Shown here one piece after another: positions 1 through 64,000 of a DNA stretch of 64,000 nt. Under the pieces are notes generated by a model. The model saw only the letters and a list, made by a program, of their open reading frames with translations, had not been told where the DNA came from and did not search any database. Source of the stretch: Capitulum mitella (lineage: Eukaryota; Arthropoda; Thecostraca; Pollicipedomorpha; Pollicipedidae). The stretch spans positions 10,576,144 through 10,640,143 of the forward strand of contig CP099849.1 of NCBI GenBank assembly GCA_030062745.1, read 5' to 3'. A program made the translations under genes and the position numbers. The first letter of the stretch is position 1. Every line of letters starts with the position of its first letter.

Positions 1-1425
1 AGTAACTTAAGTTCCCTGTCTTTACCCCAATGCTGTTTTGTCGTCACGGTTCAGCGCCGTCCGTGTCACAGGCATGTATGTTCGCCATAACTCCGGAGCA
101 AAACTGTGACACGCCGGGATGTCGTTACAAAGCCCGACTCAACTTGAGTTGGCCTGTAGGGGCAAGGCCTTGATTGTGAGGTTCGTCGGGTCACCTCAGG
201 GGCGCCATTAAACTTTCGCTCGGCAGGCCTGCTTTAATGAGTGGGTCTTGGAGCGGCAGTGTGTCCGCAATCTTGGCCATCGTCGAAAACGATGGCGCCG
301 AGCGGTGTCGATATCTTGCCTCTGACGTCATACGCGACAATAAGGGGGATTAATCCCAGCCGTCATCTTCAGCATCAAAATTTCGAGCATGATGGCGTAG
401 GGCTGTAAATGATTGCTACAATAGTGGTATTAGTGCGCCCATTACAGCTTTGCAGAAGCGCATTATGATGTATGTGATCGTTGTGGTCCAGGAAAATGCC
501 ATTTGATTTTTTTTGTTTGAAGTTGGAGCGGCTTTTTGTAACAGGGTGTCGAGCTTTAATAGACCCATTTACCGGCGATTCCTAAACAAATTATATTTAG
601 TAACGGTCTGGCCGTACCTACGTCAGCCAGTTAATCCTACGCCTGTTTGCTAAAGAAACTGTAAGACTGCTCCTGATGCTGTTCTGGACGTGGCTTGGAT
701 TGGACAATATCGGTAGCTATGACGACGTCAGTGATGCGAAAAACTGCCGGGGACATCTCACGCCTCTGGAATTCTGGACCAGTCCTCTTCGGCCATAAAA
801 AGGAAGGGAAATAATGGCCCGGTGACCTGAACGAGTCACTACCCTCACTGGCTGTCTAACAGATAGGGCTGGGCAGGGTCAGTGCAACATAAAAATTAGT
901 CATACGAGTGAACTGTCCGCAAGAAAATGCATCTCACAGGCACGGCAGGTGAACTAGCGAGGACGCAGCTGATAGCACTGCACTCGATTGATAGTGCTAC
1001 GGACGGCAAGCATGTGCTGTTTTATAAAAGCTGTAGAAAGACGACGTAGCATTATTGTTATTTATTATTATATTATTATTATATATATATATATATTTAT
1101 ATATTATCATTATATATTATATATTATTACATACATACATCAGCAATATTCAGTTGTATGTTGTACGCCATCTTGTCGCCCTTCCGTGTGCAGAGTTAGT
1201 TCATTTGGAGCTCTCAGCGTCAGACCTTGAACTGAAGGAGAACCTCGGAACTGAAGTGCCGAAATTTATTGGCGCCCCCGATGAACCTGTCAGCTTGTCT
1301 CCCGTTTCCAGGCACCTTTAAACCACATCTCAGGCTTCATCGTGCGCAGCCGTCAGTTCGATCTAACGTTTCCGAACCGATTGGAGTTGTCTAATGTCGG
1401 GGCCTCGCTCGCCTCTTGCATGCTC
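1..1425. other. Left-edge non-coding stretch
   Basis: No exon, RNA gene or recognisable transposon was found here. A perfect CRE-type octamer (TGACGTCA) lies at 323-330. A strongly AT-rich tract of TTA and TA repeats runs from about 1055 to 1137 and accounts for the Ile/Tyr-rich open frames there. Confidence 0.5.
1055..1137. repeat. AT-rich simple repeat (TTA)n/(TA)n/(CATA)n
   Basis: The tract moves from TTA repeats through a TA run into CATA repeats. Open frames across it are low-complexity Ile/Tyr and are not genes. Confidence 0.85.
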
Positions 1426-1549
1426 TGACGTCACACACGTCTCCAGCTGACGTTACATACACGGCCCTCTGACCCTGTATGACGTGGTTTACACGGCCTG
1501 TTGGCCCTACCTGACGTCATATCCCGGTTTATTGCATCGTCTGACGTCA
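1426..1549. promoter_or_regulatory. Cluster of CRE-like TGACGTCA motifs
   Basis: Three perfect copies of the palindrome TGACGTCA lie at 1426-1433, 1512-1519 and 1542-1549. Partial copies (TGACGTTA, ATGACGTGG) lie between them. The octamer is the classic binding site of CREB/ATF bZIP factors. The spacing suggests either a real multi-site element or a very degenerate tandem repeat with a unit of about 25-30 bp. A GC-rich, CpG-rich block follows at once, which would suit a promoter, but I could not link it to any transcript start. Confidence 0.35.
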
Positions 1550-1589
1550 TAGTGTTGACCTGTTGATTTTGCCTGCCATCCGGCGCAGG

Positions 1590-1920
1590 TCGTCGCAAAT
1601 TCGATTGATGCCGGGGTTGGAGGCCGGGGAAAGAGGAGGAGAGCTCTCCCTGAAACCCGGCCGACGTTCAGACGGTCGTCGACGATCGATGCCGATCTGC
1701 CGGCCAGCTGATTCCCGACGTCCCGGCGATCCCGTCCCGGTCGCGCGTGCATATGCACCGGATCGGTCCCTGACCGCGGCTGGCCGCCCGGCCGAAATTG
1801 CCCCGGGGCCAGGTGGGCCGAGGAAATTTGGCGCCAATTTCAGCGTCCGCACGGCCGCTGGGGACTTGTGGCGCGGATCAGGGTCGGCTCAGATCTCAGA
1901 GGCTGGGGGCGGGTAATAGG
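1590..1920. other. GC-rich, CpG-rich block
   Basis: This block is much richer in GC and CpG than its surroundings. Both strands stay open over about 300 bases (1563-1916 on +, 1547-1852 on -), as expected of GC-rich sequence with few stop codons. Neither translation (Arg/Pro/Gly-rich) resembles a known domain. It may be a CpG island or an unrecognised first exon. Confidence 0.3.
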
Positions 1921-3725
1921 TGGTGGCGAGGCGGGCCCTGTTGACAATGTCGGGATCAACCAATCTGGTCGTCATGGGAATAAACGTCCAGCGCTGGGCT
2001 GGAGCTAGCGATTCCGGAGCCTGATGATGGCTGCGGCATTCGATAATTATTTTCATCCGACACCCATGTAATGTTCGATGAGACTGGGACGACTTTTTGC
2101 GCAGAATAGATCAAGAACTTGACAAAATGGTTCTGATGCATTGGAAAAGAACCCCGGAGGCCTCAGACACTTTGCAAAGCTATTTCAGATACTAAACGGG
2201 AAAGTCGATGTTCTACGAGAAAACAGATTCTAAATGCAATTCCAGTCCTTAGAATCATGTACGACAGCAAAATCAACACCGGCCGTTTTCACGACTTCGA
2301 AAGCTTTCCATTCAGGGCACTGGAACAGCCTGAGTGAAGCGCTGGCAGTTCTGTTGATCGCTGAAGACGCTATCGCACGGTCTCAATCTAGCTGAAAAAG
2401 TGTCCCTACGGATTCAATATAGCCAAAGACGATGAGCTGCGCACCTTCCAAGTGAAACCCATACCATGTCGGACCGTAAAGCAAAAACGTTGCAAACCAT
2501 CGTTGTGTACCGAATGGCTCCAGTGTCTGAGAATGGAGCTGATGGGTTCAGCGAGGGGTTTCACCGTGACCGTGATGCCATGCTCGTAAAGTCAATTGAG
2601 TTTTCTGCGCAGCGGTGCCCAGAAACTACGTGTTTCACCCCACTGCTCGACTTATGTGCCGCGTTTGACTATCGCCAACAATCCGACTCCTCGGAGTCTC
2701 TTCGATAAACTGTAGAGGACGCTTCTTATCGTTGAGCTCTGCCTCATTCTTCCAGTCACACGCAGTTTATTGGATGTTGGCTAGACGTTTGGAGAAAAGG
2801 TCTTCGAACCAAATAGGTGCAGGTTTATTACGACAGCTTGATAGATACCCTAACAGGAACAGAAAGATATACAGAAAACGTTTTACTCAACAATCTGCGG
2901 CGAAAAGGTAGGTGCAAGGTTTCCATCAACAAAGGTTTTAACCTGCAGAATTCAATCTGTTTCGTTATTCTTCCACAACTGTGAGAAGATGTGGAAGCTG
3001 TGGACTTTGCAAAACTTGTGAAACTCGGAAACTGGTGCAACTTGTGGAATTTATGAGCCTTTGTTCAAAACCAGGAACGTAGGAAGATCCAAAAGAGTGT
3101 GGGAGGGGGTAGAGACGTTTTTCGCCATGGGACATTCCCCAGGGTCAATGTTAAATGTCCCAAAAGCGGAGGGCCATGGCCCCCGGTCCCCCCCCCCCCT
3201 TCCTACACCTACGTCAAGACACAGGCTGATCTGCCGCATATTCTCACACAATTGTGAAGCCACATGAGCCCTTTCCTTCGCACGTATGAAAGACGGCGAT
3301 ATGGCAATCTGGCAAGATTTGACACCACGAATAGAGCCAGCCGCTGCTACTCTTTGAATCCAACCCACACTTTTCTGTGTGACTTAGAACATAACAGTTC
3401 TCTTTGGCCAATGTCTTTATTACCATATTTTAACGCTTTTTTTCCAAGTTACCTGATTTGTCAGGACGTTGATTCTCAAAACAATTAAACTGACAAAAAA
3501 CTGAGACTGAAAATGTATACACGGTAAATCACATGTGTTGATCAACTGTTTTGTTTACTCCCCTCCTAGGCTCTATGGCGACGAAAGTAAAGGTTCTTTC
3601 TCCCCGTATGTTCCACATTTCCATTGACGCCTTCCTCCTCTGCATCCGTACAATGGCATGCTCCGTCTTCACGAGATCATGTCCTCTCCCTGCTGCCCCG
3701 GCCGATCCGCAGAGTTCTCAGAGGT
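1921..3725. other. Non-coding stretch, nothing recognised
   Basis: Only short open frames of mixed composition are present, with no splice-consistent exon or family motif. A run of 10 or more C lies near 3189-3200. Confidence 0.4.
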
Positions 3726-3830
3726 CTGCAGACTGCAGACGCGATACCGGGACGGGCAGTCTGCAGACTGCAGACGCGATACTGGGATGGACAGTCTGCA
3801 GACTGCAGACGCGATGCCGGAACGGGCAGT
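3726..3830. repeat. 35-bp tandem repeat, three copies
   Basis: Three consecutive 35-bp units (3726-3760, 3761-3795, 3796-3830) each begin CTGCAGACTGCAGACGCGAT and differ at only a few positions. A partial fourth unit follows. The open frames covering it on both strands are products of the repeat. Confidence 0.9.
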
Positions 3831-4140
3831 TTGCGGACACGTCGCCGGGACGCGTGGCTGTCGTGATCGATTTCCACGATCGCACGAGCCGCTTCCGATA
3901 CGCCGGCCCTGTCCCATGAGCAGGTTCTGCCCCCTCCCACCGGGCTTCCGCGTGCCGACCGCTAAAATTGCCGAGCTTTGCGCCCACCTGGTCCGACTGA
4001 TTGACGAGCGGCGGCTCCGGGCGGTCGCCTCGGCCGCTGCTGCAGCCGCCGGCCGCGCGCCGACGGGCCGCAGCCTTATTTGCCCGACGTCCCACACCGA
4101 TGGCGCGAAATAATCCGACTGAATTCTAATCAAAGCCCCG

Positions 4141-4300
4141 AGCTCTCTCTCTCTTTTTATTTCCTCCTCCCTCCCTCCCTCTCTCTCTCTCTTTCCCTCT
4201 TTCTTTCTTTCTTTTTAGTCCTTCCTTATCTCTCTCTGCTTTCCGCCCTCTTTCTCTGTCTCCGTCTTTCCCCCTCTCCATCTGTCTCTCTCCTTCCTTT
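4141..4300. repeat. CT-rich (pyrimidine) simple repeat
   Basis: The tract consists of CT, CTCC and CTTT repeats. It translates as Leu/Ser-rich sequence with no gene-like features. Confidence 0.8.
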
Positions 4301-4487
4301 ATGCCACCCCTTGCTCCGGATCTCCGTGGGCCTGCCCTGTGATCGTGTTTCCGTATTTTCCGGTCGGTGGAAGGCCGATGCGCTGCCTGATTGGTTGGGG
4401 ATCGCCACTGGACATCTACCACTGATGCCCGCGGCGGCGCGAAAACAGCTTCCTCCCTCCGGCGCCGCCGTCTGGCCCTCCCTGCCG

Positions 4488-4860
4488 GGCGGACGGACGG
4501 ACGGACAGAAAGAAGGACGGACGGACGGACCGACGGACGGATGAGCGGACAGATAGATGGACGGACGGACGGACAAACGGTCGGAAAGAAGGACGGAGGG
4601 GCCGACGGATGGATGGGCGGACAGATAGATGGACGGACGGACGGACGGATGGACGGAGGGACGGACGGACGGGCCGACCGACCGACGAACCGACGGACAG
4701 ACGGACGGATGGGAAGAAAGACGGACAGACGGACGGACGGGTGGACGGAGACGGACAGACAGACGGACGAACAGACAGACGGACGGACGGACGGACAGAC
4801 GGCAGACATACATACGGAAGGACGGGCAAATGGATGGATGGATGGATGGACGGACGGGGA
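4488..4860. repeat. (GGAC)n microsatellite, about 370 bp
   Basis: Imperfect GGAC tetranucleotides dominate, with GACA, GGAT and AGAT variants, and the end becomes GGAT repeats. The repeat leaves all six frames nearly free of stops, giving long Thr-Asp-Gly-Arg or Ser-Val-Arg-Pro frames up to 267 codons. These are artefacts of composition and not proteins. Confidence 0.9.
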
Positions 4861-5160
4861 AAGACAGACCTCCGGCTCCCGTACTCGGAACCCTTTAGGA
4901 ATGAGAGAAAGTAATGGTATGATATTCATTTTTGAAGATCGTTTGTGCCCGTTTTTAACATGGCTCCCTATTTATAATATATGGTTAATCTGGGTAACCA
5001 CTCATAACGCAATTTCCATTAAATTCCGCTTGGAAAACGGACATGCCAAAACCCGAGTGCAAGAAGAGACATTGAAACGACCATGCAGAACGTAGGAGTA
5101 AAGCAGCCAGATTACATCCCAACGGCCAAGCTTGTCCAACTCCATCCAATCAGTCAAAGG

Positions 5161-5194
5161 CATCAGATGCATCAGATGCATCAGATGCATCAGA
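5161..5194. repeat. 9-bp tandem repeat CATCAGATG, about 3.8 copies
   Basis: Three perfect copies and one partial copy of CATCAGATG run head to tail. The unit is a multiple of three, so it reads His-Gln-Met repeatedly on + in an open frame with no other gene-like features. Confidence 0.9.
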
Positions 5195-5558
5195 ATAGCC
5201 CACGCAGTGTTACTGCGCCTGGGTTGTTAATGCAATGTAATGGTATTCAACGGAGCAGTGAAACGGCATCCGACAACGTCGACAGAGTACCGCACTGAGC
5301 TGAACGGCTAACGCGGCTCAGCTTTGCGTTCAAGGGTTGAGTCATTGCATGCCAGTCATATAAACCAACCCGGCACTCCAGTACATACATTACCCACAAA
5401 CAGAAAAGAGGCTCAGTCCGGAGAACAGAAATGCCATTGAAGACACCTGGACAAGCCGCGCAAAATGTTGATGCAAAAAAACAACTAGCTTTACGATCGT
5501 CGTCATTTTCATCTGAACGCTAAGAACGAAATTAAACGCTACGCTGACCATGCTACGT

Positions 5559-5600
5559 AGGGACCATGCTACGATGTTGTGGCATCGTAGCATGGTCCCT
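5559..5600. other. Perfect 18-bp stem hairpin
   Basis: AGGGACCATGCTACGATG (5559-5576) is followed by the 6-base spacer TTGTGG and then its exact reverse complement (5583-5600). A third partial copy of the arm, GACCATGCTACG, lies immediately upstream at 5546-5557. A perfect stem this long is unlikely by chance. It could be a small foldback element or the core of a structured RNA. It is short for a miRNA precursor, whose stem is usually longer and imperfect. Confidence 0.7.
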
Positions 5601-7005
5601 CTTGCGAAAGTTATCATAGCATATCTTTCGCCAATGTTCAGACTGTGATCTTTATTGTGGTCTCGTCGCCAGCTGGGACATCCCTGAGAGTGTCTCGATC
5701 TTTTCACAGTAGCAGTGAATACACCGACGTGAAGGCTATTGTCGATGGGATGTCCCATAACACGTCTCCTAAGTTTATTTCCAGCTACCAGTAGGGAGAG
5801 AGCGGACAGTCTGGTGAAATAAGTGCCCAGTAATCATCATACACGTTGACAATTGGCACAAGAGCATGACAGGTCTGCAAGCACATGAGTCACCAGACAA
5901 GCTTAGGTTTAGTTTATGGCTACCGTTTTTGGCGGTCCGTGTTCAGGTGCCTTTTGCTTTCGGATGGAATAGTAATCCAAAACATTTGGAATTTGTTTCT
6001 CATTTGCGTTGCAAAGTTTCTATTGCAGCTGTGACCAGACCTTGCAAACGTACACGCTCGTACTGGTGTCTTGGGCTCCAGATACGTTGAAGATTCCTTC
6101 GTTCTTTGAAAACGCCATCTCTGAAACTTTACCTTTCAGAAACGAGGACAGCCTGGTTTGACCAGCTTGACGGTTCTCTAACAAACGACGATCAATAAAC
6201 AGAAACATGAAACAATTTTCATTATCTGGATAATGGCGCAATATATGTATAACGTAACGTAGCGCGGCGAAACAAACTATTTGTTTTCCCCACAGAAAAT
6301 GTCAAATCTCTTCAGAGAAGTCTCTCTTTAGAGCCTGAGAAATACGAGTTGGTTCAGATATCTCTGAGTGTCTGCTTCAAAGCTAAAGATGCCCAATGCA
6401 TTTCCCTTTTATTGATACCAAGAAGAATCTTTTTTTATATTTTTGTGTCCCTTCCCTGAGATTGATAGGGAGAAGTGCCCTTCCATGGCCGTGTGTTTCC
6501 ATGATCCAGTTACGATACACACCAAACTTGGGCATTCATTAAAACAAAAAAGAACAGAAACCAAAATGCTCAAGATCGGACCACATCTGCATGCCTCCAA
6601 TGATTTCTAAGGATTTCCACGCCTAGCCATTGTGAGGGCCTCAATATGTCTAGACCTTCGGCCTCAGCGAATGTTCCTCGTTCTGCCGACAGTTGTATGG
6701 GCTGGTCCGTACTCATCTGTCAGCTTTCCATCTGGCTTTCCCACGCTCGCCTGCCCTCCATATCCTTTCATACGATTCCTTGTGTATCATATATCACGAG
6801 AACAGATATCTTTGCGTATTCGTGATTGCATTCTTTTGTACTGAATGCAACAATACGCTTCATATACTCGAACATAAAGATGAACGGCAGAACTCGCTAC
6901 GCACTAGCAGAACTTTGATCTTCATAAACATGGTCCGGTAATTTCTGTAGAAAAAAGGTCTCTATGCGTGTGCGAAAGCCTTCGAAAAGGAACAAATGTA
7001 ATCGT
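5601..7005. other. Non-coding stretch, nothing recognised
   Basis: Short unrelated open frames only. No exon, transposon end or RNA gene was identified. Confidence 0.4.
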
Positions 7006-7318
7006 CCCAGTCTCACCACAAGCAGCCGTCCTCCCCCCAGTCTGACCCACCACCAGCAGCCGTTCTCCTCCCAATCTGACCCACCACCAGCAGCCGTCCT
7101 CCTCCCAGTCTAACTCACCACTCGCAGCCGTCCTCCTCCCAATTCCTCCTCCCAATCCGACTCCCCACCGGCAGACATCCTCCCCCAGTCTGACTCCCCA
7201 CCAGCGGCCGTCCTCCTCCTAGTCTGACTCCCCACCAGCAGCTATCCTCTCCAAGTCTGACCCCCCACCAGCAGCCGTCCTCCTCCCAGTCCGACCCACG
7301 ACCACCGGCCGTCCTCCC
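7006..7318. repeat. 33-34 bp minisatellite, about nine copies
   Basis: Units resemble CCACCAGCAGCCGTCCTCCT followed by CCCAGTCTGA. About nine copies diverge moderately and one carries an internal duplication. The - strand reads as Gly/Trp-rich repeats, which explains the open frames. There is no sign of a signal peptide or splicing that would make it a gene. Confidence 0.85.
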
Positions 7319-7540
7319 CCCAGCGTTACCCAGCACCGCTGGCGTCCGTCGAGAGGCGCCGTCTCCCAGGGGGCGCGGTTCGCCTCTGACCAGACGCCGG
7401 CCGCCGGAGTCGGCGCTCTTTGTCGCTGCGCGGCGAGGCACGAACCGGCGCCGGCCCGTCCATCATTGCCGCAATGGTCCGCATAATGACCCGCCCGTTG
7501 GCCGCCGTAATTAATGGCCCAGCTCGTGGCGCCCGAGGAG

Positions 7541-7735
7541 GCCGACCGACCGTTTTTTCCGCGGCGCCCCTGAGCGCGGCCGACCGATTTTTCCCAGCAC
7601 CTCTAAGAGCGCCTGACCGATTTTTTTTACGGTGCCCCTTGAACCCAGAAGGGGCTAGAATGGCTGGTCGGTTGCTTCCTGGCGTCCCTGAGAGTGGCTG
7701 GCCGATTTTTTTCCCGCCGCTCGTGAGGGCAGCTC
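7541..7735. repeat. Degenerate 35-38 bp repeat with T-runs
   Basis: About five units alternate a GACCGA-T(5-8) core with a GC-rich segment ending in GAGNGNGGC. They are much more diverged than the adjacent minisatellite, from which they are separated by a GC-rich block at 7320-7540. Confidence 0.55.
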
Positions 7736-7740
7736 GTGAC

Positions 7741-8676
7741 GTTGGGCCGGGATAACACGATTAGAGTCCGGAATGGGGAAGTGGCGCGCTGCCCTCCGTC
7801 CCGCGGGTATTCTGAAGCCGCCGGCGAGAGCGCCGCCGCCAGCCACGGCCCCCTGTTGAGCTTCTGAATCCTTGGCTGTGGTAGAGGGGATTCTCGCGTC
7901 GCAGCTAAGCCGCTACGGTAGTAAGGAAGCCATTAATTTCTGTACGGTGACATACTGGCAAAGATGGTGTTTAGTTATCATTCCTCTCGTGCCTGTGGTG
8001 CTCTTAAATCTTGCAGGCATCCAGTTCCCGATTATCTCAGTGGCACATCTGAATGCACCGTGATGTCCAGAAATGTGGACGTGGATACGATGTCGATCCC
8101 AAATGTCTGACCATGTTTTGCATCTGTTCTCCAGCTTTCTGGTTTTTCGACGTTTTCTGCGGTTCAGTTTCTATGGGTCTCTCGAGTGTTTTGATTTATT
8201 CATAGCTTTGGCCTTTGGGTTTCTCCTTTAGATCGTTGAGCCTGGGAGTATGTAAATATGTTGAGCCTGGGAGTATGTAAGTATGCTATTCCACAGTCCT
8301 CGCCAGGACCTGGTTGCTCCGGGATATTATTGACGTACTAAAACAAATCACTGATAACACTTCACATGTCTATGCTGTTCAATGCTTCGGTTGTTCCAAC
8401 TGGTTCAGGACGATGTTGGAAAAACGGGGATTGACAAGCCTTTCCAGAACGAAAGACGAGTTAATGCGGCTCACCGACACGGCTGGGTACCACAAAGACG
8501 ACATTATTTCCTTTTTCTTTCCGTCAAAGCTGTCCAAAAATACAGACCACTTTGCCAAGACAGCAGTGTTTCACATCTGGCTGCCATAGACCTGACCTTC
8601 CAGTCTCCGCGTCGTTGTCGTCCCGTCTTCAGATAGCGAGCGGCTGCCGTCCGGCAGTGCGCAGTTTTCGCGGTGA
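7741..8676. other. Region upstream of the EGF gene's first recognised exon
   Basis: No ATG-bearing leader exon could be fixed here, although one is expected because the hydrophobic leader at 8709 onward has no in-frame ATG. An in-frame TGA lies at 8674-8676. A direct repeat, GTTGAGCCTGGGAGTATGTAA, occurs twice in tandem near 8235-8281. Confidence 0.35.
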
Positions 8677-8708
8677 CCGTTCTGTTCCTGTCTGGTGGCG
8701 GGTGCCAG

Positions 8709-9049
8709 TGCTCCGCGAGGCCGGCCGCTGATCGGAGCCCTGTGGGCCGCTCTGACGGCGACCGTTCTGCTGCAGATCGTGGGTGGCTGTCGGCCGGCCG
8801 AACAGTGCACCGTCTCCACGGTGCTGGACCAGCGGCTAACGGTGCAGCGCACGGACCGCGTCCGACTCCGGTTCGAGGTTTCGGCCGAGGCCGGCGCCAA
8901 CGCCACGCTGGCGCTGCGTCGCGCCCCGCCCGGCTCGCTAGACTGTCCCGCCGAGCAGGACGGCCAGCTGCCGGCGCTGCTCGTCTCGGCCAATCAGCGC
9001 CGGCCGCTGGACAACGCCCTGCTCAGACCCGGAGAGAACCTCTTCTTCG
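8709..9049 (+). CDS. Exon 1: leader and N-terminal domain of EGF protein
   Basis: The frame is open from 8677 to the donor G|GTGAGT at 9049/9050 and ends in phase 1. It encodes a hydrophobic stretch (LIGALWAALTATVLLQIVGG) typical of a signal peptide. A polar domain of about 90 residues follows, with few cysteines, an RLRFEVSAEAGANATLALRR segment and one N-glycosylation sequon (NAT). No in-frame ATG exists after the TGA at 8674. The start codon must therefore lie in an upstream exon spliced near 8708 (acceptor GGTGCCAG), or translation starts at a non-ATG codon; I chose the acceptor. GC-rich codon use matches the other exons. The domain is unfamiliar to me. It continues smoothly into exon 2 (LFF-G-RISLASEECFRLLVTV). 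Confidence 0.7.
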
Positions 9050-9273
9050 GTGAGTGGGCACCGGTCGGGGAGCTGACTCGTGTGGCGACTTTGTGCGATG
9101 TCTCTGACTCTGGCGCCAACACGACGGTTTGGCTTTCAACAGACGCAAATAACATTGTGTCTACACTGAACTTAGTGGTATGGTTTGCTTTTTGAACTAG
9201 TTTCGTAATCAAGCAGATTTTCCTTCTGTTTTATTTCAGTTTTGTTTGCAGGCAACAGTTTAAGATTTCTTAA

Positions 9274-10741
9274 ACTCTCGCTGTGCCAGCCTCCGTCTAT
9301 ACCTTTGCAGGGCCGGGGGAGGAACAATGGGAACCCCGCCCCCAAGATCTCGAAAACTATAAGCCCTGCCGAAAACGTAAAAACGCCGTTGGAAAGTCTT
9401 TGGGGAAGCTAGAAGAAAGCGCCCAGATTTGTTTTGGTAAGGTCAATATTAAGGTCATCAGTGGTCATCTCAGGTCAGATTAATTTATCGACATTTTGGC
9501 GAACAACTTTGATAACCAAAGCTTGTTGAACTCAAAATCGGTCATTTAAAATACAATGGAGAACAAAGGGAAAAATCGTCTTTTCGTAAAGGCAGGAATC
9601 GCATTTTCTGAATGTACACTCAAGTGTTTTAGTTTCAATATGTCGCAAACGTGTCTGGCGCCCATACTAAGTTTGCGACTAACATTCTGAGCCTCAACAA
9701 TGTCAACCTATGTCAAGGTATTGACTCCTGTACGTCGGTCGTTTCTGATGTCTGTCGCATCACCCGCCGCATTATCATTGGTCAGACACGATGCAGCATT
9801 CAGTCTTATAGTGTTGGTTCCTGTAATATCTGTTCTACATTATAAAGCCGGTGCCACCAAGCATCTTTCGTCTTTCTGTGCCCTTATGTCCCATCTACAT
9901 GACGAAACCAGTGCCAAAAAGCATTTTTCACCTGATTCATAAAGATGCCAGGCGGCCACCATGGTTGCATTGCACAAGGTTAATATTTGGTGTGAATGTG
10001 TTTCTGCAATGACAAGAAATTTATTTTGGCGGCCAAAAACAAGAGGAACGGCGCGGTACAAATTGCATAGAAAGAAGGACTGGGTGCAGTTCTTACCACA
10101 TGTGGCCATGCTGTGTGTTTGCATTTCTATTGATTACAAACATTACAAACAAGGATTGTATTCCAAAAGATCAAACCAGGTCAGCCTGGGTCAAATAAGA
10201 CTTGGTTATCCTTGGCAAGTAAGTTTTTGCCATGTATTGGTAGTTCCGAAACACATATTACTGCTAATAAATATTCAAAGACTGTATAACAATGAATTGT
10301 ATTCCGTTGTGGAACCGGAAATTCGGCATAAAGCACGACCTGAGCCCAAGTTACAGGTCAAGAGGTACGATTGCGTGTGCAAGGACGTGAAAAGTGCCGG
10401 GACGTATATTGAAGCTGTAAAACCGTTGAACCAGACCCACAATCTCAACAGCAAACGTAATAAATCCCACAAACTTTGCTGGATTCATTGTTGGAAAAAT
10501 CGGAAGTTTTTTTTACAGATTTGCTCTATTTGTCATGTTCTAAAAATGCAGCAAATTTGGTATCAGCCAATACATTTCACAAAACGTCATGCTACTTTCT
10601 TTTTTTAACATGTTCCTACTGAACTTGCTCTAGGTCAGCGACTCGGCGTGATCTTAAGCTCAGAAACTGGCACAAGGTGTAAACATGATGTAACGAAAGC
10701 ACTAAGTTTCATGTCTCCGCGCACAGCCGACCTTGCGAATG
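9274..10741 (+). mobile_element. TTAA-flanked element, family B copy 1
   Basis: Flanked by TTAA at 9270-9273 and 10742-10745. It aligns along its length with family B copies at 28166 and 41057: shared blocks include a GATCTCGAAAACTATAAGC-like segment near 9343, CGCCCAGATTTG near 9420, and the TGTCGCATCACC-like block near 9752. Its left end is diverged and its right end is truncated relative to copy 3. The 215-codon open frame at 9961-10608 is not preserved in the sister copies and shows no transposase motif. The copy lies in intron 1 of the EGF gene. Confidence 0.6.
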
Positions 10742-12311
10742 TTAAGAGTAGTACCAACATAGAATCTGATGTTTTAGACTTATGCATTAGTTATTCTTGA
10801 ATTGATTCCATGATCTAGGCCCCGCTGTTTTCCCCCAATTTTCTCGTCTGCGAATTTAAACAACTGGAACGCACTCACATATAGGAGTCTGTTTCTTATA
10901 CTGAGGCATTGGTCCAACTTCATAGGTGAGGGAAAATATAAGCAGGGCTGCCTGCGACTTCTTTACACCAGCCAAGACGGAACCCACGCTGAAACCTCAA
11001 AGAAACCCGCCTTCATAGGTAACATAAAATCCCCCTCATCCGCCAGGAGCAGGCGCCGCGATTGGGTGGAAAAACTTGTGCGCCGTAAACCATTTACAGC
11101 GGTAGTTAAACAAAATAGTCTGCGCGGTTATTGTCGGCGGCGAGCCGTAACCGTCCAGAGCGGAGCTCTGCGGATGACACGACCTTGTCCGGCCGAGGGG
11201 AGCCGAGAGCGGCCCTTCAGGCCAGATCAGTGAGGACTGACAGAATGCCGACGTCCGCCGACGAAACTGGCGCTGACTTCAACGTCCTGGTGAGACTGCG
11301 GGAGCCGTGTGTGACGTCGCTCAAGCTTGAGTGTCATATTCACGTGATCAGTTGCAAATGGCTGCTGCATTTTACTACCTCACTGGGTTTTGAATACAGT
11401 GTTTATCTTCGCTTTACGGCAGTACGAACAGTCTGATTTAAGATCCAAAATGAACTGTTTAGTTTCGCATTGTGGTAATTTGGTAAACATTCTAGTGAAA
11501 TATTTTGTCATTGTAGCCTTGGAGGACGGCCTCAATGAAAGTCTTAGTTGGTAGGGGAAAGGAGCTCGATATTATTTTTTTATACAGCAAACCCTCAAGT
11601 TTGATTAAGTAACTGACACATATTTTCAAGTGCACCTTTGATTGTGACAGTCGCAAACTGGGAAAAAAACATCAGGCATCGTTGGCGCCAGTTTTCACCG
11701 CTGTCATCGTCTACCGTGAACCTGTCGCCACAAGTTTGTGGAATGACAACTTCCGCGGCCGAGGCGATTGACAGCGCTTCTTCATTGGGTTTTCGTTTGA
11801 AACTCCCATAGCATTAAAATACCACAACTTTGGATTTCACCACATGTATAAAGCAGGCTGTTCCATTGTCGTACTCTATGGGTTATGGTTCACTTGCGTA
11901 GGTTCCGGAGTAGACATAAAAGCACCGCGCACTATTTGCGCTACTGGCACGTGGTCTGTTCGTCATCAGGTCAAGGCTTAGATGATTCTTTATGCACCTG
12001 AACATCTATTATTTGACAAAGTTCATCTTCCTTGCCCGAAAGTCAGCACTTAGCAGTAAATCGTGACCTTCGGTTATGCGCTATCAATCTGTGTGCATGT
12101 CAAGGCTAGCCATGGGAGCGGCGTAGTTTCCTCAGCACATGCTAAAGACATATGAACGGGGGAGGGGGGCAGGGGGCCATGACCCCCTACTTAGCGAGGT
12201 GGGAGAAGTAGCAGTGTTAGCTGCTCCCACGTTTTTCGGAATTAATTTTAGTTTAAACTCACAAAACAAAACAGAGAGATAAAGCTGCACATCCGGATAT
12301 GAACTCAGCTT
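10742..12311. other. Intron 1 sequence, nothing recognised
   Basis: No exon-like segment with consistent splice sites was found. The GC-rich patch near 11120-11260 holds a short open frame with no recognisable domain. Confidence 0.4.
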
Positions 12312-12826
12312 CAACCACGATGACCTCGCACGACCTTAGTTGACCTAAGGCTATTTTACAGCATGTCGGTGTATTGGTCCAGTTTTTGATTGCGAAATTC
12401 ACTTCGATGTCTATTTTTACTCCCGGGATTATCAAAAAGACTTAGTTTTGCTAGTTCATTCCAAATGTGGCATGACCTGGCCTCATGACCCTTCATACAG
12501 GTCAGCACTGTTTGTTGTGTTTAGTGACTTCCTTGGCCCAGGAATGCACTTTTCGCACTAGGAATGCATTTCCAGCATCTACCACGATGACCTCGCATGA
12601 CCTGAAGTGACCTAAGGCCATTTGACAGCTTGTAAACGTCTTGATGCAATTTTGGGTTGCAGGATTGACTTCATTCTTCATTTATACAACTGAAATCACC
12701 AAATCAGGATTTTACACTCGTTTTTACTAGTTCATCCCAAATGTGACCTGACCTGACTTCATGACCCTTCATTTGGGTCAACGCTTTTTGTCGTGTTTAG
12801 TGACTTCCTTGGCCCGGGAATGCATC
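12312..12826. repeat. Diverged tandem duplication, about 265-bp unit
   Basis: Two head-to-tail copies (about 12312-12550 and 12579-12826) share, in order, CACGATGACCTCGCA, a TGACCTAAGGC block, CTAGTTCATNCCAAATGTG, TCATGACCCTTCAT and a GTGTTTAGTGACTTCCTTGG block. Both are rich in TGACCT. This may be the interior of a further mobile element whose ends I could not fix. Confidence 0.6.
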
Positions 12827-15282
12827 TGAAACATGGAAAAGCAGAAGAAACGGTTGAAAACCGTTAGAAGTATGGAAATAGGGCAAAAACTCAGCTGACC
12901 TCAGGTCAGCGAACTTGACTTTGACATAAAATTCAGGATAACAGAATTCTTGGGAATATCCTCTACTACTATCCCTGGAGGGTTTAGGTCAATCGATTGC
13001 ATGGCGTGGTTTCCAAGACTTAAAAAAATCGAAGGTTAACCCCTTTTACGTGACCTAGGTCAATGACCTGACACGACCCAAAGTTGAAAATGCTATAAGA
13101 CATGCAAAAAAGGTGTAAGAAAAGGTGCTGAAAATTTCATTGCTTTGCGCGCGCTGTTTCTTTTTTGGTATCATCAACAGTTTCATGCGAGGCGCCAAAA
13201 CGCCCCCCCCCCTTGAGTTTGGTTTAAAACAGGCTGTCAAAATGCAGTTCTTTCAAGGAGTGAATCATACCTACTGATGAAAAACGTTTTTCTCATTACT
13301 AAAATGCATCGCAAATACGCCCTCTCTCTACCAGAACTCGCATAAATACACACACACAACCTGGTGTTTTAAACAGCACGATCCCATCCTGCATGCATGA
13401 GGCTGCTGGCACGATTTTGTTTGATGTGAGTTAAGACCCACAGCCTTTTAGGCTCAGACGTCAGCATCTTAAACAGTGTTTTATCTCATCAGGCGTCAGT
13501 CAGTTGTCTGTGTGCTGGTACGACTGCCACACCAAAAATAATTATTTTGTCTCGGGTACTCCGAATGACATACAAAGCAATGGTGAAAGAAAGTCTGCAC
13601 TGAATACATTTTGGGTATGAATCAATGTACTATGGTTCCCTCAAAGTTATCGCTATTCATCAAAGTTGATGGAAAATGGACTGAAACTTAAATAAATGAT
13701 AGGTCTTCTTTCTGGATGTACAGACTCTGCATTCTAGATACTTTAACAATTCACTGTTTCATTTGCACCTCAAAACTTTATTCTAATGGAAGTAAATACG
13801 CTACCAGATCCCAATTTGTTAGTTCTGAGTGGCTACCAAAAGAGGATTCCGACGCACAACACCGCTGCGCCTGGATTTGTATGCAATTCTGGTGCTATTG
13901 TGACCGTGAGACTTTGCCTTGTGTGGTGTAAATCGGCCCGGAGTCATCCAAAATGAAGACCTTTCAGAATCACGTCCCATTTCAGGCCGGCCTCACGAAA
14001 ACAATTTACGCTCTTGATAATTATACAGAATGAGCGGAATAGGGTTAACACTGGGTCAAACATTTTTTTTCGTGGGACACCCTCAACTAAAATAATTTTA
14101 CCCTGCATCCCTTCACCCACCTTACTTTTTGAAACGTTCATGCGCCGCTGATGAGGTTTTTTGTTGAAGGCAGGCAGTGTTGAAAAATTACGGAAGGAAG
14201 GCAGTAACGTAAGGCAGTATTAAAACGGAAGGCAATACTGAAGAGATCTAACTGTAAACGTCGTTCACCTCCCTTCCATGACATTTGATGGGAGCTTTGG
14301 TTATACAGGAGCAGAATGCGATTTTTCCTCGGAATGCCGCAAAATGTAGCTGGAGCCAAGAGCTGGATGGCTGAGTCCAGCTGACAAGTCTTCAGCTGGA
14401 CGCTCAACACGTTTTGGATCAAAAGGGCCGCCACCGACGTGGAAACCAACCCTGCGGCCAGGACTGAATCTCACCACCCCGTTCACCAGCTGTCGCCGGC
14501 ACCACGCCTTCCGGCGTCGGCGTCATCTGTTTACGCTGTATTTTAATTGCGACCGTATGCCTCGCGCTCCCTGTTGGCCTGCTCTGAGCCCGGCTGAATG
14601 CCAGTGTTTGGATTTCGGAGCTCTCGAATCAGGACGGTGGCGACGGTCCGGTCTCTTGATATGCAGGCCCGGTGTTTTCGTCGGAGAGCCTGAGAGGCCC
14701 GCGCTCGCCGGTGGAAACGCACCAGGCGTCCGGGCCGGCGGCGGAGACGATGCTCTTTGATACGTGGCCGCATTGCATAAAAGATAAAATACGCGTATGA
14801 TATGAGAATGAAAATAATTTAAGTGGCAAAAACAGAAACAGAAAGATTACCAGACGAAGTCCGAGTCGATATATGCACAACGAAAGGAACAGATGCGCTT
14901 AATTGGAAAAACATTCCTGCTCAAATTTAGAATTTTTGTACATAGAGAAAAGAGAAAATAAAACAAAAGGGATAGGCAAACCACCAAGGATGCCATTTTG
15001 TGCAAATCACGGCGGGGGGCCGAGGGTCTGCAAGCCTAACCTTCTCTCAAATGTGGGTTTCCCAACGGGTCTAACCCACTTTATTTCAATCGACAGCAAT
15101 TTGTGTTTTTTCACTTCATTTACCAAGTAACAAACTATGTACTCCTGATCCAAACTAACAAAAAACTACTGAGAAGCCCAAATCACCTTTGGAGAACTCA
15201 GATCCACATCGGAGGCCATGGCCCCCACAAAAGAATACAAATCGACAACTTTACAAACAACACAAGAAGCAACAATCTAAAA
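12827..15282. other. Intron 1 sequence with AGGTCA-rich tract and GC block
   Basis: TGACCTAGGTCAATGACCTG lies near 13050. A GC-rich block at about 14540-14760 is open on both strands but gives no recognisable protein. No exon of either gene was found. Confidence 0.35.
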
Positions 15283-15372
15283 GAGTGAAAGAAAGAGAGA
15301 AAGAAGAAAAAAGAAGAGAAAAGGAATTAGAGAGAGACAGGGGGGACGGAGAGAAATTGAGTGGGGGAGAGA

Positions 15373-15406
<34 letters not shown>
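15283..15406. repeat. GA-rich tract followed by (AT)n
   Basis: A purine-rich GA/GAA tract runs into about 15 AT dinucleotides at 15375-15405. Confidence 0.85.
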
Positions 15407-15407
<1 letters not shown>

Positions 15408-15924
15408 CAAGGGGCCATGTGCAGTTTGGGAACTTTGCAGGAGGCTGGCCAACCAGGTCCGAGAAACGTACGAACATTGACAAAAGATCCCGCCTGCATA
15501 CTCAGCGCTGAGTATGTTTCCGTAGCTTGTGTTTATTTTATCAAAGACATGCCCCGAATATTTTCTGATTAACTATCACTCTGTTTCGCTCGGCGAGATG
15601 GGGGCGAGTCTCCAGACGACTGCCTTACTACTCGTAGTCTCCAAAGGCTGGTAGAAAATGAGGCGTCATACCTAGGCCTGTCCATCTGTGCAGCACTTGA
15701 AAGTGTACACATCTTTGCATCCCTTACCGACCGTTCAGCTCCCGCTAAATGATATGGGCTATTACAACGGTCTCGGTGAACTCATCGACACGACCCAAGA
15801 ACCTTGCTGGCAGTCCCCACAATGACTGCCATCCGTCGGCGGCGCATCCTACGGCGCCGCTTACGGTCTGTCTGCTAGTCTGTTAGTCTGCAGTCCGCTT
15901 ACAGACTGTTATCCGCTTAGGGCG

Positions 15925-16020
15925 GCAGTGCTCCTGTTATCCGTTGGCACCGTCTGTGAGCGTATGGCAGCAATGCTCCTGATATCTGTCACCGCCGTCT
16001 GTGAGCGTGTGGTGGCAGCG
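15925..16020. repeat. Two-copy repeat of about 45 bp
   Basis: Two adjacent copies share GCTCCTGNTATC and a CCGTCTGTGAGCGT block, with the start of a third. The unit lies at the edge of a GC-rich block (16000-16430) that contains GGC/GCA trinucleotide repeats at 16150-16195 and a CRE octamer at 16363-16370. Open frames there on both strands are Pro/Ala-rich and unconvincing as genes. Confidence 0.6.
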
Positions 16021-16439
16021 CTGTTGTGCTTCGTCGGCGCCACCCTTTGCAACCGTGCCGGCCGCCTCCGGATCGGCGATCATCGGACACAACAGGGCCG
16101 GGGGCGGGGGCGGGGCCGACTGGCCGACGCCGCCGTCAGCAGCGCTCAGAGGCGGCGGCAGCAGCGGCGGCAGCGGCGGCGGGATGGTCTGCAGCTCCAC
16201 CGCCGGCGCTGAGCTCTCGAACAGCGAAACAGCTCTCGCCTGGGGTGATGCCGGGCTCATGAGCCGGGGACTGTTCGGGCACGCGGCGCGACCGCGAGAC
16301 AAACTGCGGCCGCAGGGCTCCGGGCCTGCGCCGCTGCCGCCGCCGCCGGCGCCACGCTGCCCTGACGTCACAGAGTTATCGCCCTGTTATGGTGGCGCTG
16401 CGAGCCGCGGCAGCCCCATGCGGGCTGGTTCAAATTGAG

Positions 16440-17433
16440 CTGCAGAATACACGCTGAAATTTCACTTTGCGCTGGCCGCCTGTAGTTGGCAGATAATGGA
16501 ATGTGAACGACTTCAACTCAATCGATGGATAGGGACGGTTCCGACACACAGCAATGGCGTTCTCTCGGCCGGAAAATATCACTTTGATTGTTGATACCAG
16601 AAAGTATTGTAATCACTGCGAAAGTTGTTGGTTTGAAGATTTGTTGCAGATTCAGGGCAACTTCTATAAGGAATGGAAAGGCATGTTGTAATATTTAGTG
16701 ATCGTGTTTCTAGTTTTTAAGGCAGCAAACCTGACGATAAATAATTTTCTTGTTCCGTCCAACACTGCTGGAACTTTTCTGACTCAGTCTGACATTTGTA
16801 TCATTACATCTGCCGCTTTTTTGAGACTGCACTTCGATTGTTTCACTCAACGTCATGGGGTGAGAAAAGAGCAGACTGCCATGTTTCAGACATCACAACC
16901 TCACGAGCCGAATGTGTGAAAAAAAAACTGTTTTCAAAGTCTCAGGAGGATTTTCAGTGCAGCATTCCTTTGCCTTCTCCCCAGCATTTGACTACGATCT
17001 CATTTATTCTACGCTTGCGGTTCTCCGTTGTCTGTTGCTTGGAATTGTCCATTATGAGGGACAGGGATGGCATTAAGGAAGCAGCCGTACCTCCGCTTCT
17101 CTAAGTTCTTGAGCTGTAAAGAACGCGTCTTCCATCGACTAAATTTTTTTCTTCAAAATTTGTTTTCATCTCTTTCGCATTAAGGGACACATCCCATTTG
17201 TTATAACAAGTCTGTGTCTTGCGGATTAACGAACATATATGCCATGAACTACTTGGCATGTCTGCTGTTCATTTATAGACAAACGTCATGCAGACCGTTG
17301 GGCAATAGTTACGTTTGCTACTGAACAAGTGTCATCAGCCTTTGAGGATGCATTCTGCCAGTAAGCGAGACATCTATGGTGGACTAATGGAAGGATCTCC
17401 CGTGCTTCTGGGAGCACGTCTTCTGGAATTTAA
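16440..17433. other. Intron 1 sequence, nothing recognised
   Basis: No exon, RNA gene or mobile element end was identified up to the TTAA at 17430-17433. Confidence 0.4.
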
Positions 17434-18724
17434 TCCGCACAGTGGAAGAGGGTTTCGCGCAAGCGCGCACTGGAAGGGAGTCTAAAAGGACCCCCTCCAT
17501 TCTCAATAACGGAAAGGGCTACAGACCTAAATCTTTTTGGGGAGGGTGGGGCTATAACGATTTACATTAAGTGCAATTTTCATGATCCTAGGTCAATATC
17601 TTTAAGGTCAAATGGGGTCGAAAAGGTCAACTTTGGACACTCTCTGCCCGTACAGGCCATTCCGTACAACTTTTCAAACGAAACGAGAAAAGGGTGTTCG
17701 TCTGAGCGTTAAAACGTGGATTACGACGACTTTCACTCATCTGACGTTTTGACTGAGAATTTCGGGCCGAGATTATATCAGGTCATTGACCTACGCCGTC
17801 GTTTTTTCATGTTTTGCGGATCAGATTTCGACCAGCACGGGATGGCCTGAGTGTAAATGACGGCGCTACACGCGTCTTTTGGGGTATATTCAGTGGAGGT
17901 AGCCAACATCGGTACATTTGATCACTTCCAATGTTTATATTTATGTATATATGTATATGTATGTACATACATCAATGCGCCAAGTGTTTTAAGTAGGGTC
18001 TTTGAATGCATATTTTATGCAAATAAACATATTACGAAGCAAATCTGGACCAGGTCACAAAAGAGTTACCCTTGACCTTTGGTGACCTTGATCTGTACTG
18101 ATCCTGGTATATATAAGCGTATCCATGTGCGGGAACATGTTTTTATTGGGGTCTTTAAATGCATATTTTATACAAATTGACGTGCCGCAAAGCAAATCTC
18201 GACCAGGTCCCAAGACATTCGACCCTTTGGCGACCTTACCTTTACTGACCCTGGTAGATGTAAGCATATCAGTATGGGCACACGTGTTTTTACTGGGGTC
18301 TCTGAATGCATATTTCATACAAACCGACATGTTGCAAAGCAAATCTAGATCAGGCCACAAGCTGATTGACCTTGACCTTTGGAGACCTTGGTCCCTTACT
18401 GACCCTGGCTTTGGTCTTGGTACATCCATCACTTATGCCTGAATGACGTCGCCTGATTGTGTTCAAGTGGTAATCATAGGTAGAACGCTAGTCCTTTCAC
18501 AAAGTTCCCATTTGTCAGCGGCAACCGTTATTTTCGTTATGTTTGCTTGACTTCCAATGCTTCAAACTTCAAAAATTTCCTGCCGATTTTCGATTTTTAT
18601 GTCTCAGTCGATGAGCTGTTCAGTTGCCATATCACAAAGTAGCGGCAGTCAGCTCCGATCCGTTCTCGAGATATTCAAGAAAAACAGGTGGGCGGCATAA
18701 AAAGACCCCTTTCCAGTGCGCGTG
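17434..18724 (+). mobile_element. TTAA-flanked element, family C copy 1
   Basis: This 1291-bp element has TTAA on both sides (17430-17433 and 18725-18728). Its ends are imperfect inverted repeats: the left end reads TCCGCACAGTGGAAGAGGG and the right end, reversed, CACGCGCACTGGAAAGGGG. A further GCGCACTGGAAGGG lies just inside. The interior carries three tandem units of about 150 bp, starting near 17998, 18151 and 18298, each with GAATGCATATTT, GCAAAGCAAATCT-like and TTGACCTTTGG blocks. A second copy lies inverted at 43688-44826. No transposase is encoded. Confidence 0.75.
17983..18420. repeat. Three 147-153 bp subrepeats inside family C copy 1
   Basis: The units begin with GTCTTTGAATGC-like sequence at 17998, 18151 and 18298. 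Each ends with TGACC-rich sequence before a CTGATCCTGG or CTGACCCTGG segment. The copy at 43688 has only one such unit, so the internal array expanded or contracted after the copies separated. Confidence 0.8.
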
Positions 18725-20352
18725 TTAATCCTCGAAGGACGGGAGGGATTTTCATTCACACTGACGACGAGGGAGGAAAACTCGTGTTGCCATTTGGCCC
18801 CTGCTAGAGCTGACGTCTCTCCTGGACGAAAAACAATCGATAGCTGTGTGCACAAAGAATGCAACGGCTGGCCGCGCCATGTCAGTCAGTGAGCTCCTAG
18901 GCCAGGTCAGTCTTTATGCTTAGGAACTACAGATCGATTTTCCGGAGTTCAAAACGACACAGTTGGAGTCGAATAGGTGTCAAATCGTCTCCCTTTATCA
19001 TATTCAGTGCCCAAAGATTAGTATTTGAACGTCTGAGGTCAAAAATGGCTCTAAAAGGTCACTGAACTTGTTTTGCCTTGCAAAGATCATTAATCTATCT
19101 TAGGTAACCTGTTCGCATGTGGAATACCATTCTGAGCCGACTTCATGTTTATCATCTGTCGTTTATGCATACCTGTTGGCCCAAAACAGCAAAAAACGAC
19201 ATTTGGTGCAAAAATTGCTCTGCAAACCTTGAGTAGTGACACCATAGCTCGATGGTCTGAGATGACCTGGGTCATTGTTTTTCCAAAATATGCAACATGA
19301 ATGTGTCGTCAGCTATGCCAAATTTCAGGGGGCTGTCGTGCGCCGTTTTACCATGGTCCCGGAAACACTTGCTTGGGTTGGGGGTGGCATCCACCCCCGT
19401 CGTTCAGCGAGGGCGAGGCGAGGAGCCGTCCCCCGAATAAGAGTAATCACGCCTCTATGTCCAACAAATGCGTCTTGTGTGGGCCACTCTTCACGGGACC
19501 TTTAGAATAATGATCATGTCTATTGTAGAATAACAGTATGTCTTTAGTGAGTTAACGGCCAGGTTCCCCATGAACTGATGAATATGTGTCCTGTGGAGTG
19601 ACGATAAATGGTCACGACTCCTCTGGACGAAGACATCACCCGCTGAATAATAACCGCGTCTCCCGTGGAATAACGAGCACGTTTTCTACAGAATAACAGA
19701 CATAGACCTTGTGGAATCATGAGAGTGATTTCAATGAGTGTACCAACACGTCTCCTTCGAATGAGCGAGCTGTGTTGTCCACGCCATGGAAAGAGAGGTC
19801 TGTTTCGTAGTTTTCCATCGTCCTTAGGAATGAAAGTTACTCACATTTTCTTCGGTGATATTGGACGAGTACAGCAAGTGCTCATACTATATGCATACAC
19901 GTTCATGATCATTTTTGTAACCAATTAAATGGTTTCTCACATAAAAATACATCGGGCTAGCATGTCCTCTGTTTCCATCAGGCCCCACCAATGGTGTATA
20001 AGCACATTCGATGCCATCAGATTTAGGAGCAGGTGGGACTGTTTGTTTTGTGTGCTCTGTTTTTCAGGATTGTCGGGCCGATTCGTTATCAGAGTGGGCT
20101 AAACAGACGGACTGCGAGTGTGAAATGAAAGGTCCCAGTCATTTTCCAACGGTCTGTCTGCTCTGGGATTCAACGGGTGAACTGTAATACCGAGCTCCGA
20201 CAATGGAGGTGTCTCCACTCCGGGGAAACGCCTGGGCTATACTGGTGTTCCTTTTGGCAGGTGCTTGACTATGTAGTGAGAGGTCCTAACAGAGGTATGT
20301 GCCCCTTGCGAGCCCGTTCCAGTGGTGACCTCGCTCTGTGTGACGTCGTCAG
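18725..20352. other. Intron 1 sequence, nothing certain
   Basis: AGGTCA-type motifs continue (near 18902, 19040, 19060). A short inverted segment around 19380 (GGGGGTGGCATCCACCCCC) is a perfect 8-bp stem. The phrase near it weakly resembles 12160-12205, hinting at another repeat family. Confidence 0.35.
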
Positions 20353-20474
20353 GGCGAATCAGCCTGGCCTCGGAGGAGTGTTTCCGCCTGCTGGTCACCG
20401 TGCGGCCGGCTGACTGCGGCGACTCCCTGCTCCCCTGTAGTGGACGGGGACGCTGCGTCGCCACCGCGAAACAG
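20353..20474 (+). CDS. Exon 2: end of N-terminal domain and first half of EGF1
   Basis: The acceptor GTCGTCAG|GG and donor ACAG|GTCAGA bound a 122-base exon entering in phase 1 and leaving in phase 0. With exon 1 it reads G-RISLASEECFRLLVTV and then DCGDSLLPCSGRGRC. This supplies the first three cysteines of an EGF-like domain that exon 3 completes. The SGRGRC segment is the usual C2-to-C3 loop. The donor is followed by three further CAG|GT sites within 43 bases. Confidence 0.8.
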
Positions 20475-20519
20475 GTCAGAACACGTGGCCAGGTCAGTTC
20501 AGATCAGGTCAGAACAGGT
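20472..20519 (+). promoter_or_regulatory. Cluster of four candidate splice donors
   Basis: CAG|GTCAG occurs with junctions at 20474/20475, 20492/20493, 20507/20508 and 20517/20518. Only the first keeps exon 2 joined in frame to exon 3 without added residues. The copies sit in loosely repeated AGGTCAG-rich sequence, so they could be decoy or alternative donors. Confidence 0.5.
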
Positions 20520-21197
20520 CAGGCCAGGACAAGGTAGGTTAGCACGGCTAGGAGAGGCTCGTTTTCTGTGTTACCGCGACAAAGTTGGGCCGGAAAGTTG
20601 GGAGGTGGGGAGGGGAGGGGAGGGGACTGCCGTCTGGCGGCGTCACGACGAAGACCAGAGTCGGTGCTCGCAGCATCTCTCATGGCCGGCTGTGTTGGCC
20701 AAGTGATTTCTGAAGTGCCGCATTCTGTTCCTCAAAATAAAAAGCTTAACGTAATCCCAGGGTCAGGTTATTGGTCAAGCTGGAATCTAAAACCTTTGTG
20801 CAAACTGATAACATTAAAATACACCAGTTTCAATAATACATTGCAGAGTGATGTGGGCCAACATCCTTGCAGAGGCACCACTCCTCCTGTGGTTCTTTCC
20901 CTGTTCCTTCCTATTCCGTCATCACTTCTGCTCTGAACACACTTTTGGTGGCAAACCATTACAAAACTCATGCTTCTGGGACCTTTGGGCAATATTCTGA
21001 ATATATTTTGCAGAAATAAAGATTCAGTATTACTCAGTCACGGCATAGCTTCATGTCATTACTTTTATCTTTGTTATCCCCTAACGTGAAGGAGGGGATA
21101 GCTCCGTTTGCACGGCATGCTTGCACCGACGTTCTGCATGGCGTGTGAATTGGTTCGATTCTTGTTAATGTAAGCGAAGCTGATGCTATCGTTGCAG
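20520..21197. other. Intron 2 sequence, nothing recognised
   Basis: It contains a G-rich GGGGAGGGGAGGGG run near 20605. It ends in the acceptor ATCGTTGCAG before exon 3. Confidence 0.5.
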
Positions 21198-21337
21198 AAG
21201 ACGTTCGGTTGTGTCTGCTGCCCCGGCTGGTCCGGTCCTTACTGTGAGGTCCGCTGACCCCTGCACTTCGAACCCGTGCCCTGAGAACACCGTCTGCCAG
21301 CCTGCAGCCAGCGGCCACATCTGCGCCTGCTCTCAAG
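21198..21337 (+). CDS. Exon 3: end of EGF1 and most of EGF2, with a frameshift
   Basis: The acceptor GTTGCAG|AAG and donor CAAG|GTACTG bound the exon. In the frame set by exon 2 it reads KTFGCVCCPGWSGPYCEV, a clear EGF C-terminal half (C4, C5, C6 with one extra Cys). This frame then hits TGA at 21255-21257. One base over, the frame reads DPCTSNPCPENTVC and HICACSQ, the start of EGF2, leaving in phase 1 exactly as exon 4 requires. Both halves are excellent EGF sequence, so a one-base gain or two-base loss lies between 21246 and 21256. An assembly error is the simplest explanation; an inactivating mutation or unusual splicing is possible. Confidence 0.75.
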
Positions 21338-21905
21338 GTACTGTCTCCCAAGCCTTCCGGCGGAAAAGACTCTTCCCATACCGCCATGGCGTCGGCTCTC
21401 CGATCTTGGAGGATTGACTGTCCATGTGGAGAAAGCTGTGTAAATCATGTTTATGGTTCGAGGGATTTACGAGCTGTGCCACAGCAACCATTTTCCTGCC
21501 CTGGCAAAAACAGTCGCCTACGCTGCTGATTTGCATTTCTAATTTCTTGGGTCGTTTGTCGAGTTTTTCGAACAGATCGATGGGCCGCCTCCGAAGGCTC
21601 GTCTGAACGGTCCAAACTCTTGACGATGCTTTTAGGCGGGCGATGTTTTTAATGATGTCCTCGCCGCCATGCTCGATTATTTCGGTTTTGTTAGACTGCT
21701 GCCGAGTGAAAGTGGATATCGGAATCGGGAAGTGAATGTAGGGAGCGATGTTCGAAAAGAATGAAGCTTTGCAAAATATGCAAAAATGTATGGTGTTGTT
21801 ACGCAACTTGCTTAAAGTATCAGCATCAATGATAAAATGGACATTATTTTGTTATCTGTCAGACTGAGTTATTTTAGGACGCGCTACCAGCCGAAATAAC
21901 GGCAC
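21338..21905. other. Intron 3, left part: nothing recognised
   Basis: Mixed-composition sequence with no exon-like segment, ending at the TA microsatellite. Confidence 0.45.
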
Positions 21906-22002
<97 letters not shown>

Positions 22003-22106
22003 ATATATGTATATATACATGTACATACATATATATACATATATACATATATACACATATACATATACATATATACATATACATATATATATATACATAT
22101 ATACAA
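21906..22106. repeat. (TA)n / (ATGT)n / (ACATAT)n microsatellite
   Basis: About 70 bases of TA dinucleotide pass into GTAT tetranucleotides and then ACATATAT-type repeats. Open frames of alternating Tyr-Ile are artefacts. Confidence 0.9.
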
Positions 22107-22690
22107 TTATCCAGCATACATGGGGGTTGGCGCATAACTGCAAAAATTTGGGACGTTGCTGATAAATGGAAGTAGTGTTTATTGTTGTCCGTTTAGTTGT
22201 TTATAGTTGTACGTAACTCAAGATTTCCGAATTCATTTAACAAAATAAACTGCATGCGCTTTTTTCGATGTGGAGATTGCTGAAAGAATTTTTACGAAAA
22301 TCCTTATAAACGTCACGTTTTATAAACAGACAGAATGTATGGCTACATCAAACATTTCAACTTCCTATCAGGGTTTTATTTCTTTACGACATTACAAGAC
22401 ACTTCTTCTTCCCTTTTGAGTAGTTTTTCCTAAAAGGGCTTCGTAGTATGTTTCGACAATGAGACTGCAATGAAACAACGATCACGGGTAATGTCCAGGT
22501 TCTCTTATAAGCTCCCAGCGAAAACAAGCGAGGAAAAACGTTGCGGGTTACGTAGTCTGAGCCTATGACTTAATGCAGGCATTTTTTGGTCTCAGTTTTG
22601 AGCTTGGTAGATCCGAAGAATCAAATGGTAAGGACGAAATCGTAATGACATTTGATGAAGGCTGATCTTGGTGACTGTTGTATCTATGCC

Positions 22691-22877
22691 CTATAGTGTG
22701 GTTTATGGCTGGGACGTGTGGACACTGCACACCGAGCTGTTAGATGTTTCGGCCATGGGCCCTCTTCTGTGTTTCTTCAGTGCTAAAGAATGGAGCTCTG
22801 AAGAAACAGTGAAGAGGACCCATGGCCGAAACGCCTGCTAATTCCCCGACTCTTCTGAGCCGCAAGCCACACTATAC
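22691..22877. repeat. Imperfect foldback element, about 187 bp
   Basis: Inner arms 22745-22780 (TGTTTCGGCCATGGGCCCTC onward) and 22796-22832 are inverted copies with a few mismatches, around a 15-base loop. Outer arms CTATAGTGTGG (22691) and CCACACTATA (from 22867) pair as well. This is the shape of a foldback or MITE-type element. No duplicated target site was clear. Confidence 0.65.
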
Positions 22878-22879
22878 GA

Positions 22880-23119
22880 CGTACAGGCCATCAGCCACCA
22901 AGAAGATCTCCACGAATGCCGTACACCATCATCCAGCGAGATCTCTGAGAACTCAGCCTTCACTTTGATGAAGACTGGTCATAACTATTCATTGAGTATC
23001 TGTGCCAATGGATACGTTTAAGATCATTGCTATTTCTTATAAATCTGATCCAAACGGTTTGATAGGGTAATGTAAGGTACCGCAGCCCGTGCTAAGCAGA
23101 GCTTGTTGTATAGACTCAG
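22880..23119. other. Intron 3 sequence, nothing recognised
   Basis: Short stretch between the foldback element and the SINE. No open frame or repeat stands out. Confidence 0.4.
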
Positions 23120-23345
23120 ACTCTTACACCCGATCCGCAATGCCACGTAACGACTGATTTTGAGGCGAAAGTTTAACGTGCCGCCAAGGGCGCGACACGA
23201 CCGTGTGGTAGTCAGGTATCCCGTGTTGGCCAGTTGCCTGCTGACCCGTGGACCAAATGTCGGGCGCCGGGGTTACTCGAGCCGGTCTTGCTAGGCTATT
23301 AGGACGGCGAGACCAGCGCTCAACAACCGAGCTACCGACCACGAT
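23120..23345 (-). mobile_element. tRNA-derived SINE (- strand)
   Basis: Read on the - strand, a polymerase III A-box-like TAGCTCGGTTG (23334-23324) is followed about 40 bases later by a B-box-like GGCTCGAGTAACC (23283-23271). That is the spacing of a tRNA gene. The intervening sequence does not fold as a complete tRNA, and a longer unrelated tail continues to about 23120. The arrangement is typical of SINEs. A tail-like phrase (TTAAACTTTCGC) recurs near 208-220, so other copies may exist. Confidence 0.5.
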
Positions 23346-24312
23346 ATCGACATTGGCAACAGATAGAGTAAGCTGTTGTCGCACTAGGATTTGTTTAACG
23401 CAGAATCTGCGCATACGAATGACACACCTTTGATAATGTCATTCATCTTACAACTGTCGCTTGCCATCGGCGTTTTATCCACGAATTCTTCTCTAGTGTC
23501 TCCTTTGACGCTGTTTAGGTTCCACCTGCTTGAATGGGATCCTTTTCCAACCCCAGTGCTAATATCTAACTTTCAGAGAAGCTATCCCAGTTGCGAAAGT
23601 TTTTGGATTGCAAGTTGGGACCCGTAAATGACAGCCAGTTTGAGCGCTTGAAAAAACAACGACCCAAAATACACCTTGTTATTTTAAACGCTGCATTTCA
23701 GCAGCAATTTATGGCTGTCCTCAGGACTGCTGAAGCTGTTGCAATATACCTTCATGTCACGATTCATGTTGGATAAATCGGGTCGTTTCACAGCATGGTT
23801 TTCTAGATGAAGAAGGCCGAGATTCTATACGACTGTAGCATAAGTTACAGCATCCAGTCCCTGTTAACGTGGGTCACCGGAAAAAGATGCTTGGAAAACG
23901 CGTGTTGAAAAGGTTCGTGTTAAGAATTCGTCACGTGAATTTTGGCATGTGAGCTGATCGGCGATGTGCATAATGTCCGAGTCATGAAGTCAGACACACG
24001 TCAAAGGAGACACTAGAGTCGTGCAGACAAACACTCATGCATATTAGCGTGTTTTGTACCGGCAGATAAACTCGGTTGGCTCGGGTTCCGCCAGAACCAC
24101 TGCCATAAACTGCATGAATTACTGTCCCCTTCACTGACTTGTCATCGAAATCTGCGCACTTTTATTTCATACGCTGCAACGAAATTTCAGATATCATTTC
24201 TGTGTGACGGTGAACAGTGAACAATGCAGCATAGCAACTATGTGAAAGAAACTGCTAGAATGTCTTTTTTCCCCATGTACATGACTGCGGGCACAGGAAT
24301 GTTACTTATTAA
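23346..24312. other. Intron 3 sequence, nothing recognised
   Basis: No exon or repeat family was identified. The segment ends at TTAA followed by CCCGGGGAGTGG and a long G run (24309 onward). Confidence 0.4.
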
Positions 24313-25915
24313 CCCGGGGAGTGGGGGGGGGGGGCTTTGCGAGAACCTCCCTCAAGTTTTCTAACCATAGCAGTTAGAAACGTTAACTTTTCCGTAGCAC
24401 TCAGTTCATGATTTTTACGTCTTGGAACGAAATTTCAAGACCTGGTCTTGTCAGGCCACTGAACTAATTGAACTTTGAGCAAGGCATGTCAAGAAAGTTT
24501 AAGCGTTTGCCAGTTATTGGCAGAAAGAGACAGTGACAAACAGAAAACTCTGTTGTTAATCGCCCAGTATGTTGTTTGTCAGAACCACTTTTCAGGTTTG
24601 AAAATTGTTTGACATGATCCTAGGTCAATTGTACTGAGATGCTGTTTTTATCTTTCCGCCAGAAATAACCCAGCACAGGAATTTTGGGGGACGAAAAAAG
24701 GGGTACAAATCGTCTGATACGCTGTTTGAATGATGCAATATACTGTTTGTGACGGTTCAGTGTCCTAAGGTCAGATCAAGTGGCTACAGAATCGAATGTA
24801 AGACAAAATGGGTATGAAATGCATTTGCCATTCACTTCTGGCGAGGCATGATGGGTGTACTTTTCAGTTTATGCTCGTGAATGCTTTGAAATGTCACGAC
24901 CTTGTGTGGTCTGACATGACCTGATATCGTTTCAAAGGTCACTTGTCAGTTGCGGCATCGGAGAATTTAAGGAACGTTTTAAGATCATGTCTTTTTAGTT
25001 TTAGTAAGATATTTTTCAAACGGTCATTTCTTTTAGGTAAGATCATACGTTGTTTTAAGATAACGTATAGAGTTGGTTTCACATGTTTACTTTTAATCGT
25101 TTCTGGGACGCAAACGATTATTCCTTTGACCTTGGTTCATCTTACATGGCTGTGTTGAATGTAAAAGCTTTTGTTCTAGTGACCTCAGGGTGTTTTTTTT
25201 TTTGTTTTACCCCAGACGTGTTTCATTACTTCATTTTGTTCTGTGGCACCGTGAATTTGCCAGAAAGACTGACATATTTCGCCTTGACTTGACTATCGTC
25301 TTTGACTTGACTTGACCTGACATGTCCTTGACTTCCATGTCATTCAAGACCATATTACCATGATTACAGCGATCAAATAACGTTAGTTTAAAATTTATAC
25401 CTTTACCCAATCACGATGTACGAATGTTCTAAGATCTGATCCTAGCTGAACTGATGTGAGATTAAAAGACCTATATCAATATTTTTCTGGTAAAAATTGC
25501 CTTATTTGACCAAACATTTGCAATGATGATTCAAAAAAGTGTGCCTGAGGTAACTTTACCTGAGTGCCAAGCTGGACATAAATCAGTGTTGTATTCCAAT
25601 GTGTGTCGACCTGAGGAGTTATAAATTGCTTTTTTACAATGAAAAACGCTTATGGCAATCTTAAGTTGTTCAGTACTCCAACTGTTATTGTTGTTGTCCA
25701 GCTGTTGTTGTTCAGTAGACGCTGTTAGACCTCTTAACCGTAAAATAGTTGTCTAGAGTCAATAAACATGCGTTCATTCGTACCAAAATTTGACGAACTT
25801 TCCATTCATATCATTCTAATCTCTGTAACTCTCTTAGTTCTCAAGTTCATGGGGGATAGTTGAGAGTCTCACCCCCGGGGTAAGCGAAGAACGATTCGGA
25901 CAACCAGGAGGTCGC
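24313..25915. mobile_element. Possible TTAA-flanked element (family E, tentative)
   Basis: TTAA at 24309-24312 is followed by CCCGGGGAGTGGGGGG. At the other side, GGTCGCGGG precedes TTAA at 25916, and CACCCCCGGGG lies slightly inside at about 25870. The interior is rich in TGACCT/AGGTCA like the better-supported families. No second copy is present here to confirm the ends, so both boundaries are uncertain. Confidence 0.35.
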
Positions 25916-25919
25916 GGGT

Positions 25920-27454
25920 TAATTAATACTCTGAAGATGTCAGATCTTTATACGCTTCAGTTGCAGTTGCCTGACGCCACACTACTCGGTTGCTCGTAAT
26001 TTATGTTTTATCACCTGCATCTACAGGCCGGGCATTTCGAGCCATCTGCAGCAGCGACTGGCAGGGCAAGATGGAAGAAAAGTTTACGTTTAAAAAGAAC
26101 CGTTAGATCTTACATGATAGGTTTAAACAGAGGACGTTTAAAACCCACAGGCCTGAGTCATGAAGCAGTCACGGTAATTAATTTCTACAGAAAAGCAGGC
26201 CAAGACGAAAGTTCGACGCTTTCTAGCCCTGGGGCAATCTAATTAAGCCGGGCCCACCGGTTGTCGGCATGATGGCAACATCGGGCTACGTGGGAATTTC
26301 GGAGCCAGTCTCAAGAGGTCCAAGCCGCTGACCCAGCGGAGACCTGCTCATCTGAAACGAATACGGACCAGCTTACAGTAGCTGGATTTGTGTTCGATGT
26401 TTGCCTCTTTAAGCCTTTCCTGTCTGTGGTTAGACGCGGAGGAATATTATCGTAGCATGCCCAGAAAGCAAATAAGAATGCCACATTTGTTCCATGAAAT
26501 TAGCGTTCTGGACGACCTACATAAAATAATGTGTTTGTGAGAAGTGGACTAAGCACACTTATACGGTGATTAGATGTGATAAGATGTGAACACCAGTGGT
26601 TCGCATTATATCAGTGTAAAGCGTTAAAACAATGTCATACCATTGAGACATTATCGGAAACTGCCTGAGTTTGCAGATGACAAAAATTAGCGTTACCAAC
26701 GATTTATTTTGCAACCAGAAAGCACCTAAACAAGGTGTGCACTCAGCGTATGATAACACAATGCAAGTTTCGGTGACGTTAGCTGTGCTTTTAGGTTCCT
26801 CATCCCACCATGGTGACGGCGCAGAAGGAACATTTATCGTTGCTGTAGTTCAGCCTGACAGCGGTGCAGCGCATAATGCATCATTAATATCTGTCTCAGT
26901 TCCTCAGGCCGACAGCTGATGCATTCTCCCAGAACTTGTGATCTGTAAGATCCTGACAGCGGGATCTCTCCCTCTTTCTCGCTCAACTTTGCAGCCGAAT
27001 CGATTACCTCTGGTATCGCCGAAAGCATCCTGAAAATTCCGCCCGTATTCAGATTCCATTTGTTTCTGCTGACATCTGAACGAAGGAAGTATGATATACT
27101 GCGTTTGTTTCCAACAGTTATAACTAAGGCAATTAGTCGGCGTTTTCCAGCAAAATAGGGAGCTGACGTCGGTGTTTTCCTTTGGCTCACTGCGCAAAGG
27201 GCGACAGGCCATCGATTGAGCCGAACTTCGTTGCAGACCGGCAATATTTATATCATGACGAGATAATCATCCTACAATTTCGTTTGTTTCGGCATTGCGA
27301 ATGGAACCCATTAGGTAAATGCATGATTCCCACAAGGATAACACGAACAAAAAAGTACGTTGCAAATTTGTTGGAAATTAGTTATGCATGTCTGCTGGAT
27401 CTGACAGTCGCTATGGTTTGCCGGTTCAGTAATCATCTGTCGCCTCCTGAACTG
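25920..27454. other. Intron 3 sequence, nothing certain
   Basis: A - strand open frame at 26834-27244 (136 codons) is the longest here. It shows no domain and no splice support, so it is not called a gene. Confidence 0.35.
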
Positions 27455-27640
27455 CAGTCCTCACAGTCCGCTGGGTCAGTGAGTCGCTGATTGTTGGATC
27501 GCAGCCCCTGCTGTTTGCTGGGTTCAGTGGTACCCTGTTGTCTGCCGAGTCAGAGGATACCCTGAAACCTGCTGGGCCCATGAGTACTCTGTTGCCGACG
27601 GGCCAGCGGGTGCACTGTTGTCTGCCAGGTGACTGGGTGC
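27455..27640. repeat. Degenerate 26-27 bp minisatellite, about seven copies
   Basis: Units vary around a CAGNGGNTACCCTGTTGTCTGC-like core followed by CGGGT or TGGGC. They are diverged but phased at 26-27 bases. The overlapping open frames on both strands come from this repeat and the GC-rich sequence after it (to about 27900). Confidence 0.65.
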
Positions 27641-28165
27641 CCAGAGCGTCGTTCTCGCTGACCTGTGGACTGAAGCGCGCCGACAAACTCTGCCGGACAA
27701 GTGGGGCGGACGGGTCTGTTCCGGGCAGTGCTGTTCCGTCCTGCCGGTCCGCTGGGCATCACAGAGTCGTGAGCTGGCCCGGCGGCGGCTAATCGGCCTT
27801 AGAGGTCCGGCTCTCCAGCTGATTGCATTACCCGGTATCCGATCTGGACACGGACTGTCCATCGGGGGGCGCTGCTGCCGCCTACTGAGGGAATGGGAGG
27901 GGGAGGGCACCACTCGGCCGAAAAACAACAACGTCTGACCGGCCCCGTTCTACTATATAGGATCCAGGCATGCCGCCACACACCCAACAACATCTGGCCT
28001 TAGACCTGGAAAAACCGCGAAATTTTAAAGAATTTAGAAATAAATTATGTGCCATAACAACGTTCACCAAGTGCTGCTGGCTGCCAGGGTGTTTTTAAAA
28101 GCCGCCCGACTCTCCATTAATGGGAATGACCCATTTTACTCGGTTCCTCCAAAAATGCTGTTTAA
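27641..28165. other. GC-rich block then plain intron sequence
   Basis: GC-rich to about 27930 with open frames on both strands and no recognisable product. Plain AT-richer sequence follows to TTAA at 28162-28165. Confidence 0.4.
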
Positions 28166-29763
28166 CCCTAACCGGGACGGCCTCCGGATCTGCCTTCGCT
28201 TGACCGGACTTCATAAGACTTCCATCCCCACCCGCCCAACGATCTAGAAAACTATATGCTCTACAGAAAAAACGGAAACGCCGTTCGAGAGCCCTTGTCG
28301 ACACTAGAAAAAACGCCCAGATTTAGTGCATTCAGGTCAATGCTTAGGTCACCAGAGGTTATCTTAGTTCGAATCACCTGTTGACATTTTTCGACGGAAA
28401 ACTGTGGTAATCAAGCCGTTTACGTGCCTCCAAAGATGTCAGAGGTAACGAGAATGCTTGATTTACCTATTTGGTGCAGTAAAAGAGCACTTCACGTGGT
28501 ATGTGGCCATTTCATGCGAGACTGAACATGAAGGAAAAATATCGTCTTTTGATAAGAACAGGTGTTGTGTTTTTTTCCTTTGCAAAAGATGCGCTTTGGT
28601 AAGATATGCCAAAAATGTGTTTGGAATGCATATCAAGTCTGCGACTATCATATTATCTCCATATGTTATATATATCACATATATCATCATATACAGATCG
28701 TATAAAAATATATTAAGGTTCCAATAAGGTCAGCCTTGGGCAAACTTTTGGCACATATAAGTCGGGAGTTTCTGGTATCCGTCGTATCATCTGCCGCATT
28801 TCCATTGATCATACACGGCAAGGCACAAAGTCCCACAACATCGTTTCATGCAATATCCGTTCCACATCACCAAACATGTTCAAAACATTTTCTTCACGTA
28901 AGTCACACAGATGCTGGGCGGCGGGCACGGCCGCACTATATAGGCATTATATCTAACGGGGAAGTTATTTTAGCGACGCCAAGGGCTTTTTTTGTCGGCT
29001 AAAAATAAGAGAATTGAGGCAATAAAAAAGGCATAACAGGAAGTCATTGGTGTAGTTCTTGTCCTTTGTGGCCATACAAAGTGCGTTCGCATCGAAAATG
29101 AGCGTAATATTTTAATAGGTCGAATCGGGTCAGCCTGTGTCAAATCACGCCACAGTTGGCAAATAACTAAAAAAGTTCTTATGACATACTAGTGCTTCCG
29201 GAGCATATATCGCTACCAATTAATGTTTCAAGCCTGTTAACCAATGAGTGGTGTTCGGCTGCGGGTCCGAAAAACTCCCTATGAAACGTAACCTGGCCCC
29301 TGGTTACGGGTCAACGGGTACAGTTACTTGTGCAAATGATGTGAGAAGCACCGTGATGTGCACATAACCTTCAAAACAGCCGAACCAGTCCCACAATCTC
29401 AATAACAAGCGTCAAAAGGCCGAAAATTCAGTCGACCTAAGGTTAATGGCCTAGAAATCTCCGGAAATTCGTGATAGCACGATTGACTCATTTTTCATGT
29501 TCTATCAATATGTTACGCTTCATGTAAATCGATACACTGCACAAAATGTTATGCTAGTTCATTTTTGGAACCCGATCTGACTTAAGTTGTTCTCGGCCAG
29601 TGACCTGAGATGATCTTGACGTGGAAAATTGACACGAGATGTAAAAATGATGTGTAAGAAGTTGGTATCCCAATTCTCGTACCTCTGCGCCTTTTCGTTT
29701 TTAGGCGAAGCTCAGAAAATGGAGTAGGGGGTTTTCATGAGGCTCCCTCCGGACCATCGAAGG
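28166..29763 (+). mobile_element. TTAA-flanked element, family B copy 2
   Basis: The left end is intact: TTAA (28162-28165) then CCCTAACCGGGACGGCCTCC. It aligns with copies 1 and 3 through CGCCCAGATTTAG (near 28314), AGTCGGGAGTTTCTGG (near 28758), CGTATCATCTGCCGCATTTC (near 28783) and the right-hand CTCTGCGCCTTTTCGTTTT block (near 29683). The right end near 29763 is diverged and its TTAA is mutated (ATTATAA). No transposase frame. Confidence 0.7.
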
Positions 29764-31981
29764 ATTATAAGTGCTAAACGTCTCTTTCGGAGAAATATCT
29801 AGAAGCAAACAAGTTTTTTGGTTCACCCAATGATGATGAAGCAAGATGAATTTCTCGCTACCCTTTGTTATGGCATCGATAAACTGGACAGTCAGGACTT
29901 GGGTTAGAAATCGGTTTGAAGTTCCGTGAATAAGAAGGTATGAGACAAGACAGTACATAAAAAAATCGGTTTCGATTACTCCAGCTGAGGAGCTGTGGCT
30001 TTGCTGTCAGTTCAAAACGAGTGTTGGAAGTCGAACATTTCTTTTGAGTATTTGTTTCACAAATTAAGGTTGGCGACAGTTTTCTGTTATATCTGTTTGC
30101 GTTGATCGGAGGCGAACATCATAGATGTGAGTTCCACCCGCCGCAAAATTTGGAACCATCCGTGAAATCTTGGGAAATCTGGGAGGAGATTTCTCGCCCT
30201 GATAACATGATCAATCTGCCAAAGTGCCGCTGGGTTGGATCCATTGACACTTATGGCGCAAAGTTACGATCCGACAGGTTTGTGCGGCGAATTGATGGCC
30301 ATGTAAATGGGCTTCTGTCGGCGAAATCCACCGCTCTGTCTTCATCCGCTGGAGCGTGCAATCTAGCTGCGATGTCGCACCGAGCCTCGACCGGCTATCT
30401 TTCCAGGCCGTCGCGGCCGACGTCAGGCTTTGCCGGCTGAGACAATCACATTAACCAATGGTTAGAATTGCCTCGGATGCATCTCGTGGGCCTGTGGGTT
30501 TGCTTACAGTCTGAGCCGAGAGCAGTGAAATTAGTGGACTGTGATTGGCTCGGCTCAAATTACCCTGATGCGATAACGACCCCATTATTGGAAATGTTCA
30601 CGATTCCTGAAACTACTGTGATTGCGCGGCTCCTCGTTTAAGTTACCTCAGTGTAACTGGTTCGTTTGTCCTTGCTCTTTGAGCCTCGGTGCTAAACTGG
30701 TACGACAGGCTTTTGGTCGTGAGTTTTTCTGAAGCATAGTTGCTATTAGAAAGCGAACAACTTCCGCGTCTTTTCCACGTGGAACGCTTTGATCCTCGCC
30801 AGACACAATCGAGTTTACATGGTTCTGCATTTTTATTGCTTTTTTTGTTAGGAGCCATTGAAACCTTGCAAAAAGTGCATATTACTTGGGAGTTTTTGTA
30901 GAAACTGTGGCCAATGTGGTGTGGGCTCGAAAATTTTGAGTTCCATGAGGATTCCAGAATGCATGCTGTTATTGATATGTAATGATTAGACCAAACAGGA
31001 TAGCAATCAGACGCGCATTAAAAACGCACGTAAATGCACTGTTGAATACAGCTTGCAGGTATTCCATATTCTGCCACACAAAATAATACGATTTTCTACT
31101 TTCCTGTAGCCTAGTGGCTTTCCTCGTTTGTTTCCAATCCATGCTGCCTTCCTCCATGCTGCCCCAATAACCACCACATCGATGGACGCTCGACCTATGT
31201 CAACAATGGTCGGGGATACATCGGCCCGTCATGGCGCTCTTACCCGCACACGCTGCAACGGGGGGGGTCAGTTTGGCCCCCTCCTTAAACGCAGATTAAT
31301 GGTGATTGATTGCTAAAAATGACGCCATTGAATATCCTCGTTCTTGGTTTTTCTAAAACCATCCTATCTGGCCTACTTTGTGCGTTACCTCTTCGGTCTG
31401 ACCAGGTCAAATAGAGGCATGCTTTGGCTTTTTGCCACAGCTTTGGCGACCGTCATTTTTGTCGGTTTGGAGGCTTTGCGTGCCTTAGGAGCTCGAATAC
31501 CGTTCGAATGTTACTTTCATAGGTATGCAATACGACGTCAAGTGAATGGCGCAGTGGAAGTTATCTGAGGTTATGTCAGGTCACGGCTTCCTCTGGTGCG
31601 GTTTCCTCTGGCCTTTCGACGCGCGGTGGGGCGGTAATTACCGAATTTAAAGTGAAGTATCTCGTGCAGTTACGGCCCTATTTTAAAGAAAAAAAGCACT
31701 TTAGAACTGCTGATCATTTTTGGACAGGTAATGCCGGTTTCAGAAACGTCAGTTTAATGGTTCAAAAGATATTTAAGAAAGCTAACTACGGTGTCAAACT
31801 GACCCCTTCCTTATTACGAGGTGGTTAAAGTTCCCATCTCTAAATCAAGATGCAATCGAATTTTGCCTTCAAGCATATTCATTGCTGCTCATACTGCAGA
31901 TTCAGTTTACCAGCCATGAACAAAACCTGAGTTGCTGAGTTTCACATTTTCTCGTCTGTCGTCAAACCAGGCTGATCACTT
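29764..31981. other. Intron 3 sequence, nothing recognised
   Basis: Only short open frames (for example 30102-30440 on +) without recognisable motifs or splice support. Confidence 0.4.
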
Positions 31982-32232
31982 CTGCATCAACATGATCGGA
32001 TGTCAATGCCGGCATGATGGAGTGCTGATGCCGGCATGGTCAGTTGCTTATGCCGGCATGATCGGATGCCAACATGTGCATGACCGGGTGCCGACACGGA
32101 CTTGATCGGGTGCGGACACCGACATGACCAGTCGCCAACGCCGGCATGACTAGGTGCTGACGCCGGCATGACTAAGCGCCGACCCAGACAAGACCAGCTG
32201 CCAACGCCGACATGACCGCGTGCCGACGGGCG
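31982..32232. repeat. 22-bp minisatellite, about eleven copies
   Basis: Consensus close to GCCGGCATGACTAGGTGCTG plus AC, phased at 22 bases across the right-hand copies and slightly irregular at the left. The - strand open frame (Cys/His/Ser-rich) across it is a product of the repeat. Confidence 0.85.
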
Positions 32233-32660
32233 CCTGTATTTACAACACAAAGAGCTGAATATTGGCTTTTTGCAAAAAGATGACCGATTTACAACAGATG
32301 GATTAAGATAGCTTGTCCTGGTTACCGCGTTTTGGACTAAATTTTAACTAAAATGTTGCCGTTGTTAACGGGTATACGTAAAGCTGTTCCCGCCACTTTT
32401 GTGTGATAGAATTCCATTTCATGTAAACTGATGAAAACCAAATTTTTTCTGATACCTGCCGCAATTTTTATAGATATATCGGATATATAGGCAAATATAT
32501 CGCACATACACACACACCAACCCAAGCGACTAGATACAATTGCTTCCCGCGCTAACTTCAGTCTCATATGCTTGCCGTGTATAATTAGCAATTTGTATGC
32601 CTCGTGTTGTTATCGCAAATCAGCAATGCCTCGAATTTGCAAGCTGGCATCCTTTGGCAG

Positions 32661-32917
32661 GGTATTCGGGACCGAACTGTACGGCTGCAGGTGACACGTG
32701 CGCCACGTGTCCGGAGAACGCCACATGTGTGCTGGGCGCCGGCGCCGGCCGGCCGCGGTGCGTGTGCCCCGAGGGCGTGACGGACCAGCGCTGCGAGCAA
32801 ACGGTCGGCAGCTGCGCCTCGTCGCCGTGCCTGCACGGCGGCACGTGCCACGATCAAGAGGAGGGATTCAACTGCACGTGTCCGGCGCGATATAAGGGCT
32901 CCGTCTGCCAGGAGAAG
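32661..32917 (+). CDS. Exon 4: end of EGF2, EGF3 and EGF4
   Basis: The acceptor CCTTTGGCAG|GG and donor GAGAAG|GTCAGT bound a 257-base exon entering in phase 1 and leaving in phase 0. It completes EGF2 (GYSGPNC), then encodes EGF3 (DTCATCPENATCVLGAGAG to VTDQRCEQ) and EGF4 (SCASSPCLHGGTCHDQEEGF to SVCQEK). EGF3 and EGF4 each have all six cysteines. EGF4 has the LHGGTC and CPARYKG features of a standard Notch-type repeat; EGF3 is shorter after C5. EGF4 lacks the acidic N-terminal calcium-binding signature. This is the best-preserved exon of the gene. Confidence 0.88.
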
Positions 32918-33076
32918 GTCAGTGTAACGCGTCTTCACACGGGTTCACCGCGAATGTTTGTTTCTCCTTCGGCATGTGGTGACCATGAACTTCAGCAGTG
33001 GCTTGGAGGAGAGTAGGAGCGGATGCTTGAGATGACGAATGCATAATGTTTCAAACTTCTTACACCTTTTTAGTGT

Positions 33077-33115
<39 letters not shown>

Positions 33116-35637
33116 GTATACTTGGGCAGAATATTTTCCTAAAAGCTAACAAAAGCAAAGTACGCCCTAGTCTTCAATAAAATATATATATATATATATA
33201 TATATCGTGTATATATACCCAAATATCGTGCATCACCTTTGTATTAAACAGAAAGAGAACAAAGAACGTAAGAACAAGAGAAAGGCAGATATCTGGACGC
33301 GTAGAACATTTGGAAAATTAAAAGGTAGACGATGAAAGCAGCATAACGTTTATATTAGTGGTGATCATTAGAATCCGAATTCCGACTATTCGAGGGTTTC
33401 CGGATTTCCGGATGGAAAAATCGCTTGGACATCGCACCTATTTCTCGGAAGGAAAATGCACAGCTCATTGCAAGCCAAATGCCGAAATGTGACGAAACCA
33501 AAGGCTGCATGATATTCCAGTTAAAATATCAACTTCAATCATAACAAAAAAACTATCATTTTGGTAGTCACTCAACACCATGGTTAACTAAGCTTCTGCT
33601 CTTTGCATACCCAATTCAACACCTCATCTTTAAATTATCATAACCACACTGCAAACTTCTGAAGTGACACACGACTGCTGCTGGTCGAATCAGCCATTAC
33701 AGATTTCCAAGTGAAAACTGGAATGCACCACATTGGCCACAGTTTGAATTCTATCATTGTGTCCGGACAGAACACCAATATATTATGCCACCATTTGCCA
33801 CAACAAACCAGCAGACTACACTAAACGATCTTCATTATTTTATGATCTGCAGATCATCAATAAATGCAGCTTTGCGAAGTTATCGAGAACGTTCAGCCAA
33901 CTTTTAGGTGTACTTTCTCATGCATTGCCCATAAGCAAAACGTTCATTTTTGGGATTAGGGGTGGCCTCCATGCGCCCCAGAAATATAGGTACACTACCT
34001 CTATAGAAGGTCCACAGCTATTTCATAGCATTGCAAACCGGAAACTGGCTTAATAATTTGCAGATGATCTAGTTATTTTGCAGTATTCGAAAACTGCAAA
34101 CTGGCGTTCATAATTTGCTACATAGCTCCAGCACGTTTTTCCCAATAATCTCAGCCCGTAACATAACTGAATACCGGCAAATCTGTCGGCTCAGTGTTAT
34201 ATCCTACTTCTCTCCCACCATCAAATCTACTTCATTTATTCATATAAAATGGCTGGATCGCCAGCCATACCTGCCATTTATCATCTTGCGCCACAGTCAT
34301 GCTTCTTCTTAATGTGCCACATTTGTTGCCATATGGCTGCCGGTTTTAACGTACCAGGATGCCTGATAGTGAAATATCGCATGCAGTGATTAATTTTTAA
34401 AGAATAGTATTTCATGCAAATCCTATTGGGAATTCGACGCAGGATGCACCAAACTTCTACAGAACAATTCTCTATTTTTGGCTTAGAAGCGACCACACCA
34501 AAGGCTTTAACTGTAAGGAACCAAGTGCAGGGGAAGATGCCCAGCAGACACCACACTGCCTGATTGCGCCACCCCCATTATCTCCTAATTGAGACAAACA
34601 GCAAATAAAGGATATTTTCTGAAACAGACAGCATGGCTGCGGATTCGATCCCTGTCTCTTCCCTTCTGTCGACGGAACAAACGTGTGGTGCGTCCGTGAA
34701 GTTTCAGTGCAAGTTTGAAGCAATTTTCTGCCTTGTGTTACGCGTGCATAACTTTGCTATCAATACCGTGACGCAAAATTGATCGTGCACAGTGCCTCCG
34801 TTGTGGAATAACGCTTGCCATTTGACCAGAATAGAGATGATACGATCGCGTGTTCCCTTCCGCGGCTGGTTTTGTTGCGACAGAGCCATTGCCCTTTTGC
34901 GCCATTTGCCGGGCCTTGTTGCACAATCGGGGCACGATTAGCTAACGGTGTGCTGATGGTTGCTCCAGTGTTTCGCACGTGTCCGAGATTCATTTAAGGA
35001 GATAATCACGGAGGGGACTTTAGCTGCAGAGGGGACACATTGAGAGCGAGGCAGGGATGTCGCCAGAGCCGTCTTGGAAGGCCTACAGCCCTTGGCCCTC
35101 CCCTCCTCCTTGGCGGAGCTCGTTGGGCCCCCGCCGTCCACTGGCCGCGGAAACTAACGCAAAACATCACCCTCCTCACTCACCATGCAATCAGCGTCTC
35201 AAGTCTCGCAGGCAGCCCCCAGGCCGAGAATCCTGGCGACACCCTAGGGACAAGGACCTCCGATCAGTCTTGCGGGTACATATGTTTCAGATTTTAGCCA
35301 ATTCATTTCGATGGGGTGGCTCGCCGCCGACTCACTCACTGTGTCCTCGCTGAGCCAGGCGAGTCAGGTGACCTCGCTGTTACCTGCAAGGATTTTCTCT
35401 CTAACTTACATGCAAAAATGGACCCTGAAGGGGGAAAATGCACCCTTTTCATGCGCCAAAACCCTCTTGATTTCGGAGACTTCACTTCGACATTTAGGAC
35501 ATACAGGACTATTTCATCTTTGGGTTTAAGAGGAAAAATTTTCGGGTAACAAGAGGGTTATGTTCCCAAACCTTCTGGATGCGCCTGTGTAGCCACCTCC
35601 ATGGGGCTGCCCAGCATCTTGGGATCTGCGGACCTCT
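32918..35637. other. Intron 4, left part
   Basis: Two TA microsatellites lie at 33078-33112 and 33182-33206. Several + strand open frames (33757-34053, 34115-34312) have no recognised motif. A B-box-like GGATTCGATCC at about 34633 has no paired A box. No exon was found. Confidence 0.4.
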
Positions 35638-35681
35638 TTCCACCGGTTTTCAAGACAAAGTCTTGCAAATCGGTGGAAAGA
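35638..35681. other. Hairpin, 18 of 20 paired
   Basis: TTTCCACCGGTTTTCAAGAC (35638-35657) and GTCTTGCAAATCGGTGGAAA pair with two mismatches around an AAA loop. It lies immediately left of the reverse-transcriptase fragment. Confidence 0.65.
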
Positions 35682-35874
35682 AGAACAGAAGTGAAAAGAA
35701 GACCTTCCATCCTATCTGCCTCACGGACGTCTAGTATCCTATGCCGATGACATCCAGCTGCTACACTCCGCACATCCCGATCATTTATCCATCCTAAAAT
35801 CCCTGCAAGAGACTCTCCTTGCCGTTCAATCCTACTTCACATCCAACTTCTTGAAAAGAAGAACAGAAGTGAAA
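35677..35874 (+). mobile_element. LINE reverse-transcriptase fragment between 20-bp direct repeats
   Basis: The frame from 35698 reads DLPSYLPHGRLVSYADD and then IQLLHSAHPDHLSIL and a conserved-looking helix ending SYFTSNFLK. YADD is the catalytic motif of reverse transcriptases, and its context is that of non-LTR (jockey/CR1-like) elements. The fragment is about 50 codons of a normally >800-codon polyprotein. A perfect 20-bp direct repeat flanks it (35677-35696 and 35855-35874), as a target-site duplication would, although a fragment bounded this way at both ends is unusual. Confidence 0.7.
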
Positions 35875-36900
35875 CTGTCCATAATATACCAAATAGTGGT
35901 TCATAACACCTTTTGCCGCCTCAAAGTACCTGGAACTCCGTACCATTTCTATGGTGGCGTATTACGTACATCATGTGGTGCAAATACGGCATGGTTTTCA
36001 TAAATGCACCTTTCGCAGTGCCTTGCTAGAAACTGAATAACAAATAGTAGACAAAGACTGAGGTTTGAAAACATCGGAGCTTATGGTGGTCAAAAGATCA
36101 GAAAAGGTATGTGGGGAATAAGACGATCTTTGCCATGTCATAATCACAGTGCTTGATTCTCGAAAAGATGGCGCAAATTCGGCAGCTTCCTCATAAACAA
36201 CGGCGTAGGTGCGGAATGGAAACATGCAGGGAAAGGGAGAGGGGTCATCTGTCTGTGGAATGCTATTAATAATGCGCATACATACCGCCTTATGACCAGC
36301 GCTACGCCTCCCCCCCCCCCAAAAAAAAGCATGGAAGACATCTTTATTTCGTCCCTCCAGCTTCCTTCAACCATGACTATACGTCATTTTCAAATGAGCA
36401 ATGCATACCGTCCTGGCGATTTAGAAACCTAAAGCAGGTGCTCAAATGAAAAAAAAAGATATCGGAATCTCCTGGACAGGCTTTGACATTTGATAATCTT
36501 GGACACGCACGTGACTTCCTTAGAACTTGGTCCGGAATTGGTTTGATTTTTCTTTTAAATAACAGCACTGGTTATAGGGAATATACAACCCTCGGTGATT
36601 GCAAAGACACAGTTATTTGGTGTTTTATGAATGTGTTTGATCCTGAAAGATGACGTGCAGAGGCCTTTGACTCGAAACAGCAAGGGTTAACGCAAAACGC
36701 AACGCAACGCAAAAAATGCACATTTTGCGGGATGCCTGTTTGGTACTTGCTATTTAGGTACTTGCGCTCAATTGTTGACGCCAAGCAGTTGTGGTTCATC
36801 ACGTCATCTTCGTTGCGAAAATGGTGCGGCAGTGACAATAAAAAGTAAACTGGTTTTTACGGTGTCCGCATTTGTGACACCTGTCAAGTTAGCAGCAGAA
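35875..36900. other. Intron 4 sequence, nothing recognised
   Basis: A C-run then A-run near 36307-36330 and a CGCAACGCAA microrepeat near 36695 are the only features seen. Confidence 0.4.
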
Positions 36901-38642
36901 TTACATTAATCTGTAGATTGTTATTCGGGACCCTCGCGATCTGACTAAAATTGCTACGCTAATAGATCTTGGCTTAAGCATCTCAAAACTCCAAAAGCTA
37001 AGACGGACATGCATAACTATTTGGAATATCACAGTTCAAAATTGAAAGTCATTTAAGAGGGCCGCTTGCATCGATCTGAAAATTTGTAAGGTAATAAAGC
37101 TTGCCCTAAACACCTGAAAACCACAAAAGCTAAGTTGGACATCTGCATATTTTTGGGATATCAGAAGTCACATTTATGCCATTCTATGGACTGATATTCA
37201 GGACCCTCACGATCCGGCTGACTGGCACGCTGATAAAACTTGACTAACGTGCCAATTTTCAGCTAGATCGTGAGGATCTTGAATACCAATCTATAAAATA
37301 TATACAGGATATATAATTTGCCCTTTGATATCTCATAAAGATGCAAATTCCTACCCTAGCTTTTGCGGTCTAAAAGTGCTTAAGGCAAGCTTTATTAGTC
37401 AACAAATTTTCAGCTCGATCCAAGAGGCCTTTTTAAATGACCTTGATTTTTAACCCCTCATATTTCAAAATATTTTGCATGTCCACCTTAGCTTTTAGAA
37501 TTTTGAGACGCCTAAGCCAAGTTCTTTGCCCGTGCCAATTTCCAGCCAGATTGTGAGGGTCCTGAATTTCATTCTAAAAAATGGTATAACTTAGATCTCT
37601 GATGCCTCATAAATTTACTGATGTTTATCTTACCTTCAGTGGCTTTAGAATGCTTAGATCAACCTATATTAGTCTACAGTTCCAAAAAGACTCCAATGTC
37701 CGGTCAACACTTTGACCGAGCGCTTACTGTGAGGGAAAACATTGTAAAAGTGGTTATATGATGTTTGAAATGCAATACTAATATGTACTTCTTACGATTC
37801 GGCCGAACAAACTTACAACATACATTATTTCCCCCCGAAACAAGCTGCGTCGCCACTGCCGCGCCAGCCACCAGACGTTCGCGTAATAAAACAGGTTAGG
37901 AAAGTTAGTATGTAATATAAACTACTTTTGAAGTAAAAATTCTAAAAGTAATAAGACATTGTATATCAAAAATATTGAAAGGTGAAGGCTTGTTTTGAAA
38001 GAAATACATCAATGGCGTGATTAGAAAGAAGTGAAACAGAATATTGTTAATGAAATAATAATAATAATACAAAATATTAATGTATGATATACAATAATAA
38101 TATTTTGAATAAACTTTGATAGTACTATATTTTGCGCCGTGGAATAATGTTTTTCTGCGTCAGCCGCCCCCAGCAGTGTTACTGTATGGTATATTATTGT
38201 TATAATTGTATTGTTATTTTTGGGTAAATTAAGGCGTTCAGAAATATGATTACAAGCAGGATATGTTCTTTACAGTGGGGGCGTCATATGAAGAACTGCT
38301 TCGAATTAGTTGGTCGGAAACTTACCTTTAACCCACTGTCCACCTCGGCTTTTGAAATTTTGAGATGCCTAAGCCAAGTTCTGTCATCGTGCCAATTTTC
38401 AGCCAGATCGTGAGGGTCCGGAATATAAATCTGTATGACAGCATAACTTTGACCGCTGATATCTCAAAAAGTCGCAAAGGCCCACCTTAGCTTCTGTGGT
38501 TTAAAGTGTTTAGGACAAGTTTTATTAGTTAACGAATTTTCAGCTTGATCTGGGTGGTCCTCTCAAACGACCTTCAGCTTTGACCTCCGATATTTAAAAA
38601 GGTCCACTTATGTCCACTTAAACTTTTGGAGTTTTGGTATGC
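36901..38642. repeat. 140-bp repeat array with inverted halves
   Basis: Units of about 133-150 bp share TTTTCAGCNNGATC, GTGAGGGTCC and CTTAGCTTTTGNGGT blocks, for example starting near 37255, 37405, 37538, 38392 and 38536. Between 36920 and 37215 the same blocks run in the opposite direction (GGACCCTCACGATC), so the array is partly palindromic about position 37235. An unrelated AT-rich segment (37700-38260) interrupts it. The array resumes at 39862 after an inserted family A element. Confidence 0.7.
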
Positions 38643-38646
38643 TTAA

Positions 38647-39857
38647 TCCTATTCCTGGCAGGAGAGCTGAGTCCCCCCTCGGGTTTTTGTTTGTCAATTC
38701 CAGGGTTTTCGACGCAGCTTCGCGAAACTTGGTGACTTTGCCTAGCTATTCTTTCTACGTATTGCAACAGGATTTTGCAGTTCTGTTTTGCTCAGGAGCG
38801 GGGCCAAGCAACGTTTTTGAGAGGCATCTCAGGCCATTTTCGGCCCTGTTGAGAGTAAAAGGAAAATGTCAGCCAAAAACAGAGTTTTTAAAATAGTACT
38901 TAAAACTTTACATGAATGTATAGGTAAATAGTTGGACAATACACAAATACAATTTCGTTTGTCTGAGGTTACTACATAAGGTCAAGTCAAGGTCAAAAGT
39001 CAAAATTTGATTCCATAGTAATGATTTTGGCGCTACTTTTTCAAATCCCAAAGTTGGAACGCATATGATGTAGAAAGGTGCCCTATACCTGTGTACCAAG
39101 TTTCAGATTCATATCAGGTCGGGTCACGCAGCTATGACCTAAAATGTCAACGCGCGCGCACCCTGTATCACAACAGCCGTAAAATGAAATTTTAGAAACA
39201 GAGTGAATTCAAATGGCTAAAAATGTTTTCAAATAATATGAAATGCAAACAAGATCGTTCCAAGTGATTCCAAGGTCACCGGAGATCAGTTAAAGTCAAA
39301 GGTCGTAAGCTGACCTGAAGAATATGTAACCATGCCACTTCCCCCTTTTTCATGTCTCTAGCACCGCCTATGCTACCGTTATACAAACACTGTAATACAG
39401 TTTGTACTTTTTCAGCATAATATGACTAGTATAAGCTAAAAAAGTGATTTTAACTTTGTTGTTACTTCAGTTTTTGAAAATTAAACCTCCTGCTTTTGAA
39501 ACCCAATGAATGTCCATGAATTTCCCAAAAATGTCAAATGTATGGATCAATGGTAATGGTCCCGTCCATAATCTCTCGATTCATGCCAATTTCATCAAAA
39601 TCGGTCCAAAAGCAACAGAGTTATAACAACCCCAAAAATATCCCCATTTCAGTGTTTTGCTTACTTGTACCCACCCCTTTCAAAATTTTGAAAACTTCCT
39701 TCATAAAAATGTCGCTTACGTCATGGCAAATCGATTGTCGTTTGTTGCGATGAAATCGGATGAGTAGTTCTCGAGATCTCAGGTGGTGGGGCCGAATCCG
39801 CCCCGCCCCCCTTGCCGGGAATCTGTCATACCGTCTATATTCTTCCGGGAACAGGGT
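38647..39857 (-). mobile_element. TTAA-flanked element, family A copy 1
   Basis: This 1211-bp element has TTAA at both edges (38643-38646 and 39858-39861). The left end reads TCCTATTCCTGGCAGG and the right end CCGGGAACAGGG, which matches the intact ends of copy 2 (CCCTATTCCCGG) with single changes. It is the reverse complement of 57759-58967 along its length: GAAACTTGGTG near 38727, GTTCTCGAGATCTCAGG near 39766. TTAA plus a CCC-initiated inverted repeat is the signature of piggyBac-type elements. No transposase frame is present, so it is non-autonomous. Confidence 0.85.
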
Positions 39858-39861
39858 TAAG

Positions 39862-41056
39862 CCAAGTGCTATCAGCGTGCCAGTTTTCAGCCGGATCGCG
39901 AGGGTCACGAATATCAATCTTCAGATTGATGTAAATCTGCTGCAAGCTTGACAGACATGCGTTTGTGGCTGGTAAACGATATTCGATTTTGTGCAAGATT
40001 CATGCGTCGAAAAAACTAGAAAACAAGCAAGTTGATTCTTGCGAAAGAATCCCGGACTCCCACGGCTGTTTTATTTCCTTTTGGAAAATGGGTATTTCCC
40101 AACAGACTGGTTTCCTTGATACTATAAATGTTGCGTAGCAACCTTGCAATTTCAATTCGCGTCTCCCTCTCACGATGTTCGCGCGCAGCAAATGTAACGC
40201 AGTGAGGTCCAGTTGTATTCAGACTTCTATGAGTGATCATGTTTATATGAAACTGGATAAACCAACTTCAATCACCAATGGCTACATGTGAAATCAACAC
40301 AGTTTTGAATTACCCCGCCGCGTAAGTCTGCACTTTCCAAACAAGAGCTTGCGTGCCAGTGCGTGAAAGTAACAAACGTAATGTCAGCAATGATGACGTA
40401 GCACTGACGAACTTGTCTGAAAACGCTACACTACTAATTATGGTTTGCAATATAGAGCAAAGCTTGGCAATTTGCTTTTCGGTTAAGAATAAATTGGAGA
40501 GTTATGTCATAAGAAAAAATGTCATGAAATCTCAATGGGTAATAGTGCTAGTTATCTAAAACAGAAAAAAATGCTGTTGAGTGGTAGTACACTTCATAAA
40601 GCTAAGTAAAATAAAAGTACTTGCAATAAAACCCGTCTCTTTCTTTTTCAATGTACGGGAATACTTTTGGTTTTCAGATATATATTTCACATACTTAATG
40701 TTATCCATCAGCATTTATTTGACTGTTACCCAAATTCAACTGGTCTGTAGCGCTCGATTCAAGTTCTAACTCAGTTTTGTTGAAAAAAGTCGTATATTCC
40801 GTTAAATGTAGACGTTATTGTATGAAGATTAGTTTATTTGTTATTTGTTTTTGCATACTATACAGTATTGAATGTAATATAGAAAGATAAGAGGGCACGT
40901 TAGAGGAAAGGAGGGAAAGAAAGAAGGAAGAGAGAGAGGGACAGAGGAAGAGAGAGATATAAAATTACACGTTAACCAGTCGCAATAATATTGTCCAGAT
41001 TATGATTTATTTTGCTCTGCTAACAGCATTTCCAGTTTCCTAAGGTTTGTAATTAA
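39862..41056. other. Resumed 140-bp array, then plain intron
   Basis: 39862-39935 continues the repeat unit broken by the family A insertion. The remainder shows no exon. A GA-rich tract lies at 40905-40965. Confidence 0.5.
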
Positions 41057-42500
41057 GCCGGCCTCCGGTTCCGTCTTTGCCGCACTGAGAGCTCTTTAGA
41101 ATCCCTCCTCCCAAGACCTCAAGAACCATACTTCGCATAGAAAAGAAACACCGTCGGAAAGGGCCTTTGCAAAACCAAAAGAAAGCAACCCGATTTAGTC
41201 AAGTTGTGCCAATATTGAGGTTACCAGAGGTCATCTATGGTCAAACCACCTGTTGATATTTGGGCCGAAAACTGCGATAATCAAGTCGTTTGCATGGTTC
41301 TAAGGGATTAGGCGTAACAATGAGGCCTGCGTTATCTATTTGATGCAGTAAAAAGGGCACTCGAGGTAGCTAATTTAGCCATTCCACACGAGATTTGAAG
41401 TCTGACAAAAAATTCCGCTGCTGTAAAGGGGGAGTTATGTTTTTCATTACGAAAGACCGCGTTTTGTTTGAACTATCATATTAAGATCACACAAAGCTGA
41501 CCTAGGTCAGACTTTTGACTTGTATAAGTCGGGGGTTTCTGGTGTCTGTCGTATCATCTGTTGCATTTCCATTGATCAGACATGACATGACATAAAATCC
41601 TCCAGCATCGATTCACTCAGCATCATTCTATATCACAAAACCCATGCTCCATCACATTTTCTTCACGTAAGTCGCGCAGGCACCGGGCGGCGGGAGCGGT
41701 TACAATGAAAAACCCTGGTATTTGACGGGAAGTTATTTTAGCAATGGTCTGGGTTTTTATTTCGGCGACCAAAAATGGGAGATCTGGAACAGTAAAGAGT
41801 AAAAAGAAAGGAAGTATGGGTGTGGTTCTCGTCATCCGTGGCCATACAAAGTGTGTACGTCTTGAAAACAAGCAGCATTTTTCAAAATTTAAATCAGGTA
41901 AGGCTGAGCCAGACGGGATTAAGTTGATATGGGAAACCAATTTCTTCCCAGGTATGCGTGCTTCCAAACCATAAATGGCTACTGACATTCAAACAATGCA
42001 AAACGATGAACTATATTCGGCTGCGGGTTAAACAAAATCGGAACGGAAATTAGCCTGACCTCAGGCCTCAGGCCAGAAAGTACCTGTGTGTGCAAAGAAC
42101 GTGAGGAGTACCACGGCGTATAATGAAACTTCGAAACTGCCGCATTAGACCCACAATCCCAACTGATATCACAAACCGACCGAATATTTGGCTGACCCAA
42201 GGTCACTGACTGACATTTCCGAAAAAATCCGAGAAAGTAGAATTGTTGCATCTGTCGTGTCCTGTCAGCTTAGGAGGTTTAGGAGGTTCGATACATTTTA
42301 CCAAAAAAGTTATGACGTTACCTTTTTGTTACATGGTTTTACTGGGTCAGTGAACTCAGGTGACCTAAAAAACGGGGCGGTGTGTAAAAGGGTGTAAGAA
42401 AGGTACCCCAAGTTTTATGTCTCTGCGCCTCTTCGTTTTACAGGCATCCTCCAACAACTAGAGAGGGGTGGGCCTCATCAGCCCCACGGTCCGGCGAGGG
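41057..42500 (+). mobile_element. TTAA-flanked element, family B copy 3
   Basis: TTAA flanks both edges (41053-41056 and 42501-42504). The right end GGTCCGGCGAGGG is the intact terminus for the family; the left end has lost the CCCTAACCGG seen in copy 2 but keeps GGCCTCCGG. Shared internal blocks include AGTCGGGGGTTTCTGG (near 41528) and CGTATCATCTGTTGCATTTC (near 41551). The first and last intact ends together define a family with CCCTAACCGGGAC and CGGCGAGGG termini. No transposase frame. Confidence 0.72.
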
Positions 42501-42504
42501 TTAA

Positions 42505-43687
42505 AGAATCCTTGTGAGATGGTGTTCTTCAGCTCCATGTTACGTACACTACGTGTCTTCCAACAGCTCTTGTTGATGTTTTTTTCGTGCAACTTAATAT
42601 ATTCTGACATATATTATGTGCATTTTTTGCGTTATCGTGGTTTTCCGCCTAGTCTCCATTCTGCCCTTTGCATATATCTAGATGCAAATGTCGACTCCGC
42701 TGTCGTTATCAGAGCAGTCACCGACGCATCCGTATTACGTTCGGAAATACATCATGTATCAGAACGATTAAAGATTTCCAACTTTTTCGCGTTCGGCTCC
42801 CACGCCCTGTTACACACCAGAGTGCTGTTTTGCTGCTGTGCAGTGCAAATTGCTGGCGATAATCCTTCTCTGTCGAGACGCTGGTGTTGGTCGGTTAGCC
42901 GTGGCTGACCCAGCCGCGCTGAGCTGCTCTCTGCGACGACGGTGTAACCGTTTTTCGCCTGAGCCGACCGGCGCTGGAAGGGGCGGGCCGCACCGCACGA
43001 TCGGCCGCTCTCGGCCGGAATTGGTCACCGCCCTCTTCCGAGGGTGCCGGATTTATTCACGAGCTGTCTCGCCGTCCAGCGGCCGATGTGGCCTAAATAG
43101 ATCTCGGAGACCAGAGGCTGACGCCGCTGCCGACCCGGCTGACCCGGCTCCAGCGAGCATACGGACGTGCCATTACCGGCTCCCGGGGAGCTTACCAGGA
43201 CGTCTGAGGCGCCCTCGCCGCCAAGGATAGCGATCTTTGCCGCTGCGTTCTGTAAGCAGACGCGGCATAATTGCCCTCACCTCGCGACGTAGTCGTACAA
43301 TCTGCAAACAGTGTAACGTTCCACGTGCGAGGCAACTGGGACACTGCTTGCTGGTCCTCACGCGAAGGGATTTTTTTGGCACAAAGGGACGTTTATTGGC
43401 AACAAATCGGGTGTCGTCGTTTCATTCGTTCATTGGTCCATTCATGAGCGCCGTCAGTTGTGTGGCAGATGAAACGAATACAGTGGCCAGATGAATAAGA
43501 CCTGGTGAGAATTTCGTTCTCACCAGGAATGTATCAGAACGCATTTAAGTAGATATGTACGCGATTAATGTGAGCGTGCGACTGTGTTCCGGATCCACGC
43601 ATACAGCAATTTGACGTTTCCTCGTCGTGTTTTATGTTGGCCATTTTTTATTTGTCATCTCTTCCTTCGCTGAGAATGCCGTATTAT
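42505..43687. other. Intron 4 sequence with GC-rich block and hairpin
   Basis: A GC-rich block runs from about 42880 to 43260 with open frames on both strands and no recognised product. A perfect 11-bp hairpin (CCTGGTGAGAA, loop TTTCG, inverted arm) lies at 43501-43527. Confidence 0.45.
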
Positions 43688-44826
43688 CTTGCGCACTGGA
43701 AGGGAGTGTTGTTGTGCCTCCACCTACTTTTCCTCAAAATCTCGAAAACGGATCGGATCTGGTCGCTGCTACTCTGTGACATTTATAGCAACTGAATAAC
43801 TCGTCGACTGACCTAGAAAAATCGGGAATCGGCAGAACATTTTTTGAAGTTTGAAGCATTTGAAGTCAAACAAACATAACGAAGATAATGGTTGTCGCTG
43901 ACAAATGGGAACTTTGCAAAAGAACTAGCGGTCCACGTAAGATTACCGTTTGCACATAATCAGTCGACATCATTCGGGCATAAGTGATGGATTTAGTGAG
44001 ACGAAAGCCAAGGTCAGTAAGGGCCAAGGTCAACAAAGGTCAAGGTCAACCAGATTGTGAGCTGATCCAGATTTGCTTTGCAATATGTCGGTTTGTGTAA
44101 AATATGCACTGAAAGACCGTGATGAAATATGTTTGGCATATAGATAAGCATATATACATATATATAAATAATTTTACGTTTTATAGCAATCAAATCGTGT
44201 AGTCGGGTTCATAACGACTTTAGCGCAATCACTTCACATAAAACTTGCTTTGGGTGAGAAACTTCATCCGAGGCCAATGACCTCGCTTCACTTCTTTTGA
44301 CCTTGCGGAGGTTAGTAAACGCTAAAAGTGATCAGATGTACCGATGTTGGCTATCGTCACTGAAAATACGCCAAAAGATGTGTTTAGCGCTAATATTCAC
44401 ACTGAAGCGACACCAGTATCCCGTGTTGCTCGAAATCTCATCCGCAAAAAAATGAAAAAATGACGCCATTGGTCAATGACCTGACATGAACTCGACCCGA
44501 AATCCTCATTCAAAACGCCAAATGAACGGAAATTGTTGTATCCACGTTTTAACCTTAAACACGCACACTTTTCTCGTTTCGTTCGAAAAGCCGTACGGTA
44601 TTGTCTGTACGGGCCGAGAAAGTGTCTTAAGTTGACCTTTTTGGCCCCATTTGACCTTAAAGGTATTGACCAAGGGTCATGAAACCTGCACACTATGTAA
44701 ATCTTTATAGCCCTGCCGCACCCATAAAATTTCGTGTCTTTCCGTTTCCGAGATCGGAGGAGCGGACACCTTTGTACCTCCCTGCCAGTGCGCTTTAATG
44801 CGAAACCCCCTTCCACTCCGCGTGCT
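43688..44826 (-). mobile_element. TTAA-type element, family C copy 2 (inverted)
   Basis: The reverse complement aligns with 17434-18724: terminal GCGCACTGGAAGG-type repeats, CTTTAAGGTCAAATGGGG, AAACGAAACGAGAAAAG and GTTCCCATTTGTCAGCG blocks are all shared. Flanking TTAA has decayed (TTAT on the left, ATAA on the right). It holds one copy of the internal 150-bp unit where copy 1 has three. It includes four AGGTCA half-sites at 44011, 44027, 44037 and 44043. No transposase frame. Confidence 0.75.
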
Positions 44827-45912
44827 ATAAAGCTGTCATTCATTTATGCTAAGACTCAAGCCGATCTCAAGTATTTTAAGCTCTCTTTCGACAGCGTCGT
44901 CGATAGAGTGAGCAATCTACGCCCGAAGACGTTTCACCCAGGTCCTAGTCAGCCATTTCGCCTAAGGCCGTTTTTTGGTTTCCTGCCGCCACTGTCAGGC
45001 GCACAACGCGCAAATCTTCAGTCCAAAACAGCTATACTTACGGTATACCGGCACAAGCTCTCTTCTTTAGGTGCGTCAGCTGCATCCAGCCAATCATTTT
45101 ATTGTTTTGCGTTCTTCTTCTGTTGTTTTCTTGTTGTTGTTTATTTGCTGGCAGTAAAATGACCTGAATTTGAGTCTCAGATATATATTAAATGACCCAT
45201 CAATTAGATCCTGTCCAAAGCGATCGCATGTGTGTCTTGTCTCCAGAGTGTCTAGCGTTTGCCGATGTGCTGGCTGTCATGCGAGGTGGGGACGTCCAAC
45301 TTTCATTGACTCTTGCGCTGCACGCAGGAGTGTAACCAAGACAGGGATCCCGGGGTTGAGCCCGTCCATTCTTATCGGCAGCCATTTCAAAAATCCCAAT
45401 GATCCGTTAGCCTATCGAAGTGAGATCAGGAACGCCAGCGGGTTTCCTTTGTCCAAAGGTATACCTGCCGTTCTCACTTGCTGGGTCATAGCGTCAGGCC
45501 TAACTCATTAAAAACTTTCTCTGTGCGCTTGCTTCCGGGTTCAGTGGGTCGAGTACGACCCCCTCCCCTCACCCTTAAAGAAATTTGGGTTACATCCCTG
45601 GTCGCATGTGACCAGAGGATCGCTCAACCTGGAAGCTAAATTGCTCGGGCTTGGCTTCGCCGGGCCAGACCGGGACGGGACGCTTGTTAAAATTGTTAAA
45701 ACAAGAAGTCGGACTTTTAGGAAGTCTGCCCGCTGTTTCGTCGCTCCCTCGTAACGAAGATCTCGAGTGCAATTAATTCGTGCTGGAGAACGCCAGGATG
45801 TTTTCTTTGATCCAACAACAAAAAGGTCGGAACCAGCCTTACAAGCGCCCGGCCCCGGCAGCTTCCTGTGGCGGCGGCGCTTCCGGCCTTTTGTGTTCCG
45901 TGGTGTCACCAG
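44827..45912. other. Intron 4, right end: nothing recognised
   Basis: Open frames at 44734-45162 and 45170-45511 show no motif. The acceptor of exon 5 (GTGTTCCGTGGTGTCACCAG) ends this stretch. Confidence 0.4.
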
Positions 45913-46071
45913 GTCGTCGGTAACCGCAGCAGCGTCTCCGTGGCGCGGCAGGTCAGTCCGTGTGACCTGGGCCAGCCGTGTCCGGAGAACAGCCGCTGCC
46001 TGCCTCGGGGGTCAGCTGTGCTCTGCATCTGCGATCCGACGGACGGCGATCCGAGGTGTCGTCGAGCTCAG
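45913..46071 (+). CDS. Exon 5: EGF5
   Basis: The acceptor GGTGTCACCAG|GTC and donor GCTCAG|GTCAGT bound a 159-base exon, phase 0 at both ends. After a 17-residue linker (VVGNRSSVSVARQ) it encodes EGF5, PCDLGQPCPENSRCLPRGS followed by VLCICDPTDGDPRC, with all six cysteines. The CPENSRC pattern matches EGF2 and EGF3, suggesting these domains arose by duplication. An internal CGGCAG|GTC acceptor at 45954 could start a shorter exon in the same frame, removing most of the linker. Confidence 0.82.
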
Positions 46072-47159
46072 GTCAGTGGCCCTTCCCCCTCCCACCGCCG
46101 CGTCACCTCTCCGTTATCGTGTTTTGACGCATAGTGGTCCTTTTCATGGCGTGATGCGGCGATGTTATGGGTAGTTTCATTACGTATGGTCAATGGTCAT
46201 GTCACTACGCAATCAAGAATTGTCAGAAGCTTGGCGTTAGCATGTAGACGTTCGTGCTGACAGCAGCAAATGCGATTGCTTTTATTCCCTTGACACCTAC
46301 GGCGGCTTGGCTCCATCATACATTTCAAAGAATGCCCTTTGTGCGTCTGACAGCACACCATTGGAGAGACTGTATGTGCCTGCGGTCTCTTGCTTGTATG
46401 CAGCCTGCTTGAGGTTAGGTCAGAGCTTGATTCGGTTGGCGCCCTTTGCCGCCACAGCAGAACTCGGCCCGTTTTTATCCCCGGATGTAACGAGTACGTC
46501 TCCTGCCTGTTCGTCCGACATCTCACCACCAGCTTCATTACTGTACAGCCATTCTCTCCCGAACAAAAACCCATCTCGTCAGAACACATCAATGGTACTG
46601 GCACACTCAGAACAGGCACGCGTTTGACGCCGACGGTGCCACGCAGTTCAGTCATGCCTGCGGACTGGACGCTTTATTATTCTGAAGTTTGATTTAGCGA
46701 AAATGCCTTCAATGTTGCGGATATTCAGCTCGTCACTTCGAGCCAAGTCGGTCACGTAAACGTGACGCAAGCACCGTCGGTCGCATAATAAAGTCGGTCA
46801 CGTGCAACCGGTCGTGTAATTGAGGCTTGACCAACAAAGTTAGGCCTCATCAACAATGTGGCCGAGATTATGAACAATATGTTATCATTTATTCCGCCAT
46901 TGTTTCATCTCCTGTCAGCAGCTTAATGGGTCCATGTCGAGCTAACGGCATACTGTGCTGCACTTTCTTCGAACTTTGCGAACTATGTACGTTCTCTGTA
47001 CGTACTTTGTACTTTGGAGCCTCCGATGAATTAGATAAACACCGCCTCTGGATGGAATATTTCACCATGTACCAATTTTGCGTTATTTAAGTATCATTAT
47101 CAGCATTTTGTATTTCAGTAAATCAACACGTCGGAGCTTTTCGTAGCCTTAGCCACAGA
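46072..47159. other. Intron 5, left part: nothing recognised
   Basis: Open frames on both strands (46197-46655 on -, 46307-46692 on +) show no domain or splice support. Confidence 0.4.
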
Positions 47160-47530
47160 TTACACAAGAATAAAGATCAAATATTTTGTCTGGGTGAGAT
47201 AAAAACATGCTACAGCGACAGAGATAAAGGAAACATCAAAAGCAGACGGCAAGTCAATCTGCAGTGCCAGCGGAAACTTGCTGTACAGTGCTCCGGCGAC
47301 TGGTTTCTTGAAGCATCTGAGTGTCTGCGCCGTGGCGACAGATGAAGGCAAGTTTTTCCACGCCACAGCTGCGCGTTATAGATAGGCCCTCTGTGTGGCC
47401 GTTAGCCTGCCTTTCTTGATATCCAGGCTGCCCCGCTTGATATGCGCCGAAAACCTCATACTTGGCCTGGAAACTTCAGCACGAGGCGTCAACAGCGCGC
47501 AAAGTGCTCTGCTAGTGCTCTGTCATCTTG
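47160..47530 (-). mobile_element. LINE fragment, 3' end of reverse-transcriptase ORF (- strand)
   Basis: On the - strand the frame through 47366-47160 reads AWKNLPSSVATAQTLRCFKK. This fits the WNxLPxxLRxAxSLxxFKxxL signature at the C-terminus of many jockey/CR1-type LINE polyproteins. Upstream in frame a stop codon interrupts a similar RAYL-type phrase, so this is a dead relic. Its extent is estimated. Confidence 0.5.
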
Positions 47531-49460
47531 CAGACTATGAACAGTCTTTGCATCACCCCTGTTTCCAAATCTCTCTGCGTACCCGGCACGAAAACAGGCG
47601 GAAGAATTCACTTTCCACTGCGGCCCTCAACTCGGACAATTTCCGAGCTTCATGAGCGCGACATACTCCTCAACCCGTCGCAACAGTTGACTGACTGCCA
47701 CGAATCATGGCGCGCCACGCAGAAGTCAGGTCACAACAGCTGACCCACTGCCACCAATCGCAGCGCGACACATAATGCCCGGCGCCAAACCGCACCGCCA
47801 TCTTCCCACCAACTCTAAACATTCGTGCTCGACCTCCACCACAGGTGGCAGTGTATTACCGGCCGCACGCTGACCCTAAGTCAGGTCAGACGCGCTCGCA
47901 AGGGTGGCAAAAGTCGCGAACAACCCTTTTGTATCACTGGCTGGTCAGTCCTCAGGCGTCAAGTAGTGCCGGAATCTGAGCAGTGGTACGATGATTTCGT
48001 TGCACTTTTTTAACGACCCAGAAAATATGCGCTTCCCATGGCAGGCTCGATCTCGCCACAGACAGAAGTTCTGCGGGGCAAGAGACGCCAGTGGCGGTCC
48101 CAGTTGCTCGAAGGTGGAAACCGAAAACGTTCTTGAGACTCAATGTGGTTCCAACGACGATAAAAATCGGTTTTTGTTTCGTTTGGTTTTAAAGATGTTA
48201 CTCTGAACCGTACCTCGCCTGGACTTTACTGATGGTTTTCTCCAGTAAGAATTTAAGGTATTCGAGACTTGATGCATCAAGGGAGGCCCAATCCACCTAT
48301 ACGGTGGATTGACATGAGGCGACCGCGTGATGTAGCTGACAATTGTAACTGTGTTTCGGGAGAAGAGTCGGGATTCCAGAGAATGGCCGCGGTTTTGGGC
48401 TCGCCTCGGTGTTCTGACACTGGCTTCTGACTGACATTTACCTCCGGACACAGTTTTGGATAGTTTCGTGAACCGCACTGGGTGGTTTGATTAGACCAGT
48501 AGCACCAATAGTTAGTCTGTCGGTTGTCATGGTGACGGAAGGCCTGTCGACTGCCGTATCGGCGTTTGCGTCCGTCGGAGCGCGTTCAAAGACGCTGTCT
48601 GATGGCTGTTTGGCTGCGTTGTAACGGTCAAGATCTTTGTACGGTCAAGGCGGCGCACGGCCCACGTTTCTACCGTGGGCACTGCGCCGTAGTGTTTGTT
48701 CTTTCTTGTGTCTCATTGTGTTGTGTCGTGTCTAAACAACATTGTATCTCAAGAAATCTGAAGTTAGAATTAAATATGTTATCCTTTCTGTGATGTATCG
48801 CCCATTACGGCAGACAAGTGGGTCATAGCTCCTTACAAAAATGTTAAGACCTTTCGCAATCACTCCGCAAAGTTACGCAATGCGCAAATAATTTTACGAT
48901 CCGTCAACCCGAGAAAAAAACACGATAGACCTGGACTACGTTTATCCAGTCATGTGAAATGCCAGACTGTCACAAATGATACCAGCAACAATGGTAGTAA
49001 TCAGTTCACAGTGAACTGCTAACTGGCTAACTGAATAACTGTTAACTGATTAAGCAGCTGAGTTACCAGTAACAGTCTGCAGGACGTTGAGATCATATTT
49101 ACATGTGTTGCAGAAATGCACTCCTAAAATATCCTCGATGTAGCATTACCGTTACAGCACGGCGAGATATTTTTTTCAGATCAACTGCATATTCTACAAA
49201 GTATTATTGCATCAATTAATTGGCTAATTTATACACGTGGAGTTAGAAATGGACGCCTCAGTGAGGCACGGTTGATAGCCCGGGGCTAGCCGGCTTCTTT
49301 TTCCTTCCCATTGGCCGTTAAGCCCCCCTCCCCTCGTTCCCAATGGAACCCCTACAATATCGGCTACCAGACGCCAACATGTGCGTTCTGCATCTGTGCC
49401 AAGTGCATAGTTTAATTGTGCACAGCAAGGTCATCGTCTGTGCTGTCTACAGGGCCGTCT
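47531..49460. other. Intron 5, right part
   Basis: A two-copy repeat of about 60 bp (CAACAGNTGAC, CACTGCCACNAATC) lies at 47680-47775. AATCCACC-TATAC-GGTGGATT forms a small hairpin near 48290. No exon was recognised. Confidence 0.4.
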
Positions 49461-49535
49461 CCAGGCACTGCCATTGTGGCATGTCAGTGCGCGCCAACTC
49501 ATCCGCGTACTCCTTTTCCAGGCGCTGCCATTGTG
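49461..49535 (+). repeat. Duplicated splice acceptor ahead of exon 6
   Basis: CCAGGCACTGCCATTGTG (49461-49478) recurs as CCAGGCGCTGCCATTGTG at 49518-49535 with one mismatch, a 57-base offset. The second copy is the real acceptor and first codons of exon 6; the first is an apparent duplicate of the same boundary. 57 is divisible by three, but the interval contains stop codons in the exon frame, so the first copy would not give an intact protein. Confidence 0.65.
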
Positions 49536-49633
49536 TACGATACATCCGTGCGCTAACGGTGGTACTTGCTGGGACGAAGGCAGCTCCTACTACTGCACCT
49601 GTACGCATGGCTTTACAGGAAAGCAGTGCGAAG
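49522..49633 (+). CDS. Exon 6: EGF6
   Basis: The acceptor TCCTTTTCCAG|GCG and donor GAAG|GTGAGG bound a 112-base exon entering in phase 0 and leaving in phase 1. It encodes [20 protein letters not shown] and [14 protein letters not shown], a canonical six-cysteine EGF repeat with HPCANGGTC and a G-F-T-G turn. It is the membrane-proximal EGF domain. Phase 1 exit matches exon 7. Confidence 0.87.
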
Positions 49634-50018
49634 GTGAGGGGCTCGCCGTGCACCGACACCTGATTGTTTCCGTTCTGACGCCAGGCAAGTGTTTCATTGC
49701 TGGGATTCCTTTTGTTATTTACTAGTCTTGCCAGAACTGTTTTACATTTGTTAAATTATCTGCGTTTTGCATGTCATCCGTCGCATCACTTGGCGACGAA
49801 GTAACCCGCCAGTCAGTTTTGCTGAAACGCTGACATTGATTCTGCCGTTCTGGTGTCATGGTCAGACTTGTTCAATAGACTGGGGCACCGTCCGCAATGC
49901 GGCGGTGGCAGGTCCTGTCCATTTGCGACAGGTAGAAACATTACGATATCGCTGTGGCGGTTCTAGCCGTGCTCCTCACCCAACTGACCAGTGCGCTTGT
50001 TGTGCTCGATTTCCCCAG
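49634..50018. other. Intron 6
   Basis: Short intron (385 bases) with no further features, ending in the pyrimidine-rich acceptor CTCGATTTCCCCAG. Confidence 0.6.
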
Positions 50019-50119
50019 TGCCGTCCGGTCTGATGGGCCACTTTGGCATCCACCACGTGCGCTCTGGACTGCCGGTGATGCTCACCCTGGTGGCGGCCGT
50101 GTTGATCTTCGTCACTGTG
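50019..50119 (+). CDS. Exon 7: juxtamembrane segment and most of the transmembrane helix
   Basis: The acceptor TTTCCCCAG|TG and donor ACTGTG|GTAAAG bound a 101-base exon, in phase 1, out phase 0. It reads VPSGLMGHFGIHHVRSG and then the hydrophobic run LPVMLTLVAAVLIFVTV. Spliced to exon 8 this continues VVYCYC before the first arginine, giving a helix of about 20-22 residues. Position after the last EGF and before a basic tail defines type I topology. Confidence 0.82.
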
Positions 50120-50659
50120 GTAAAGATCGGCGGGGGGAGGGAGCGAGTGGCACGTCACTGTGGCAAAGACCAACATCGTTGGGGGAGGAGAGGGGTGGGA
50201 CGAAGTCACTGAGAGAAGGGAGGGAGTGGAAACTACCGACGCAAGTTGTCCGAGTCCAGTAATAATATATATCCAATAACAAATTAATACCAAGCATTAT
50301 TCCGCTTGTTCTGAAATTTTCCATGGATGAAAATGGCTGCAGTTTGCTCTGACCAGTGCTCACTGTAGACTGCAGAACCTTTCCACGTGGCTCGCAATGC
50401 TTTGGCAGTTTCCGCACTTGCTGATGCACTGAGCGTCTCGTTTGTTCTCATTGCTTTGATAAAAAACCCGAGAACGCTGATACGAACTTCCTTTCTCTTA
50501 TTAGCGTCAAACATGACATCGCCTGTATGATGCTGTTCATTTGTACGCCTCATTATTAGTTCACTTATTATCGAAGGTTATCATGGTTAGTGAAATGTGG
50601 CGGGATTCGCCTCCTTTCTCCACAGATGTGGTACCGTTACTGTGAATGGTTCTTCCTAG
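50120..50659. other. Intron 7, left part
   Basis: Nothing recognised before the tandem array that starts near 50660. Confidence 0.5.
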
Positions 50660-51291
50660 ACAGGTGATGTGCAGGGATTGTGACCGGTCCCCTCTGGACA
50701 GGTGGTGTACTATTGCTGTGACCGGTCCCCTCTGGACAGGTGGTGTACTATTGCTGTGACCGGTCCCCTCTGGACAGGTGGTGTGCTGTTACTGTGGCCG
50801 ATCCTCTCTGGACAGGAGGTGCGCAGTTACTATATAACTGTTACTTTCTGAACAGGCGGTGTACTTTTGCTGTGTTACTGTTCGTATCTGGAAAGGTGGT
50901 GTACTGTTACTGCGACGGTTTCCATTTGGACAGGTGGTGTACTGTTACTGTGACCGGTCCCCTCTGGACAGGTGGAGTACTGTTACTCGTGTATGCCGGT
51001 TCCCTCTGGATAGGTGGTGTACTGTTGCTGTATTACTGTTGTTATCTGAACAGGCGGTGTACTTTTGCTGTATTACTGTTCTTATCTGAACAGGTGGTGT
51101 ACTGTGACTGCGACCGGTCTCCTCTGGGCAGGTGGTGCACTGTTCATGTGGCCGATCCTCTCTGGGCAGGCGGTGCGCTGATACTGTATGGCTGTTACTA
51201 TATGGACAGATGGCGTACTGTTACTGCACGACTGTTGCTTTATGGACAGGTGGTGTACTGTAGCACTGTATGACTGTTACTGTTTGAACAG
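50660..51291 (+). repeat. Tandem array of 16 copied splice acceptors (38-42 bp units)
   Basis: Units run head to tail into exon 8. The AG of each lies at 50663, 50701, 50739, 50777, 50815, 50855, 50895, 50933, 50971, 51013, 51053, 51093, 51131, 51169, 51209 and 51249; the true acceptor is at 51291. Spacing is 38, 40 or 42 bases. Each unit combines GTGGTGTACTGTTACTG, identical or nearly so to the first codons of exon 8, with a pyrimidine-rich segment ending ACAG. Two subtypes are visible: GACCGGTCCCCTCTGGACAG and a TTACTGTTCTTATCTGAACAG-like form. The 177-codon open frame through it (50740-51273) is made of the repeat. Confidence 0.9.
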
Positions 51292-51413
51292 GTGGTGTAC
51301 TGTTACTGCCGCGCTCTGGGGCTGCGCCAGGCTCTGGGCCGCTGCTGGCGGCCGCTGAGGAGCTGCTTCACCGTCGCCCGCTGCTGCAGGAAAAAGACGT
51401 ACAAACAGTTTAG
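51292..51413 (+). CDS. Exon 8: end of transmembrane helix and cytoplasmic tail
   Basis: The acceptor TTTGAACAG|GTG opens this exon in phase 0. It reads VVYCYCRALGLRQALGRCWR, then PLRSCFTVARCCRKKTYKQF. The first residues finish the helix begun in exon 7; the rest is a short basic cytoplasmic tail with six or more cysteines near the membrane, candidates for palmitoylation (inference). Two endings are possible. Reading on gives R and TGA at 51415-51417. Splicing at the strong donor TTTAG|GTGAGA (51413/51414) joins in phase 2 to exon 9. The exact ending needs transcript data. Confidence 0.75.
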
Positions 51414-51610
51414 GTGAGATTCCCGTCCCTCTTCTGCCCGCTCTCTGCTGCCCTTGGTATTCCCCACTTTTTACGCTTTCCGTTCCTCCCTCGCTGCCCA
51501 GGAGAAGGGCAGTTACGGCTGGCGGTGGATGCCCTCCGGCGTCGGCAGGGCTGGTATTGATCGGGTGTATTATCGTGCCTTCATCTGCGTCCTGTTCTCC
51601 CTGTGCTCAG
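51414..51610. other. Putative intron 8 or 3' untranslated sequence
   Basis: GTGAGA at the left and a strong pyrimidine tract ending GTGCTCAG at the right look like a genuine small intron. If unspliced, this is the start of the 3' untranslated region. Confidence 0.5.
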
Positions 51611-51632
51611 TCGCAAGGCAAAGAGGCTTTAG
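51611..51632 (+). CDS. Exon 9 (probable): last codons of the EGF protein
   Basis: After the acceptor CTCCCTGTGCTCAG, joining in phase 2 to exon 8 gives KQF-SRKAKRL and TAG at 51630-51632. The strength of both splice sites favours this form over termination in exon 8. Either way the tail ends within ten residues of the same place. Confidence 0.5.
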
Positions 51633-53128
51633 CTAAGACCGACGTCGACGACGATTCTGCGGACTCTCCCCCCCCCCCCAAGTTTGTTGGACGCCATTAT
51701 TGGGCGTCGTTGCCACGGTGTAAAGAAGTTATTAGGAGAGTGATAGACAAGTTGTACTGAAAAAGTACCGGTCGCTCGCCTGGAGCCTTGTCATTCTTTT
51801 CCATCAATGCCAACTCACATATTTGTTTTACAGGGGCTCGACAGCGGTGATCTTGAACGATTTCATTGTGCCAATGATTTCATCCAATGAGTTCAGTACT
51901 TTCGAAATGCAAAATGCTTTAGTTTTCCTGACGTCAGGAGAATGTCCCCACTTTTATGGCCTTGTAAATGCCGCCTGAAATGTTATGGCTGCGGAACATG
52001 CTGTAGTGCTAGCGCGCCAGTATTACCCTCACGGTTTCATCAGACGGCTTCTAATTCCGTATTCGTCACACCGTGTGAGGGGTAGACTCTGAGCTCCGAC
52101 TCGACGGATTGTTTCGATTATGTTTTCCACCACCCGAGTTGTGCGTAGCTGGATAAGAACCCCGCTGAATGTGTACGAGGCTGGTGAATGCCACACGTGG
52201 TTGATGATGTGCCAAATTGCCAAAGTTTTGCTGGCGGTGTGTCACGGCTATGTTTCTCCGGATATCTGGTCGTGGCAAAAACATCGGTCAATAGGAGGAC
52301 CTAAACGAAGCATCTCTGAAGAGACTAATTTTTATCTGTGTTCTCCCCTGGGGGGGGGGAGGAGACAGAGACGTTAGACTTTTTAGTGGCGTGACTTGAA
52401 TTGTCATAACATTCAATAATAAGCATTTTCCCGCCGTGTAATTCCGTAAGCAAATTGCGCGTCGTCGTTAAATTCTGAGTTCTTCTTGGCACATAAATTC
52501 TGCACACTTTGACTAAATGCTTTTTGTCTTCAAGGAAATCTGTATCAAAAGCGGCGTAGTAAAGGCAATGATGTTTTACGATTGTTCCACTTTGTTCGAG
52601 TTCACTTCATTCCCATCGCCCCCATCTTGAAGGTTTGCCACCTGAAAGTTATTTGATTGTATACCTCGTAGGCCAATTTATTTAACTCCCAACTGAACGC
52701 CGGCTAAATTCGACGTGAGTTTGCATGTTGGATATTATTTGCACTGTGTTTCCCACCTTTAACACCCATGATTTACGATATGTTACAGCGGATTGCTGAG
52801 AAGTAAATTAATACGGGAAACAGAATTCACATAGTCCACACGTCTTTGGGATTTTCATCAGTCATATTGGTCCCCAGCAAGGAGCAAATACCCATAGGTT
52901 TTCAACCTGGTTCCATACAGCTGATTTCTTGCACCACATGGGCTTCAGGGAGCGTTGTCCAACGAAGCGACGCTTTCATTGGAGCATATCTCTTCTCTCA
53001 TGGTGTGTCCTCGTCCGTTCTTGGAAACACCGGCAGCGTTTGATTTTCCTTTTCGGCATACACGTACGAGTTTTACATACAGTCGCACATTGTGTATGCG
53101 ACACACCTACATGAAAATGCAACATTAA
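51633..53128. other. Downstream of the EGF gene, nothing recognised
   Basis: Presumably 3' untranslated and intergenic sequence. A C13 run lies near 51668 and a G-run near 52352. No clear poly(A) signal could be assigned to the gene. Confidence 0.4.
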
Positions 53129-54272
53129 CCCGGCGCCACCTGGGAGGTTTCAAACAGGTCACCCCTCGGTTTTTCATGAATAACCTCTGAACCCTTAGAA
53201 CCAGCCAAACCCAATTTGCAGTACCTGTTTATTATTCAATTTTACATATTTCGACATCAAAGCCATATCCGTCCTACGTCAGGTCATGGATGTATGACGT
53301 CATTAGCGGTATTTTTGCCTCTTCCGGCGATAGCGCAAGCATACTTCGTTTTTTTTTATGACACTCGCGAATGTAATGCATGAATTATTTGAATTTCATA
53401 GGACACGGCCCCCAAAGGATATACAACCGTGACACATCAATATTAGGGGTCATGCTAGGTCACATGCATGATGACAGTTGGACTGATTTGCAGTGTGTGT
53501 GATAGACTTGGTTGCCGCTCACCTTCCCCATTGTTCAAGCCAGACAAGTAAATCCGTATGCGTCTCTTAGAAAGGTTCACCAAAGGCATCTTGAGGTCAT
53601 GCCAAGTCACGACATCAGCAGATGTCAAAAAGAAATAAAATACAACATTGTCTGTGGAAGATCGTTTAGTAGCAGCAGAGGGCAATTATCATTTTCCCTT
53701 GTGAGAAAAGGAAAAATGTCGGTTTGCCCTGACCTGGCTTGACCTCAGCCCGATAAAGAGCAGACAGCGCAGGTTTAATTATCACGAGATGCCACTTCAG
53801 ACCTGTGCTTGGCGCAGTTAAGAATCCCAGCGAGTAATTATTGCTCCTTTGTCAGGAAGAGTAATTCAGCCTTGTCTGTCCTAACCTAGACTGATCCTGA
53901 CTGAATGGAAAACAGATAATGCAAAACTAGTCATCAGAAAGTTTCACTTTGTCCGTTCTTTTTGTCACGTGGTTCAAAACGGCTGCCATTAGGTATCGAT
54001 GACGCCAGTATTGCCGGTGATATGATGTGTAAACCGATGTCAGTTTTCCGACGTCGTATTATGCGTTTTACGTAACCTTTGACGTCATCTGTCACCTGAC
54101 CAAGGTTCACGCAATATTTTGTTAATCGCAAAACTCAGGGCTACCAATTGGTGATAGGCCGGTTCAGATCCGACGGTTAGAGCCTAAGGTAACAGGGGGT
54201 GCCCTTTTTGACACTCTCAGGCGGTCGCGCTTCGTGTAAAAACAGCACAAAAACACGCCGGGTGGTGCCGGG
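53129..54272. mobile_element. TTAA-flanked element, family D
   Basis: TTAA lies at 53125-53128 and 54273-54276. The ends are inverted repeats: CCCGGCGCCACCTGGGAGG on the left and, reversed, CCCGGCACCACCCGGCGTG on the right. The 1144-bp interior is rich in AGGTCA/TGACCT and has no transposase frame. Only one copy is present, but the ends and target site match the pattern of families A-C. Confidence 0.7.
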
Positions 54273-54276
54273 TTAA

Positions 54277-57200
54277 TGTTCAGGCAAAAGCCTCTCTGTC
54301 GATCTGAAAAGCGCAGAAGAGTGCTGCTGCGCCACCAGAGGTCTCGAGTGACTTCCAACCTCGACTTCCAACCTTTCGGCGAGGGACTTATGTATGTGTC
54401 AAAGTGCGAAGTCATCGTAGTTCGATGCTCTGAATTCTTCCACTGACGGCGCTGAGAGTTTTATCGTTTTAAGTGCTGAAAATGGTTGGTGATAAAGCAT
54501 GGATTCTGGTATTCAAAAGTTTACACGGTCCTGTACTAAGCAAGGAATATGAGCACGTAAAACCAGAGCCGTTTTTCATTTGCCATACACAGTTTTAGCC
54601 TGTTCCTAAAACGTGCATCAGCGGACAATTTTCGTTTGCCTCTGCCTCGCTGGTGTCATTTACTTCAACGGGAATTTTAGGGCTGTTGCCCTGTTCGGGA
54701 GTGTTTGTTATCGCACCGTTCTGACCTGTTGCCGCTCAATCTTACGGTGACCGGACCCCAGACCCCGGAATATTTGGCCCTTTTGATTCGTCTGGTCGGT
54801 TATCTGATTCACCCTATGTCACTTGAAGAAAAAGAGACTGAATTTGACTGGGAATAAGCGCTGAAACGATTTCACGAGCAAATCATGCTGGAACGATATG
54901 CATTGAAGAAACTCAGTTAAGTACAGATCATCCTTCAAGCCCCGTTCAGGTATCCCGAAAAAGTGAAAAGCAAAATTTTGTTCGTTTTAAGCGCTTTTTC
55001 TTAACGCTGTTTGTTTTTTCACAACTTGAATTTTTTTAGTCATCCATAGTGTAATAATACACCGGCCCGGAGTCGGTTGTCAACAGCGAATGGTCTGAAT
55101 TTTCCAGATCAGGTGGGAATAAGGTACACAAGGCCTGCTAGATTATCATGTTCTAACGATCGATCACCACCTGGTCTATCCTTAATCTCGCGGCAAACGA
55201 GCATTGCAGGAGTTGTTGCTTGGCTGCCGCAGCCGGCGGCTGTCGGGGTATTCGGGCGAGCGTCGCTTGCCGCCATTGGGAAAACCCTTACTACCGGCAC
55301 AGCGACGCCCGACCTGAGCCCACTTATCATTTGTTTCAGTGAGGATCAACGGAAGAACCTCCTCGAGATGGGATATTCACAGACTCATCAGCCGATAGTG
55401 GAGCCTATTTTCGGCGAGTTGGACCAATCGGAAGCCGCAGGGACGCCTTTGATAACGTGATCCGATGCACCTGCCATCTATCAAGGGAAAAGACACATGA
55501 CGCTGTGGCCGATTCCGCCTGGCGTCTCCACCAGCGCCGCGTTCCGGCCTCGTTTTCGCCCCGGCGCAGCGGTGAGCGGGATTCCGCTGACGCCGACGAC
55601 GTTCCTCTGAGACTGCTGTCGCGGTTCGCTCTAATGCCTAACTAAGGCGACCGATGGCTGCCCGTATGCTTCAGCTGTCAAGTGCCTCAGCGATGTCGCC
55701 GGTGCAAGTCCATAGCGCGCTTAGTGCTCCAACGCAGCGGCCCAAAGCCGAAATGAAAGGATCGCGCCCGGTGGAATTGCTTTCGGAGGCAGCTGGGCGT
55801 AGTTTGTTCGCGAGTTAATCTCCGGAGAGGATGCTATTGAGCGGATGCCTGGAGAGAATGAAATCTATCTACGTTATCCAGAGGTGCTGCTGTCGTTTTA
55901 CGGCAGGCTGTTGACAAGATGAACCCGTGGTGTTTTCTGTCATGTCGATGGACGAAGCGCCGCAAGAGGCCAAAAAAGAAAGAGAGAGATATAGTGGAAG
56001 GGGAGGGAGAGAATAGTGCTCTATCTCTGCTAGCCCTGGCCCAGGCGTGAGCAAAGCCAGGGATCACGAATCTTGCTTAGTTGTTCGCAGTTATTGATCT
56101 CATGTACGCGTATTCTCTACACGTTCGAGAAATGTAACGCATAAATGTCGTTGAACTGATGTCCCTTTTATTGATTTGGTTTAAATTCCTGAAAAACTGT
56201 TCTACAACTTTTGACTTCAACAGGCATTCCTTGCTTTCAGGTTGTGCATCTAGGACTTATAGGAAGCCGTAGCTCAAAAAGAAAACATTCCCTCCGCAAC
56301 GGTAGAGCACATTCTAGCATTGCTCACGATGAAACAAGTATTAATTGTATAATGGTTTTGGGATGAGTAGTTGTAGGATTTTAATCATCTAAAGCCTCAT
56401 TACATTCATAAATAAATAAACATCACTTAGTTTGAATCATATAGAGGCATTTACCACCATCGATATACTGCGCAAAGTGTTGCGTCGTGTAAAAGCCAAT
56501 CGATTGATTTCATTCACAGCGCGATTCAACATTCCTAGCCCTAACGGTCATGACTTCGAGTCGTGTTCGTTTTACTGAGGGTCGGTGTGACATTGTTACT
56601 ACTACTTCGCTGCATCCTGAGCAGGCAGTTGCCTGTTGAGTCTCTCGTGCTAAAGAAAAATGTTTAGGCGTCTGGTAACGGAGAAGATTGGAGCACGCAA
56701 CCGATCAGCAACCTATTCTGGCTAAACGAGGTTGTAAGGTGGAACTTCAGCGGCCTTTCGTACCATCTTTGTAGCCTGTTCAGGGGAATGATCCACTTTT
56801 AACATGTGTTCAAGGCCGAGACAGCACAGCCGCAATACGCGATTTTTCTTGTCGTTCTTGAGTCCCACTCAGCCAGATCCTTCCAGCCATTGTTGACTGG
56901 GGGGCGGGCCAGTGGCTGTAGAAATAGTTTGTAGAAGGTTTGTGTTTTATCATATTAGCGGATGATTACAAAATGTTGTTTTCAGTTCATTACCATGGGT
57001 GTAGGACTGGGGCACATTTTGGTATGGAAAAGTAAATTCGAATCCTAAAATGTGACATTGGTAACGTATTTACAGTACTTCAATGTGTAAAGCAAGAGAA
57101 CACATGAACAAGTGAAGATACTGGTGTGGAATACCATACCAATAAATTTGTTTGGTATGGAAAGCTCCATACCAAAGGTATACAAAATTGCGCCGCTATT

Positions 57201-57758
57201 TATTACATTGTATAATATGGTATTCACAGCGAAAGGCAAATCCGTGAAACGCGGTAAAAGCGCGGTTTAAGGGGTCCTGAACTCAACTGCTTCACCTTAC
57301 AACCTGAGCAAATGACTGTTTCGTTAAAATAGGATATAGCATAAATGTAAAAGAAAGAACACTTACGAATGCCGAAAAGGTCTCCTGCTTCGTGACCCAA
57401 AAGCTGCCAGATGTCCAGCTGCGTGTTCTAGCTGTCGTCGGGACGTGTGAAGTGCTTATGTGTGCAAAATATCTTCATTTTTCTTCGTGAGAATGCGAAC
57501 ATACTGGTTGATCTCGCTCATGTGTATCGCTCCAAATAAATGGGACCGCGTACGTTATTCCCGTTTTTATTTGCAATCTGAGTCGACCTTAGCTGGTGTT
57601 ACAGATACTACTGCTACCGTCTGTTGGAATCATAGTTGTCTTACTGCGATGTACGCAAGATACGTTCGGAATCAGTGATTTTTCGCCCTTGTTTGTCATT
57701 TTGGTGGAGTGCGTCTTTCACGTAACCGTGGGTTATGCCACTACATCTGTTCCGTTAA
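54277..57758. other. Intergenic sequence, nothing recognised
   Basis: The open frame at 55077-55460 (127 codons) has no recognised motif. A small hairpin built on GGTATGGA and TCCATACC lies near 57125-57178. No gene is called. Confidence 0.4.
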
Positions 57759-58967
57759 CCCTATTCCCGGAGGGCTAGACGGTATGGCCGATTCCCGGCA
57801 GGGGGGCGGATTCGGCCCCCCCCCCTGAGATCTCGAGAACTACTCGTCCGATTTCGTCGCAACAAACGGCAATCGATTTGCCGTGACGTGAACTACATTT
57901 TTATAAAACGAAATTTTCAAAATTTCGAAATTTGTGGATACAGGGGGGAAAAAATGTCAAAATGGGGGGTACTTTTGGACCTCTTATAACTCCTTCGTTT
58001 ATGGACCGATTTCAATGAAACTGGCATGAATCGAGAGATTATGGATAGGGCTTTTAACATGGGTCCACAAATCCGAAATTTTGAGAAAATTCATGGGCGT
58101 TCACAGGGTTTCAAAAATAGGAGGATTAATTTTCCAACAACTGAATGAACAAAAAAGGCAAAAACACTTTTTTGGCTTCTGCTAGTCATGCTATGCCAAA
58201 GAAGTACAAATCGTATTGCAATGTTGGTAAAATGTTAGCATAGGCGGTGCCAGGGACATGAAAAAGGGGAAACTATCATGGTCACACGTTCTTCAGATCA
58301 ACTTGTGACCTTTGACCTTAAATGACCTCCAGTGACCTTGGGGTCACCCGGAATGATCTCGTGTACATTTGATACTATCTGTAAACGTTTTCAATCATCT
58401 GAATTCACTCTATTCCAAAAATTTCATTTTATGGCTATTGTGATATAAGGTACGCGCACTGACATTTTAGGTCATAGCTCCGTGACCCGACCTGATATCA
58501 AGCTGAAAGTTGGTACACAAGTAGAGGGTACCTTTCTACGTCATATATATCCCGGGTTTGGCATTTGAAAGAACGTCGCCGAAATTATTGCAAAAAAATT
58601 AATTTTAACTTTTGACCTTGACCTGACCTTGTAAAGTGCTCAGATAAACAAAATTTTGTGTGCACATTGCCCAACTATTGAACTATACATCCATATAAAG
58701 TTTCAAGTTCTAGCTTTAAAACTCTGTTTTTGGCAGACATTTTCCTTTTACCCTCAACATGGCCAAAAATGACCTGAGGTTCCTCCCAAAAACGTTGCCT
58801 GGCTCCGCTCCTGAGCAAAGTAGAATTGTGAAATTTTGTCACAGCGCGTAGAAAGGATAGCTAGGAAAATTCACCAAGTTTCGTGAAGCTGCGTCAAAAA
58901 GCCTGGAATTGGCAAGCAAAAAACCCGAGGGGGGGCCGATTCCGCCCCCCCCCTGCCGGGAATAGGG
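57759..58967 (+). mobile_element. TTAA-flanked element, family A copy 2
   Basis: This 1209-bp element is bounded by TTAA at 57755-57758 and 58968-58971. The outermost 12 bases are perfect inverted repeats: CCCTATTCCCGG on the left, CCGGGAATAGGG on the right. Inside them, GCCGATTCC and G/C runs repeat at both ends, and the left end carries an extra duplication of about 30 bases. It is the inverted copy of 38647-39857 with almost the same length. piggyBac-type origin is inferred from TTAA plus CCC termini; no transposase is encoded. Confidence 0.88.
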
Positions 58968-58971
58968 TTAA

Positions 58972-59285
58972 TCAAGGGTTTCTTGCGAATGCTAAATTGA
59001 GCTGGGTCGTATATAACCAGCTGCGTGTTCTTTTGACTCAAAGTCCCCATGTTCCTTACAACAGAACTCATCTCCTCGCACTTTGTTTTCGCTGTAAGTC
59101 TAACGGAAGTATCACTAAGAGAAACGTCTGGTTTTTCACAGGGACCAAGTATGCATAAGTGTGTCTTCCTAGCCATGATTGTTTGCAATTTATTTAAGCG
59201 GATGAAGTTTGTTGATGCTACGGGCATGGAACCTAGTACACAAACTCCATCCAGTTTAATTAGCTGCCAGCTGCCGAGCTGCCAG
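58972..59285. other. Intergenic sequence left of the lectin-like fragment
   Basis: It includes a short direct-repeat stretch (CTGCCAGCTGCCGAGCTGCC) immediately before the fragment. Nothing else was recognised. Confidence 0.4.
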
Positions 59286-59567
59286 CTGGGCTGGTGGGAG
59301 AGCCAGCGCCGCTGCTGCCCTCTGGTGAACGTCACCGTCCCCCGGTGGGAGGCCTGGTGCTGCCTGGGGGATGCGCGGGGAATGGTGCTGCGGGGGCCTG
59401 GCCAGGCGGGCGCTCACCTGACCTCGATCCTGTCGTCGCATGTCGGCCGCCTCTGGCGCCGTCACATCGGTCCGTGGCTCCTCTCCTCGTTCGGCGCCGG
59501 CGGGTTCCAGTGGTCAGATGGCAGCCCGCCCCACTACGTCCCTCCGGCGGAAGCCGAGTCGGACTGA
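59286..59567 (+). pseudogene. C-type-lectin-like domain fragment
   Basis: After CTGCCAG the frame reads LGWWESQRRCC and LVNVTVPRWEAWCC, then GAHLTSILSSHVGRL, GPWLLSSFGAGGFQWSDGSP and stops at TGA 59565-59567. The order W-Cys-RWEA-Cys, AHLTSI.S, GPWL.S and FQWSDGSP..Y is that of a C-type lectin domain. The calcium-site EPN/QPD and the last two cysteines are missing, and the usual WIGL motif is altered to PWLL. It may be a decayed exon or part of a gene with more exons elsewhere. GC-rich codon use resembles the real exons. Confidence 0.42.
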
Positions 59568-61656
59568 AACTCACCCAAGATAGGCGCTACCTTGGCGCCG
59601 AATGACCTCGAAGTCGGTGCGCCCCTAAGCCTCAATAACCAACCAACCAAACTTGAGGCTTAGGAGTAAGCACTGGCACAAAAGAGGCATACCCTCCGGC
59701 TAATCGTATCCGTATGTCCGTAAAAATTTTGCTGTGGCATGAGTGCGTCAAGATATTTCAGGCTCACCATTCGATGTCTGTTTTCATTCACTGGCCTGGG
59801 CGACGTCCGTGTGTGCTCTAGTTATATGCGTAAGATACATGAACAGTTCAGTCTAGATTGCGATGAACGAACACAAAGAAGCATCGATAGGAGTGCTTCA
59901 CCTTGGTTGATTTTTTCAGACGTAGGTTCGACTGGCCCGAAATAATGTCGCTGATCACGTTTCTGTCGCTTCTTTTGGGAAATTGTACATAACAAAGACA
60001 GATTACATCTATCTCAGGCTATTATGAATATACCTCTTACTAAATTATAAAATGCAATAGATGGACAACTATATACTGACGTCACTGATAAGGTTAAAAG
60101 CTACAACTTGGCTCAAAAGCCGTGGCAAAAGTGGGGCATTCTCATTAAGGACTTGCGAAAATGGTTAGAAGCGCATACCAAAAGAGTCCGCCGGTGGACA
60201 GGTATGCCGCTACCACCATCTCTTGCTTCGTGGAGACTAGGAACTATCCGGTTTAACGTGGCGGCCGATGGCACGCACATTCCGGCGACAACGAAACGCA
60301 TGGTTTATCGTCGCGAAGGTGAAGAATTGGGATATTCTTTTTATTTGCGGTATCAGAAAGGAAACCATGATGTTTTTCTCCCCAGCCGCACTACCTAATG
60401 CATGTTTTAAAGAAAAAAGTCCATGTAGCTTAGCTTAACAGTTGTGTTTATCAATGATCGGTAAATGCGTATGGTGTTCATTATTGGCTGCGTGGGATTG
60501 ATCAAGGGTACATTGGAATAAAAGTTTGTTAACAGCGCGTTTAAGAGCACAAAAATGCACCTGCAGTTACCATTACAAAATGTCCTACTATATCAATGTT
60601 TGCCACATTTAAAGGGAATAGCTCCATGCTTTTCGGTTGATATAAAGGATGTGTGGTTTTTAACAGCTGCACGTTAAAACACCTCACACATGTCATGAGA
60701 TAAGTTGCAAAAAGGCCTTGAAACGGCGAGAGGGGGGGAGGCATCTGAGCGCAATAAACGGTCACTCAGACCGCAGAGCACTTGGCACGTGACGCTGCAC
60801 TTAGCGGGCTAAATTTTGCATCTGACCGGCCTTGTTCTGGCCCAGTAACAACCTGAGCACAGCCTCGATTGACATCGCAAATACGTGGGTTTACATGCTT
60901 ATATGCATATATCCATTTTTATGCATATGCAAGTTTTAAACACTCCCAGTTACGACGAATGCCGGACGGTTTTCATAAAGTCGGCTTAGTAGTCAGTCAC
61001 AGGCTCCTTCGCTAAGCATTATTTTCTTTTGAACATGGTGATTGGCTCACGGCTCCGGACAAAATATCTGTAGTGTTGATCCTACATATTTATGTTGTTA
61101 TGTTGCTACATTTCCTGGCTTGGGGTGCCGTGACTTAATCCTTTTCCATGGGACCTGACGCGAAACGCATTGTATTGCAGTGGATCTGGGAGGGAGCAAT
61201 CCTCGTTGTCTCTTCCGGACGGCCGGCCCACAAAAACAAAACGGTCTCACCGAAAGGGGCATATTTCGTACATTGATACATGTATTGTCATCTGTACAAT
61301 ACAATAATACACTTTTACATGTATTTTGATACATAGGCATCACATAATTGCATCTGATTGTAAAAGGTCTATCGCAAAATGTTCATTCGCAATGTCCCCG
61401 CTCACCTGGCAATGCCAGTCAACGGGCACCAGGAATACTTCTTGATCACTGTACACTGGGACGCTGAATTTACAACAGACAGCGTTCAGCTGTGGACGGC
61501 CACACATGCGGACGACACGAGGATGAAGCGACTCGCGCACAACAATGGTCCGGGAAAGCACGTGACTATCAGATCATCACCGGGCGGCGGTCACGTGACC
61601 CTCCCCTGTCGGCGGCGCGCCGGTCACGTGACGGCCGGCGGCGGCGGCCGCCGCCA
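59568..61656. other. Intergenic sequence
   Basis: A hairpin (CTAAGCCTCAA and TTGAGGCTTAG) around AACCAACCAACCAA lies at 59623-59663; such a tail resembles SINE 3' ends but was not confirmed. The + frame at 60108-60398 has no recognised motif. The 3' untranslated region of the ARHGEF10-like gene should occupy the right end; no poly(A) signal was fixed. Confidence 0.35.
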
Positions 61657-62775
61657 CTATAGCTTCATCTCCCAGAGCACCAGGTGGGCGTCGCGAGCGT
61701 TAGCGGCGCGCGCCGCCGAGCCCTTCCGGTCGGCGGGGCTCCAGTTGACGTAGCCCCTGCCGGCCATGACGGTTAGCACGCTGCGCGCCGGCTCCTCCTT
61801 GGTTCGGCCGGCGGCCGGGCCGGCCGGGCCGGCTGCCTCCGGCGTGCGGAACGACTGGACGCGCGAGGCCGGCGCCGAGTGGGCCCGATCGCCCTCCGAC
61901 GACGAGCTGGTCGTCTGCGCCGACGAGCGCGAGTCCACCGACCAGCTGGAGAGGTCCAGCGAGCGCGGCCGGCCCACGCGCAGCTCCAGCCGCCGGTCGA
62001 GCGTGGCCATCTTGTGCGGCAGGCCGGACAGCTCCGGGTCGCTGCGACGCAGGTGCTCGCTCAGGTCGCCCAGTTCGCGCGCCTCATCGAAGCCGTGCAG
62101 GTTGAGCAGCTCGCCGTACAGGCCGTACACGTCGTCGCAGATGCTGCCGCTGGCCGACGGCAGGCCGAGACCGCGCGGCAGCGTCTTCGAGAGGCGGCGC
62201 TGCATGCCGTCCCGGTCCCGCGAGCGCTTCCGCAGCAGCGAAGGGCTGCTGAAGCGCGGCGGCAGGCGGACGCTCTTCTTCGAGTCGCTCAGGCTGGTGT
62301 CTGAGCGCCGCTTCTCCAGGAGACGGCCGGACGCGTCGGCCGGCGCCTCCTCGTGGATGACGCTCTCGCGGTGGGCGGTCGGCGCCAGGGCGCGCGGCGT
62401 CGGCGCGCTCAGCACCTGCAGGTAGGTCACCGGGCCGTAGTGGGCGTGGTACGAGATGTTGCCGCGGCCGGAGATGATCGGCACGCCCTCCAGGCGCGGT
62501 AGCGGGATGGTGAGCGTGACGCCCACGCTGGTGCCGACCCAGAGCAGGCCGCGGCCGGCCAGCAGTGCCGTCACCGTCACCGGCGAGCGCAGCGTGTCGC
62601 CCATCACGCGCGAGATGTTCGACGCCACGTTGATGTCCTGCAGGTGGCGGAACGTCTCCGTGTGGTACAGGCAGATGGTGGAGCTGTGCGCCAGGGAGAT
62701 CCACAGGCCGATACCGCTGTGTGCCAGTAGGTGCACGTCGCCCGAAGACTCGTGCTCTTGTACAGTGAAGCTCTT
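61657..62775 (-). CDS. ARHGEF10-like Rho GEF, last exon
   Basis: On the - strand the acceptor TCTGTCCAACAG|AAG opens the exon in phase 0, and TAG at 61659-61657 ends it, 372 codons. It reads KSFTVQEHESSGDVHLLAHS, GLWISLAHSSTICLYHTE, TFRHLQDINVA, LLWVGTSVGV, PLPRLEGVPIISGRGNISYH and AHYGPV. These segments are diagnostic of the C-terminal WD40-like propeller of ARHGEF10-family exchange factors, which activate Rho GTPases. About 190 residues rich in Ser, Arg and Pro follow, probably disordered. The protein ends SVLTVMAGRGYVNW and AHLVLWEMKL, matching the closing strand in the family. The DH and PH domains lie outside the window. Confidence 0.88.
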   Translation of the reverse strand, partial: KSFTVQEHESSGDVHLLAHSGIGLWISLAHSSTICLYHTETFRHLQDINVASNISRVMGDTLRSPVTVTALLAGRGLLWVGTSVGVTLTIPLPRLEGVPIISGRGNISYHAHYGPVTYLQVLSAPTPRALAPTAHRESVIHEEAPADASGRLLEKRRSDTSLSDSKKSVRLPPRFSSPSLLRKRSRDRDGMQRRLSKTLPRGLGLPSASGSICDDVYGLYGELLNLHGFDEARELGDLSEHLRRSDPELSGLPHKMATLDRRLELRVGRPRSLDLSSWSVDSRSSAQTTSSSSEGDRAHSAPASRVQSFRTPEAAGPAGPAAGRTKEEPARSVLTVMAGRGYVNWSPADRKGSAARAANARDAHLVLWEMKL

Positions 62776-63304
62776 CTGTTGGACAGAGCAGATACCATGT
62801 TACACGGATGTTCCACGGCCAAGAACGTTATACCACAAAGGACTAACACAATAACTGCTTTTATCACCGTTTTCTTGGTCGAGGCACTCCATTCGTCGGG
62901 TATGAGCAGGACGTCCAATCCAACAGAACAATAGTTCCAACCTAGTGAATTCTCTTGAGATCAACTGCGAGTAAAATATGATGTGAAGAAACCGAAACAA
63001 CCAGGTCTCTCAAAATAATGTAACGTCCAATGTGCATTGCTCATGAGATGATGATGACTGGGTTTTACACAGCACTTTGGCTTCTGTGGCCATTTCGTGC
63101 TGATGGCTCATGAGAAATAATTATCATCGTCAGAGATGGAAATGACAAGCAAACATCAGGCATGCTATCGAGAACTCGACGTGCAAAACAACTGATGATT
63201 AACTGTCAAGCCGCGTTTACAGCATTCTTCTACAACCGCAAGCATTGCCTCGCTCTCTGTTGACCACAGCAGGCCATCCCTCCCTCGGTGACACCAGCGC
63301 TTAC
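62776..63304. other. Intron of the ARHGEF10-like gene
   Basis: 529-base intron with donor GCG|GTAAGC (complement of 63304 downward) and acceptor CCAACAG. No other feature was seen. Confidence 0.7.
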
Positions 63305-63599
63305 CGCGATCTCACGCGACATGACGTCGATGACGGACACCTGACGTCCACAGCCGGCGTACACAGCGCCGCCTATCGGCAGCAGGGAGGAAACAGGACC
63401 GGTCCCGAGCGGCAGCAGCGCGGGCTCGCCCGGCAGCCAGCCGCCGTCGGGGGCGCGGTCAAACGCCGCCACGGCGCCGCACTCGAGCGCCGCGAACACG
63501 GCGTCCCCGAGCGGCACCAGACGGCGCGCCGGAGACGAGAGCGGCGCGGCCGCCGTCTGCTGACAGTGCTCCGGGTCCTGCGCCGAGTACTGCAGCAGT
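63305..63599 (-). CDS. ARHGEF10-like Rho GEF, penultimate exon
   Basis: The acceptor CGTCCGCAG|A and donor ATCGCG|GTAAGC bound a 295-base exon, phase 2 in and phase 0 out. It reads LLQYSAQDPEHCQQTAAAPL, then LVPLGDAVFAALECGAVAAF, LPIGGAVYAGCGRQVSVIDV and MSREIA. The hydrophobic repeat pattern of beta strands and the GGAVYAGCGRQVSVID segment fit one or two blades of the propeller. It joins the next exon as VIDVMSREIA-KSFTVQ in frame. Confidence 0.82.
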
Positions 63600-63864
63600 C
63601 TGCGGACGAGGCGCGCCGTCAGACGGCACATAACGTGAAGCAGGACAAGTGAGCCCAGCCAAGCTCCAGATGTTGCGAGCGCACATGGTGATGTTATGCG
63701 GCTGGTGATATCGATGCAAGGAAGAAGATAGTGTGTAAATAATTACATGGTGCAGAAACAGGCAACTTGCAAGCGACTGTCCACAACTCACGAATGACAT
63801 TAAAACACTTCCCTGCTTGATCAAAATGCATTCACGGAAGAATGAAGTATGCCGTGCACCCGAC
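63600..63864. other. Intron of the ARHGEF10-like gene
   Basis: 265-base intron; donor AGCAG|GTCGGG and acceptor CGTCCGCAG on the - strand. No other feature was seen. Confidence 0.65.
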
Positions 63865-64000
63865 CTGCTGGAGGACGTGCTGATCCAGACGCAGCCGGAG
63901 CGGCAGCCGGCCTCCGTCACCTCTCCTGACACGTACTCCATGGCCGTGACCCGCTCACCGGGCAGCTCGAACCGCAGCACGTCCCGGAATCCCACCTGCC
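63865..64000 (-). CDS. ARHGEF10-like Rho GEF, upstream exon (cut by window edge or starting at 63995)
   Basis: The frame reads VGFRDVLRFELPGERVTAME, YVSGEVTEAGCRSG and CVWISTSSS, leaving in phase 2 (AG), which with the A of the next exon gives arginine (SSSRLLQYSA). CVWISTSSS is a typical start of a propeller blade. GGCAG at 64000-63996 may be the acceptor, making the exon begin at 63995; otherwise it continues past the edge. The rest of the gene lies to the right. Confidence 0.75.

Follow-up and report, generated by a model that had tools for sequence, protein, structure and literature searches.

Intron 7 of a gene that we identify, by homology, as encoding a DNER-like EGF receptor ends in a minisatellite whose repeating unit is the intron–exon boundary itself, such that 18 tandem copies, each made up of a 3′ splice site plus opening codons of the exon, run into exon 8 on the + strand of the stretch of DNA analyzed here (64,000 nucleotides, hereafter the window, numbered from its first letter). 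In structure, the array is a mirage, that is, its units span the boundary and 18/18 retain the acceptor AG, and the best-supported reading is that this mirage is a neutral one, probably tolerated by the gene and not regulatory. This reading is built on direct observation of the array, of its reading frames, of the homology of the last copy, and of the absence of coding constraint on the copies upstream.

The Gene and Its Exons

The best match of the spliced + strand exons is a partial protein of the barnacle Amphibalanus amphitrite (48% identity over 74%), which is named delta and Notch-like EGF-related receptor, and the EGF domain, membrane helix, and tail predicted here are as in that protein, from which we take the gene to be a DNER-like EGF receptor. 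The genome is that of an arthropod, with 150 scored matches to a cuticle domain that all exceed the cut-off, and in view of the best match above the host is probably a barnacle as well, of a species other than A. amphitrite. The exons around the array, numbered as in the first-pass annotation of this DNA, are as follows:

49522..49633, + strand: exon 6, EGF domain; read as phase 0 in, phase 1 out
50019..50119, + strand: exon 7, membrane helix LPVMLTLVAAVLIFVTV; donor GTG/GTAAAG, with a score under all 102 sampled donors
51292..51413, + strand: exon 8, end of the membrane helix and cytoplasmic tail; donor TTTAG/GTGAGA
55340..55460, + strand: exon 9, coding part (EDQRKNLLEMGYSQTHQPIVEPIFGELDQSEAAGTPLIT plus stop)

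When exons 7, 8, and 9 are joined using the last copy of the array (51291), they align with the A. amphitrite protein over 114 residues at 62% identity and with no gaps, which points to the last copy as the acceptor of exon 8. On this homology, the fallback offered by the first-pass annotation, namely that the last copy alone is productive, appears to be right. When the search was confined to the tail, the A. amphitrite protein was the lone match among 758 candidates, and a genome search found no second locus matching exons 7–9.

No exon bearing the start codon was located for this gene. Exon 5 (window positions 45952–46071) is EGF-like, of phase 0–0, and has a good acceptor score; at an E of 0.001 it finds no counterpart in the protein of A. 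amphitrite, and it may be an optional or a false exon. Exon 3 (21198–21337) has a frame break near position 21245, between two EGF halves, which could be an assembly error, a polymorphism, or damage. Elsewhere in the window, the minus strand carries at 61657–63742 the exons of a gene with a WD40_2 domain (PF19056), which may be a RhoGEF of the ARHGEF10/17 kind.

Structure of the Acceptor Array

In a register anchored on the acceptor, the 18 copies start at positions 50622 to 51288 and span 50622–51291, and the 17 intervals between them measure 38 bp (nine), 40 bp (six), or 42 bp (two). Tandem Repeats Finder (TRF) calls the array at 50693–51308, with a period of 38, 15.6 copies, and a score of 396. 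The features of the array are the following:

50622..51287, + strand: array of 17 acceptor units (38, 40, or 42 bp) 5′ of the putative productive acceptor (TRF and acceptor-anchored register)
50622..50659, + strand: copy 1, diverged, with its AG ending at 50625; strongest pyrimidine tract (15/16) and highest acceptor score (11.0)
50698..50773, + strand: copies 3 and 4, identical; recent duplication within the array
51288..51291, + strand: last copy, ACAG; homology-supported acceptor with a weak score (2.44, approximately the 5th percentile of 102 acceptors)

The first-pass annotation had described 16 units of 38, 40, or 42 bp from position 50660, which is correct, and the extra, diverged copy lies 5′ of these at 50622. 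Its description of the unit as a 3′ splice site with the first codons of the exon also holds, as each unit contains a pyrimidine tract, an AG, and the exon-start codons; the sequence GTGGTGTACTGTTACTG, which it had placed in every unit, is exact in only three of the 18 (copies 8, 9, and 18), the others carrying variants of it. Agreement with the consensus is 25/38 in copies 1 and 2, 29–35/38 in copies 3–17, and 33/38 in copy 18 at the 3′ edge. In lancelet mirages, inner units are homogenized and edge units diverged, a pattern that would fit the 5′ edge here but not the 3′ edge. Mean column conservation is 0.74 at positions −21 to −5, 0.94 at −4 to −1, and 0.86 over the first 17 exonic bases. 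The invariance of the AG gives a faint hint of constraint, but seven of the 38 alignment columns are invariant, only two of them being the AG itself. Twelve of the 18 copies read AG/GT; when these are treated as donors, none scores above the 11th percentile of the sampled set of 102, and the exon 7 donor scores below most of them, while GT is absent from the other six.

The copies share a mean pairwise identity of 71% over the 38 nt compared, and copies 3 and 4 are the sole identical pair. The array is real and, its copies being diverged in this way, not an assembly stutter. It shows higher-order blocks of five units, with copies 5, 7, and 8 similar to copies 10, 12, and 13, which fits block duplication. 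When the flanks were resampled at equal dinucleotide frequencies, an equally good match to the boundary arose in 0/300 cases. Among the best candidates scored in a genome search for the array motif (at most three mismatches), 10 of 11 matches fall at this locus, and the DNA of exon 8 has a single match in the genome.

Predicted Products of the Upstream Copies

Translation through any of the 17 upstream acceptors ends at a premature stop after 3 to 177 residues, 140 to 746 nt short of the exon 8–9 junction, and no upstream copy reads through to exon 9. With no stop closer than 140 nt to that last junction, transcripts using the upstream copies are expected to be targets of nonsense-mediated decay. 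The helix LPVMLTLVAAVLIFVTV comprises 17 hydrophobic residues encoded in exon 7, and thus all 17 alternative products would keep the membrane anchor and drop the cytoplasmic tail, so that the “anchor-less” forms previously proposed are not supported. As had also been proposed, the frame varies between copies, and that of copy 4 stays open for 177 codons before meeting a stop ahead of exon 8. Few reshuffled arrays have a frame of this length: the 183-codon open frame of the array to which it belongs is reached by 191 of 5000 shuffles of unit order and 28 of 3000 column shuffles.

Over the first five codons, copies 1–17 differ from copy 18 by one synonymous and 38 nonsynonymous changes, a tally that counts a change again for every copy sharing it and to which we therefore attach no p-value. 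Compared with the 9 synonymous and 36 nonsynonymous single changes that are possible in these codons, it gives no sign of protein constraint on the upstream copies.

Splice-Site Strength and Alternative Readings

The acceptor and donor matrices were built from 102 introns of kinesin, TCP-1, and myosin genes of this genome, defined in 37 of the 40 loci fetched, these introns being the ones that passed a splice score that rewards pyrimidines, with hits of unfetched genes and some of those of fetched genes left out. The p450 genes could not serve as a source of introns, since many of them consist of one open frame in this genome, while other gene families are intron-rich.

On this scale, 13 of the 17 upstream copies score above the weak last copy, and 7 of the 17 exceed the median of the sampled acceptors (8.7). 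The strong copies are those at 50625, 50701, 50739, 50777, 50971, 51131, and 51169. The decoys may thus be used. The donor of exon 7 scores 1.94, lower than all 102 sampled donors. We note that the weak last copy, the very weak exon 7 donor, the 183-codon frame, and the invariant AG all count against a neutral mirage, and that strong decoys beside one weak productive site leave a small chance for a regulatory reading. One such reading, which we consider unlikely, is that the donor of exon 7 is captured by the strong copies upstream, so that most transcripts go to decay and copy number sets the dose of full-length receptor. The scores of the upstream copies and of the exon 7 donor, together with premature stops from 17/17 upstream copies, speak in its favor. 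However, the matrix derives from conserved genes and from introns selected in part for pyrimidines, the exon 2 and exon 9 acceptors of the same gene are likewise low (−0.28 and 1.02, respectively), and exon definition would be expected to prefer the short exon of 122 nt obtained with the last copy over those of 164–788 nt obtained with the upstream copies. Quite improbable, in turn, is the rheostat version of this idea, in which length alleles of the acceptor minisatellite would set the amount of full-length DNER-like receptor through the competition of a ladder of strong, always unproductive acceptors with one weak productive acceptor for a weak donor.

It is also distinctly unlikely that the array is tolerated only for the reason that the gene, or this allele of it, is damaged and has ceased to matter. 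The frame break in exon 3 and the two weak splice sites flanking intron 7 would agree with such damage, but the frame break may be an assembly error, exons 7–9 retain their gap-free similarity to the A. amphitrite protein, and the genome search showed no second locus for these exons.

Retention of the helix in 17/17 alternatives and the unusually long frame of copy 4 would also suit a receptor with alternative tails, in which some upstream copies would be productive and give membrane-anchored forms with other tails, short or long. We regard this as very unlikely, however, in view of the failure of all 17 copies to reach exon 9, the distance of their stops from the last junction, and the lack of coding constraint on the copies. 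Finally, although a single assembly was examined and its count of copies may not be exact, false multiplication of one boundary in assembly is scarcely credible for diverged copies with one identical pair and ordered higher-order blocks.

Other Duplicated Boundaries

Four of the 15 boundaries tested in the DNER-like gene have a local duplicate matching at least 17 of 24 positions, the 15 leaving out the exon 3 acceptor and including an exon 5 probe that is 3 bases off. The best duplicates are those of the exon 8 acceptor (21/24), the exon 6 acceptor (21/24), the exon 7 donor (18/24), and the exon 2 donor (17/24), and none of these four scores was reached in 300 resamplings of the flanks per boundary. 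Those outside the array are located as follows:

49455..49478, + strand: duplicate of the exon 6 acceptor with its first codons, 57 bp upstream of the original and identical to it at 21/24
50111..50225, + strand: exon 7 donor GTCACTGTGGTAAAG (50111) and decayed second copy GTCACTGTGGCAAAG (50154; 18/24)
20475..20531, + strand: short CAGGTCAG-type donor-motif repeats starting at the exon 2 donor

A putative third copy of the exon 7 donor near 50205 matches at 13/24, which is the chance level, and neither the exon 6 nor the exon 7 duplication is called by TRF. In the genome sample, 24-nt probes with at least 17 matches were found for 3/102 acceptors and 7/102 donors (10/204 in total), as compared with 122/1530 random positions in the sampled loci, and we therefore reject boundary duplication as a genome-wide habit. 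Among random positions of the window (n = 3000), 6.1% reach 17 and 1.8% reach 21. The 4/15 of the DNER-like gene differs from the genome sample at a Fisher p of 0.0096, and when the array is excluded (3/14), at p = 0.041, the exon 2 donor at 17 being no better than the 7/102 sampled donors. Against the low rate in the genome sample, duplicated boundaries appear to be concentrated in the DNER-like gene, and support for this is modest when the array is not counted. The clear second copies at the exon 6 acceptor and the exon 7 donor speak for the mirage reading. As a separate observation, the acceptor of one TCP-1 family intron (L037, acceptor at 3578) recurs 165 bp upstream, the two copies being identical over 24 bases.

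Origin of the Array and Comparison with Known Systems

We propose that a tandem duplication of the intron–exon boundary in intron 7 founded the minisatellite, which would then have grown and turned over through slippage or unequal exchange, slippage being the presumed origin. The upstream copies would be intronic and not kept up as coding sequence, the last copy, at 51291, being the one that productive mRNA would take. An mRNA made with any of the others would encode a receptor lacking its tail, would carry a premature stop, and is expected to be degraded. On this account, the array is most likely harmless.

Minisatellites at boundaries are a rare but already described kind, and the arthropod case is new. 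The comparisons that follow draw on excerpts of the cited papers. In lancelets, mirages are described in Adh3, the globins BflGb6 and BflGb9, TnC, and PGBD5, where they span acceptors, and regular splicing is reportedly undisturbed (PMC3087553, PMC3902484). As here, these are minisatellite-like tandem duplications of an intron–exon boundary (in BflGb6, of the acceptor and exon start), and many of their units retain the splice signal, as the AG is retained in the present array. In contrast to the 18 copies of 38–42 bp in this arthropod, the BflGb6 haplotypes have 6 and 3 units of 150–160 bp, while the units of the Adh3 mirage measure 10–72 bp.

In human IFI6 (6-16), a splice site at the end of an exon is likewise the unit of a minisatellite, which supplies several splice donors (Turri 1995, cited in PMC4526556), although the site repeated there is a donor rather than an acceptor, and transcripts using two downstream units are reported. 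The polymorphic 31-bp VNTR of human CBS, c.1444_1467+7(16_21), has 16–21 copies (PMC2630376) and, judging by its name, is a tandem repeat over an exon–intron boundary, apparently on the donor side; unlike the present array, it comes with population data. Internal tandem repeats at exon–intron boundaries are also described in human duplicated genes (PMC2812944), with units of approximately 30 bp at exon edges that can create introns or alternative splicing, but these average four units and belong to recent paralogs, whereas exon 8 is present here in a single copy. In Drosophila, also an arthropod, introns have reportedly been gained through tandem duplication of AG/GY proto-splice sites (PMC2891723), which resembles the AG/GT reading of most copies here, but involves single duplications in coding exons that give new introns rather than an extended array ahead of an acceptor already in place. 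This is the nearest arthropod work among the papers listed in literature searches on repeated acceptors and on barnacles, which included no arthropod acceptor minisatellite.

Implications

With 17 similar, graded acceptors before one true exon, this locus is a natural experiment on the choice of 3′ splice site by the spliceosome, in which the conserved site, the last copy, is among the weaker-looking acceptors of the ladder. If the array is a mirage, minisatellites at intron–exon boundaries are not peculiar to chordates, and such arrays offer raw material from which new introns, or differences in expression between individuals, could arise.
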